From Bacteroidales bacterium (GTDB lineage: Bacteria; Bacteroidota; Bacteroidia; Bacteroidales; WCHB1-69): a stretch of 44,970 nucleotides of DNA. Location of the stretch: positions 1-44,970 of the forward strand of contig JAFZWE010000005.1 of NCBI GenBank assembly GCA_017617445.1, in the 5' to 3' direction. Positions within the stretch are counted from its first letter, which is position 1. Every line of letters begins with the position of its first letter. This document shows, piece after piece, positions 1-44,970 of this stretch. Below the pieces are notes generated by a model. That model ran no database searches, was not told the DNA's origin, and saw only the letters and a list, made by a program, of their open reading frames with translations. The translations under genes and the position numbers were made by a program.

Positions 1-413
1 ACTCAACACAATACAAAAACAAAGTGGTAGTCAATCACGAAAGCAAGACCATCCAAGCGCAACGTGACCTGCTGGATTCAGCTGTTCAGGAAAAATGGCT
101 GAAAAGTGTGGCCAAAAGACATATTACCGAACGAGCTGAAACCTTGTCTGAAGCCTTGCTCTTGCCGTATAACAAGCTCTACATCCGAAGTCAGAAAAGG
201 AAATGGGGTAACTGTTCATCCGAAAAAAACATCTCCATCAACTGGCGATTGATAAAGGCCCCTGAATTTGTCATTGACTATGTTATCACTCATGAGCTGT
301 GCCACACCGTCATCATGAAACACAACGCTCATTTCTATACCCTGCTCCGTTCCCATTGTCCCGATGGCGAGGCGGCACAGGCGTGGCTGGACAAGTACGG
401 AAATAGTTTGTAG
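1..413 (+). CDS. YgjP-type (DUF45, SprT-like) zinc metallopeptidase, 5' truncated by window edge
   Basis: The reading frame is open from base 3, so the true start lies left of the window and only the C-terminal part is visible. Counted from the GTG at 24, residues 90-94 read HELCH and a third histidine is at 100. This is the HExxH plus H arrangement of YgjP-like predicted metalloproteases. The preceding stretch with the motif RKWGNCSS is also typical of this family. Family members are about 230 residues, so roughly 40% is missing. The gene converges on porZ with a gap of about 50 bp. The biological substrate of the family is not established. Family assignment is confident; the 5' end is unknown. 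Confidence 0.85.
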   Translation, partial: STQYKNKVVVNHESKTIQAQRDLLDSAVQEKWLKSVAKRHITERAETLSEALLLPYNKLYIRSQKRKWGNCSSEKNISINWRLIKAPEFVIDYVITHELCHTVIMKHNAHFYTLLRSHCPDGEAAQAWLDKYGNSL

Positions 414-466
414 AGTAAAAACGTTTTCATCCCCACAACGGCATAAAGCCACACCTTTTTGTTCTC

Positions 467-2779
467 TCAATGGATGAACAAAAACTTGGCCACATTTTTC
501 ATTTTGCCGGTGGTGTCTGAAGAAAAAACAAAATAAACGCCGGTGGCAGGCCGCTGGCCGTAGAAATCCTTGCCGTCCCAGGTCAGTTCGCCGCCGTTGG
601 CATACCCCTGCCAAACCAGATTGCCGGCCGCGTCCGCAATTTTGCAAAATGAGTTCTCCATCAATCCGGTAACAGCGATCAACCCATGGTATGTTTCCCT
701 CACGGGATTCGGGAACACCATCACGTGCTCATATTTCTCCGACCCCTCGGTGGCCGTGCCGCGATAAGAGACCAGCCCTTCGTCGGTGGCGAAAAACACC
801 TCCCCTGTTTTTCTTTGTATCTTGATGTCCAATATGCGGTTGGACAACAGCGGGGAATCTTCTGCCGTGAAATGGAGCAACTGTTTCTTTCCGTCAGCGG
901 AAATGAGAAATACCCCCGATTTGGCGGTTCCCACCCATTTGCGGTTGCCATCATCCACCTCAATACACGTAACTTCTTCAAATTCAAAAAGATTTTGCCA
1001 GTGATTCATCTGTTCAATCAGAATATTCTGCGGCTGGGCTTCTCCGGAAAAAACCTGCGACGGACTGTAAATGACCTTTATCCCCAGATTACAACCGATC
1101 CACATCTGCCCGTTTTTGTCCTCGGTAATGCAATTGACAGAAGTGGTTTCAATATTGGCGGCAATGTTCATGTTCAACCGCGTGATGCGGTCATCCGACG
1201 GAGTGGAAATAGTTCCCCTGTCGTCCAGAACCACGACAGTGTTGGGGTTGCGTGGCATCACCACCCATTTATAATTTCTGGAGTCCACATAAACCTGACC
1301 CATGAGGGTGGAAGTACCTGAAATGAATGAGGAGAGCGGGAATGTCGCCCATGTATCATCGGTTTTGAGCACAGCCAACGGGACATTAGAGTAACAGCAC
1401 GATACCCACAAGTTTCCATAGTGGTCAAAACAAAGCCCGCCGATTCTGGCCTCGGAGGTGTCTTGTGATACCAAAGGACTGTTGAAACGGTTATAAACCG
1501 TTTCCAGGGTACCGCCTGAATATTTGGCCAGGCCTGACCAAAACGTACCGCCATAAATCTCCTGGCTATTGCGGGGATTCACTGCCACACATATCAAATC
1601 GTACGCCTCAAACAGTTCCGGATTATCTTTTTGCAACACATTGTGCCATGAATTTTCTGAAAAATAGGCCATATCCGGCTTATTCCAACTGTTAGCCCAA
1701 GTGGCTGACACTCCGCCAGGAGCCACTGCCAATACCCCATCACAATAGTCCATTGAGAAAACAGATGGCTGGAAAGGCCCGTCGTATTCCTTCAAATTCA
1801 CCGTGTACCACTCTCGTGAAATTTCAACAAGACCATTGTTGTCATCCGCCACCCACAACCAGTCGCCGTCAAAAGCGACATCCTGTACGTTTTGCCAGGA
1901 ATAGACATCCTGAACCGGTGAATAAAAAATCAGGCTTTCATCCGTATCATACACCACCACGCCATTCCACATGCCCACAAGCAACTCATTTCCACGAGTG
2001 GCAATGGCTCGGATGGGGGATTGTTCAATTCCCGAACGCGTCCAATGTTCCCCGTCGTAATAATACAATGTATCATGTTCATTCCCAGTCCTTTTCAACA
2101 CACACAACCGCTCCTGCCATACGCACATATCTGCCACATTGCTGTTGCCCATCTCCCCTTCCTTCTCCCACGTAGAGAAATCCGCAAGGGCAATGTTATT
2201 TTGAGGGGTGGCGTACACGCCTGTCGTTGATGCAAGTATGAACTTCCCATCAAAACACTCTATATCATTCACTTCAATATTCGCATTTCCCATCTGGGTG
2301 TACCATGTGTCCTGCACCAGCAGCGTGGAAAGGTCAATGATGACCACACCAAACGAACAAGCAAGGTACAGAAGACCTTCACTGACCATCATGTTGTGGA
2401 TGCTTTTTGTACCCGACATGGACTTATTCTTAATATCCGGAACATTTACCAATTTGCCGTCCCGGATGAAATCAAGATTGGAATTGTCGTATGCCACAAC
2501 CAGATAGCCAGAATGCTGGTCGTAAAAAATACGGGAGATCCGGGTTTCGGAGAGGCCATCCACTTTGGACCACGTACCGACTTCCTTTTCTGCCTTATCA
2601 TAAAAGAGCAACCCATTGTCGGAAGCGGCATACACCATTTCCGGTGTGACAGCCACAGAATGGACGCCATAGTATGACAGGTGGGCACGCCATGAGCCGA
2701 CCGGCAATTGCGCAAAGAGCGGCATTACCCAAAGGCACAAGGCCAATATCATCAATCCTTTGATTTTCATTGTTTTCAT
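467..2779 (-). CDS. porZ: PorZ, type IX secretion system surface protein
   Basis: The 770-residue protein has an N-terminal signal peptide ending near FAQ (about residue 24). Two beta-propeller-like halves follow, with repeated motifs such as NGLLFYD, DGLSE and GLVSY, and a C-terminal T9SS sorting-type domain starts near residue 682 at FPNPVRET. This order matches PorZ, which in Porphyromonas acts on the cell surface with the attachment complex that joins cargo to anionic lipopolysaccharide. The start ATG overlaps the stop of the upstream permease gene by 4 nt (ATGA), so the two are probably translated together after rbfA. Length and domain order agree with the family. Assignment is by recognised sequence pattern, not by a search. 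Confidence 0.88.
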   Translation of the reverse strand: MKTMKIKGLMILALCLWVMPLFAQLPVGSWRAHLSYYGVHSVAVTPEMVYAASDNGLLFYDKAEKEVGTWSKVDGLSETRISRIFYDQHSGYLVVAYDNSNLDFIRDGKLVNVPDIKNKSMSGTKSIHNMMVSEGLLYLACSFGVVIIDLSTLLVQDTWYTQMGNANIEVNDIECFDGKFILASTTGVYATPQNNIALADFSTWEKEGEMGNSNVADMCVWQERLCVLKRTGNEHDTLYYYDGEHWTRSGIEQSPIRAIATRGNELLVGMWNGVVVYDTDESLIFYSPVQDVYSWQNVQDVAFDGDWLWVADDNNGLVEISREWYTVNLKEYDGPFQPSVFSMDYCDGVLAVAPGGVSATWANSWNKPDMAYFSENSWHNVLQKDNPELFEAYDLICVAVNPRNSQEIYGGTFWSGLAKYSGGTLETVYNRFNSPLVSQDTSEARIGGLCFDHYGNLWVSCCYSNVPLAVLKTDDTWATFPLSSFISGTSTLMGQVYVDSRNYKWVVMPRNPNTVVVLDDRGTISTPSDDRITRLNMNIAANIETTSVNCITEDKNGQMWIGCNLGIKVIYSPSQVFSGEAQPQNILIEQMNHWQNLFEFEEVTCIEVDDGNRKWVGTAKSGVFLISADGKKQLLHFTAEDSPLLSNRILDIKIQRKTGEVFFATDEGLVSYRGTATEGSEKYEHVMVFPNPVRETYHGLIAVTGLMENSFCKIADAAGNLVWQGYANGGELTWDGKDFYGQRPATGVYFVFSSDTTGKMKNVAKFLFIH

Positions 2780-4044
2780 AATTTTGAAGTATCACGAACC
2801 CTGCCCGCAGGAATGGCGGAAGCCAGCAAGCTGATGACAAAAATCAGGACAAACACGATGAGAAAATCCATCGCATCCATTCTTACAGGATAATAATCAA
2901 TAACATAGCTTCCGGTACCATCACCAATTTTCACCCAATGGAAAGTTTGCTGCAGCAAGCAGACCACACCGCCCAACACCATGCCCAGCACTCCTCCTAC
3001 AAAAGAGATGAACATCCCCTCCAATACGAAAATCCCGCGTATCAAAGAACTATCGGCGCCCAAATAGCGCAACACCACAATCTCCTCCTTTTTTTCAATG
3101 ATAATCATGGCCAAAGTGCCGACAATATTAAAGATGGCAATAAAAAGGATGAAGGCAAGGATGATGAAAATGACCAGTTTTTCCGAATGCACCGTTTTAA
3201 ACAGCAGTTCTTCCTGCTGGAAACGATTTTTCACATGGTATTGCTTGCCGACAATCTTTTCAATTTCCGGCTGGAGCTGATCCATATGGGCAGAAGGGTC
3301 AAGGAAAACCTCCACGGAGGTCATAGCTCCCTCATACGACATAAGGCTGCGGGCGAAGTCAATGGAGCAGAACAGATAGCGGGCATCATACTCTGTCTGG
3401 GACTCAAAGACCCCGCCGGGTATCAGGTATTTCTTTGTCAGGTCCTTTTCCCGGGCGAGGGCACGGCTTTGCCGCTGTGGGTAATAGAGTTTGATGGTTT
3501 CCTGGGAATTGAGATTCAGCCGCAGAGTGCCGGCCGCACGAGACCCCATCACACCGCAGTCGCCAGGTTCATACACCGCGTTGAGGTACTCGTCCACCTG
3601 GGGTTCCTCTGTGTGGAACTGAAAACTACCGTCTATCAGCATTTTGTCAAAACCACCGGCGGCAATGTAATTCTCGCTCACCCCTTTCAGTTCAATCAAA
3701 TGCTGACTTTCGCCATACTCTATCAGCACCAAGTCGGAAACCACCTCCTCCACCGCCTTCACGCCCTTGAGAGCCCGCAACCGGTCTGCCGGAAATGTAT
3801 CCACCCCAAACGACTTACCCTGCACCGCAGTGATCTTGAAATCGGGATTGAAATCGTTGAATGAATTCACCACCACATCCTCCATCCCATTGAACACCGA
3901 CAGCACAATCACCAGAGCAGCAGTGCCGGAAAGCACCCCCACCATTGAAATGACAGAAATGATATTGACAATGCCGTGCTTTTTTTTGGAAAAAAAGTGG
4001 CGCCATGCAATAAAAAAAGCCGATCTGAACCGTCCTGTCTTCAA
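2776..4044 (-). CDS. LolC/LolE-family (FtsX-like) ABC transporter permease
   Basis: The 422-residue protein has one N-terminal membrane segment (about 20-50), a large periplasmic MacB-PCD-like domain (about 50-285) and three C-terminal membrane segments (about 290-316, 338-362 and 392-411) forming the FtsX domain. This is the LolC/LolE layout. In the Lol system this permease extracts lipoproteins from the inner membrane for transport to the outer membrane, powered by LolD; no LolD is in the window. The gene sits 3 nt after rbfA and overlaps porZ by 4 nt, suggesting one transcript. LolC and LolE cannot be told apart here, so no symbol is given. Confidence 0.85.
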   Translation of the reverse strand: MKTGRFRSAFFIAWRHFFSKKKHGIVNIISVISMVGVLSGTAALVIVLSVFNGMEDVVVNSFNDFNPDFKITAVQGKSFGVDTFPADRLRALKGVKAVEEVVSDLVLIEYGESQHLIELKGVSENYIAAGGFDKMLIDGSFQFHTEEPQVDEYLNAVYEPGDCGVMGSRAAGTLRLNLNSQETIKLYYPQRQSRALAREKDLTKKYLIPGGVFESQTEYDARYLFCSIDFARSLMSYEGAMTSVEVFLDPSAHMDQLQPEIEKIVGKQYHVKNRFQQEELLFKTVHSEKLVIFIILAFILFIAIFNIVGTLAMIIIEKKEEIVVLRYLGADSSLIRGIFVLEGMFISFVGGVLGMVLGGVVCLLQQTFHWVKIGDGTGSYVIDYYPVRMDAMDFLIVFVLIFVISLLASAIPAGRVRDTSKL

Positions 4045-4047
4045 TGC

Positions 4048-4383
4048 CTATTGTTTCAAAAGTCGTTCTATGTTCTCGATATAATCCAAAGAATCGTCAA
4101 TAAAAAACTCCAGTTGCGGGATGATTCGCACCTGGTTGTGGATTTTCTGCCCCAAGCGGTAGCGGATCTCCTTCACATTGGCCCGCACCGCCTTGATCAC
4201 CTCATCATTGTCTTCTGCATTGAAGATGCTGAGATATGAGCGGGCGATGGACAAATCCTTGGTCACCGTCGTCTTGGTGACCGTAATCATGCAGTCATAT
4301 ACATTCGGTCCGTCAAAAAGGAAAATCTCAGCCAGCTCCTTTTTGATCAAATTTGCGGTTTTCTGTTGTCTAATGGAATCCAT
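4048..4383 (-). CDS. rbfA: Ribosome-binding factor A
   Basis: The 111-residue protein has the full length and pattern of RbfA: an N-terminal IRQQKTANLIKKEL helix and a KH-like fold with VTVTKTTVTKDLS-like strands. It ends in the conserved helix carrying VRIIPQLEFFIDDS. RbfA binds the 30S subunit and helps 16S rRNA 5'-end maturation, especially in the cold. It lies 8 nt after the stop of the cargo gene upstream and 3 nt before the LolC/E-type permease, so it may be cotranscribed with both. The ATG at 4383 is the natural start, since the first residues MDSIRQQ match the family N terminus. Confidence 0.93.
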   Translation of the reverse strand: MDSIRQQKTANLIKKELAEIFLFDGPNVYDCMITVTKTTVTKDLSIARSYLSIFNAEDNDEVIKAVRANVKEIRYRLGQKIHNQVRIIPQLEFFIDDSLDYIENIERLLKQ

Positions 4384-4391
4384 ATCAATGA

Positions 4392-6434
4392 TTATTCATG
4401 ACTTGCTTTCACTATTTTCCCTGTGCCCACAACACGGCCTTCATTCATCCAATTTAAGAAAAAAACACCTGATTCCAAATTGGATATATTGATTTTCACA
4501 TCGGCTTCCGTCACGGTTTTGGTGGCGATCCAGCGACCGTTCAGGTCATAAATCCGGATTTCCGCATTCCCATTTCCAAAGAACGGTGCGCCGTCCACAT
4601 ACAGGACATCCTGTGCGGGGTTCGGATACAGGGAGAGCGTGCGAATCTGATGCTCTGTCACAGAGGTGTGGTCAAAAATGGAGTCAATCACGAGAATTGT
4701 ATCGGCGCTGAGCGTGCATTCGTTTTCGTCAGTCAGGCGGACCGTCACGGAGAGTGTGCCGGGGAACTCCATGGCAAGTTCATATTCGCCGTCTTCCATT
4801 TCATAGATCGCATCTGACGGAGCGATATTTATATCATAGGAGTAGTCTTCGTTGTAGTTGTCCACGGCAATGAGCATTTGAATGGTGCCGGTGCCGGGGG
4901 TATCCTCACTGTAGAGGGTGTCTAAAATCTCTATTGTGAGAACGGGAGCCTCCTCTTCGCACTGGATTTCAAAACAGCCGAGGTCAATAAGTCCACCGTT
5001 GATGCGGGGAGCGCCAGCCAGGTCCTCAGCAGGGAACTGGTAGCCGGAGAGGAACATGGTACCGGTATTGCCGGCATCCTTGCAGATGGAAAGGCCCGAC
5101 AAGGTGTAGTCGGCTTCCTGTGCTGTTTCCATATCATCCTCACTGGAGGGGATGCCCAAGATGGTCGTACAGGGATCAAAGAAGGCAATTTCAGAGAGAG
5201 AGACGTTGAGGTTGCCGTCGCCAGCGGGGAGAAAGCCCTCACCGGCAGTGTATTTGCAGACAATGTCGGCGGTCACCTGCTGGGCGGGATCGCTTCCGTT
5301 ATGGGCCACGATAGAATTGAACAAAGTAAAACCACCGGTGCCTCCTGAGATAGCGGAGGCGTTAGGAGCGTCATTGTTGACGAAAGTGCAGTTTACCGCA
5401 CGGTTGGCGCTGCCGGTATTGAAGACACAAGCGCCGGCTGAGGTGGCGGCATTGTGGGCAAACAGGCAGTTGGAGAGGAGCAGGCTGGCAGCATTGTAGC
5501 CATAGACGCCGCCTCCTTGGGTGGCCTGGTTGAAATAGAAGAGACTGTATTCAAATGAATTACTGGCAGAAACGTAGGCCACACCGCCGGGATTCGTGCA
5601 GCTATTGCTGAAGAAATAGCAATATATGAAATGACAGTTGCTTCCGGAACTGATAGCACCGCCACCATAACGTTTGGCTGCGCTGACCGATGTGGTGGCC
5701 GTGCAGGTGTTGCCCTCAAACCAGCATCCTTCGATGTCAGTGTTCATGGTGCCTCCTTCCAAATAAACAGCGCCGCCGCCAGAATTGGCCGCAGTCACCG
5801 TATTATTCTGCAACAGGCTGTACGAAATGGTACTGGAATAGGGGATGTATGCGCCGCCACCATTGGCCAAAGCAACATTTCCAACAATGAAGCAGTTGGT
5901 AATCAAGCTATTGCTTCCCAAATAGATTCCTCCTCCATTTTGATGGTCGGTGTAGCCCATATAGTTGGCGTAGCCCCCGGTGATTGTGAATCCATCCAAC
6001 TGTACATTAGTAGTGTTTTTGCCGTACACCACGTGATAGGCGTTGTCGGTATTGTCCGCGGGCGTATTGTTCACATCCCCACTGAGGATGGTGATATGGT
6101 CAAAATCCCACTCGTCTCCCATACGTTCGTCAATGGAGCTCTCTGTACCGGCAAATCCGCCGAAGAGGCTGACTCCGTCCTTGAGGAGGAAGGAGCGACA
6201 GCGGGCGTTGCTGGTAGTATTGGGGATGACGGAAGTGGGAACGTATGTTCCCTCTGCCACCCAAATCTGGTCGCCGGCTTCAGCGGCATCAATGGCATCC
6301 TGCAAATTCGTGTATGCCGTCTGGCCCGCCCACGCTGTGGAAGAAGCATTCGGTTTCACGTATAAAATTCCCTGTGCCGCCACCTGCATAGCGAACAGCA
6401 CAACCAACACACAAATTGAAACTGTTTTTTTCAT
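4392..6434 (-). CDS. Secreted right-handed beta-helix protein with T9SS type A sorting domain
   Basis: The 680-residue protein has a signal peptide (about 1-20, ending VAAQG). The region at about 25-470 is rich in short repeats such as GGGAYIP, GGGAVYL and NCLFAHN, the pattern of parallel beta-helix (PbH1/polymorphic outer-membrane type) proteins. A beta-sandwich-like segment follows (about 490-590), and a C-terminal sorting domain starts at about residue 603 with YPNPAQDVLY. The sorting domain predicts export through T9SS and attachment to the cell surface. Beta-helices of this kind often bind or cut polysaccharides, but no catalytic residues can be identified, so the role is left open. It precedes rbfA by 8 nt. 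Confidence 0.85.
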   Translation of the reverse strand: MKKTVSICVLVVLFAMQVAAQGILYVKPNASSTAWAGQTAYTNLQDAIDAAEAGDQIWVAEGTYVPTSVIPNTTSNARCRSFLLKDGVSLFGGFAGTESSIDERMGDEWDFDHITILSGDVNNTPADNTDNAYHVVYGKNTTNVQLDGFTITGGYANYMGYTDHQNGGGIYLGSNSLITNCFIVGNVALANGGGAYIPYSSTISYSLLQNNTVTAANSGGGAVYLEGGTMNTDIEGCWFEGNTCTATTSVSAAKRYGGGAISSGSNCHFIYCYFFSNSCTNPGGVAYVSASNSFEYSLFYFNQATQGGGVYGYNAASLLLSNCLFAHNAATSAGACVFNTGSANRAVNCTFVNNDAPNASAISGGTGGFTLFNSIVAHNGSDPAQQVTADIVCKYTAGEGFLPAGDGNLNVSLSEIAFFDPCTTILGIPSSEDDMETAQEADYTLSGLSICKDAGNTGTMFLSGYQFPAEDLAGAPRINGGLIDLGCFEIQCEEEAPVLTIEILDTLYSEDTPGTGTIQMLIAVDNYNEDYSYDINIAPSDAIYEMEDGEYELAMEFPGTLSVTVRLTDENECTLSADTILVIDSIFDHTSVTEHQIRTLSLYPNPAQDVLYVDGAPFFGNGNAEIRIYDLNGRWIATKTVTEADVKINISNLESGVFFLNWMNEGRVVGTGKIVKASHE

Positions 6435-6482
6435 TTAGATTGAATTTATAAAATATTGATAATAAGTTTATTTATTTTAATA

Positions 6483-7022
6483 TCATTGTTGTTTTCCAAT
6501 ATTTTCCTCCACCATTTCTTTCAAATAGGCGATGACCTCGGGTTCTTGGATGGAGATGCCGTCGAGGGCTTCGTTCACCTCATCCGTATCAAAAGTGTAC
6601 TCGGTTTCATTGTCCTTATAGTGGAAGATGAAGTGGATGTCGGGGTAGGCGGAGGCGGTGAGCACCACGGTACCGGCGAGGTCGCCCATGGGCGGTCGGT
6701 CGAGGTGGGTGAGACCGAACACGGCGGTGACGGTCGTACCCTTGCCCTTTTCCGATTGAATGTCGAGGCTTCCGCCGGTCTGCTCGGTGTTCTGTTTGAG
6801 CAGGGGCAGTCCGAGACCCACCTTGCGGGTGGTGCGGGTGGTGAAGAAGGGGTTGATGACTTTCTGCACGGTCTCAGCGTCCATACCGCATCCGTTGTCG
6901 ATGAAGCGGAGGGTGAGCGTGTCGGCGGCCGCATCCTCCAGCACTTCGAGGGTCACCTCGGAGGCACCGGCGCGGGTGGAGTTCTGCAGAATGTCCATAA
7001 TGTGCATGGAGAGGTCTTTCAT
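6483..7022 (-). CDS. Stand-alone HATPase domain protein (histidine-kinase-like ATPase)
   Basis: The 179-residue protein carries GHKL ATPase motifs: the N box near residue 14 (DILQNSTRAGAS), the G1 box DNGCGMD at 42-48, and the G2 region VGLGLPL near 68-74. It has no histidine phosphorylation domain and no sensor, and ends in a C-terminal extension of about 60 residues. Similar ATPases occur in accessory gene sets with DRTGG and PHP proteins near [FeFe]-hydrogenase genes (family knowledge), which fits the DRTGG and PHP genes upstream on the same strand. Here a restriction-modification pair separates it from them. Its GC-rich codon use matches those two genes, not the intervening pair. Its substrate is unknown. 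Confidence 0.85.
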   Translation of the reverse strand: MKDLSMHIMDILQNSTRAGASEVTLEVLEDAAADTLTLRFIDNGCGMDAETVQKVINPFFTTRTTRKVGLGLPLLKQNTEQTGGSLDIQSEKGKGTTVTAVFGLTHLDRPPMGDLAGTVVLTASAYPDIHFIFHYKDNETEYTFDTDEVNEALDGISIQEPEVIAYLKEMVEENIGKQQ

Positions 7023-7025
7023 GGG

Positions 7026-7040
7026 AATTGAAAATTGAAA
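7026..7040. repeat. Left copy of 15-nt inverted repeat flanking the restriction-modification pair
   Basis: The sequence AATTGAAAATTGAAA occurs here on the plus strand, just before the HATPase start codon. Its exact reverse complement is at 8630-8644. A degenerate second unit (GTGAAAATTGAAAAG) follows at 7043-7055. The restriction-modification pair lies between the two copies. The repeat is AT-rich and simple, so chance or a general intergenic repeat family is possible. Confidence 0.7.
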
Positions 7041-7059
7041 GGTGAAAATTGAAAAGAAT

Positions 7060-7890
7060 TTATACTATAGGTGTTACTTTCTGATACAAATTAGGAAGAC
7101 AATTCTTACGCATTCTGAATTTTGTACCATGATTATGTCCTGTTCGGGCATCAAAATCCACTAATATATTACCCCTTTCCAATTCTTTTAAGAATCCCTC
7201 AAAACTGAAATCCTGTAACATTAAAACTTTATTATAATGAAAGTACTCTTTGCCGTTTTCCTTCTTCACTTCGGCTTGAACATAAAAGCAATTCAATAAT
7301 TTTGTCCTTGCTTTGCTTGATAAATCATCAAAGCCCCAGTAGGGCTGGGGATTAAGCTCCTTTAATCCCATATTGCGTTTTATCTTGGACAACCATGCGT
7401 GGTGTTTTGCTGACACTTTTTTTGAATTGAAAGAAATTTTGATTTTTTCTTCTTTTCTGTCAATTTTTACAATGAATCCACGATCACTATAAGCTCCCGC
7501 ATGGATTGTTTGCCTAAAACTCATTTCTGTTGTTGGATATTTTTTTCCCGCTTCCTTATGCTTCCATCCATAACAAGGTAATAGTAGTTGTGGAATAAAA
7601 CCTATTGCACGAGGAGAAGGTTCAGTATGAAACATTGTTGTTAGTGAGGAAGTATTACCTCTTTGTGATTTTAATTCCCATTCAGCTGCATTTGGGATAG
7701 GCAAATTATTCTCTTTAATACCCAAAAGATCTTCAAGAATGTTACCTACTGCACCATCATTTTTTCCTCGATAGTTTTCTATCCATCCCATTGCTTCAAT
7801 CTTTTTGAATTCAGCTATGAGTTTAGGTTTTGACCATGTTCGAATTTTAGAATTCAAATTCTCCTTGTTTTGTTTCTGTTTTTTTAGCAT
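7060..7890 (-). CDS. Type II restriction endonuclease, MvaI/BcnI family
   Basis: From the ATG at 7890 the protein has 276 residues. A conserved block at about 44-78 contains GAVGNILEDLLG, PIPNAAEWELK and SQRG. The ELK at 72-74 with the upstream ED at 53-54 fits the PD-(D/E)XK nuclease core as seen in MvaI and BcnI. Later SFRQTIHAG and EPSPRA also match the family. MvaI and BcnI cut CCWGG and CCSGG; which site this enzyme uses cannot be read from the sequence. The frame stays open upstream to 7953, but 7890 is preferred because AAAGGAAA lies just before it and the overlap with the methyltransferase falls to 44 nt. Base composition is much more AT-rich than the flanking genes, suggesting transfer. 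Confidence 0.85.
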   Translation of the reverse strand: MLKKQKQNKENLNSKIRTWSKPKLIAEFKKIEAMGWIENYRGKNDGAVGNILEDLLGIKENNLPIPNAAEWELKSQRGNTSSLTTMFHTEPSPRAIGFIPQLLLPCYGWKHKEAGKKYPTTEMSFRQTIHAGAYSDRGFIVKIDRKEEKIKISFNSKKVSAKHHAWLSKIKRNMGLKELNPQPYWGFDDLSSKARTKLLNCFYVQAEVKKENGKEYFHYNKVLMLQDFSFEGFLKELERGNILVDFDARTGHNHGTKFRMRKNCLPNLYQKVTPIV

Positions 7891-8611
7891 ACACTTTTCC
7901 TTTAATTCTATTTTCAGCCATTGTACAATAATCGGGAGATAACTCAATTCCAATGTATTGTCTATTATTCTTTATTGCTGCAACTGCTGTTGTGCCACTG
8001 CCCATAAAAGGGTCTAGTATTATTTGCGCATTTGTTGAGGATATTATTCTATCAATCAATGCGACTGGAAATGGAGCAGGGTGATCGTTTTTCATTTCCT
8101 GGGTAAATTCCCATACATCACCATATGCATTTGCTTTGGGGATCAATTTGAAATCATGTTTGGCAATTAGATAAATCACTTCATATGTGGGCAAAAAATA
8201 ACCAGGATTAAAATTTATACCCCCTTTTCTGCGCCAAATAATAATTTGACGTACAGGGAGATCTTTTACAATCTCGCTACGATCTTGTAAAAGACCAGCC
8301 TGAACCCTCCATTTGTGATTATAAAATATTGCTCCATCATCTTTTAATAAACGCCACATTTCCATTAAGCAATCATGTTGCCAGTCATTGTATTTGTCAA
8401 TTGGCATATTGTCATTATAATGAGAATAGCCATTCTGCAAAGCTGCATTTGCCCATTTTCCACTTGTAGTGCAGGGTTTCATTCCGTTGCCAGTGGAATT
8501 TTTTAGATTGTAAGGAGGTGAAGTAACCACCAAATCCACACACTTATCTGGCATTTGACGCATTACTTCCAAGCAATCACCGCATATGATTTTATTTACA
8601 TAATTATTCAT
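7847..8611 (-). CDS. DNA methyltransferase, probably N4-cytosine, of the restriction-modification pair
   Basis: The 254-residue protein starts MNNYVNK at 8611; the longer TTG start at 8635 would run into the PHP gene and is less likely. The catalytic motif TSPPYN is at residues 30-35 and the SAM-binding motif DPFMGSGTT at about 200-208, which is the beta-class order. SPPY rather than DPPY favours N4-cytosine methylation, as in M.MvaI and M.BcnI, and this agrees with the MvaI/BcnI-type nuclease overlapping its 3' end. It should protect the host DNA from that nuclease. The gene starts 13 nt after the PHP stop and is AT-rich like its partner. No C (controller) protein gene is seen. Confidence 0.88.
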   Translation of the reverse strand: MNNYVNKIICGDCLEVMRQMPDKCVDLVVTSPPYNLKNSTGNGMKPCTTSGKWANAALQNGYSHYNDNMPIDKYNDWQHDCLMEMWRLLKDDGAIFYNHKWRVQAGLLQDRSEIVKDLPVRQIIIWRRKGGINFNPGYFLPTYEVIYLIAKHDFKLIPKANAYGDVWEFTQEMKNDHPAPFPVALIDRIISSTNAQIILDPFMGSGTTAVAAIKNNRQYIGIELSPDYCTMAENRIKGKVYAKKTETKQGEFEF

Positions 8612-8624
8612 ACAAGTGCTATTC

Positions 8625-9374
8625 TCAGTTTTCAATTTTCAATTTAACATTCCTCCCTTCCTCCTGATGCAGTGCTTTCCGGATTTCGGCGAAGCTGCGG
8701 GTTTCGAGTTCGAAGTAGCAGGGGGCGGTGGCGATCACGTCGGGCTGGTGCGCGTCGGAGGCGCGGGTGAAGGTTTTGTCTTTGAGGTAGGGATGTTGCT
8801 GCAGGATTTTCTCTTTGTCGCCGTGCTTCGAGAGTTCCACCGCGTCGTAGGGCAGGTCGAAGGGGATGAAGCCGAGTTGCGAGATGACGCTGTTTTTCAT
8901 CTTGTCGATGTGGGCGGGGATGAAGATGCCGTTGAGCTCCTTCACCTTGGCGGCGATGGTTTCGATGGGCACGTCGAGGCCGGAGGTGAGCAGTTTGGGC
9001 TCTTCGTACACAATCTCGAACTCCTCGTTGATCTGCACCTGGTCGCCGAAGATGTCGGGCGAGTTGGGGATGTTGGGCAGGTGCTCGTCGAGGAACTTTT
9101 GGAAGAGGTCGAGGGTTTCGTGGGTCTCGAAAAAGGCGAGACAGTGCGCTTCCTCCTTGGTGGTGACCTCCGCGCCACACAGCACGAAGATGTCGCGGTT
9201 GTGCGAGTAGTGCTCGGCCAGCCGGCAGTGGCGCGTGCAGTTGTGGTCGGTGATGCCGATGATGTCAATGCCTTTCCGCTTCGCCTCCTCGATGATGAAG
9301 TCGGGCGTCATGTCGAGGTCGCCGCACGGCGACATCAGCGTGTGGTTGTGTAAGTCGGTCTTGAAAATCTGCAC
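8625..9374 (-). CDS. PHP-domain metal-dependent phosphoesterase-like protein
   Basis: The protein has the PHP metal motifs DLHNH (residues 7-11 from the GTG at 9374) and TDHN (42-45), then PAHID and SDAHQPD further on. Together these make the usual His/Asp cluster, and the length of about 249 residues is normal. An ORF starting with TTG at 9416 exists, but it lies inside the DRTGG gene; the GTG 1 nt after the DRTGG stop keeps the conserved N terminus and is preferred. PHP proteins of this type accompany DRTGG and HATPase genes near hydrogenase operons (family knowledge), but the substrate is unknown. The last codons, KLKIEN, are written by the 15-nt repeat at 8630-8644, which suggests the natural C terminus was altered. 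Confidence 0.87.
   Translation of the reverse strand: MQIFKTDLHNHTLMSPCGDLDMTPDFIIEEAKRKGIDIIGITDHNCTRHCRLAEHYSHNRDIFVLCGAEVTTKEEAHCLAFFETHETLDLFQKFLDEHLPNIPNSPDIFGDQVQINEEFEIVYEEPKLLTSGLDVPIETIAAKVKELNGIFIPAHIDKMKNSVISQLGFIPFDLPYDAVELSKHGDKEKILQQHPYLKDKTFTRASDAHQPDVIATAPCYFELETRSFAEIRKALHQEEGRNVKLKIEN
8630..8644. repeat. Right copy of 15-nt inverted repeat flanking the restriction-modification pair
   Basis: TTTCAATTTTCAATT is the exact reverse complement of 7026-7040. It lies inside the 3' end of the PHP gene and encodes its last residues. Base composition changes sharply at this point, from GC-rich PHP sequence to the AT-rich methyltransferase. Confidence 0.7.
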
Positions 9375-9375
9375 G

Positions 9376-9711
9376 TTACTGGTTGATGAGTTGGTAAACC
9401 TTTCCTGTTGTTTCAAAAGTCTGTGCGTCGGTACCGAGGACGGGAATTCCCTCTTCCACAGCCTGCTCCAGCATGTCGTCTTCGGGTTTGTTGCCCTTCA
9501 CCAGCAGGATGGCGGCGAGCTCTTTGAGGGAGGCGATGGCCAGCACGTTCTTGTGGGTCTGGAGGGTGATCCACACCTGTCCTTCGCGGGCGAAGCCCAT
9601 CACGTCGCTGAGGAGGTCGGAGGTGTAGCCGCCCTTGATTTCACGATTGAGATTTTCCTGTCCACAGAAGACGGTCAGGTTCATTTGGTCAACTAATTCT
9701 TGAACTGTCAT
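9376..9711 (-). CDS. DRTGG-domain protein
   Basis: The 111-residue protein consists of a single DRTGG-like domain, with the patterns GGYTSDLLSDVMG near residues 27-39, VWITLQTH and GIPVLGTD. These match small stand-alone DRTGG proteins. The same domain is a regulatory module in phosphotransacetylases and CBS proteins; its ligand is not established. It is the first gene of a minus-strand unit followed by PHP (1 nt gap) and, after the restriction-modification pair, the HATPase. A TATCTTTG -7 box at 9772-9779 can drive the unit. Such trios usually sit beside [FeFe]-hydrogenase or NADH-oxidoreductase genes, which are absent here. Confidence 0.8.
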   Translation of the reverse strand: MTVQELVDQMNLTVFCGQENLNREIKGGYTSDLLSDVMGFAREGQVWITLQTHKNVLAIASLKELAAILLVKGNKPEDDMLEQAVEEGIPVLGTDAQTFETTGKVYQLINQ

Positions 9712-9771
9712 TATTTTAAATTATTGATTTTTAATTGATTAATATTTTATTTACTATTGATTATACAGCGG

Positions 9772-9779
9772 CAAAGATA
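9772..9779 (-). promoter_or_regulatory. Predicted -7 promoter box for the DRTGG operon
   Basis: TATCTTTG on the minus strand matches the Bacteroidota TAnnTTTG -7 consensus. It leaves a 5' leader of about 55 nt before the DRTGG start at 9711. No clear TTTG -33 box is visible at the usual distance. Confidence 0.5.
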
Positions 9780-9822
9780 CTCAAAAAAAACTAAATGGGA
9801 TAATGCCTTTTCAAGAAGATGA

Positions 9823-10064
9823 CCGCACACCTGACGGCGTGCGATTTTTTTACGGAAAACAATGCCACAGGGGACCGCCCCCCTAACGGGGTGCGATGTG
9901 TCGGAATGGGCATTGCCTCAATTGATGAATTCACGCATCCGCATTGCGGGTTGCGAATTTGATAAGGGTGCATCCATCGCTACAGCAGGCACGCCGTCAG
10001 GTATGCCCTGCCCGGTAGCATGGGATCGTCGCGAGTTTTTTTTCGCACGCCGTCAGGTGTGCGG
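9823..10064. repeat. Cluster of REP-like 8-4-8 hairpins bounded by a 22-bp inverted repeat
   Basis: The stretch between the DRTGG gene and rpmH holds no gene. It has four hairpins of one design, an 8-nt arm, a 4-nt loop and an 8-nt arm: 9824-9843 (loop TGAC), 9876-9895 (loop TAAC), 9988-10007 (loop GTCA) and 10044-10063 (loop GTCA). Each tolerates one or two wobbles or mismatches, and core arms read CGCACxCC / GGxGTGCG. A fifth, less perfect palindrome is at 9934-9955. The outer two are exact inverted copies over 22 bp (9823-9844 and 10043-10064). The loops show two units in one direction and two in the other, resembling a BIME-type array. No REP-associated transposase gene is in the window. 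Confidence 0.75.
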
Positions 10065-10250
10065 ACATTTATAAAATCAAATATCATTCAACAGATATTT
10101 TTTTCAATTTATGAAATTGATACGGTCAAACGAAACTACTGATGAATAAAATCACTCCGTAAAAATGGCGTTTTTATTTCATTTTGGACAGAGAACAATC
10201 GTTCTTTTTGAATGGTCATTTCCCCTGTTGAAAATATTTTTTCACACCCG

Positions 10251-10281
10251 TTTGCACGGTTGAAAAAAAGTTGTATTTTTG
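10251..10281 (+). promoter_or_regulatory. Predicted rpmH promoter
   Basis: A TTTG -33 box at 10251-10254 and TATTTTTG -7 box at 10274-10281 are separated by 19 nt, an exact fit to the Bacteroidota sigma-ABfr consensus. The block 10261-10286 is identical over 26 nt to the block upstream of rpmG (27904-27929). Confidence 0.8.
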
Positions 10282-10320
10282 CAGCCCCAAATTTTACAGA
10301 AATAATAAAGTCAAAATAAG

Positions 10321-10479
10321 ATGAAAAGAACATTCCAACCGTCGAACAGAAGACGCAGAAACAAGCACGGATTTAGAGAAAGAATGGCAACTGCCAACGG
10401 TCGCAGAGTATTGGCCGCACGCCGTGCAAAAGGCAGAAAGAAGCTCACCGTTTCTGACGAGCCCATGGGCAGAAAATAA
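10321..10479 (+). CDS. rpmH: 50S ribosomal protein L34
   Basis: The frame from ATG at 10321 encodes 52 residues starting [19 protein letters not shown], with the L34 core [20 protein letters not shown]. It is a small, highly basic 50S subunit protein. It is full length and has its own strong promoter just upstream. The extra C-terminal tail [11 protein letters not shown] is typical of Bacteroidota L34. In many bacteria rpmH is followed by rnpA; here the next gene is a SurA-like isomerase about 90 bp downstream. Confidence 0.97.
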
Positions 10480-10568
10480 CACAAAATTTATTTTGCGTTG
10501 TGAAAGGGAGAAGGCAGTGATGTCTTCTTTTTTTTTGTAATTTCGCAGCCTCAAAATAAAAAAAGCTA

Positions 10569-11921
10569 ATGAGGAGAATTGTTTTTTGCATCCTATTCTT
10601 TATCAGTTGCTTGACAAGCGTTTTCTCACAACCCTCCGGAACGGTGGATGAAATTGTCGCCATTATCGGCAAAGAAATCATCACCAAGTCGGAATTGGAG
10701 ACCGAATACAACAATTATGTGGCCCAATACAAGACCGTGGAGGATGAGGAGGAGATCCGTTGCATGATTTTTGAGCACCTGCTCCGCCAGAAGCTCTTCA
10801 TCCATCAGGCACAAGTGGACAGTATTGAATTCACCCCCCAGGAGGTGGATTCCCGTGTCAACTACCAGATCAACTACTGGCTGGCGCAGGTGGGCGGCAA
10901 CAGCAAAGTGATTGAGGAGGCCTACCATAAGACGATGGACGAAATCAAGAAGGACATGCGGGAGCTGATCCAGAACCAGATGATCACGGAACGGGTGCAG
11001 CAGAACATCACCGACAATGTGATGATCACTCCTGCGGAGGTCAAGCGTTTTTTTGACAAGATTCCGGACGACAGTCTGCCCACCATCCAGCCCTCCTACG
11101 AGTTCGGGCACATCGTCAAGTTGCCGCCGGTGAGCGAAGAGGAAATCGCCGCCATCAAGGACCGGCTTAATTCGTTTCGCGAACGCGCCCTCCGTGGGGA
11201 GAAGTTTTCCATGCTGGCCCGCCTCTACTCCGACGACCCCGGCTCCGCCCCCAACGGCGGTGACCTCGGCTTCGTGGAACGCGGCACCCTCTATCCCGAA
11301 TTTGAAGCTGTCGCCTTCAACCTCAAGTCCGGCGAAATCTCCCCCATTGTACAAACCAAAGCCGGCTACCACATTATCCAGATGATTGAACGAAAAGGGG
11401 AAAAAATCAATGTGGCGCACATCCTGCTGCAGCCCAAACCCTCCGCCGACGAGCAGGTCAAGGCCATTGAGTTCCTGGACAGCGTGCGGCAGGTGATCCT
11501 GGATGAAAAGATGGATTTCAGCGCCGCAGCCTTGAAATATTCCGATGACATGAACAAGAACAGCGGCGGATGGGTGGTCAACCCTTACAACAATTCCTAC
11601 AAGTTTGAGAAAGACGCCATGGAGGCCGCCACCTTCACCACGGTCAGCAAGCTCATCCCCGGCGAATACTCCCAGCCCGTGGCCTACGTGAACGAAGATG
11701 GACAAATGGCCTACCGCATCATCTACCTCAAAACCAAAGTCGCCGCACACAAGCCCAATCTGCGCGAAGACTACGACCTGATCAAAAACGCAGCCCTTGA
11801 AGAGAAAAAGCAGAATTTCATCAACCAGTGGTTGAAAGAAAAAATAAAAGTCACCAATATCAAGATTAACCCGAACTACCGGAACTGCCCGTTCATTGAC
11901 GAATGGGAAATTCCCGAATAA
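10569..11921 (+). CDS. SurA-like periplasmic peptidyl-prolyl isomerase
   Basis: The 450-residue protein has a signal peptide (about 1-20, ending VFSQ), a SurA-N-like chaperone region (about 25-165) that opens VDEIVAIIGKEIITKSE, and two parvulin-type domains. The first (about 177-275) carries LARLYSDDPGSAPNGGDLGF, a classic PpiC motif. The second (about 280-390) is degenerate, with KYSDDMNKNSGGW. The family chaperones outer-membrane proteins through the periplasm. It is followed after 10 nt by moxR. The chosen ATG gives a good signal peptide. It could equally be called PpiC-domain protein; whether it is the SurA orthologue is not provable here. Confidence 0.9.
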   Translation: MRRIVFCILFFISCLTSVFSQPSGTVDEIVAIIGKEIITKSELETEYNNYVAQYKTVEDEEEIRCMIFEHLLRQKLFIHQAQVDSIEFTPQEVDSRVNYQINYWLAQVGGNSKVIEEAYHKTMDEIKKDMRELIQNQMITERVQQNITDNVMITPAEVKRFFDKIPDDSLPTIQPSYEFGHIVKLPPVSEEEIAAIKDRLNSFRERALRGEKFSMLARLYSDDPGSAPNGGDLGFVERGTLYPEFEAVAFNLKSGEISPIVQTKAGYHIIQMIERKGEKINVAHILLQPKPSADEQVKAIEFLDSVRQVILDEKMDFSAAALKYSDDMNKNSGGWVVNPYNNSYKFEKDAMEAATFTTVSKLIPGEYSQPVAYVNEDGQMAYRIIYLKTKVAAHKPNLREDYDLIKNAALEEKKQNFINQWLKEKIKVTNIKINPNYRNCPFIDEWEIPE

Positions 11922-11931
11922 AAAAAACAAC

Positions 11932-12909
<978 letters not shown>

Positions 12910-12911
12910 CC

Positions 12912-14078
12912 ATGTTTCTCAAAGATGTATTTGTCAACAGCGAACTGAAAAAACAGTTTGTCAACCTGATAGACTCTCACCGTCTCAGTCATGCCCTGTT
13001 GCTGTTAGGCAAATCCGGTTCGCACAGCTTTGCACTTTCTGTCGCCCTCGCCCAATACCTGTGCTGCGAAAACCCGCATGACGGGGACTCTTGCGGCGTC
13101 TGCAACTCCTGCCGCATGTTTGAAAACCTGCAGCACCCTGACCTGCACCTCATCTTCCCCAACTGCGGCACCAAAACCGTCAAAGCCAACGAGTGCGAGT
13201 CCCGCAAATTCATGAATGAGTTCCGCACTTTCGTTTTTGACCACCACTACCACCTTGACTACAACGAATGGGTGCGCCGGATGAACAGCGAGAACAAGCA
13301 ACTTGCCATCAACATCCGCGACTGCGGCTACATCGTCAGCCAAAACAGCACCCGTGCCTACTCCAACGGCTACAAGATCTACATTATCTGGAAGGCTGAA
13401 CAGATGAACAATGACGCGGCCAACAAACTGCTGAAAACCTTGGAAGAGCCCGAGAACAAAACCCTCTTCCTCCTGCTGGCCGAGGAAAGCGACAGAATCC
13501 TGCCCACCATCCTCTCCCGCACCCAGCTGGTCAAAATCCCCCAACTCACCGAAGAGGTCATCCGCCAACATCTTATAGAAGACGAACAGCTTTCCGATAA
13601 GGAAGCCGCTGATATCGCAGCCATCTCCGAGGGCAGCTACGTAAAAGCCCGCGCCCTCATACAGGAAAACTCCGAACTGCACCACTTCCTCACCCTATAC
13701 AATATATTATTAAGAAGCGTCACCAACTTCATCAAAAATCCCAACGACCTCGCCCGCATCGACTACATGAACGTGCAGAAAAATTTTGACGGTCTGGTTA
13801 AAGAGGGCCGGGAAGCTCAAAAAAACTTTTTGAATTACCTATTCCGCCTTTTCCGGAACGAACTGCTGCTCAGCCAGAAGGGCGGCGCTTTGGTGAAAGC
13901 CACTTCGGAAGAGTATCAGGTGCTGTCGGAATACAAGGATTTTTTTACACTGAAAAATGCCACACCATTACAGAAAGCCTGCAATACAGCTATTTATCAT
14001 ATCAGTCGTAATGTAAACTCCAATCTTGTCTTCACCGATTTTTACTTCCAACTCCGTAATATCCTTTCAACAAAATAA
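12912..14078 (+). CDS. holB: DNA polymerase III delta' subunit (clamp loader)
   Basis: From ATG 12912 the protein has 388 residues. It has a degenerate nucleotide-binding site (LLLGKSGSH near 36-44), a Cys4 zinc module in the stretch from CCEN to CNSC (about 55-72), then ANKLLKTLEEP and the sensor-type ILSRTQ motif. This order is that of delta'/gamma clamp-loader subunits, which load the sliding clamp during replication. The missing GxxxxGKT P-loop suits delta', which does not hydrolyse ATP. It begins 2 nt after moxR and ends 6 nt before the Nudix gene, so the three are likely cotranscribed. An upstream in-frame extension within moxR is not real. Confidence 0.85.
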   Translation: MFLKDVFVNSELKKQFVNLIDSHRLSHALLLLGKSGSHSFALSVALAQYLCCENPHDGDSCGVCNSCRMFENLQHPDLHLIFPNCGTKTVKANECESRKFMNEFRTFVFDHHYHLDYNEWVRRMNSENKQLAINIRDCGYIVSQNSTRAYSNGYKIYIIWKAEQMNNDAANKLLKTLEEPENKTLFLLLAEESDRILPTILSRTQLVKIPQLTEEVIRQHLIEDEQLSDKEAADIAAISEGSYVKARALIQENSELHHFLTLYNILLRSVTNFIKNPNDLARIDYMNVQKNFDGLVKEGREAQKNFLNYLFRLFRNELLLSQKGGALVKATSEEYQVLSEYKDFFTLKNATPLQKACNTAIYHISRNVNSNLVFTDFYFQLRNILSTK

Positions 14079-14084
14079 AAAAAA

Positions 14085-14579
14085 ATGCCCCATTTCCCCA
14101 TCCAAGTATTTACTGACGACCACTTCATTACCATTGAGGATGAGGAATCCTTTTCATCTATTTTAAAAAAATACACGTACATCCAAGCGGCAGGCGGACT
14201 GGTGATGAACGACCAGGAAGAGCTGCTGATGATTTTCCGCCGCGGGAAGTGGGATCTCCCCAAAGGAAAAGTGGAAGAGGGAGAAGATATTCCTGTGGCC
14301 GCACTCCGTGAGGTGAAGGAAGAGACCGGCATTTCAGCCACCATCACTGGAAATCTCCCTATCTCAACCTTCCACATTTACGACACTTACGGCACTCCCA
14401 TGCTGAAGGAGACCTTTTGGTTTCCCATGCAGTCCCTTCCCCAACAAAGTCTGATTCCCCAAAATGAGGAGGAGATTTCACAAGCCTTGTGGATTCCCTC
14501 CCATGAAGTGGCAGACAAACTCAAAGACTCTTACGCCTCCCTCTGTTATCTTTGGAAATTATTTTACACAAAACATTGA
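14085..14579 (+). CDS. Nudix hydrolase
   Basis: The 164-residue protein has a perfect Nudix box: from G in KGKVEEGEDI, x5, E, x7, then REVKEETGI (about residues 64-86), the GX5EX7REUXEEXGU pattern. Enzymes of this family split nucleoside diphosphates linked to another group (NDP-X). The N-terminal 40 residues are specific to this subgroup, and the substrate cannot be told from sequence. It follows holB by 6 nt. Confidence 0.92.
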   Translation: MPHFPIQVFTDDHFITIEDEESFSSILKKYTYIQAAGGLVMNDQEELLMIFRRGKWDLPKGKVEEGEDIPVAALREVKEETGISATITGNLPISTFHIYDTYGTPMLKETFWFPMQSLPQQSLIPQNEEEISQALWIPSHEVADKLKDSYASLCYLWKLFYTKH

Positions 14580-14614
14580 TAATCAATTTTATTATTAATT
14601 AAAAAAGCATTATT

Positions 14615-15304
14615 ATGAAAAAGTTCAGAACCATTTTCGTAGTCTCTCTGCTGATGATTTGCGCTTTGAGTGCCTCCGCACAAAAGAGAGGCAACAACGT
14701 ATCCATCCGTGTGGGTGGAGTACTTCCGTTGCAGGAATTCCACGCCACTCCCGCATACGTAGTGCCCGGCAATGCGCTGGAAGCCGCAGTGGGCAAAACT
14801 CCCCTCCACAACACCGGTGCAGCCTCCTTCGGTGCTACCCTCGGAGTGAAAGAAAATTACATCTTTGACTTTGGGATGGGCATTTTCCTTTCCGCCGACC
14901 TGATGTGGAACATGATCAACAAATCCGTCAGCAAGGTGTATGACCAAGTCTCCTGCACCAAACCGATGTACATCAACGTGCCGATCATCGTGGGTTTGAA
15001 CTACGTGACCGATTTCAGCGACATTGTCGATGTCTGGGCTGAAGCCGGTATCGGTGCCGACATGTTCTACAAGACCCAGGAAGGCTGGAGCAACGCCCTT
15101 ATCAAATACGACATGTCTGCGTCATTCGCAGCCATGGGCGGTGCAGGCGTGACTTTCATCGACCTGATCAGCGTGGGCATCAACTACTACTGGCTCGGCA
15201 AACAGAGCATCAAGGTGAACGGCGTGACCTACGATGAAACTTACGTCACCCCGAACAAAATGAAGAGTGGTGTGCTGACCTTCCGTGTCGGTTTCCATTT
15301 CTAA
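14615..15304 (+). CDS. Outer-membrane beta-barrel protein (PorT/OmpW-like fold), unknown function
   Basis: The 229-residue protein has a clear signal peptide (about 1-22, ending SASA-Q). The mature part is built of alternating polar/hydrophobic strands and ends in LTFRVGFHF, with a C-terminal aromatic residue, as expected for an outer-membrane beta-barrel. It opens with NNVSIRVGGVLPLQEF, like many Bacteroidota porin-family barrels. No specific substrate or partner is visible. It ends just before a strong terminator. Confidence 0.75.
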   Translation: MKKFRTIFVVSLLMICALSASAQKRGNNVSIRVGGVLPLQEFHATPAYVVPGNALEAAVGKTPLHNTGAASFGATLGVKENYIFDFGMGIFLSADLMWNMINKSVSKVYDQVSCTKPMYINVPIIVGLNYVTDFSDIVDVWAEAGIGADMFYKTQEGWSNALIKYDMSASFAAMGGAGVTFIDLISVGINYYWLGKQSIKVNGVTYDETYVTPNKMKSGVLTFRVGFHF

Positions 15305-15324
15305 TCTACAAAAGACAAAAAACA

Positions 15325-15355
15325 AACGCTCAGGCATCGGCCTGGGCGTTTTTTG
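15325..15355 (+). terminator. Rho-independent terminator after the outer-membrane barrel gene
   Basis: Arms 15325-15335 and 15339-15349 form an 11-bp stem with a 3-nt loop and one wobble (AACGCTCAGGC / GCCTGGGCGTT), followed at once by a T tract. It closes the transcript that starts at or after rpmH. Confidence 0.85.
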
Positions 15356-15394
15356 TTGAAGGTGCGACGGGCAATAAAAAATCATAACAAACGT

Positions 15395-15402
15395 TAAATT
15401 TG
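15395..15402 (+). promoter_or_regulatory. Predicted -7 box for the acyltransferase gene
   Basis: TAAATTTG matches TAnnTTTG and lies 25 nt before the ATG at 15428, just after the upstream terminator. Confidence 0.5.
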
Positions 15403-15427
15403 ACCGAAAGAAAATCTTCCTGAAAAC

Positions 15428-16786
15428 ATGATCAGTTTTGAGAACATCAACAAATTCGATCCCTTATATCAGTTTTTGAACAACTATTTCCGATGGGCGC
15501 ACAATCATCTTTACTATAAAAAAATACAAATTATCGGGTATGAGAACATGCCGCCCAAGGGCTATCCGATATTTGCCATCTCCAACCACCAGAATGGCCT
15601 GATGGATCCTTTGGCGATGCTCTATTTGTACAAGGACCATCGCCAGCCGGTGTTCATTGCGCGGGGGGACATTTTCAAGAAGAGCGATTTTGTGGCCAAG
15701 CTGCTGCGTTTTTTGAAAATCCTGCCCACCTTCCGCACCCGCGACGGCGGCCGCGACGATGTAAAGAGCAACCTCGCCACCTTTGACCTGGCCGCCCGCA
15801 TCCTCAACGAGGGCGGCACACTGACCATGTTTCCGGAAGCAGGGCATCAGGCGGGAAAATTCTTCTCCACCTTCAAGAAAGGCTTTCCCCGCGTAGCCTT
15901 CCGTGCCGCTGAAATCTCTAATTACCAGCTGGATTTCAAAATCCTGCCGATGTACATATACTACACCAACTACTTCAGCATCCGCAACGAACAGGTGGTG
16001 GTCATCGGCCAACCTTTTGCCATTGACGAATTTTACGAACTTTACCAAAGCGAACCCAACAAAGCGTATGCCGCCATGAACGAAAAGGCCCGCGAGGCAG
16101 TGCGCTCCATGGGGGTGGATGTCACCGACCACGAACATTACGTGCAGTATGACATGATCTTCACCGTCTGCCGGTCGGCGGTGGTGAAGCGGGAGGGCTG
16201 GAATCCCAAAGAACCCTATTCTTCCCTCAAGTCCGACAAGCTGCTGGTAGAGCAGGTGGATGCCCAGCGACAGGACCACCCAGAGCAGTTTGAGAAGTTG
16301 ATGGCGATGGCGACAGAATACCGCGAGGGGCTGTCACAGCTCAAACTCCGCGACTGGCTCTTTGACCAGCCTTCTCTGGGAAAGGCGGTGGCCTTGAAAA
16401 GCTTGCGGCTGGCACTGACCGCACCGCTGGCCCTGTTCGGACTCATTCACAACTTCATCCCCTTCCGGGCCTGTGAGCTGTTAAAAAGGAAAAGCACCGA
16501 CCCCATGTTCAAATCCTCGCTTAATTTTGCAGTCAGCGCAATAGTCACCTTCCCGATTGCCTACATTTCACTGTTCATTCTTGTGTGCTGTTTGGCCAAC
16601 TGGTGGGTGGCGTTACTCTACCTGGCGGCGGCATTCTTGACACTCCCCTGCTATTATGGCTGGAAAATCGGCTTCATAAAACTGATGGGAATGTGCCGTT
16701 TCCGCAAGCTCAGCAAAGCTGGGAACGCACAACTGAAGAAACTGGCAGAACTGCGGGAGGAGATCCGGAAAATGTTGGTGAAATAA
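15428..16786 (+). CDS. 1-acyl-sn-glycerol-3-phosphate acyltransferase family protein (PlsC-like)
   Basis: The 452-residue protein has an N-terminal PlsC/LPLAT domain with the acyltransferase signature NHQNGLMD (53-60) and FPEAGHQ (about 136-142). The C-terminal third (about 310-430) has a pair of strongly hydrophobic segments, e.g. SAIVTFPIAYISLFILVCC. This larger two-part form is common in Bacteroidota. It should move an acyl group onto a glycerol-phosphate backbone at the inner membrane in phospholipid synthesis; the exact acceptor is inferred only from the family. It has its own promoter. Confidence 0.87.
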   Translation: MISFENINKFDPLYQFLNNYFRWAHNHLYYKKIQIIGYENMPPKGYPIFAISNHQNGLMDPLAMLYLYKDHRQPVFIARGDIFKKSDFVAKLLRFLKILPTFRTRDGGRDDVKSNLATFDLAARILNEGGTLTMFPEAGHQAGKFFSTFKKGFPRVAFRAAEISNYQLDFKILPMYIYYTNYFSIRNEQVVVIGQPFAIDEFYELYQSEPNKAYAAMNEKAREAVRSMGVDVTDHEHYVQYDMIFTVCRSAVVKREGWNPKEPYSSLKSDKLLVEQVDAQRQDHPEQFEKLMAMATEYREGLSQLKLRDWLFDQPSLGKAVALKSLRLALTAPLALFGLIHNFIPFRACELLKRKSTDPMFKSSLNFAVSAIVTFPIAYISLFILVCCLANWWVALLYLAAAFLTLPCYYGWKIGFIKLMGMCRFRKLSKAGNAQLKKLAELREEIRKMLVK

Positions 16787-16891
16787 TCCATCATCAACCC
16801 ATCGGAAGACTGCCAACAGCAGGAATTGAAAAAGAAATTCTCAGCAAAAAAACAATAATTGTCCACTTTCCACCCCAAAAAAGAAATTACC

Positions 16892-17740
16892 ATGCTCCAA
16901 TTCATGACAAAAAAAATTATTTTTCTTGGTATGTTTGCTGCCGCAATGTTGTTTGTTTACTGCGGTGGTAAAAACGACAAAAACAGCACAAAGACAGAAT
17001 CAGAAGAAACAGCCATTCCCACCGGAGGAGCCGCCGTGGTGGGTGATCCGGATTGGAGGAATTTGACCATACGATGGGAAGGAAATAAATGTGGATTTGT
17101 GGACAGTACAGAACAATGGGTGATAGCGCCCAAGTACGACTGGGCATTTCAAAATTTCTCGGAAGGTGTGGTAGGCGTATTGTATAACGACCTTTACGGT
17201 TTCATCAATTCAAAAGGGGAATGGGTGATAGCGCCTCAATTTGACGAAGTGGGTTGGTTTGAGAATGGAATAGCCGTCGCAAGGACTCGTGGCAGCAATA
17301 GCGGGATTGATAATCACGACTACCTTAAAAACAGGGGGAAGTGCGGGTTTATCGACAAGAGCGGAAAGTTTGTCATAGCCCCCTGTTATGACAATGCAGA
17401 CCGTTTTTTCGAAGGATTGGCATGGGTGACCCAAAATGGGAAATGTGGGTATATTGACACGACTGGAAAGGTGGTGATAGACTTTCAGTTTGATTTGTCA
17501 GGCGATTTTTCTGAGGGCTTGGCTTTTGCGCAGTATCCCAACGGGAAAAAAGGCTATATAGACAAAACTGGGAAGATGGTAATTGCACCGCAATATGACT
17601 ATGCCGGCGATTTCTCGAATGGACATGCAAAAGTGGGAATCACTGATGGGGAATGGGACGACATGAAATGGGGTATGATTGATCAAACGGGGAAAATTGT
17701 GATTCCCATCGGGCAACTGCCTGTGAGCAAACCCGTATAA
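16892..17740 (+). CDS. WG-repeat envelope protein
   Basis: The protein has about 282 residues from ATG 16892, with a second possible ATG at 16904. A hydrophobic N-terminal segment ends LFVYCGG, so it may be a lipoprotein, but Tyr before Cys is unusual for a lipobox and a plain signal anchor is possible. Five full WG (KWG motif) repeats and part of a sixth follow, each of the form CGFIDKSGKFVIAPxYD then FxEGLA. Such repeats form a beta-structure of unknown role in secreted proteins. A TTG-started extension at 16859 is rejected because it pushes the signal sequence inside. Confidence 0.82.
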   Translation: MLQFMTKKIIFLGMFAAAMLFVYCGGKNDKNSTKTESEETAIPTGGAAVVGDPDWRNLTIRWEGNKCGFVDSTEQWVIAPKYDWAFQNFSEGVVGVLYNDLYGFINSKGEWVIAPQFDEVGWFENGIAVARTRGSNSGIDNHDYLKNRGKCGFIDKSGKFVIAPCYDNADRFFEGLAWVTQNGKCGYIDTTGKVVIDFQFDLSGDFSEGLAFAQYPNGKKGYIDKTGKMVIAPQYDYAGDFSNGHAKVGITDGEWDDMKWGMIDQTGKIVIPIGQLPVSKPV

Positions 17741-17849
17741 ACCCACAACTGAGACAAAGTGATGAATCGTTGCGTCCGGTACAAAAGAAGGGCGACATTT
17801 AATGGGTGAAGACCGATTATTTTTTCACGGTACTTTCGCAAAGTTTTTG

Positions 17850-17857
17850 TATATTTG
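17850..17857 (+). promoter_or_regulatory. Predicted -7 box for the dipeptidase gene
   Basis: TATATTTG matches TAnnTTTG. It lies 77 nt before the ATG at 17934, giving a leader of about 70 nt. The same TATATTTG box is used by the candidate ncRNA at 23075-23082. Confidence 0.55.
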
Positions 17858-17933
17858 CGACCTCCTTTTACAAGGAAGAGAAAATCGGATTAAATTAAAA
17901 AACAATACATTAACTTAAATTAAAACATTAATT

Positions 17934-19394
17934 ATGGGAGAATTATCAAAATTGTATCCCGCCACGTTGTGGGAAAATTTCGAAAACATCTGCGCTATTC
18001 CGCATCCTTCCAAACACGAAGCAGCTCTGGCTGCCTGGATGATGGACTGGGCAAAAAAGAACAATATTGAATGCAAGCAGGATGCTACCGGCAACCTGAT
18101 TTTCCGCAAACCCGCCACCAAGGGGATGGAGAACCGCGTGCCTGTCATCCTTCAGGCTCACATCGACATGGTGCCGCAGGCCAATGCCAGCACGAAGCAC
18201 GATTTCACCAAAGACCCCATCAAGCCGCGCATTTGCGAGGATGGTTGGGTACGCGCCACCGGCACCACCCTCGGTGCTGACGATGGCATCGGCGGTGCTG
18301 CCGCCCTCGCCGTGCTCGCCTCCAAGGATGTGGCCCACGGTCCGATAGAAGTGCTTCTCACCGTTGACGAAGAGACCGGCATGACCGGTGCCTTCGGTCT
18401 GAAGAAGGGTGCCCTCAAGGGTGAAATCCTCATCAACCTCGACTCCGAAACCGAGGGCGAGCTCTATGTGGGCTGCGCCGGAGGTCTTGACGGCGTCATC
18501 ACGATGAACTACCGCAATACCGCCACCCCCGCCGGCATGAAAGGCTATCAGATTGTCATCACCGGCCTTAACGGAGGTCACTCCGGCATGGACATCATCC
18601 TCGGTCGTGCCAACGCCAACAAGCTGATGACCCGCCTGCTCTCTGCTGCAGCTGAGAAGTGCGGCATTCGTCTGGCCTCCTTCGTGGGCGGCAACCTGCG
18701 CAACGCCATCCCGCGTGAAGCCGTCGCCATCGTGGCTGTTCCCGAAGCCAACGAGAAAGCCCTCACCAAGTTGGTCAACACCTTCGCCAAAGTTGCCAAA
18801 GCTGAGTTCTCCGCCGTTGAGCCGAACATGAGCATCAAGGCGAAAGCCATGGACACCCCCGCCAAGGTGATGCCCGAAGCCATTCAGAACAAGGTTTTGG
18901 ATATGGTGTTCGCCCTCCCCAATGGCGTGCTCCGCATGAGCGATTCCATGCCGGGACTGGTGGAAACCTCCAACAACCTCGCCATTGTGAATGCACAGAA
19001 CGGCCATGTACAGATCGTTTCCCTGATGCGCAGTTCTGTGGACAGCGCCAAGGACGCCGTCGGCCAGAAGATGACCGCTGTTGCCCGCCTCGCTGGTGCC
19101 GACATCGTGCTGGAAGCTGGCTACCCGGGTTGGAAGCCGAACATGGAATCTCCGATTCTGCAAACCGCCAAGAAGGTGTACAAAGACAAATTCAAGAAAG
19201 AGCCCGCTTTCATGGCCATCCATGCTGGTTTGGAATGCGCCCTTTTCAGCGTCAACTATCCGAACTGGGACATGATCTCCTTCGGCCCCACCATCATGCA
19301 CCCGCACTCCCCCGACGAGCGCGTCAATATTGAAAGTGTGGGCAAATTCTGGGACTTCCTTGTCGCCCTCCTGAAAAACATCCCCAAGAAATAA
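17934..19394 (+). CDS. pepD: Aminoacyl-histidine dipeptidase (M20 family)
   Basis: The 486-residue protein has the M20 metal motifs: HIDMV (His76, Asp78), GADDGIG (near 114-120) and DEETGMTGA (near 146-154), then LDSE and a C-terminal IHAGLEC with the last metal histidine. Length and N terminus LYPATLWENFENICAIPHPSKHE are those of PepD (Xaa-His dipeptidase, beta-Ala-His type), a cytosolic di-zinc enzyme with broad dipeptide activity. The last 10 codons plus 3 bases are exactly repeated at 23171-23200. The gene is followed by a strong terminator. Confidence 0.93.
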   Translation: MGELSKLYPATLWENFENICAIPHPSKHEAALAAWMMDWAKKNNIECKQDATGNLIFRKPATKGMENRVPVILQAHIDMVPQANASTKHDFTKDPIKPRICEDGWVRATGTTLGADDGIGGAAALAVLASKDVAHGPIEVLLTVDEETGMTGAFGLKKGALKGEILINLDSETEGELYVGCAGGLDGVITMNYRNTATPAGMKGYQIVITGLNGGHSGMDIILGRANANKLMTRLLSAAAEKCGIRLASFVGGNLRNAIPREAVAIVAVPEANEKALTKLVNTFAKVAKAEFSAVEPNMSIKAKAMDTPAKVMPEAIQNKVLDMVFALPNGVLRMSDSMPGLVETSNNLAIVNAQNGHVQIVSLMRSSVDSAKDAVGQKMTAVARLAGADIVLEAGYPGWKPNMESPILQTAKKVYKDKFKKEPAFMAIHAGLECALFSVNYPNWDMISFGPTIMHPHSPDERVNIESVGKFWDFLVALLKNIPKK

Positions 19395-19397
19395 TAA
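19368..19397 (+). repeat. 30-bp direct repeat, copy 1 (3' end of pepD)
   Basis: The last nine codons and stop of pepD plus 3 nt are exactly repeated at 23171-23200 in the same direction. Bases next to both ends differ between the copies, so the match is exactly 30 bp. Confidence 0.95.
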
Positions 19398-19447
19398 AAT
19401 AGGTACAGTCGTGCGACAGTGCGTCTGTACAATGATATGATAACGAA

Positions 19448-19480
19448 AAGGGCGGTTCAAAAGACCGCCCTTATTGTTTT
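19448..19480 (+). terminator. Terminator after pepD
   Basis: A 9-bp perfect stem (19448-19456 AAGGGCGGT / 19464-19472 ACCGCCCTT) with a 7-nt loop is followed by TATTGTTTT. It separates pepD from the convergent minus-strand gene ending at 19526. Confidence 0.8.
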
Positions 19481-19525
19481 GTATAGTAAAAGTCTGTCGA
19501 AAAAAAACGGCAGGTCTCACCTGAT

Positions 19526-20218
19526 TTACTCTATCTGGTAAATCAAAATTCTCATTTCTACTTTGTTGTTAATCTCCATAGCAGGACAGTTGGCCACACG
19601 TTTAATCCAATTGCCTGCGGCGTCAAACTCTCTGTATGTATAGGTCATGGTGTAAGTTTTATTTTCGCTCACACTATACATGACAGCTTTAATAATATTG
19701 CCCGCATCATCAAAAAAATACTTGATATTTCCTGAATCTTCCTCCTCTCCCCAATAGTCAGCCACACAATTCACAGCAACAACTTTCCCTTTTTCATCAA
19801 ATTGAAGTTTCTCTACGTCATCTGCATCTGGTCCAATATGGATAAGCTTCGTAATGCGATTATGATCATCCCTAAGCAAACCATATTCAGGGGAATCAGA
19901 ATAGACATAAACTCCCTCAGGCGTTCCTTTCGTTGCTTCCTTAAATTCCTCATAATCTTGAACAAAATACTCAGCCTCATTATTTTCGTACTTTTTTCCA
20001 CCGACCATCCCGTTCACTTTTATCAATTTTCCTGTTGGAGAGAATTCAAGATTATAAGTAACCCAATCCTCACCGAACCAACTAATACCATACTCTACAT
20101 CGTCACTCTGCATAACTTTTACAACGTTTCCTTTGAGTCCGAAAGTGGGCCGGTCGTTTTGGGCAGTCACAGTTACTGATAAAAAAAACGCCAATAAAAT
20201 CATTAAACTTTTCTTCAT
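19526..20218 (-). CDS. Secreted protein of unknown function with RHS/YD-like motifs
   Basis: From ATG 20218 the protein has 230 residues with a signal peptide MKKSLMILLAFFLSVTVTAQ. The frame stays open upstream to 20392, but that part overlaps the 3' end of the next gene and is not real. The mature part contains loose repeats such as LEFSPTGKLIKVNG, LQFDEKGKVVAVN and YREFDAAGNWIKR, which resemble the YD/RHS-like beta repeats found in many Bacteroidota secreted proteins. No catalytic motif or T9SS sorting domain is seen. It follows the FISUMP gene after 20 nt and is probably cotranscribed. Confidence 0.7.
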   Translation of the reverse strand: MKKSLMILLAFFLSVTVTAQNDRPTFGLKGNVVKVMQSDDVEYGISWFGEDWVTYNLEFSPTGKLIKVNGMVGGKKYENNEAEYFVQDYEEFKEATKGTPEGVYVYSDSPEYGLLRDDHNRITKLIHIGPDADDVEKLQFDEKGKVVAVNCVADYWGEEEDSGNIKYFFDDAGNIIKAVMYSVSENKTYTMTYTYREFDAAGNWIKRVANCPAMEINNKVEMRILIYQIE

Positions 20219-20238
20219 AATATTATGATTTTTAAATA

Positions 20239-22140
20239 TTAATCTTTTATGCAGCGGACAGAAAAACCATAGTGCATCTCTCCATTCAAATAGTAAGGTG
20301 TTGCTACTGTTGCTGAATTGTAGCCGATACCGTAAGTAGAACGGCAATTTTCGTAGTTGGCACTGTAATGCAGCATGGATGTTGTAGTCCAAAAATGAGT
20401 ATGTTTAGAAAAATAACGATGGGTAACATTAGCATAAACAGAAGTAGATGGTTCTGCCCATCCTGCAGGACGGGCGGAAAAAGAGGTCGCATTGTTCATT
20501 GACGGCTGATTGCCCACAAAACAATCAAGTCCATTATTATATTGATATGTTGAAGAATCCGTGCTGTTCCAGCGCCACCCAACAGAATCTGCCAGTGCTT
20601 TTGCAATATACGTTTGGTTTGAACCGCAATAATACTCGCTGTTTTCACTCACATAATCCACCAAAAGTGCAAATTCATTTTCACTGGGCACATGCCACCC
20701 CACAGGGCACACCCCCTGTACTCCACTCGGAACGAGATTGCTGGTGTCGGCGCCATTCACAGCAGCCGCCCAATTGTAAAGCAAACCATAAACATTTTTG
20801 TTATCCGCATCACCATTGGGATAATAATAATAACCGACAGTTGTGCTGCCCAATACACCATTTCCTAACATTATACCATTCCCATTCGAGTAATGCGTTG
20901 TTTTCAGATTCTCTTTCATCCAGCATTGGGTGCCGATTTGAACAGTATGGTAGGTATTGCCATCGTAATCGGTGACGGTGGGTGTGCCGGGGCATGAGAC
21001 TCCAGGAGTAAATGTAAGCACTTCGCCGTATGCAGTTCCCGCACTGTTGGTAGCGTATGCACACACATAGTAGGTGGTGTTCACTGTAAGACCAGCGATG
21101 CTACTGGAGAACTCTCCCAAGCCGCTTCCATCGGTGGAGTGTGTGCCGGTGATGGATGGATTACCCGTGGTATTCCAGCACACGCCGCGTGCAGTCACAG
21201 GGGCGCCGCCGTCAGCGGTCACCATACCGCCACAGTTGGCGTGATTTTGAATAACGCCCGTCACAGGCGAAGTAATCACAGTGGGCAATTCTGCCATGGC
21301 AGTTATATCATTGGTAGTAAACGAGACTGTCGTACCGTACGCTGTGCCAAGACTGTTGGTGGCGTATGCGCGAGCATAGTAGGTGGTGTTCGGCGTAAGT
21401 CCGCTCATCAGTCCGGTGAAGCTGCCCACGCCGGCGCCGTCATTGGTATGGGCATCTGTAAGGGTGGGTTGTGGATTGGTGCTCCAGCAGATGCCGCGCG
21501 CAGTCACGGGGTCGTTGCTCATGCTGGTCACGATTCCGCCACAATATGCTGAAGTTTGTGTAATGTAACTGATTACTGTCGTCGTCACCATTGGCGTGCT
21601 TTCCACATACGGATTCGTAAGTGCCTCCAATGTGGCTTGCAGCAGAGCGATTGTGTCGCGTAGCATGGACAAAGAATCGTATAGTTCGCATAACGACACT
21701 CCTTCGCAGCCTATATTGGTCACATAGTTGGCATCGTTGGAGAGCCTTTCCGCGCACAGCGCATACGGCACGCTTAACAACTGTTGCGTATTTTCTATGG
21801 TGTAGTTGGTACCACCGTTAGGGTCGGTCTCAGTTTTGAGGAAATACGATCCAGCACCCCAGTCTATGGTAGCGAAATCGCCGCTGACCACATTGCCACC
21901 GCCCACTTGCAGCGTCAGCAAACCATTGGCATTGGTGGTTGCCGAAAGGGTCTCCACATAAACAGCGTTGCCGTTGGCGCTTCCCTGTAAAATGGAAATA
22001 CGAACCCCCACAGCTTGTGAAGCCACCAAGTTGCTATTCGCATCACGTACCACAGCCTGATACGTGAATCTCTGCGGGGCTTGAGCGAACATTGTCAGCC
22101 CCATAAAAGCCAAAACAAAAAAGGATAAAAGTTTTCTCAT
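20239..22140 (-). CDS. Secreted FISUMP-domain protein with two Fn3-like repeats
   Basis: The 633-residue protein has a signal peptide (1-19, ending MFAQ) and a conserved Bacteroidota N-terminal domain that begins PQRFTYQAVVRD and ends LLSVPYALCAE (about 20-135). A short leucine-heptad helix follows (LYDSLSMLRDTIALLQATL, about 155-175), then two Fn3-like repeats (about 185-280 and 285-380). Each repeat has CGG, PVTARGxCW and NTTYYxxAYATNSxGTAYG. A C-terminal FISUMP domain follows (about 390-633), with DGNTYHTVQIGTQCWMKENL and CPVGWHVPS. The helix suggests trimers like tail-fibre proteins (inference). No T9SS sorting domain is present. The role is unknown; surface adhesion is a guess. Confidence 0.85.
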   Translation of the reverse strand: MRKLLSFFVLAFMGLTMFAQAPQRFTYQAVVRDANSNLVASQAVGVRISILQGSANGNAVYVETLSATTNANGLLTLQVGGGNVVSGDFATIDWGAGSYFLKTETDPNGGTNYTIENTQQLLSVPYALCAERLSNDANYVTNIGCEGVSLCELYDSLSMLRDTIALLQATLEALTNPYVESTPMVTTTVISYITQTSAYCGGIVTSMSNDPVTARGICWSTNPQPTLTDAHTNDGAGVGSFTGLMSGLTPNTTYYARAYATNSLGTAYGTTVSFTTNDITAMAELPTVITSPVTGVIQNHANCGGMVTADGGAPVTARGVCWNTTGNPSITGTHSTDGSGLGEFSSSIAGLTVNTTYYVCAYATNSAGTAYGEVLTFTPGVSCPGTPTVTDYDGNTYHTVQIGTQCWMKENLKTTHYSNGNGIMLGNGVLGSTTVGYYYYPNGDADNKNVYGLLYNWAAAVNGADTSNLVPSGVQGVCPVGWHVPSENEFALLVDYVSENSEYYCGSNQTYIAKALADSVGWRWNSTDSSTYQYNNGLDCFVGNQPSMNNATSFSARPAGWAEPSTSVYANVTHRYFSKHTHFWTTTSMLHYSANYENCRSTYGIGYNSATVATPYYLNGEMHYGFSVRCIKD

Positions 22141-22225
22141 TGTATAATTATTTTATTGATTTATTGAATTGTAAAATTTTATTACCCATACCTTTGATGA
22201 CCTCTTCAATATAGAAGGTAGATTT

Positions 22226-22705
22226 TCATTGAACCATTTTCACCACCTTGAAAGATTTCAATAGCTGCTTGCCGTTCAACACATTTACAAAATAGGTGCC
22301 TGGGGCAAGGTTTGACATTGGGATTTCTGTTGTACACTCTTCTATTTTCTTTGAAAACAAGTGTTTCCCATTCATGTCAAACACAGTCACTTCTCCTTCC
22401 AACTGTATATTGTCCATTATCAACTGGACATTTCCAAGCGTTGGATTAGGATATACTACAGCATTCAATGCGATGCCGGGGTAGTTGTCAATTCCGATGG
22501 TTTGGATTTCAAAAGGCTGCTGTACTCCCTCGGAAATGCTGACACTGGCATCCCCATACGACTGCACGGCGATTTGTCCGATGGTGTAGGTGACCGTTCC
22601 CCCACTCCCCGTTGCCGTTCCTCCCAGCGGCACCACATCAGACTGGGCGGAAAGAGATACTAACAAACTGGAAATCAAAATTAAAATAGCAATACTCTGT
22701 TTCAT
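22226..22705 (-). CDS. Small secreted protein with T9SS type A sorting domain
   Basis: The 159-residue protein has a signal peptide (1-20, ending SLSAQ), a short region of about 50 residues rich in Gly/Thr/Ser (TATGSGGTVTYTIGQIAVQSY), and a complete C-terminal sorting domain from about residue 84 (YPNPTLGN to the final Gln). GTVTYTIGQ-type N-terminal motifs are common in small Bacteroidota cargo proteins. The export signal makes up most of the protein, so it may be a minimal or surviving fragment of a larger cargo. It starts about 100 nt downstream of the terminator of the candidate ncRNA. Confidence 0.82.
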   Translation of the reverse strand: MKQSIAILILISSLLVSLSAQSDVVPLGGTATGSGGTVTYTIGQIAVQSYGDASVSISEGVQQPFEIQTIGIDNYPGIALNAVVYPNPTLGNVQLIMDNIQLEGEVTVFDMNGKHLFSKKIEECTTEIPMSNLAPGTYFVNVLNGKQLLKSFKVVKMVQ

Positions 22706-22803
22706 ATCCTGTAATATGTGATTCGTTATTTCATTACTCCATCAACCACTTCCACCTCAGGTAATTCCAAGCCGGACTTTCTATATTTTACATAAAGACA
22801 CAT

Positions 22804-22842
22804 AAAAAAGCGCGGGAACCGAGTTTCATCGCTCATCCCGCG
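22804..22842 (-). terminator. Terminator of the candidate ncRNA
   Basis: Arms 22836-22842 and 22811-22817 (CGCGGGA/TCCCGCG in transcript sense) pair perfectly, with an inner GAG/CTC extension, and are followed by C and a run of six T (22804-22809). The arm 22840-22842 is shared with the closing helix of the RNA, so the two structures exclude each other there. Confidence 0.85.
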
Positions 22843-23068
22843 TATCAGGCTCTGGTATCGCCCATCTCCTAAGGATAAGCAATGCCGAAGCCCACGCTGT
22901 CCGTATATTATAAAAAGAATATACAAACCAATGGACATTGAACATTGCCTTACCGTGCAGGAGATTTGAATTTACCAGATTCGATACGCCGCAGATAAGA
23001 CGTTGACTCAACGCCTTTTAAACATGTCTGTCGCCCACCTTCCACCCATTCGGGCTTCGGAACGAACA
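22804..23068 (-). ncRNA. Candidate structured non-coding RNA of unknown class, about 265 nt
   Basis: This gene-free stretch has a promoter box (TATATTTG, 23075-23082) and an intrinsic terminator (22804-22842). Between them a long hairpin can form. Pairs, in plus-strand coordinates, are 22983-22989/22840-22846 (7 bp), 22973-22980/22850-22857 (7 of 8), 22959-22965/22864-22870 (7 bp), 22943-22954/22873-22884 (10 of 12), 22933-22937/22898-22902 (5 bp) and 22918-22924/22903-22909 (7 bp, 8-nt loop). A separate 9-bp hairpin is at 22997-23005/23009-23017. The 5' end (23052-23060) pairs perfectly over 9 bp with the internal loop at 22885-22893, a likely pseudoknot. Signatures of tmRNA, RNase P RNA and SRP RNA were looked for and not found. 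A 6S-like RNA or a leader controlling the gene at 22705 are alternatives. Confidence 0.6.
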
Positions 23069-23074
23069 ACGGGG

Positions 23075-23082
23075 CAAATATA
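23075..23082 (-). promoter_or_regulatory. Predicted -7 box of the candidate ncRNA
   Basis: TATATTTG on the minus strand matches TAnnTTTG. Transcription would start near 23068. A clear TTTG -33 box is not seen; TTTTCC lies at about the right distance. Confidence 0.55.
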
Positions 23083-23170
23083 CAATTTTTTGGAAAATTA
23101 AAAAGGAAAGTGAAAATTATGAGAACCCATATTCTTTATCTCCTATAAGGAGAGGATGATTGCCCTAAGT

Positions 23171-23200
23171 CTCCTGAAAAACATCCCCAAGAAATAATAA
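23171..23200 (+). repeat. 30-bp direct repeat, copy 2 (remnant of a pepD 3' end)
   Basis: This intergenic stretch is identical to the 3' end of pepD at 19368-19397, but there is no gene in front of it: the bases to the left do not resemble pepD. It is followed by a different terminator hairpin. Confidence 0.95.
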
Positions 23201-23220
23201 CCGAATTGGATTTTACGAAA

Positions 23221-23260
23221 AGAGGCCGACCAAAATCACTTTTTAGTCGGCCTCTTTTTT
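23221..23260. terminator. Bidirectional terminator
   Basis: A perfect 10-bp stem (23221-23230 AGAGGCCGAC / 23246-23255 GTCGGCCTCT) is followed by T runs in both directions. It serves the minus-strand gene ending at 23260. On the plus strand it stands where a terminator for a gene ending at the pepD-like remnant would be. Confidence 0.88.
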
Positions 23261-23697
23261 TATTTCAATGCCCTGATCACCTTTTTCAACTGGGCAGCCT
23301 CCAAAGTCCATGCCCCGATTGCGGTAGAAGATTGCCCTTGGATTATCCACGCTTTCCCTTTATCCGGACACGTGACCGTCAGTTTATACAGCCGGCCTTG
23401 TACATCTTTCTCTTCAAACACAAGTTCTTTTTTCTTCTTCAAACATTTTAGCAGATTTTTGGCTTTTTGCTGTGCGTCTTTCCTGTCTTTTCCCAAAACA
23501 TAACTTTGGGCTCCGTCCATTCTGGAACTGGTCGTGTTGAAAATCATAACAATCGGTTTCCCCGGACTATCAAACAGCCGAATATCGCCATTCTTTTCCA
23601 CCATGAACATCTTATTGCCGTCTTCACTCACAGTCCATTGGCCAAATACCACAGATGAAAGCAAAAGCAGAGCCAAAGTCATACAAAAATTTCTCAT
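23260..23697 (-). CDS. Small secreted protein of unknown function
   Basis: The 145-residue protein has a signal peptide (1-19, ending VVFGQ). The mature part starts WTVSEDGNKMFMVEKNGDIRLFD. It holds a lysine-rich helix (AQQKAKNLLKCLKKKKEL) and ends in LEAAQLKKVIRALK. I do not recognise a family. It has its own -7 box (TAATTTTG at 23723-23730, minus strand) and ends in a bidirectional terminator, so it is probably a single-gene unit. Confidence 0.7.
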   Translation of the reverse strand: MRNFCMTLALLLLSSVVFGQWTVSEDGNKMFMVEKNGDIRLFDSPGKPIVMIFNTTSSRMDGAQSYVLGKDRKDAQQKAKNLLKCLKKKKELVFEEKDVQGRLYKLTVTCPDKGKAWIIQGQSSTAIGAWTLEAAQLKKVIRALK

Positions 23698-23722
23698 AAT
23701 CCTTTCATTTGATTTCAGAGTG

Positions 23723-23730
23723 CAAAATTA
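23723..23730 (-). promoter_or_regulatory. Predicted -7 box for the small secreted protein gene
   Basis: TAATTTTG on the minus strand matches TAnnTTTG, 26 nt before the ATG at 23697. Confidence 0.5.
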
Positions 23731-23813
23731 TAAAAAAGCAGCCAAACGCCTCCCCACCCTTTGAAAAAAAACTCAGAATTCATCTCCCAAATCATGGATA
23801 CGGAAAAAATTAC

Positions 23814-23821
23814 TACTTTTG
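23814..23821 (+). promoter_or_regulatory. Predicted -7 box for the TlyA-type gene; decides its start
   Basis: TACTTTTG matches TAnnTTTG and lies 21 nt before the ATG at 23842. A transcript from here cannot contain the longer TTG-started frame (23761), which supports the shorter protein. Confidence 0.6.
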
Positions 23822-23841
23822 CACCTCTACTTTTGGAAGTG

Positions 23842-24642
23842 ATGAGACTGGACAAATTACTGGTTACCCGTGGCATTTTCAGTTCCCGCGAACGGGCACA
23901 GGATGCCATTGTGCAAAAAACGATAGCCGTAGATGGGAAAATCATTGACAAGCCCTCCAAAGAGGTGGTTGATGACGCATGTATTGAAGTGATTGACATC
24001 TTTAATCGGTATGTCAGCAGAGGCGGACTGAAATTGGAGAAGGCGGTAGAAGATTTTGGCTTGGACTTTTCCGGGAAAACGGTGCTGGATGTGGGAAGTT
24101 CCACTGGCGGTTTCACCGATTGTGCCCTGAAACACGGGGCTGCGCATGTCACGGCCGTGGATGTGGGCTGTGGGCAACTTCATCCCTCCCTTCAAAACCA
24201 CCCACAAGTGCAGTCCATTGAAAACTGCGACTTCCGGGAGCTGGCCCCCGCCGACACCACGCACCACACCCATGACTTCATCGTGTCTGACGTCTCCTTC
24301 ATCTCCCTCACCTACCTCATGCCCCACTTCAAAGCCTTCCTGAAAGAGGAGGGACAACTGGTACTGCTCATCAAACCCCAATTTGAAGCCGGACCCTCGT
24401 TTTTAAACAAAAGCGGCATTGTCACTGATGACAAAGCATACAAAGCTGCCATCCGCAGGGTTGAGCTCGAAGCACTCAACCATGGGTTCCATCTCAACAA
24501 TCTCACAATATCCACCCTGTTTGAAAAAGTGAAGAATGTGGAATTTTTGTCACTCTTTTCATTGACAGACAATCATTTCCACATTGACTACCCCACCCTG
24601 TTCAAAGCCATCAAAGAGCTTCGCAAGAATCTCAAAAAATAG
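23842..24642 (+). CDS. tlyA: TlyA-family rRNA 2'-O-methyltransferase (S4 plus FtsJ-like domains)
   Basis: From ATG 23842 the protein has 266 residues: an S4 RNA-binding domain (about 1-58, MRLDKLLVTRGIFSSRERAQ), the TlyA linker YVSRGGLKL (58-66) and an FtsJ-like methyltransferase domain with SAM motif DVGSSTGGFTD (83-93) and VDVGCGQL. TlyA enzymes methylate ribose of cytidines in 16S and/or 23S rRNA; which site applies is not readable here. The upstream open frame to 23761 is rejected because the promoter lies inside it and the S4 domain begins exactly at this ATG. Confidence 0.92.
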   Translation: MRLDKLLVTRGIFSSRERAQDAIVQKTIAVDGKIIDKPSKEVVDDACIEVIDIFNRYVSRGGLKLEKAVEDFGLDFSGKTVLDVGSSTGGFTDCALKHGAAHVTAVDVGCGQLHPSLQNHPQVQSIENCDFRELAPADTTHHTHDFIVSDVSFISLTYLMPHFKAFLKEEGQLVLLIKPQFEAGPSFLNKSGIVTDDKAYKAAIRRVELEALNHGFHLNNLTISTLFEKVKNVEFLSLFSLTDNHFHIDYPTLFKAIKELRKNLKK

Positions 24643-24694
24643 AATTTCCATTAAAAAAGAACCATACATATAATATATATTGAACGAGACATCC

Positions 24695-25633
24695 ATGTCA
24701 AACCAGCACAAAAAAACTGCCGTGTTGATTCCCTGCTACAATGAGGCATGTACCATTGCACAGGTAATCAAGGATTTCCGAGAAACACTTCCGGAAGCAG
24801 AGATTTACGTTTATGACAACAACAGCAGTGACGGCACAGCTGAGGTTGCGGCAACAGCCGGTGCCATCGTGCGACAGGAGCCCCGGCAAGGCAAGGGGAA
24901 CGTGATGCGGCGGATGTTCCGCGAAATTGATGCTGACTGCTATATCATTGTGGACGGAGACTGCACCTACCCGGCCGCTTCTGCCCCTGAAATGGTGGTG
25001 GAAGTGCTGGAGCATGATGTGGACATGGTAGTAGGTGACCGCCTCAGCTCCACCTATTTCATGGAAAACAAACGCCCCTTCCACAACTCCGGAAACCGCG
25101 TGGTCCGCTCCCTTATCCGCAGGTTCTGGCACACCGATATCCATGATGTGATGACCGGCTACCGCGCTTTCAGCCGACGGTTCGTCAAACTCTTCCCTGT
25201 CATGTCCGGCAATTTTGAGATTGAAACCGAGATGACCATCCACGCGTTGGACAAACGCTTCTCCATCAAAGAAATACCCATTGAATACAAAGACCGCCCC
25301 TCTGGAAGCACCTCCAAACTCAATACCTTTAAAGATGGAGCCAAGGTATTGAAAACCATAATGATCCTGTTCAAGGAATACCGTCCGATGCGCTTTTTCG
25401 GCTGGACTGCCCTGCTATTGGCACTGCTGTCGGTCATCCTTTTCATCCCCATCTTGGTGGAATACTTCCAAACCGGACTGGTTCCCCGTTTCCCCACTCT
25501 CTTTGTCTCCCTCTTCCTTGGCCTGGCCGGACTGCAATCTTTTTTCACCGGACTATGCCTGGACGTGATGGTGCAAAAAGACAGAAAAGCATACGAATTG
25601 AAAGTCATTGAATTTGAAAACCCAAAACCATGA
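24695..25633 (+). CDS. Family 2 glycosyltransferase, polyprenyl-phosphate-sugar synthase type
   Basis: From ATG 24695 the protein has 312 residues. The GT-A domain opens VLIPCYNEACTIAQVI, with YDNNSSDGT near 40-48, the DxD-type motif VDGDCTYP (86-93) and MTGYRAFSRRF. Two C-terminal membrane segments (about 228-250 and 262-285) follow. This layout fits enzymes that make a lipid-linked sugar (e.g. glucosyl- or mannosyl-phosphopolyprenol) at the inner membrane from a nucleotide sugar. The stop overlaps the start of the next membrane-protein gene by 4 nt (ATGA), which suggests that gene uses the product. Confidence 0.88.
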   Translation: MSNQHKKTAVLIPCYNEACTIAQVIKDFRETLPEAEIYVYDNNSSDGTAEVAATAGAIVRQEPRQGKGNVMRRMFREIDADCYIIVDGDCTYPAASAPEMVVEVLEHDVDMVVGDRLSSTYFMENKRPFHNSGNRVVRSLIRRFWHTDIHDVMTGYRAFSRRFVKLFPVMSGNFEIETEMTIHALDKRFSIKEIPIEYKDRPSGSTSKLNTFKDGAKVLKTIMILFKEYRPMRFFGWTALLLALLSVILFIPILVEYFQTGLVPRFPTLFVSLFLGLAGLQSFFTGLCLDVMVQKDRKAYELKVIEFENPKP

Positions 25634-26898
25634 AAAACCTTTGGAAGTACGGCAAGGCGTTCCTGTTGCTGATTGGCAGCTACCTTCTTTTCATGATCAT
25701 CGCCTGTCTTTTTCCCGAAGAGGCGGTACACCGCAACATCAAACGGTCGGTGGATGACATCCGCAAAGAGGGAAACTACGCATACGCGGTGATGCAATAC
25801 CCTGCCTATCAGATGGACAATTTCACCGATGCGCTGATGATGGCCACAGCCTGGGAAGCCAATGCCGGTGACCTGCGCTCATCGCTGTTTGAGAACCGGC
25901 ACGCCAATGTGGGCATGGACATGAGTGTTGGCTTGCAGAACCTGGTGGATCAGGACTATAATGACACCAAAACATACGCCAGATACTGGCATGGCAATTC
26001 CTTCCTGATGCGCATATTACTTTTTTTTGGCAACTACACCAACATCCGTTTTTTCCTGTACCTTTTCTCTTCCCTGGTACTGGTAGTGGCCTGCTGCCTG
26101 CTCTATCCGCGCATCGGCCTCCCCTACACGCTGGCTTTCTTCTCCGGTTTTTTTCTCCTCAACGGTTTTGTCACACAACTTTCACTGCAAATGTTCAGCT
26201 GTGTGATGATTGCCATCATCTCCTCGGTGGTGATCTGTTTCAAATGGGAGGATTTGCGGGCGGTTGGATTGGTCTTTTTCGTCACCGGCTCACTGACCGC
26301 CTTCTTTGATTTGCTGACCACGCCGCTCATTACCGTCGGCATGCCACTGATCATGTATCTGATCATGAACCGGAAACGGCAGGAAAAGGAGTCCCTCTGG
26401 AAAGGAGCGAGTGGGATGGCTGCATTGTCTGGCATTTGGTTCCTGGGATATTTGGGCACTTGGGCCACCAAATGGGCACTCTCCTCCATATTCACGGAGC
26501 AGAACGTATTCAAGGACGCCTTCCTTCAAAGTGTCCACCGGTCGGAAATCGGAGAAGACTTCACCCGCATGGATGCTGTACGCGCCAACCTTGAGTTCAT
26601 GCCGTGGGAGACACTTCTGACCCTTTGTATTCTTCTGGCCGTGGCCTCCATTCTGTGTTTCAACAGAGAACACCTCAAAAGCGTTCTCCTCACCCTGCCG
26701 CTCGTTGCAGTTCCCTATGTATGGTTCTGGCTCATCTCCGACCACTCCTTCAAGCATTGCTGGTTCACCTACCGCCTGCAGATGGTTGCCATCTCCGCGG
26801 CCATCGTGCTGTTGTGCTATTTAGTAGAATGGGACAAACTGCAGAAAAAAATGCGAATCAAACATCTTTTTATATCCAAAAGAAAGAAACGGACATAA
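25630..26898 (+). CDS. Polytopic membrane protein, possible GT-C-type glycosyltransferase
   Basis: The 422-residue protein has about ten hydrophobic segments and an extended region between the first and second (about 35-125) containing TDALMMATAWEAN and YARYWHGNSFLMRILL. I do not recognise a named family with certainty. The large loop after the first membrane helix and the coupling (4-nt overlap) with a polyprenyl-phosphate-sugar synthase fit a GT-C enzyme that uses the lipid-linked sugar at the outer face of the membrane; this is inference. No GtrA-type flippase is next to it. An O-antigen- or cell-wall-modifying role is possible. Confidence 0.6.
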   Translation: MKNLWKYGKAFLLLIGSYLLFMIIACLFPEEAVHRNIKRSVDDIRKEGNYAYAVMQYPAYQMDNFTDALMMATAWEANAGDLRSSLFENRHANVGMDMSVGLQNLVDQDYNDTKTYARYWHGNSFLMRILLFFGNYTNIRFFLYLFSSLVLVVACCLLYPRIGLPYTLAFFSGFFLLNGFVTQLSLQMFSCVMIAIISSVVICFKWEDLRAVGLVFFVTGSLTAFFDLLTTPLITVGMPLIMYLIMNRKRQEKESLWKGASGMAALSGIWFLGYLGTWATKWALSSIFTEQNVFKDAFLQSVHRSEIGEDFTRMDAVRANLEFMPWETLLTLCILLAVASILCFNREHLKSVLLTLPLVAVPYVWFWLISDHSFKHCWFTYRLQMVAISAAIVLLCYLVEWDKLQKKMRIKHLFISKRKKRT

Positions 26899-26933
26899 TA
26901 CCAAAGCAGGGGTTCTTCCGTTATTAAACATAT

Positions 26934-27815
26934 ATGAACCTTATGAGCAAAAAAACAATCTTCATTCTTTGGTTTTGCCTATGCGTAGGGGCGGCCTCCC
27001 CTGCAGTCGCGCAGGTCGTTGACGAGACGGTCTCCAAAGACACCGGCAAAATGCCCATCATCAACATAGAACTGGAGCCCGATTTCCAACTTCTTTTTCC
27101 GAAGCGGGACACCTTATCCCTCATTTTGAACACACCTCCATACGAGTGGCTCTCCTACCAGATGAAAATATCCATGCAGACCTCCGAACAACCGCTGGCT
27201 TTCCAGTGCTTCTTTGTCAACCGGTCGGACAGCCTATTGTACTTCAACCTGCACAAATCGGGCATAGAACTGGCCCGGGCAGTAGTCACCCGCGACTCTG
27301 TGGTGTTCGTGGACAAAATCAACAAGCAATACTATCGGGGGGGGCACGAATTTTTCCTGAAACTGTTCGGATTCCCGGCAGACTACGACATGCTGGAGGC
27401 ACTGATGACCGCCCGCGACTTCCGCCATTTTGAACAGAACTTCATGCGTGTGGAAGAGAACGACCGCCTGCTGTTCATCTCCCCTTCGCGCGCCAAACTG
27501 GACAGCAGCTGCATACTGATGCAGCAAATTGAAATCGCGGAAGACGGCACAGGCTACTTCCTGCAAAAAAACGACATGACAGATCTGGCCTCCATGCGCG
27601 GGGTGACCATCCAATACAACCAATACCATCCTGTTGTTGCGGACGCGCCCTACGGAGAAGAGACTGACAATAAAGAGTGGCTCCTTTTCAGCGAGTTTTT
27701 GCTGAATCTCCCAACGGAAAACACCACCATTCAGGCTGAAATCAAAAACATACACATCAACAAACCCGGTCCCACCTCCATCAAAATCCCAGACAGCTTC
27801 ACACCTATGGAATAG
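26934..27815 (+). CDS. DUF4292 family envelope protein (LolA/LolB-like)
   Basis: The 293-residue protein has a signal peptide (about 1-27, ending AVAQ). The mature part shows SYQMKISMQ, SDSLLYFNLHKSGIELARAVVTRDSVVFVDKINKQYYRGG and LKLFGFPADYDMLEALM. These are the marks of DUF4292, a Bacteroidota family with a LolA/LolB-like fold thought to act in outer-membrane lipoprotein handling (inference from fold). No lipobox cysteine is present in the signal peptide, so it is more likely periplasmic than lipid-anchored. It lies downstream of the membrane protein gene by 35 nt. Confidence 0.75.
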   Translation: MNLMSKKTIFILWFCLCVGAASPAVAQVVDETVSKDTGKMPIINIELEPDFQLLFPKRDTLSLILNTPPYEWLSYQMKISMQTSEQPLAFQCFFVNRSDSLLYFNLHKSGIELARAVVTRDSVVFVDKINKQYYRGGHEFFLKLFGFPADYDMLEALMTARDFRHFEQNFMRVEENDRLLFISPSRAKLDSSCILMQQIEIAEDGTGYFLQKNDMTDLASMRGVTIQYNQYHPVVADAPYGEETDNKEWLLFSEFLLNLPTENTTIQAEIKNIHINKPGPTSIKIPDSFTPME

Positions 27816-27903
27816 ATAATTATTTTATAAACAATAATTTAGATAAATAAAATTTATCAACTAAAATATTTTTGAAAAAAAATATACCATCCCCCATTGC
27901 AAA

Positions 27904-27929
27904 TGAAAAAAAGTTGTATTTTTGCAGCC
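27904..27929 (+). promoter_or_regulatory. Predicted rpmG promoter, identical core to the rpmH promoter
   Basis: TATTTTTG (27917-27924) is the -7 box. The 26-nt block is identical to 10261-10286 upstream of rpmH. A weaker ATTG -33 box is at 27896-27899 with 17-nt spacing. Confidence 0.75.
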
Positions 27930-27971
27930 TGATTTTAGAGCAAGAATCATTGACGATAAAAAAAGAGAAAA

Positions 27972-28160
27972 ATGGCAAAAAAAACTAAAGAAGCACGTCA
28001 ACAAGTGATTTTGGAGTGCACAGAGCAAAAAGCCAGTGGCGTACCGGGTATGTCAAGATATATCACAACGAAAAACCGCAAAAACACCACTGAAAGACTG
28101 GAGTTGAAAAAATACAACCCGTATTTGAAAAGAGTTACTGTTCACAAAGAAGTTAAATAA
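27972..28160 (+). CDS. rpmG: 50S ribosomal protein L33
   Basis: The 62-residue basic protein has the L33 pattern [11 protein letters not shown] near the start and [23 protein letters not shown] in the middle. It lacks the CxxC pairs of zinc-binding L33 (one Cys only), so it is the zinc-free form. In Bacteroidota it usually lies in an rpmB-rpmG-DUF4295 set; here DUF4295 follows after 17 nt but rpmB is not upstream, since the promoter sits directly before rpmG. Confidence 0.96.
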
Positions 28161-28177
28161 CATAAATACTTTTAGAG

Positions 28178-28333
28178 ATGGCAAAGAAAGTTGTTGCAAC
28201 ACTGAAAAAAGAAGGTGGCGTTACCTACAGCCGAGTGATCCGTATGGAACGTTCACCGAAGACGGGTGCTTACGTATTCAAAGAAGCAATCGTCGAATCC
28301 TCCCAAGTTAAAGACTTTTTATCCAAAAAGTAA
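28178..28333 (+). CDS. DUF4295 small protein
   Basis: The frame from ATG 28178 encodes 51 residues starting MAKKVVATLKKEGG, with VIRMERSPKTGAYVFKEAIV and ending VKDFLSKK. This is the short DUF4295 family, which occurs almost only in Bacteroidota and nearly always right after rpmG, so a ribosome-related role is likely though not shown. It is basic and probably cotranscribed with L33 from the shared promoter. A strong terminator follows. Confidence 0.92.
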   Translation: MAKKVVATLKKEGGVTYSRVIRMERSPKTGAYVFKEAIVESSQVKDFLSKK

Positions 28334-28354
28334 TATTTTTTTTCATGGCGTTGG

Positions 28355-28389
28355 AAAAGTCGGAATGGAAACGTTCCGGCTTTTCTTTT
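28355..28389 (+). terminator. Terminator after rpmG-DUF4295
   Basis: An 11-bp stem with one wobble (28355-28365 / 28374-28384, arms AAAAGTCGGAA and TTCCGGCTTTT) and an 8-nt loop is followed by CTTTTT. It also separates the convergent fabD gene (stop at 28421). Confidence 0.8.
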
Positions 28390-28420
28390 TGTCCTGACCC
28401 GAATGAAAACAAATTGAAAA

Positions 28421-29302
28421 TCACCTGCCGCTTCGCGCGGTCACTTCGGGGGCGATCCGCTTGACCAGTCCTTGCAGCACCTCGCCCGGTCCGAATTCCA
28501 CAAATTCTGTTGCCCCCGCCTCCACCATGGTCTGCACCGATTGGGTCCAGCGCACCGGGTGGGTCAGCTGGTTCCTGAGATTCTGCTTGATCACCTCCAC
28601 ATCGGTAGTGCCTTGGGCACTGATATTTTGGAAAATGGGGCACTTGGGTGGGAAAAAATCCGTCTGCTCAATGGCGGCGGCAAGTTCTGACTGTGCCGAC
28701 AGCATCAGCGGAGAATGGAAGGCACCTCCCACATTCAAACGATGGATGCGCCGCGCGCCGACGGCTTTCAATTCCTCCGTGGCCCGTTCAATACCGGACA
28801 GAGAGCCGGAAATCACCAGCTGACCGGGACAATTATAGTTGGCGGGCACCACCACCTCATCCTCAATGGAACGGCACACCTCCTCGATTTTGGCATCATC
28901 AAACTTGAGCACCGCCGCCATTGTAGAGGGATGAGCCTCGCAAGCACGCTCCATGGCCGCCGCACGCTGGGCCACCAAACGCAGCGCATCCTCAAAACGG
29001 AGAGCCCCATTGGCCACCAACGCAGAGAACTCGCCTAAAGAATGCCCCGCCACCATATCGGGTGCGGGCAGCTCCTCCATCGTAAGAAACTCTATTACAG
29101 AATGCAGAAAAACAGCAGGTTGTGTCACATTCGTGCGTTTCAGATTCTCCTCCGTGCCGGAAAACATCACCTCCGTAATTCGGAAACCGAGAATCTCATT
29201 GGCCATGTCAAACCAACGGCGGGCTGCCGGAAGTTCCTCATACAACTCTCTACCCATACCCGGGTACTGCGCCCCCTGACCAGGGAAAACGTATGCTCTC
29301 AT
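28421..29302 (-). CDS. fabD: Malonyl-CoA:ACP transacylase
   Basis: From ATG 29302 the protein has 293 residues. FPGQGAQYPGMG (6-17) and GHSLGE with catalytic Ser88 (86-91) are the nucleophile region; GGAFHSPLM near 194-202 gives the catalytic His. It transfers malonyl from CoA to acyl carrier protein for fatty-acid synthesis. The frame stays open far upstream through the antisense of rlmN, but the conserved N terminus MRAYVFPGQG and the -7 box just before it fix the start. It is divergent from rlmN. Confidence 0.96.
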   Translation of the reverse strand: MRAYVFPGQGAQYPGMGRELYEELPAARRWFDMANEILGFRITEVMFSGTEENLKRTNVTQPAVFLHSVIEFLTMEELPAPDMVAGHSLGEFSALVANGALRFEDALRLVAQRAAAMERACEAHPSTMAAVLKFDDAKIEEVCRSIEDEVVVPANYNCPGQLVISGSLSGIERATEELKAVGARRIHRLNVGGAFHSPLMLSAQSELAAAIEQTDFFPPKCPIFQNISAQGTTDVEVIKQNLRNQLTHPVRWTQSVQTMVEAGATEFVEFGPGEVLQGLVKRIAPEVTARSGR

Positions 29303-29318
29303 CTTGTAAAATTTGCCG

Positions 29319-29326
29319 CAAAAATA
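29319..29326 (-). promoter_or_regulatory. Predicted -7 box of fabD
   Basis: TATTTTTG on the minus strand lies 17 nt before the fabD ATG, giving a 5' leader of about 10 nt, which is very short. Confidence 0.6.
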
Positions 29327-29358
29327 CTCATTTTTACCGAATTTTTGATAAAATGGCG

Positions 29359-29366
29359 TACCTTTG
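29359..29366 (+). promoter_or_regulatory. Predicted -7 box of rlmN
   Basis: TACCTTTG matches TAnnTTTG and lies 18 nt before the ATG at 29385. It excludes the longer TTG-started frame at 29364. With the fabD box at 29319-29326 it forms a back-to-back promoter pair in an 82-bp gap. Confidence 0.6.
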
Positions 29367-29384
29367 CACCCGATTATCCAGAAC

Positions 29385-30416
29385 ATGAAAGACATCCGAC
29401 ACATTTCACAAGAAGAGCTGGTTTCCTTCCTGCTCAGCATCGGGGAAAAAAAATTCCGTGCCAGCCAGATTGCAGAGTGGCTCTGGAAAAAAGGCGCCGC
29501 CAGTTTTGAAGAGATGAGCAACCTCTCCCAAAGCCTGCGTTCCCGCCTGCAGGAGAGTTTCACCTTCACCCATGCAGAAATCAGCGACCATCGCCAAAGC
29601 ACCGACGGCACCCGCAAGTACATCTTCCGTCTGCACGACGGCAAACAGGTGGAAGGCGTGCTCATTCCCACCGAGACACGGGTAACCGCCTGCATCTCCT
29701 CCCAGGTGGGTTGCGCCCTGCGGTGCAGTTTTTGCGCCACCGGCACCATGGGCTTCATCCGGAACCTGGACTTTACTGAAATTTTTGACCAGTTCATACT
29801 TCTGGACAAAGAGGCACAAACTAATTACAACCAGCATATTACAAACATCGTTTACATGGGCATGGGGGAACCCCTGTTGAATTACGACGCCGTCATGCGT
29901 TCCATTGCGCTCATCACCTCCCCTAACGGACAAGGCCTCTCCCCTTCCCGCATCACACTCTCCACTGTGGGCATTGCCCCCGGCATACGAAAGCTGGCCG
30001 ACGATGGATTCAAACCGGAAGTCGCCCTCTCCCTGCACTGCGCCGATGAACTGAAACGGCGGCAACGGATGCCCGTGACCGAAACCCAGAACTTTGAAAA
30101 ACTGCGGGAAGCCCTGGTTTATCTCCACGAAAAAACAGGAAAACGCATCACCATTGAATACCTCATGCTCAAAAACTGGAACGACAGTGTGGAGGATGCC
30201 CGGAAGCTCTTCCGATTCTGCCAGCCATTCCCAGTGAAAATCAATTTGATAGAATACAACAGCACCGAAAGCGGCTACGAGAAATCCCCTGAAGAGAACG
30301 TTCGCAAATTTGTGGAATTTTTAGAAAGCAAAAACATGGTGGTCAACATCCGGCACAGCCGTGGCAAGGACATTGATGCCGCTTGTGGACAACTGGTCAA
30401 GAAGGGGCAAAACTAA
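29385..30416 (+). CDS. rlmN: 23S rRNA (A2503-C2)/tRNA (A37-C2)-methyltransferase, radical SAM
   Basis: From ATG 29385 the protein has 343 residues. The 4Fe-4S motif CALRCSFC (Cys110, Cys114, Cys117) is followed by ATGTMGF. MGMGEPLLN (near 160) and SLHC are further RlmN marks, and the C-terminal DAACGQL gives the mechanistic cysteine. The enzyme methylates A2503 of 23S rRNA and A37 in some tRNAs. The residue pattern fits RlmN; Cfr resistance paralogues cannot be excluded by eye but the context and length favour RlmN. Its stop is only 4 nt from the stop of the convergent phosphoesterase gene. Confidence 0.95.
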   Translation: MKDIRHISQEELVSFLLSIGEKKFRASQIAEWLWKKGAASFEEMSNLSQSLRSRLQESFTFTHAEISDHRQSTDGTRKYIFRLHDGKQVEGVLIPTETRVTACISSQVGCALRCSFCATGTMGFIRNLDFTEIFDQFILLDKEAQTNYNQHITNIVYMGMGEPLLNYDAVMRSIALITSPNGQGLSPSRITLSTVGIAPGIRKLADDGFKPEVALSLHCADELKRRQRMPVTETQNFEKLREALVYLHEKTGKRITIEYLMLKNWNDSVEDARKLFRFCQPFPVKINLIEYNSTESGYEKSPEENVRKFVEFLESKNMVVNIRHSRGKDIDAACGQLVKKGQN

Positions 30417-30420
30417 TCCC

Positions 30421-31563
30421 TCATTTTCTTAAAGTAAGAACACAGATTTCAGGAGCGGCGCCCAAGCGGAACGGAATGGTGCCCCCGATGCCGGTAGAAA
30501 TGAACAACTGGCGATCTCCTTCCTGATACAATCCGCCCCATTCCGGATACTTCCAAATGGCCGGGGACCAGTGCCCCAGCTTGAGTTGCATGGCATGGGT
30601 GTGACCCGCCAGCATGAGTTGGATATTGCTGTTGGGAAGTACTTCCATCCGCCAGTGGGAAGGGTCATGGCTGAGCAATATCTTGAAGACATGGGAATCC
30701 ACCCCGTCCAAAGCCTGTTCCAAGCTACCCATTTTGGGGAACGGCGGGGCGCCAATATTCTGAACGCCAAGAAGCGCAATACTGTCTGTACCCCTGTGAA
30801 TAAAGCGGTGTTCATCCAGCAGCAGATCCCATCCCAAGGCACGCTCGCCACGCTTCAGCTTCTCCAGATTTTTTGCCTGCCCGTCCGCCTCTCTGAAACG
30901 GCCGTATGTCCCGTAATCATGATTCCCCAGAATCGTCATCACGCCATCGCGGGCATGGAGTTGCGACAAACAGCTCTGAAATGCCACCAACTCCTCCGCC
31001 TTGATATTCACCAAATCACCAGTAACCACTATCAAATCAGGATTTTGCGCATTCACCTCCCGCACCACGCGCTCAATGAAACGGGTTTGATGACCATACG
31101 TCCCCAAATGCAGATCGGAGATTTGCACAATCTTGTAACCGTCAAACGCGGCAGGAAGATCGGAGAAATGCAATTCCTGCTGATGCACGGTCAGCTGGTG
31201 GCGTCCCAGCGAACAACCGTAAACAGAGGCCAGCAACATACATCCCCCAACAAAGAGAGAGAAATAGAGACCCGGCTTCCTACATTGGGGTGCCCAAAGT
31301 GCCACTCCCGACACCAGCAGCGACAGCACGGAAAAGACAAGTTTGGGGAGTGAAAAACAGACAATGACAAAAAACAGCAGTTGCCCGGGCCACTGGGCAC
31401 TTACACCCCCCATCCATGCCCCCGCGGAAGCCAATGCCAGCAGCAAAGGAACCTCATGCAGCAAAGCCCACCACCAACGGCGGCGACGGAAAAAAGCCAG
31501 CAGAATGTACAAGTCTGGCAGCAACAGAACCGAAATAAAAATAAGGGCTAATGACAAACGCAT
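30421..31563 (-). CDS. Membrane-anchored metallophosphoesterase
   Basis: The 380-residue protein has four hydrophobic segments in the first 120 residues and then a calcineurin-like phosphoesterase domain. That domain carries SDLHLGTYG (149-157), TGDLVN (181-186), GNHDYG (213-218), LSHDP and AGHTHAMQL. All five metal-binding blocks are present, so it should be an active two-metal enzyme facing the periplasm. Similar proteins cut UDP-2,3-diacylglucosamine or other phosphoesters; the substrate here is unknown. It is the last gene of the unit DUF349 - methyltransferase - phosphoesterase, 14 nt after the methyltransferase stop. Confidence 0.9.
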   Translation of the reverse strand: MRLSLALIFISVLLLPDLYILLAFFRRRRWWWALLHEVPLLLALASAGAWMGGVSAQWPGQLLFFVIVCFSLPKLVFSVLSLLVSGVALWAPQCRKPGLYFSLFVGGCMLLASVYGCSLGRHQLTVHQQELHFSDLPAAFDGYKIVQISDLHLGTYGHQTRFIERVVREVNAQNPDLIVVTGDLVNIKAEELVAFQSCLSQLHARDGVMTILGNHDYGTYGRFREADGQAKNLEKLKRGERALGWDLLLDEHRFIHRGTDSIALLGVQNIGAPPFPKMGSLEQALDGVDSHVFKILLSHDPSHWRMEVLPNSNIQLMLAGHTHAMQLKLGHWSPAIWKYPEWGGLYQEGDRQLFISTGIGGTIPFRLGAAPEICVLTLRK

Positions 31564-31577
31564 AATTCAAATTTTGA

Positions 31578-32750
31578 TCAAACCTTCACACCCAAGACAA
31601 GCACCTTTTCACCATGCCGAAGAGTGGTGGCGAACAGTGTCAGGCTGCCGCCATCACGGAGTTTCAGCTTTTTTCTGAGCTGTTCAGCGGATAGTGGGAA
31701 ATTCCGAACTGAGATATTGGCTTGTTCCACACTGGCAAGAGATTTGCGCAGCTCTTTTGAGGAAAACCCAAAGCACTGGTCAATGGCAAAGACCCGGCCG
31801 AAAAAGTCGGCGTGCAGTACATCGGAAGTATAGAGGTGGCTATGGGGATGCAGTTTCAGCAGATGAAAGCGCTTGGCATACGCATCCATCATACCAGATT
31901 TCATCAAAGTGGGATGTGGCTCATACAGATAGTGCAACAGTTTCTCACAGTACCCGATGTTAGAATGGGGCTGGCCAAAACATCCGCATGGCACTATTTG
32001 TTGCCGATCATTCTCTAAATTCACGCATACGATGCGGGTGGGGGTGCGAGGCTCTGCGGGGCGGATTTCCACCAGCAGCTCCTTCACTTCATGGTGTACC
32101 GACACCACGTGAACCGCACAGATTTCGGGCCATTGTCGGAGCAGCAGAGTGAGATCAAACAGTGGGGAGAGTTTGAGCAGGATCTGGTGGCAGCGGGGCA
32201 GCAGGCGGGGGACCAGCACCGTGAGGTCGGGGCTGCAATCCTCCAGCCGGAACACTTTGTGTCCCTCTTTCCGACGGACGGGATCCACATAAATACAATC
32301 TGTAAGAGGTAGATTTTCAAGTAGTTGCATAACATCCCCTGTTACCACCGTCACCTGATTCAAGCCAAGGGTTTGAAAATTGTGGCGGGCGGTGGCGGCC
32401 AGATTTTCCTGTTGTTCCACAAAGAGGACGTGCTGGCAGCGGCGGGCGAAGGCGGCGGTGTCCACACCCGTGCCGCCGGTAAGATCCGCGAGGCTGTCGC
32501 CGGTCACTAACGAGGCCTTGTACGCGGCGGTCAACTCCGACGAGCACTGTTCTATGGAAAGGGGTGGTGGAAACAACAAATCGAAGTTGCCATACCAAGA
32601 CGGCAACTTCGATTTCGCTTTTTGTCTTGCCTGAATCTGCTGAATCAGGTCCAACTTGTTATATGGCTCGTACCAGTGCGCTTTCAGTGCCAGCGCATGA
32701 ACATCATCTTCCAGATGGCTGCGGATGATATCGGCGAATGCACTGGCCAC
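31578..32750 (-). CDS. Class I SAM-dependent methyltransferase with THUMP-like C-terminal domain (PG_1098 type)
   Basis: The 390-residue protein starts with GTG at 32750, 7 nt after the DUF349 stop. A helical N-terminal part (about 1-85) is followed by a Rossmann domain with SAM motif ADLTGGTGVDTAAFA (about 88-102), VTGDVMQ and the DPVRR motif (near 155). A ferredoxin-like and THUMP-like C-terminal region (about 250-390) follows. This is the Bacteroidota family of the Porphyromonas protein PG_1098, presumed to methylate RNA; the DPVR motif in place of NPPY leaves the target open. GTG is preferred because no ATG fits the conserved N terminus. Confidence 0.85.
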   Translation of the reverse strand: MASAFADIIRSHLEDDVHALALKAHWYEPYNKLDLIQQIQARQKAKSKLPSWYGNFDLLFPPPLSIEQCSSELTAAYKASLVTGDSLADLTGGTGVDTAAFARRCQHVLFVEQQENLAATARHNFQTLGLNQVTVVTGDVMQLLENLPLTDCIYVDPVRRKEGHKVFRLEDCSPDLTVLVPRLLPRCHQILLKLSPLFDLTLLLRQWPEICAVHVVSVHHEVKELLVEIRPAEPRTPTRIVCVNLENDRQQIVPCGCFGQPHSNIGYCEKLLHYLYEPHPTLMKSGMMDAYAKRFHLLKLHPHSHLYTSDVLHADFFGRVFAIDQCFGFSSKELRKSLASVEQANISVRNFPLSAEQLRKKLKLRDGGSLTLFATTLRHGEKVLVLGVKV

Positions 32751-32757
32751 GAACCTG

Positions 32758-34896
32758 TTAGTTTTCTTTCGGCTTTTCGTTCATCATCTTGATTTTGAAC
32801 TCCAGCTCCTTGATTTCAGCCTTGGCGGCGTCAATTTTTTTGGAGAACTCCGATTTCAGGAGGTCTGCATTCTTGGAGTTGGCGAAGAAACCGAGGTTGT
32901 TTTCCCAGATGGAGACGTCATTTTTCAGCTGGTCCAACTTATTCAACAGATGGCGTTTTTCCTTATCCAGCAGGCGGTCGGCATTGGGATCGCTGAGAAT
33001 ATTGTCAATACGGGAGCGGTAGCTGTCGCGTTTGCGTTCTTCCATGCTGATTTTCAGCTCGGCGAACCGTTTGTCGAGGGCCTCACGGTAGGCGGCATAC
33101 ACACGGTCCTTGTCCTTTTTGGGCACATAGCCGATTTCCGTCCATTCGCGCTGATACGTTTTCATTGCCTCCAGATTTTCGCTCTTGTCCTCACCGAACT
33201 GGTGGTCCAGAATTTTCTGGATCAGCTCCTCTTTCCGGCGGAGATTTTCACCTTCTATTTCCTGTATATTGTTGAAATAATTTGATTTGGCTTCAAAAAA
33301 GCGGTCGCAGGCGGCGCGGAAGCGTTTCCAGATAGCTTCGGAGTGTTTGCGCGAAGTGGCACCGATTTCCTTCCATTCTTTTTGGAGCTGAATGATTTCA
33401 TCGGTGGCGGCGCGCCAGTCGGTACGCTGTGCGATGGCTTCTGCGCGGATGGCCAGATTCACCTTCTGGTTGTAATTGTTCTGCTGTTCCTCCTTGATAT
33501 GTCCGAAGAAATCCTTTTTCTTCTCAAAGAACTTGTCCAGCGTTCCTTTGAAGCGTCCCCAGATTTCCTCGTTCACTTTCGGCGGGGCGGCGCCGAGGGT
33601 CTTCCACACCTTCAACAATTCGGTCAGCTGGTCGCTGATGGAATTGTAGTCTTTGGCGTGTTCCGCCGGCTGGGCGACACACTCCTCTGCCTTTTCACAG
33701 AGCACCACCTTGGCATTGTAGTTGTTCTGCTGCTCGGCATAGATTTGTTCATAGTGCTCGCGACGGCGCTGGTTAATCTGGTCGGAGGCATTTTTGAAGC
33801 GCTCCCACAGTTCCTCTTTCTTGTCTTCCGGAACAGGACCGATCTCCTTCCACTCGTTATGAAGATCCTGCAACTCTTTGAATGACTTATTGACAGACTC
33901 TTGCAACAGCAGTGACTCCGCAGCCTCACACAACTTGATCTTTTGCTCCAGATTCTTTTTCAAATCCAAAGTCTTGAGTTCCTTATTGATGCGAAGAATA
34001 TCAAAGAACTTCTCCACATAGAAATGATAATTTTGCCAAAGGTTATTGGATTCGCTTTGAGGCACGGGGCCGATGCTCTTCCATTTTTCCTGCAGTTCTT
34101 TGAACTTGTCGTTCAAACTCTTGAGGTTGGACTCGTTTTCCACCAAGACGCGCAGTTCTTCGATAATGGCTTTTTTGGCCTCAAAGTTCTGCTGTTTTTC
34201 ATGTTCAATATTCTCCAGGAATTTCGCCTTATTGTTCTTGAAAATCTGAAGGGCGTGGTTGAATTTGTCCTCAGCAGGGATGGATTCTGCGGTGAAATCC
34301 TCTTTCTGACCACCTTCGGCGAGAAATTTTTCAAGCTGTTCTTTTCTGATTTCTTTCAAATGAGAAATGATGATAGTGCGTAGCACGCCCACGCGCTGTT
34401 TGACCTTATTGTAATCCGGTTCGGAGGCCACGCGATGGAGCTCTTCAACGGCGTCATCCAATGCAAGCCCCTGATATTCAGCTTCAATTTTCTCAATGGA
34501 TTCCACCTCGTCTTCCGTCTCTTCCTCTTCCTGTTCGGCATCATTGCTTTCAGCGTTGACGTTTTCAATGTCCGCCATCATGTCGGCCACAGTGGATTCG
34601 GCCGCGGGCTCCGGTTCTGGAGCAACGGGGGTTTCGGATGCGGGTTCCGGGGTCGTTTCCTGAACAGTTTCGGGCACAGCAGTTTCCTCCGGGGCTGTCT
34701 CGGGTTCCACTGTCGGAGCGGTCTCTTCCACGGATGCTTCCTCAGAAATATCCTTTTCGGAAACTTCTGCCTGGATTTCCGTACTTTCTTCAGAAATTTG
34801 ATTTACACTTTCTTGGGCCTCTACAGAGGTCTCGGGTGTCGCATTAAGATTCTGATTATCATCAGATTCTGTGCGGAGAAGATCATTTTCTTCCAT
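32758..34896 (-). CDS. DUF349 repeat protein with acidic N terminus
   Basis: The 712-residue protein has an acidic, low-complexity N terminus (about 1-145, mainly Glu, Pro, Thr and Val). A long, mostly helical body follows with five DUF349 repeats, each marked by W-K/T-x-I/L-G-x-x-P/S and a downstream FxxAxDxFF-like helix. Examples are WKSIGPVP, WKEIGPVP, WKTLGAAP, WKEIGATS and WTEIGYVP. Coiled-coil propensity is high throughout. DUF349 proteins are widespread in Bacteroidota; their function is not established. It is first in the operon and has a strong predicted promoter. Confidence 0.9.
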   Translation of the reverse strand: MEENDLLRTESDDNQNLNATPETSVEAQESVNQISEESTEIQAEVSEKDISEEASVEETAPTVEPETAPEETAVPETVQETTPEPASETPVAPEPEPAAESTVADMMADIENVNAESNDAEQEEEETEDEVESIEKIEAEYQGLALDDAVEELHRVASEPDYNKVKQRVGVLRTIIISHLKEIRKEQLEKFLAEGGQKEDFTAESIPAEDKFNHALQIFKNNKAKFLENIEHEKQQNFEAKKAIIEELRVLVENESNLKSLNDKFKELQEKWKSIGPVPQSESNNLWQNYHFYVEKFFDILRINKELKTLDLKKNLEQKIKLCEAAESLLLQESVNKSFKELQDLHNEWKEIGPVPEDKKEELWERFKNASDQINQRRREHYEQIYAEQQNNYNAKVVLCEKAEECVAQPAEHAKDYNSISDQLTELLKVWKTLGAAPPKVNEEIWGRFKGTLDKFFEKKKDFFGHIKEEQQNNYNQKVNLAIRAEAIAQRTDWRAATDEIIQLQKEWKEIGATSRKHSEAIWKRFRAACDRFFEAKSNYFNNIQEIEGENLRRKEELIQKILDHQFGEDKSENLEAMKTYQREWTEIGYVPKKDKDRVYAAYREALDKRFAELKISMEERKRDSYRSRIDNILSDPNADRLLDKEKRHLLNKLDQLKNDVSIWENNLGFFANSKNADLLKSEFSKKIDAAKAEIKELEFKIKMMNEKPKEN

Positions 34897-34946
34897 AAAA
34901 AAACAGCGTTTAAATGAATAATAATTGGTTGTTTCTAAAAGGGCTG

Positions 34947-34976
34947 CAAAAATACATGAAATTCCGAAATGGCAAA
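34947..34976 (-). promoter_or_regulatory. Predicted promoter of the DUF349 operon
   Basis: On the minus strand TTTG (34973-34976) and TATTTTTG (34947-34954) are spaced by 18 nt, close to consensus. The box continues into GCAGCC, the same extension as at rpmH and rpmG. Confidence 0.7.
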
Positions 34977-35033
34977 AAAAAATCGCCCGCCGAAAAAGGC
35001 CAAAAAATCGGCTGACATTTCAAAAATTATCCT

Positions 35034-35041
35034 TATTTTTG
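35034..35041 (+). promoter_or_regulatory. Predicted -7 box of mutA
   Basis: TATTTTTG lies 49 nt before the mutA ATG, in the 193-bp gap shared with the divergent DUF349 promoter. No good -33 box is seen. Confidence 0.5.
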
Positions 35042-35089
35042 CCGCCCTTATTGTGCATTTTAAAATATTGAAAATTAAATAAATTAATC

Positions 35090-36931
35090 ATGACCGACGA
35101 AAAATTGTTCAACGAATTCAAACCCATCACCACCGAGCAGTGGGAGGAGGTAATCCAAAAAGACCTCAAGGGAGCCGACTACGACAAGAAACTGATCTGG
35201 AAAACAGATGAAGGGTTCAAGGTTCGTCCATATTATCGTGCAGAAGATTTGCAAAATATTGACTATTTGAATGTCCTGCCCAATGAATTCCCGTACACCC
35301 GCGGCAACAAAGTCCACGACAACAACTGGGAAATTGTCCAAAACATCAGCGAACGCTGTCCGGTCAAGGCCAACGAGGAGGCCCGGGCCGCCATCAAGGG
35401 TGGGGCCACCACCATCTCCTTCAACATGAAAGAGATCTGCAGCATTGAGGATTTGGAGACCCTGTTCCAAGGCATTGACCTGACCAAAATCGGAGTACGC
35501 CTGTTGCACGCCCGTTGCTATGTCTCCTTGATGAAAAATTTCATCCAGTATCTGGAGAAGCACCACATCGACAAAAAAGCCGTCAAGGGAGGCACTGGGT
35601 TTGACGCCATCGCCTACTGCCTGCGCAACGGAAAATTCTACCGTTCCACCGAGGACGACCTGCGCGAGGCCATTGAGTTGGTGAAGCTCACCGAAGAGAT
35701 GCCGGAATTCAAGGTGGTCAGCGTGCAGGGTATCTTACTGCACAACGCCGGTGCCACCATCGTGCAGGAGATGGGCTACGTGCTCGGCATGGCCAACGAA
35801 TATCTGGCCTTTGCCACTTCCAACGGACTGACCGTGGAGCAGATGGGCCGCAAGATGGACCTCTCCCTCTCCATTGCTTCCAACTATTTCATGGAAATTG
35901 CCAAGCTGCGCGCCATCCGCCTGCTCTGGACCACCATGCTGGAACAATACAAGCCCCAATGCGACTGCGTATATAAAATTCGCATCAACTCCATTGCATC
36001 TTCTTGGAACAAAACTATTTACGACCCATACGTCAACATGCTGAGAACCACAACGGAAGGTATGTCCGCCGCTTTGGGTGGCGCAGACTCCATCACACTC
36101 CAGCCCTTTGACGTGGCCTACAAAGCTGATGACGACTTCTCCCGGAGAATCAGCCGCAATGTTCAGATCATCCTGAAAGAGGAATCCTATTTCAACCAAG
36201 TGGTGGATCCGAGTGCAGGCTCCTATTACATTGAGAACCTGACGGATTCTTTGGCTGAACAGGCCTGGAACCTGTTCCGTGAGGTGGAGGCTGAAGGTGG
36301 TATGATCCAAGCTGTTCTGGCTGGAAAAGTGAAAGCCGCGGTGGAGGAAAGCTGCAACAAACGGAACATGAATATCGCGACAAGAAAATATATTCTACTG
36401 GGTACCAACCAGTTCCCCAATATCAATGAGGCCATGTTGGACAAAATTGAAAAGCATGAAGAGGAAACCGCAGCTGGTTTGAGAAACTACCGCGGGGCGG
36501 CCGCCTTTGAGGAGCTGCGCCTCACCACAGAGAAATATGCCCACACCCATAGCCGTCCGAAGGTGTTTCTTTTGAAGATCGGGAACCTGGCCATGCGGCA
36601 GGCCCGTGCCGGATTTGTGACGAATTTCTTCGGCTGCGCCGGATATGAAATCATTGACAATGCCGGTTTCGCCACCGTGGCGGAAGGCATTGAGGCCGCC
36701 AAGGCCGCCAAAGCCAATGTTGTGGTCATCTGCAGTTCCGATGATGAATATGTCACTTACGGCGTGGAAGCTGCCAAGGCCGCCAAAGCCGAAGGCTTCA
36801 TCTTCATCGTGGCTGGCAATCCTGCCGAAGGGGTAGAAGAACTCAAAGCCGCTGGCACCGACGACTTCATCCATGTGAGAACCAATGTTCTGGACTGCCT
36901 GAAAAAATACAACCAAATCCTCTGCCAATAA
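35090..36931 (+). CDS. mutA: Methylmalonyl-CoA mutase small (beta) subunit
   Basis: The 613-residue protein has the MutA N terminus (FNEFKPITTEQWEEVIQKDLKGADYDKKLIWKT), a TIM-barrel part with VSVQGILLHNAGAT and RNVQIILKEESYFNQVVDPSAGSYYIE, and a C-terminal flavodoxin-like domain from about 490. The cobalamin-binding DxHxxG of the large subunit is absent; the matching stretch reads TNFFGCAGYE, as expected for the non-catalytic subunit. With MutB it interconverts succinyl- and methylmalonyl-CoA in the propionate pathway. mutB normally follows directly, but the next gene is a secreted peptidase. Confidence 0.95.
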   Translation: MTDEKLFNEFKPITTEQWEEVIQKDLKGADYDKKLIWKTDEGFKVRPYYRAEDLQNIDYLNVLPNEFPYTRGNKVHDNNWEIVQNISERCPVKANEEARAAIKGGATTISFNMKEICSIEDLETLFQGIDLTKIGVRLLHARCYVSLMKNFIQYLEKHHIDKKAVKGGTGFDAIAYCLRNGKFYRSTEDDLREAIELVKLTEEMPEFKVVSVQGILLHNAGATIVQEMGYVLGMANEYLAFATSNGLTVEQMGRKMDLSLSIASNYFMEIAKLRAIRLLWTTMLEQYKPQCDCVYKIRINSIASSWNKTIYDPYVNMLRTTTEGMSAALGGADSITLQPFDVAYKADDDFSRRISRNVQIILKEESYFNQVVDPSAGSYYIENLTDSLAEQAWNLFREVEAEGGMIQAVLAGKVKAAVEESCNKRNMNIATRKYILLGTNQFPNINEAMLDKIEKHEEETAAGLRNYRGAAAFEELRLTTEKYAHTHSRPKVFLLKIGNLAMRQARAGFVTNFFGCAGYEIIDNAGFATVAEGIEAAKAAKANVVVICSSDDEYVTYGVEAAKAAKAEGFIFIVAGNPAEGVEELKAAGTDDFIHVRTNVLDCLKKYNQILCQ

Positions 36932-36985
36932 CTTAAAAGCGGGAGGTTTTCGGACAACGACCACCTTCCTTCACACTCCCTTCCT

Positions 36986-39061
36986 ATGAAAAAAATTGCC
37001 AGCACCTTTGCATTCATATTGCTTGCCATGTTCGCCATCGCAGATAACAGCTATATCTCCAAAAACATCATCCTAAGGACCGTCAATTCCGTCCAGAAGG
37101 AGAGTCGTTTGTCGGGACAGCTCATCAACAGGGGGGTGACACAGGCCGCGGCTTTGTGGACAGAAGCCGACGGCACTGCCGAAGAGTTCACCGCTTTCTG
37201 TGTGGAGAACACCTGCAAAAACGCCGCCGACCGCGAGCTTCTTTTCTCCCGGCTGTGCGACAATTTCGAGGCCATCCTCGGACACAACAACCGGGTCACC
37301 ATCGAACTGAGCCTGCCCGTCCATGTGTCCGGCTACCCCTCCCTGCCCATTGACGAGCTTTTTGCCGCCTACGACGGACTCTCGCATTTCACAGATGACA
37401 TGTTCAACAACAAAATCGCCTTCATCATCATCCTGAATTTCCCTCACTACACCCTGAAGGAAAAAAGTGAGAATGCGGCCAAATGGAGCAGTCTGGAGTG
37501 GGGATATGCGCGTTTGGGCGACCTCTTCACCGCCCGCGTGCCCGCTGACGTACAGCAAAACATCACCGCCGCCACCACAGCCGCCGACAACTATATCGCC
37601 AACTACAACATCTGCATGAACAAGGTAAAGAGCAACGACGGGCAGCTATTCTGGACCAAAGACCTCAAGCTCATCAGCCACTGGGGATTGAGAGACGAGC
37701 TGAAAGCCGCCTACGCGGATCCATACAACGGACTGAAAAAACAGCAGCTCATTTATGACATCATGAAAAGAATCATTGAGCAAAGCATTCCGAAAGATGT
37801 CATCAACGGCACAAAATATTACTGGTACCCGTCGGCCAACCTGATGTATTTGGACAAAACTGGCATTATTGGCCCCACCGAAAAAAACGCCCGTTATCAG
37901 TATCTTTTGAACAACTTCAGAGCGGAAAAAGCCGCCGATGCCTACTATGCCGACAGCTCCACCTTCATCGACCGCCGCTTCAATGACGACCTTGAATTTT
38001 CACTGAACGACATTGAACGGCTGTTCACCGCATTCATGTCGGCACCGGAAGTGAAGCAGGTAGCCAGCCTGATTTCCAAAAAGCTGGACCGCAAGCTGCA
38101 ACCCTTTGACATCTGGTACAACGGTTTCAAAAACCGCAGTGATGTGAACGAATCCTCACTGGACGCCAAAACCCGTGCAAAATACCCAAACAAGGAGTCC
38201 TTCGTTGCCGATCTACCTAACATTCTGCAAACCATGGGATTCACACCAGAAAAAGCCCGTTTCATCTGCGAACACGTCACCGTGGACGCATCGGTTGGTG
38301 CCGGACATGCTTGGGAATCCCGGATGAAGAGCGACAACTCGCGCCTCCGCACCCGGATCGGGGACAACGGAATGGATTACAAGGGCTTCAATATCGGCAT
38401 TCATGAGTTCGGTCACAATGTGGAACAGACCTTCTCCCTGCACAACGTGCCCAACTATTTCCTGGCCGGCGTGCCCAACACCGCCTTCACCGAAGCCCTC
38501 GCTTTCACCTTCCAGCAACATGACCTGGAGCTGCTTGGAGTCAATGCACAAGACACCATGAGCGCCTACTACGACCTGCTGGACAACTTCTGGGGATGCT
38601 ACGAAATCATGGGAGTCTCACTGTTGGACATCCGCATCTGGCAATGGATGTATGCCCATCCCGATGCCGATGCCGCCGCATTGAAAGATGCCGTGTTGCA
38701 ACTGTCCAAGGATATTTGGAACGAATTTTATGCACCGGTGTTCAAGAGCAAAGACCAGACCATTCTGGCGGTTTACTCCCATATCATCATTGACCCGCTT
38801 TATCTGACCGCCTATCCTTTGGGATACCTTATCAGTTTCCAATTGCAGGATTATTTCAAAGACAAGGACTTGGGCGCCGAAGTGGAACGGATATACTCAC
38901 AAGGCTGCCTGATCCCGCAATACTGGCTGCAAAAAGCTGTAGGCACCAAGCTGACTGTCACTCCTTTTGTAAAAGCCGCCGCCAACGCCGCACATGTCGT
39001 GCAGGATTATGAGAAACAACAAGAGGAAGCTGCCAAAAAAACAAAAAAAGGTAAAAAATAG
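36986..39061 (+). CDS. Secreted zincin-type metallopeptidase (HEFGH)
   Basis: The 691-residue protein has a signal peptide (about 1-20, ending AIA-D). A HEFGH zinc motif at 473-477 and a downstream FTEALAF with Glu503 fit a gluzincin (third zinc ligand Glu, 26 residues on), similar in layout to M3/M1-like clans, but I cannot name the family. The C terminus is a lysine-rich tail (AAKKTKKGKK), unusual for a periplasmic enzyme. There is no T9SS sorting domain, so it probably stays in the periplasm. It ends 3 nt before gldF, so it is likely translated with the gldFG operon. Confidence 0.8.
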   Translation: MKKIASTFAFILLAMFAIADNSYISKNIILRTVNSVQKESRLSGQLINRGVTQAAALWTEADGTAEEFTAFCVENTCKNAADRELLFSRLCDNFEAILGHNNRVTIELSLPVHVSGYPSLPIDELFAAYDGLSHFTDDMFNNKIAFIIILNFPHYTLKEKSENAAKWSSLEWGYARLGDLFTARVPADVQQNITAATTAADNYIANYNICMNKVKSNDGQLFWTKDLKLISHWGLRDELKAAYADPYNGLKKQQLIYDIMKRIIEQSIPKDVINGTKYYWYPSANLMYLDKTGIIGPTEKNARYQYLLNNFRAEKAADAYYADSSTFIDRRFNDDLEFSLNDIERLFTAFMSAPEVKQVASLISKKLDRKLQPFDIWYNGFKNRSDVNESSLDAKTRAKYPNKESFVADLPNILQTMGFTPEKARFICEHVTVDASVGAGHAWESRMKSDNSRLRTRIGDNGMDYKGFNIGIHEFGHNVEQTFSLHNVPNYFLAGVPNTAFTEALAFTFQQHDLELLGVNAQDTMSAYYDLLDNFWGCYEIMGVSLLDIRIWQWMYAHPDADAAALKDAVLQLSKDIWNEFYAPVFKSKDQTILAVYSHIIIDPLYLTAYPLGYLISFQLQDYFKDKDLGAEVERIYSQGCLIPQYWLQKAVGTKLTVTPFVKAAANAAHVVQDYEKQQEEAAKKTKKGKK

Positions 39062-39064
39062 ACT

Positions 39065-39796
39065 ATGTTCGCATTATATCTGAAAGAGATCAAATCATTT
39101 TTCAACTCCATCATCGGCTACGTCATCATCGGGGTTTTCCTGCTGATGTCCGGGCTTTTCCTGTGGGGGTTCAAGATGCAGACCAACATTTTCGAGATGC
39201 GCCATGCCACCCTTCAAAGTTTCTTTGACCTGGCTCCCTGGCTGTTTCTGTTCCTGATTCCGGCACTCACCATGCGCACCTTCTCCGAAGAACGCAAGTC
39301 GGGTACAATGGAACTGTTGCTCACCCACCCCGTTTCAGACACACAACTGGTACTGTCCAAGTTCCTGGCTTGTGAAACCCTGCTGCTCATCACCCTGCTT
39401 CCCACCCTTATCTATGTTTTCTCCGTATGGAAACTGGGAGATCCTGTGGGAAACATTGATCTGGGAAGCACCTGCGGATCCTACATCGGTCTTTTCCTGC
39501 TGGGCACCATCTTCATCACCATCGGTATCTTTGCCTCCGCCATCACCCATAACCAGATTGTGGCCTTCGTGCTGGGAGCCACCTTCTGCTTCCTGCTCCA
39601 TTTCGGTTTTGAGTTCATCTACAATCTGGACACCTTCGGTAATTTCGGCTTTTTTATCAAGAAATTCGGCATCCAGCACCACTATTCAGCCATCAGCACC
39701 GGAGTCATTGACACCCGTGACATCATCTATTACATCACCGTGTCTTTCCTGTTCCTTCTAGGAACCCGCATATCACTATTAAGCAGAAAATGGTAA
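39065..39796 (+). CDS. gldF: Gliding-motility-type ABC transporter permease GldF
   Basis: The 243-residue ABC-2-type permease has six hydrophobic segments. The loop FLIPALTMRTFSEERKSGTMELLLTHPVSD (about 62-90) is typical of ABC-2 permeases and the overall length is that of GldF. In flavobacteria GldA, GldF and GldG form an ABC transporter linked to gliding; many non-gliding Bacteroidota keep gldFG, so motility is not implied. The ATP-binding partner is not in the window. The gene starts 3 nt after the peptidase stop and ends 14 nt before gldG. Confidence 0.92.
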   Translation: MFALYLKEIKSFFNSIIGYVIIGVFLLMSGLFLWGFKMQTNIFEMRHATLQSFFDLAPWLFLFLIPALTMRTFSEERKSGTMELLLTHPVSDTQLVLSKFLACETLLLITLLPTLIYVFSVWKLGDPVGNIDLGSTCGSYIGLFLLGTIFITIGIFASAITHNQIVAFVLGATFCFLLHFGFEFIYNLDTFGNFGFFIKKFGIQHHYSAISTGVIDTRDIIYYITVSFLFLLGTRISLLSRKW

Positions 39797-39810
39797 TTTA
39801 ATTTCCAGAA

Positions 39811-41625
39811 ATGAAGAAATCAAGCAGCTCTCAATATAAAAAATCGGCCATCATAGCCATTTTCGCATCCCTTGCCGTCATCATTGTTCTCAATGTAATT
39901 TCCTCTTACTTCAATGCCAAGTCTGACCTGACGCAGGACAAGCGCTACACACTTTCCAAATCCACCGTCAATCTGATCAAGAACATTGACGACGACCTGT
40001 ACATCAAATTCTACTTGTGCGATGAAAACATGCCAGTGGAATACGAGCCCATTGTAGAGCGGGCGAAAGACATCATGGAGGAGTTCAAGGATCTATCCCC
40101 CAAAGTCAAGTTTGAAATCATCAATCCTTTTGACGGCAAGAATGATGATGAAAAGAAATCCATCCTGTCGGAATTTGCGCGGAAGGGGCTCACTCCGATG
40201 TCGGTCAGCAAGCAGTTGCGGGCGGGGGAAAAGAGTTCCACCCAGTATCTAATTCCGGGTGCGGTGATTTCCTATAAAAGCAACGAGCGCGTGGCCACCC
40301 TCATTGAAGAGGATTACCGCCACTACTACTCCACCGAGGATTTTTCCTACATGCGTCTGGAGTACAACTTCATGAGAGTCATCGGTGCCCTGGTAAACCC
40401 GCACAAATCCCAAGTGGCCTTTATTGACGGGCATGGCGAACTGGATGTCTGGCACACCGCCTGGGTGACCGCCCAGATGGGGGTCAAGTTGGAGGACTAC
40501 TATCATGTGACCCGTGACTCCATCCACGGACGGTTGAACAGTCTGCGCAAAATTGCCATCGCCGACACCGCCGAAATGACCATCAAAGACCTGCGCAACA
40601 AGTACGACCTGCTGGTGATCGCCCAACCTACCCAATGGGTCAGCGACACCGACCGTTACATCATCGACCAGCACATCATGCACGGCGGACGGGTGCTCTG
40701 GCTGCTGGATGCCACCAACGCCTCCTTGGACAGCCTGGAGCGCATCACCACTTTCTACTCAGAACCCAACCTGGCCTGCCGCTCTCTCTCCAGCCAACTG
40801 TTTACCTACGGAGTACGCATCAATCCCAACCTGCTGATGGATATCGGAAGTTGCCAAGTCATCCCCATGAACAACGGGCAGACCTTCGCCTTCCCCTATT
40901 CTGTTAACCTGACCCACTTCACCCAACACCCCATCAACAACAAAATTGAGCAGGTGCGCGCCAATTTTGTCTCCTCCATCGACCTGGTGGGAGGCAATGA
41001 CGGCCTGAAAAAAACCGTGCTGGCCACAACCACAGCACAAACCAAAGTGAAGACCATCCCCAACTGGGTGTCCCTGATGGAGGGCATCAACAAGCCCAAC
41101 ATGGAGGAATACTCCAAGGGTGAACAACCCGTGGCCGTGCTGGTGGAAGGCTCCTTCAAATCAGCATTCGCCGGACTGCTCCCCCTTGAACTGGAAAACG
41201 AAGCCCAGTTCAACAACCGGAATGTCAGTCCGAACACGAAACAAATCTTCATCTCCGATGGAGACATGATCCGGAACTTCTTCAGCCCCCAACAGGCGAA
41301 ATTTGAAGACTACACGAATATGGAAAACAGCCTGATCATGTCAGGCATCTATCCGACCGGCTATGACATCCGAGCCAACTGGATGTACGACAATGCCGAA
41401 TTCATCCTCAACTGCATCGACTATCTGTGCGACAACAACAACCTGATAGATCTCCGCTCCAAAGTCATCCGAATCGGGAAATTGGATGAGAAGAAGATGA
41501 ACAGCAAAAAGAGCAAAACGACCTATGCCATCATCAACATCGGACTGCCCGTACTGCTGCTGATACTATTGGGCGTGACCCTGTACCTGATCCGGAAGAG
41601 AAGATATTCCCGCCGTTTTTTTTAA
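39811..41625 (+). CDS. gldG: Gliding-motility-type ABC transporter auxiliary protein GldG
   Basis: The 604-residue protein has a membrane segment near 13-32, a large periplasmic domain of the GldG/ABC-type uncharacterised transport type (SYFNAKSDLTQDKRYTLSKSTVNLIKN at the start, DGHGELD near 208 and NPNLLMDIGSC further on), and a C-terminal membrane helix (about 573-593) with a basic tail. This layout is GldG. It pairs with GldF; the substrate of the transporter is unknown. The DUF4340 protein that follows after 21 nt is a frequent neighbour. Confidence 0.92.
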   Translation: MKKSSSSQYKKSAIIAIFASLAVIIVLNVISSYFNAKSDLTQDKRYTLSKSTVNLIKNIDDDLYIKFYLCDENMPVEYEPIVERAKDIMEEFKDLSPKVKFEIINPFDGKNDDEKKSILSEFARKGLTPMSVSKQLRAGEKSSTQYLIPGAVISYKSNERVATLIEEDYRHYYSTEDFSYMRLEYNFMRVIGALVNPHKSQVAFIDGHGELDVWHTAWVTAQMGVKLEDYYHVTRDSIHGRLNSLRKIAIADTAEMTIKDLRNKYDLLVIAQPTQWVSDTDRYIIDQHIMHGGRVLWLLDATNASLDSLERITTFYSEPNLACRSLSSQLFTYGVRINPNLLMDIGSCQVIPMNNGQTFAFPYSVNLTHFTQHPINNKIEQVRANFVSSIDLVGGNDGLKKTVLATTTAQTKVKTIPNWVSLMEGINKPNMEEYSKGEQPVAVLVEGSFKSAFAGLLPLELENEAQFNNRNVSPNTKQIFISDGDMIRNFFSPQQAKFEDYTNMENSLIMSGIYPTGYDIRANWMYDNAEFILNCIDYLCDNNNLIDLRSKVIRIGKLDEKKMNSKKSKTTYAIINIGLPVLLLILLGVTLYLIRKRRYSRRFF

Positions 41626-41646
41626 TACATATATAATATAGTATCA

Positions 41647-42756
41647 ATGAAGAAAAAATATATCATCCTGCTGATTTGCTCCGTTGTGGCGGTGGCTGCC
41701 TGCGTGGTACTGATTCTTTACAAATCAAATGCTTTCTCCAATAAAATAGAATTTTCCGAAAAAATGTTCGCCACCCAAGATTCCGCCAAAGTCACCAAGG
41801 TGTTCATTGCGGACATGAACGGCAATTCTGTGCTGTTGCAACGCAACGAAAAGAACGGATGGCAACTGGACGATGGAACGGCCATCGTGCCCGAGATGAT
41901 CTCCTCGCTCCTGTCCACCATGATGAACATGCGGGTAAGCCAAACGGTCCAGCAAACACAGATTGAGAATATCACCCGCGTCATTGCTGTCAGCGGCATC
42001 AAAGTAGAGGTGTACGAGAACCAGCCCAAGTTCACCCTTTTCAAACACCCGTTTTTTGTAAAAGAGCGCAAAGTCAAGACCTACTACCTCGGTCCGGCCA
42101 CCCAGGACAACATGGGCAACTACGCCATTTTGGAAGGCATGGAAGAAAAACCCTGCATCATCCACCTGCCTGGATTCCGCGGTTTTGTATCCCCGCGTTT
42201 CTCCGCCCTGCGCACCGACTGGATCAGTCACCAATTGCTCTCCACCAAACCCACCCGCATCCAATCCCTCGTGGTGCGCGATTGTGAAAACGAAGCGGAA
42301 AGCTTTTCCATCCAAAAAGTGGATGAATTACACTATGACCTTTTTGATGCCAACCAAAACAAAATTCCCGTATATGACACCACCCGACTTCTGAACCTGT
42401 TGGCAGAATTCCGGGACAAAAAATTTGAATCTATCTCCCAAATTTCTTCTGAAGAAAAAGACAAAGTACTGAAAAACAATCTGTTTAAATCCATCACCCT
42501 GACAGATATCAACGGAAAAACGGTCAAGCTGGACTGCTACCACATGGATAGTGAATATGATTATTATGACAATGAAAGTGGGGACAAATTGACCGACATT
42601 GAATACCTGTACAACCGCGACCGGTTCTATGCCACCCTGAATGGAGATCCCTCCACTCTCTACTGTCTGCAATATTTCGGCTTTGACCGCATTGTACAAC
42701 CCCTCTCCTATTTGCTGGAAAGATACCAACCAAAAACTGAAATTAGTAATAAGTAA
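41647..42756 (+). CDS. DUF4340-like membrane-anchored envelope protein
   Basis: The 369-residue protein has one N-terminal membrane segment (about 5-25) and no further one. The outer part has repeated beta-rich units, e.g. VFIADMNGNSVLLQRNEKNGWQLDDG, and SLVVRDCENEAESFSIQKVDELHYDL, as in DUF4340 proteins that follow gldF/gldG-type or ABC-2 export genes. It may be the third, periplasmic part of the transporter (inference). The function is unknown. It lies 21 nt after gldG and 11 nt before the TraB/GumN gene. Confidence 0.75.
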   Translation: MKKKYIILLICSVVAVAACVVLILYKSNAFSNKIEFSEKMFATQDSAKVTKVFIADMNGNSVLLQRNEKNGWQLDDGTAIVPEMISSLLSTMMNMRVSQTVQQTQIENITRVIAVSGIKVEVYENQPKFTLFKHPFFVKERKVKTYYLGPATQDNMGNYAILEGMEEKPCIIHLPGFRGFVSPRFSALRTDWISHQLLSTKPTRIQSLVVRDCENEAESFSIQKVDELHYDLFDANQNKIPVYDTTRLLNLLAEFRDKKFESISQISSEEKDKVLKNNLFKSITLTDINGKTVKLDCYHMDSEYDYYDNESGDKLTDIEYLYNRDRFYATLNGDPSTLYCLQYFGFDRIVQPLSYLLERYQPKTEISNK

Positions 42757-42767
42757 AACAATAAATT

Positions 42768-43595
42768 ATGAGAAAGACACTGCTGCTTGCATTTTTATTG
42801 CTGGGGCTTATGCTGGGGCACTCCCAGTCGTTGCTCTGGAAAGTTTCCGGAAACGGCCTTGACAAACCCTCCTACCTTTACGGGAGTATTCACATTCAGG
42901 ACAACCGCGTTTTCTCATTTGACACCACCGTCATCACCACCCTGCTCTCCTGCGAGGCATTCGCCATGGAAATACTGATGGATGAAATTGATCCCAAAAC
43001 ATTGAAAAACAGCATGTACATGCCCAAAGGAAAATTGCTTTCCGACATGATGTCAACAGAAGATTTTGCCAAACTGGATTCCATTTGCAAAAAAGATGTC
43101 GGGGTGTCAGCCTACTTGATGAACACCATGAAACCGTTTTTTGTCAGCAGTGCCATCACCCAATCAAAAATAGCCCAAGACCAGCAAGATGCATTGGACA
43201 TTTTCCTATTGAAAAAGGCAAGAGAGGCTGGAAAACTGTGCTACGGGGTAGAAAAATATGAGACACAGATTGCCGCCATTGACGCCATCAGTTTGAAGGA
43301 ACAGCTGAAAATGCTTAGCAGCAGCCTGAACGGGACAGAAGAAGAGACCGAACAGTTTGACGATCTTCTCAATGCCTATCTCTCTTTCAATTTAGATACC
43401 ATGCTGATATTGAGCAATGATCCAAGTATGCCAAAAAAATTCAACAAGGTATTTTTGATAGACCGGAATGTGGGAATGGCTGACAATTTTGAAAAAATAG
43501 CGCGTGAACACACCCTGTTCTGTGTGGTGGGCGCCGCGCACCTCGGAGGAACCAAAGGAGTGATTGCCCTCCTGCGGAAAAAGGCTTTACCGTAG
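42768..43595 (+). CDS. TraB/GumN (TIKI-like) family protein
   Basis: The 275-residue protein has a signal peptide (1-20, ending HSQ). The family marks are YLYGSIHI (GSIH at 39-42), CEAFAMEILMDE further on, and VVGAAHLGG near the C terminus (GAAH at 255-258). In animal TIKI proteins the matching GxxH and Glu residues build a metalloprotease site; activity in bacterial members is not proven. It is the last gene of the peptidase-gldFG-DUF4340 run. About 100 bp separate it from the next gene. Confidence 0.88.
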   Translation: MRKTLLLAFLLLGLMLGHSQSLLWKVSGNGLDKPSYLYGSIHIQDNRVFSFDTTVITTLLSCEAFAMEILMDEIDPKTLKNSMYMPKGKLLSDMMSTEDFAKLDSICKKDVGVSAYLMNTMKPFFVSSAITQSKIAQDQQDALDIFLLKKAREAGKLCYGVEKYETQIAAIDAISLKEQLKMLSSSLNGTEEETEQFDDLLNAYLSFNLDTMLILSNDPSMPKKFNKVFLIDRNVGMADNFEKIAREHTLFCVVGAAHLGGTKGVIALLRKKALP

Positions 43596-43693
43596 AGCCT
43601 GTATTCTTTCAATGGAAAAATTAATTTTTTTGCAGCACATTTAAAAAATTTGCGTCATAAGATTTACGAATATTCATTAAAAAAACAATCAAT

Positions 43694-44140
43694 ATGAAAA
43701 AAATCAGTTTCCTTTTCTTAATGATCTGCTTTGTCATGAGTGCCTTTGCACAGCAAAACATCCAATCCATCGCGTATGAAGGCTTGATAGCCAAAGCCAT
43801 CAGTCAGGAAGAATTCAACAAATTGAAAGCAGAGGCGCCCTCCAAACTGGCCGACCTCTATCTTGACCTGACCCATTTCTGCTATGTATCCGACCAGGTT
43901 CCCGCTGGCAGCCGCAACCTCGGCGACTACTGCGACTATGTCTCCCCTGGCCAGACCTGTGACAATGCCGCAAGCATTGTCAGCAGCCGCCAGTTCAACC
44001 ACCGTAAATATGCCATTCCCACAGATGAAGTGGTTTACAATGTCCTGAACATCGGCAATACCGGCTACTACGTAGTGATCCTTCCCACTCCAGAACGTAC
44101 AAAGAAAATACGTGAGGGGATGAAGAAATTCGGTTTCTAA
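43694..44140 (+). CDS. Secreted protein of unknown function
   Basis: The 148-residue protein has a signal peptide (1-19, ending SAFAQ). The mature part holds four Cys residues, in FCYVSDQ, DYCDYVSPGQTCDN and nearby, which may form disulfide bonds. It ends RTKKIREGMKKFGF. I do not recognise a family. It lies upstream of another secreted-protein gene with a similar signal peptide start (MKKI). Confidence 0.65.
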   Translation: MKKISFLFLMICFVMSAFAQQNIQSIAYEGLIAKAISQEEFNKLKAEAPSKLADLYLDLTHFCYVSDQVPAGSRNLGDYCDYVSPGQTCDNAASIVSSRQFNHRKYAIPTDEVVYNVLNIGNTGYYVVILPTPERTKKIREGMKKFGF

Positions 44141-44190
44141 TTCCGTTTTTGAAAAAATCATCAATGTAAAACCATTAAATAAAAACCAAT

Positions 44191-44970
44191 ATGAAAAAAA
44201 TAGCCTTAACTATCGTGTTGTGTTTGTTCGGACTTCTTTCTTTCGCACAAACCTACAACATGGGCGGATCCCAGACGGACATCACCACGTGCAGCGGCAC
44301 CGTCTATGATATCGGCGGCAGCACCGGTGGCTACGGCGCCGGACGCAACGACTGGCTGACTATCCACCCCAACAGTGGCGTGGTCACCATCCGCTTCATG
44401 GCCATGGACATCGCAGAAACCGACACACTGTACATCTATAACGGAACGGACCCCAACAATGACTCCATTCCGCTGATGATCGGTTCCGCAGCTTCCAACT
44501 GGGTGAACAACAGCAACCAGATTCAGCTGGGCGACCAAGAGGCCTCCGCCACCGTCCAAAACCCCACCGGCGCACTGACCCTGCACTTCGTCTCCGCAGC
44601 CAACTCCACAGGCGGTGACGGATTCGAACTGCTCATCACCTGCTCCGAGCCATGCCAGCGCATCCACGCCAACATCGACTTCGCCAACAGCGTGCCCACC
44701 CCGCACTTCGACACCGACCTCAACGACGGGTACTACTATATCGACTTCTGTCCCAATGATACCATCCACCTCGTCTGCTACGGCACCTATCCCGACAACG
44801 ACTTCAGCTACCATCAGGACGATGCCACCACCACCTTCAACTGGAGCACCGGCCAGAGCGGCCTGGGGATGACCAGCATCAGCAACGTGTTTCCTGAAGG
44901 GCAGGGCTACGACCTCACCCTTACCTTGTCGGACGTGCACAACGGTGTGGTCTGCCCGGCCCAGACCCCG
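44191..44970 (+). CDS. Secreted CUB-like domain protein, 3' truncated by window end
   Basis: The frame from ATG 44191 is open to the last base, giving 260 residues of a longer protein. A signal peptide (1-20, ending LSFAQ) is followed by a CUB-like domain (about 26-145): TCSGTVYDIGGSTGGYG, TIRFMAMDIAETDTLYIYNG and LHFVSAANSTGGDGFELLITC. A second domain then begins (HANIDFANSVPTP, HLVCYGTYPDNDF), which looks PKD-like. Proteins of this build in Bacteroidota are often very large T9SS cargo or gliding-associated proteins; whether a sorting domain is present lies outside the window. Confidence 0.75.
   Translation, partial: MKKIALTIVLCLFGLLSFAQTYNMGGSQTDITTCSGTVYDIGGSTGGYGAGRNDWLTIHPNSGVVTIRFMAMDIAETDTLYIYNGTDPNNDSIPLMIGSAASNWVNNSNQIQLGDQEASATVQNPTGALTLHFVSAANSTGGDGFELLITCSEPCQRIHANIDFANSVPTPHFDTDLNDGYYYIDFCPNDTIHLVCYGTYPDNDFSYHQDDATTTFNWSTGQSGLGMTSISNVFPEGQGYDLTLTLSDVHNGVVCPAQTP

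What the first reader, a model, noticed from the sequence alone, without database searches (positions are those of the whole stretch)
22804..23082. Candidate new structured ncRNA with own promoter, long hairpin, pseudoknot and terminator
A gene-free 265-nt stretch on the minus strand has a TAnnTTTG promoter box and an intrinsic terminator. Six consecutive helices (5-12 bp) form a long interrupted hairpin, with a side hairpin at 22997-23017. The extreme 5' region 23052-23060 is perfectly complementary to the internal loop 22885-22893 over 9 bp, which would make a pseudoknot. No hallmark of tmRNA, RNase P RNA or SRP RNA is present. A 6S-type RNA is possible, but a 5' pseudoknot is not a usual 6S trait.
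Basis: partly seen in the sequence, partly recalled or inferred. Interest (0 to 1): 0.8.

Follow-up and report, generated by a model that had tools for sequence, protein, structure and literature searches.

The report
New RNA switch family in Bacteroidota
The stretch is one copy of an intricately folded RNA, absent from the RNA family library searched, that sits at the front of messages for many different, often secreted or surface, proteins in Bacteroidota bacteria and probably acts as an on/off switch whose trigger is unknown.

Summary
In detail: promoter box, side hairpin, long helices, 9-bp pseudoknot and U-tract end are at the stated places, and the fold beats all 200 shuffles. No Rfam 15 family reaches its cut-off on it or on the relatives tested. 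Homologues abound: a model of the window's 'long' form matches 65 of 393 genomes of its order; a model of a 'compact' form matches 142 of 393 and 56 of 395 across the phylum, up to 22 matches per genome. On 73 long copies, 94.3% of 4549 pair cells form standard pairs (38-42% when slid), with 474 double changes. The 'long hairpin' is a four-way junction with kissing loops plus a 5' pseudoknot. A same-strand ORF of 60+ aa starts within 260 nt of the U-tract in 127 of 133 copies (divergent control 68 of 129). Best reading: a cis-acting attenuator leader (orphan-riboswitch-like) in which the strand before the U-tract and the folded domain compete for one internal strand. The effector is unknown, no expression data were seen, and an independent sRNA or an antitermination role is not excluded. 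It is not 6S by the tests run.

The parts
23075..23082 (-). -7 promoter box TATATTTG (TAnnTTTG)
   Evidence: a TAnnTTTG lies in the 100-nt upstream window of 119 of 138 thinned long copies
23030..23070 (-). 5' module: P1 (GUUG 23067-23070 with CGAC 23030-23033) enclosing the 5' strand of pseudoknot PK1 (23052-23060)
   Evidence: P1 91.3% and PK1 88.9% of assessable cells paired over 73 copies
22997..23018 (-). P2 side hairpin
   Evidence: 94.0% of cells paired, 5 of 6 counted pairs with double changes
22840..22989 (-). P3 junction-closing helix (22983-22989 with 22840-22846)
   Evidence: 95.5% paired, 6 of 7 pairs with double changes; own partner beats the swapped median in 135 of 138
22968..22982 (-). 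hairpin hp1; loop UCUGGUA 22973-22979 kisses hp2
   Evidence: kissing loops 99.6% of cells paired, 5 of 7 pairs with double changes
22848..22862 (-). hairpin hp2; loop UACCAGA 22851-22857
   Evidence: stem 98.6% paired, 1 of 3 pairs with a double change
22866..22963 (-). P5 arm, including conserved strand b (GCGUGGG 22891-22897) and the 3' strand of PK1 (22885-22893)
   Evidence: lower P5 95.9% paired, 6 of 6 pairs with double changes
22811..22842 (-). terminator-like hairpin: CGCGGGA 22836-22842 with UCCCGCG 22811-22817; the 5' arm overlaps the P3 extension 22832-22838
   Evidence: 335 of 360 cells paired; own beats the swapped median in 99 of 138
22810..22816 (-). strand c (CCCGCGC), also complementary to strand b
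   Evidence: a helix of 6 bp or more between c and P5 in 136 of 138 long copies, conserved rather than covarying; 59 of 65 compact copies beat the swapped median
22804..22809 (-). U-tract
   Evidence: U-tract and enough flank found in 170 of 174 copies
22757..22776 (-). downstream hairpin whose loop (GGAAUU 22763-22768) pairs with GGUUCC 22815-22820 (PK2)
   Evidence: 6 aligned pairs 88.6% paired, 3 with double changes; own beats the swapped median in 111 of 138
22226..22705 (-). downstream gene, T9SS type A sorting-domain protein (159 aa)
   Evidence: Por_Secre_tail E 4.2e-12, TIGR04183 E 4.4e-13

Best explanation
A cis-acting structured leader: an attenuator of riboswitch-like logic. Shown by sequence and covariation: promoter box, P1/PK1 module, P2, P3-closed junction with kissing hairpins and P5 arm, a terminator-like 3' end with U-tract, then (in long forms) a hairpin whose loop pairs with the strand before the U-tract, then an ORF on the same strand. 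Shown: the strand before the U-tract (c) is complementary to strand b inside the folded domain, and b also pairs inside the domain, so these pairings exclude each other. Inferred: when the domain is held (by a metabolite, nucleotide signal, protein or other factor), b is unavailable, transcription reads through and the gene is on; otherwise c captures b (or the adjacent arm) and transcription stops, giving a short RNA of about 265 nt. Inferred: in read-through messages the downstream loop holds c and keeps the terminator from reforming. The copies would make a regulon enriched in exported proteins. The signal and its polarity are unknown.
For: Covariation: 94.3% of cells paired, 474 double-changed cells against a shuffled mean of 142 and at most 109 when slid. 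Strand: 420 G-U against 71 A-C cells, so RNA of this strand rather than DNA. Leader position: same-strand ORF of 60+ aa within 260 nt in 127 of 133, 100+ aa in 116 of 133; divergent control 68 and 50 of 129. TAnnTTTG between U-tract and ATG is not above chance (7 of 132 against 4.9 expected). b:c helices up to 14 bp in compact forms, 59 of 65 beat the swapped median. PK2 joins sequence on both sides of the U-tract and covaries in long forms, so read-through RNA matters. Homologous T9SS genes in one genus carry either form. Hydrophobic N-termini (crude test) in 42 of 56 first downstream ORFs of 250+ aa against 134 of 348 other ORFs of that size in the named loci.
Against: No transcript, 3'-end or reporter data were seen. 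Downstream genes share no pathway (93 clusters among 132 proteins). Random same-strand start points meet the 60-aa ORF test in 270 of 414 cases, so the base rate is high. The structure tested was drawn partly from the same copies, which favours it over slid versions, and shuffles ignore relatedness. PK1's double changes are one copy at each of two pairs. The P3 extension shows no double changes and no excess over swapped partners (72 of 138). b:c in long forms does not beat swapped partners (50 of 138). PK2 is weak in compact forms of the order (34 of 54) and absent outside it (4 of 16). Without pseudoknots the fold with c free is a median 8.9 kcal/mol better than with b:c forced (49 copies), so polarity is open. 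A simple terminator scan found none in the window.
Confidence: 0.6

Rival explanations
1. An independent, trans-acting small RNA ending at the U-tract, with the downstream gene served separately or by leakage.
For: Own promoter box, compact stable fold, terminator-like end; intergenic sRNAs with start site and terminator are reported in the phylum (passages of PMC9723704 and PMC7366714).
Against: Same-strand gene bias, no second promoter box above chance, PK2 reaches past the U-tract in long forms.
Confidence: 0.17
2. A processive antitermination leader (working like put or EAR RNAs, recalled): the folded domain acts on RNA polymerase itself, without a ligand, and lets it pass the leader and later terminators.
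For: Very diverse downstream genes, invariant internal sequences such as GCGUGGG, a terminator-like end inside the leader.
Against: The b/c strand competition looks like a local switch; no RNA polymerase or Nus link was tested.
Confidence: 0.13
3. A mobile promoter cassette or MITE-like repeat whose fold serves DNA mobility.
For: Multi-copy, patchy; homologous genes with and without it; partial copies with only the 5' module (L018, L020, L028); one partial blastn match on a mobilizable plasmid.
Against: G-U over A-C asymmetry, fixed orientation before ORFs, kept pairing despite divergence across families; the window copy has no match in the plasmid or phage collections. Target-site duplications were not tested.
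Confidence: 0.05
4. A 6S-type RNA.
For: Length and long helix with bubbles.
Against: RF00013 and RF01693 not found in the own genome, which is about 80% complete (6S rang in 5 of 14 controls, Bacteroidales-1 in 1 of 14); kissing loops and pseudoknot; many copies per genome.
Confidence: 0.02

Closest known systems
Orphan riboswitch / transcription attenuator leaders in general
   Same: 5' position, structured domain followed by a terminator-like end and an ORF, mutually exclusive pairings
   Different: No ligand known, no Rfam family matched over cut-off, downstream genes share no pathway, and a loop beyond the U-tract pairs with the terminator strand
DUF805 and DUF805b RNAs (Rfam RF03081, RF02914)
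   Same: Cis-regulatory motifs; a match lies between this RNA and the start codon in 6 of 20 compact loci scanned and downstream of it in L221
   Different: 35-68 nt; they match the stretch downstream, not this RNA
Flavo-1 RNA (Rfam RF01705)
   Same: Hits reported at 5' regions in Flavobacterium psychrophilum (passage of PMC9723704)
   Different: 76 positions; no match in the own genome (where no control genome rang either) and none at E up to 0.5 in 18 loci from the phylum-wide search
6S RNA and Bacteroidales-1 RNA (RF00013, RF01693)
   Same: Promoter-to-terminator RNAs of similar length (recalled)
   Different: Not found by covariance search in the own genome
Rfp18 and structured 5' regions of Flavobacterium psychrophilum (PMC9723704)
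   Same: Conserved structured RNAs in the same phylum
   Different: Sequences not seen (supplements not readable here), so overlap is unknown

Membership tests
6S RNA (RF00013) / Bacteroidales-1 (RF01693) | Match to the covariance model | tested here: not met
   on the own genome; on the window
Flavo-1 (RF01705) | Match to the covariance model | tested here: not met
   no control genome rang
DUF805 / DUF805b (RF03081, RF02914) | Match to the covariance model within the element | tested here: not met
   matches lie outside the element, downstream
Any Rfam 15 family | Match at gathering score over the element | tested here: not met
   window and 70 distinct loci (L239 among them has no full copy); sub-threshold overlaps only, e.g. 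SurA 21.3 bits against 100
Riboswitch (as a kind) | Position in the 5' leader on the coding strand | tested here: met
Riboswitch (as a kind) | Conserved structure with mutually exclusive terminator and anti-terminator pairings | tested here: inconclusive
   exclusive pairings exist; which one is functional was not tested
Riboswitch (as a kind) | Direct binding of a small molecule | not testable with these tools
   needs in-line probing or binding assays
Processive antitermination RNA | Modification of RNA polymerase beyond the leader | not testable with these tools
   needs distant-terminator reporters or pull-downs

The most novel reading that the evidence does not exclude
A single, phylum-wide RNA switch class of Bacteroidota, in interchangeable compact and long forms, reads one unknown common signal (a second messenger, or RNA polymerase/ribosome state) and controls a large regulon of surface and secreted proteins through a three-way strand exchange (domain, terminator strand, downstream kissing loop) that matches no leader family I could test.
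Probability: 0.35. Interest if true: 0.92.

Novelty: new variant of a known kind. Interest (0 to 1): 0.8.

Why it matters
If right, Bacteroidota, a dominant phylum of guts and rumens, carry a common leader RNA, with up to 22 matches in one genome, that Rfam 15 does not hold as far as tested. Its copies precede T9SS-exported proteins, leucine-rich-repeat and FISUMP proteins, sigma factors and, by eye, SusC-like receptors, so its signal would be a broad input to the cell surface. The model makes exact, testable pairings and gives a search model for existing transcriptome data.

Tried and rejected
6S and Bacteroidales-1: not found. Flavo-1: not found, but no control rang either. Plasmid and phage blastn with the window copy: no match. 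With a compact copy from another genome of the class (L345), one plasmid record, 49% of the query at 78.7% identity (Rhizosphaericola mali pB3-10); its gene table shows nothing annotated there and a hypothetical CDS starting 92 nt downstream on the same strand. With another compact copy (L293), none. Viral contigs: three exact patterns, none (exact patterns are insensitive). Protein-coding origin: core length modulo 3 is spread evenly, though open stretches are longer than in shuffled sequence. MITE: held unlikely on orientation and G-U asymmetry; target-site duplications were not tested. A partner-swap test used over-long segments for PK1 (90 of 138) and is weak there; PK1 rests. PK2 as a universal feature: rejected outside the order (4 of 16). 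Literature: ten searches; their listings, and passages of PMC8040213, PMC9723704 and PMC7366714, were seen; none of these describes this RNA. Supplements could not be read, so an unnamed entry in such lists is possible; the 2017 motif survey of Weinberg and colleagues is recalled only, not seen.

Rows dropped or chosen: L096 (chance pattern match in Paraburkholderia) was left out of the counts. L159 was left out of all later counts because my script read the wrong place in it; one search shows that it does hold a full copy. 4 of 174 long copies lacked a detectable U-tract or enough flank; 138 of the remaining 170 were kept after thinning. A3 holds 73 of the 75 copies listed (core up to 210 nt, drawn from the 112; the diverged families are mostly not in it); L038 and L053 were left out because their 5' halves diverge, but they are in A1 and so in model R1. 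6 of 55 compact loci had no kissing pair by the script or a misplaced one, and 2 of the other 67 no U-tract. Of the 30 loci, 20 were given to the models; 10 weaker ones were not.

Full report
Check of the observation. Its fold is far better than shuffled sequence (z -4.27, 0 of 200). No tRNA or tmRNA and no Rfam family over its cut-off lies in the window; a permissive scan of 22700-23260 gives 12 hits below cut-off, 11 of them outside the element.

Relatives. A DNA search of 60 genomes found matches in 12, several with 2 to 6 matching stretches. An exact pattern with 20 fixed bases met at least 119 stretches in the named genome collection; of the 80 listed, 79 are titled as Bacteroidales, Bacteroidetes, Bacteroidia or members of these, 1 is Paraburkholderia. 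A covariance model of the long form (R1) matched 65 of 393 genomes of the order, 37 of 207 genera, and 3 of 395 of a phylum sample. Searching the window's downstream gene in its genus showed that homologous genes carry a shorter version of the same RNA. A model of that compact form (R2) matched 142 of 393 genomes of the order, 89 of 207 genera, 25 of 41 relatives with up to 22 matches per genome, and 56 of 395 genomes of the phylum sample: 4 of the same order, 38 of other orders of the class, 14 of other classes. R2 also recovers long-form copies and, weakly, the window copy (22.3 bits, E 0.0024, filters off), so I treat both forms as one family; the counts from R1 and R2 overlap. The own genome (about 80% complete) holds five compact matches besides the window copy. 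E-values from these models are rough, no negative control outside the phylum was run, and matches were not all inspected.

Structure. Over 73 full-length long copies (A3) a structure of 66 pairs has 94.3% of 4549 cells in standard pairs, 474 cells and 32 pairs with changes on both sides; sliding the partners by 1 to 3 columns gives 38 to 42% and at most 109 such cells, and none of 500 shuffles reaches the observed values. The structure was drawn partly from these copies and shuffles ignore relatedness, so the size of the covariation, not the bare excess, carries the weight. The strongest parts are P3 (6 of 7 pairs with double changes), lower P5 (6 of 6) and the kissing loops of hairpins hp1 and hp2 (99.6% of cells paired, 5 of 7). 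So the long hairpin is a four-way junction closed by P3, with two kissing hairpins and the P5 arm, plus a 5' pseudoknot. G-U cells outnumber A-C cells 420 to 71, which points to RNA of this strand.

Competing pairings. The strand before the U-tract (c) can pair with the adjacent arm (local terminator hairpin), with strand b inside P5 (window: GCGUGGG with CCCGCGC), and with the loop of a hairpin beyond the U-tract (PK2). In 65 compact copies the best b:c helix averages 9.5 bp, reaches 14 bp, and beats the median of swapped partners in 59. In long copies a helix of 6 bp or more is present in 136 of 138 but is conserved rather than covarying (50 of 138 above the swapped median). PK2 covaries in long copies (111 of 138; UA to AU changes), is weaker in compact copies of the order (34 of 54) and absent outside it (4 of 16). 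The P3 extension, which would block the local terminator arm, is 96.7% paired but never changes on both sides, and 72 of 138 beat swapped partners.

Leader position. Of 133 long copies with enough flank, 127 have a 60+ aa ORF on the same strand starting within 260 nt of the U-tract and 116 a 100+ aa ORF; upstream divergent controls give 68 and 50 of 129, and random same-strand points 270 of 414 for the 60-aa test. The median gap from U-tract to ATG is 67.5 nt over 132 copies, and a TAnnTTTG in that gap is not above chance (7 against 4.9). In compact loci of the order 45 of 49 have such an ORF within about 400 nt (counted; no control). The downstream proteins are diverse: 132 fall into 93 clusters; of 128 scanned, the commonest Pfam family is the T9SS sorting domain with 9; FISUMP (7), leucine-rich-repeat adhesin (5) and sigma-70 (5) models recur. 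Hydrophobic N-termini by a crude test occur in 82 of 136 first downstream ORFs, and in 42 of 56 of 250+ aa against 134 of 348 other mechanical ORFs of that size in L031-L149. In 7 of 18 copies from the phylum-wide search the next ORF looks SusC-like by eye, but lies farther away, about 220-370 nt. A partial blastn match on the Rhizosphaericola mali plasmid pB3-10, unannotated, precedes a hypothetical CDS by 92 nt.

Turnover. Homologues of one downstream gene family (first seen at L002) in seven other relatives (8 loci, L225-L232) show no match to R1 or R2 in the stretch held. Of 20 loci homologous to the window's T9SS gene, 8 have a compact copy, 2 a long one (one is the window itself) and 10 none by these models. 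Partial copies with only the 5' module also occur. Leaders thus appear to be gained, lost and exchanged.

Mechanism. I commit to a cis-acting attenuator of riboswitch-like logic (0.6): a held domain keeps b from c and allows readthrough; otherwise c completes a terminator. Sequence and covariation show the parts and the exclusive pairings; the switching, the effector and the polarity are inferred. A crude energy comparison without pseudoknots favours the fold with c free by a median 8.9 kcal/mol in 49 compact copies, so a default-on state is possible. Rivals are an independent small RNA, a polymerase-directed antitermination leader, a mobile promoter cassette and, much less, 6S.

Novelty. No Rfam 15 match at or above cut-off was found on the element in eight searches, which covered the window and 70 distinct loci (one locus, L239, has no full copy). 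DUF805 or DUF805b motifs lie between the element and the start codon in 6 of 20 compact loci, which may tie those motifs to this leader. Ten literature searches found no description; supplements and closed papers were not readable, so an unnamed earlier entry cannot be ruled out.

Noticed in passing
L279, L283, L305, L313, L314, L341 and L221: DUF805 or DUF805b Rfam motifs lie about 40-135 nt downstream of this RNA, before the start codon; these orphan motifs may be part of the same leader system.
   Followed up: partly
L018, L020, L028: Partial copies carry the promoter box and 5' module but not the junction, directly before a sigma-factor-like, a Fic-like and an RHS-like ORF (read by eye).
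   Followed up: partly
L293 (same place as L259), L295 (same place as L249), L296, L300: In the window's genus, compact copies are followed by another conserved stretch before the ATG that looks like a long hairpin (TTTGTG...ATTACAAA), read by eye.
   Followed up: no
L294, L298, L300, L313, L315: A palindrome GACAACGCATGCGTTGTC (one base different in L313) sits just upstream of P2 in several compact copies of the genus.
   Followed up: no
window 23218-23260: A strong inverted repeat with A and T runs (AAAAAAGAGGCCGACTAAAA...TTTTGGTCGGCCTCTTTT) between the upstream gene and this RNA looks like a two-way terminator.
   Followed up: no
L330:12-94: A match to the sRNA rteR (RF04181, 79.6 bits against 72) about 1.4 kb from a compact copy, suggesting a conjugative-transposon neighbourhood.
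   Followed up: no
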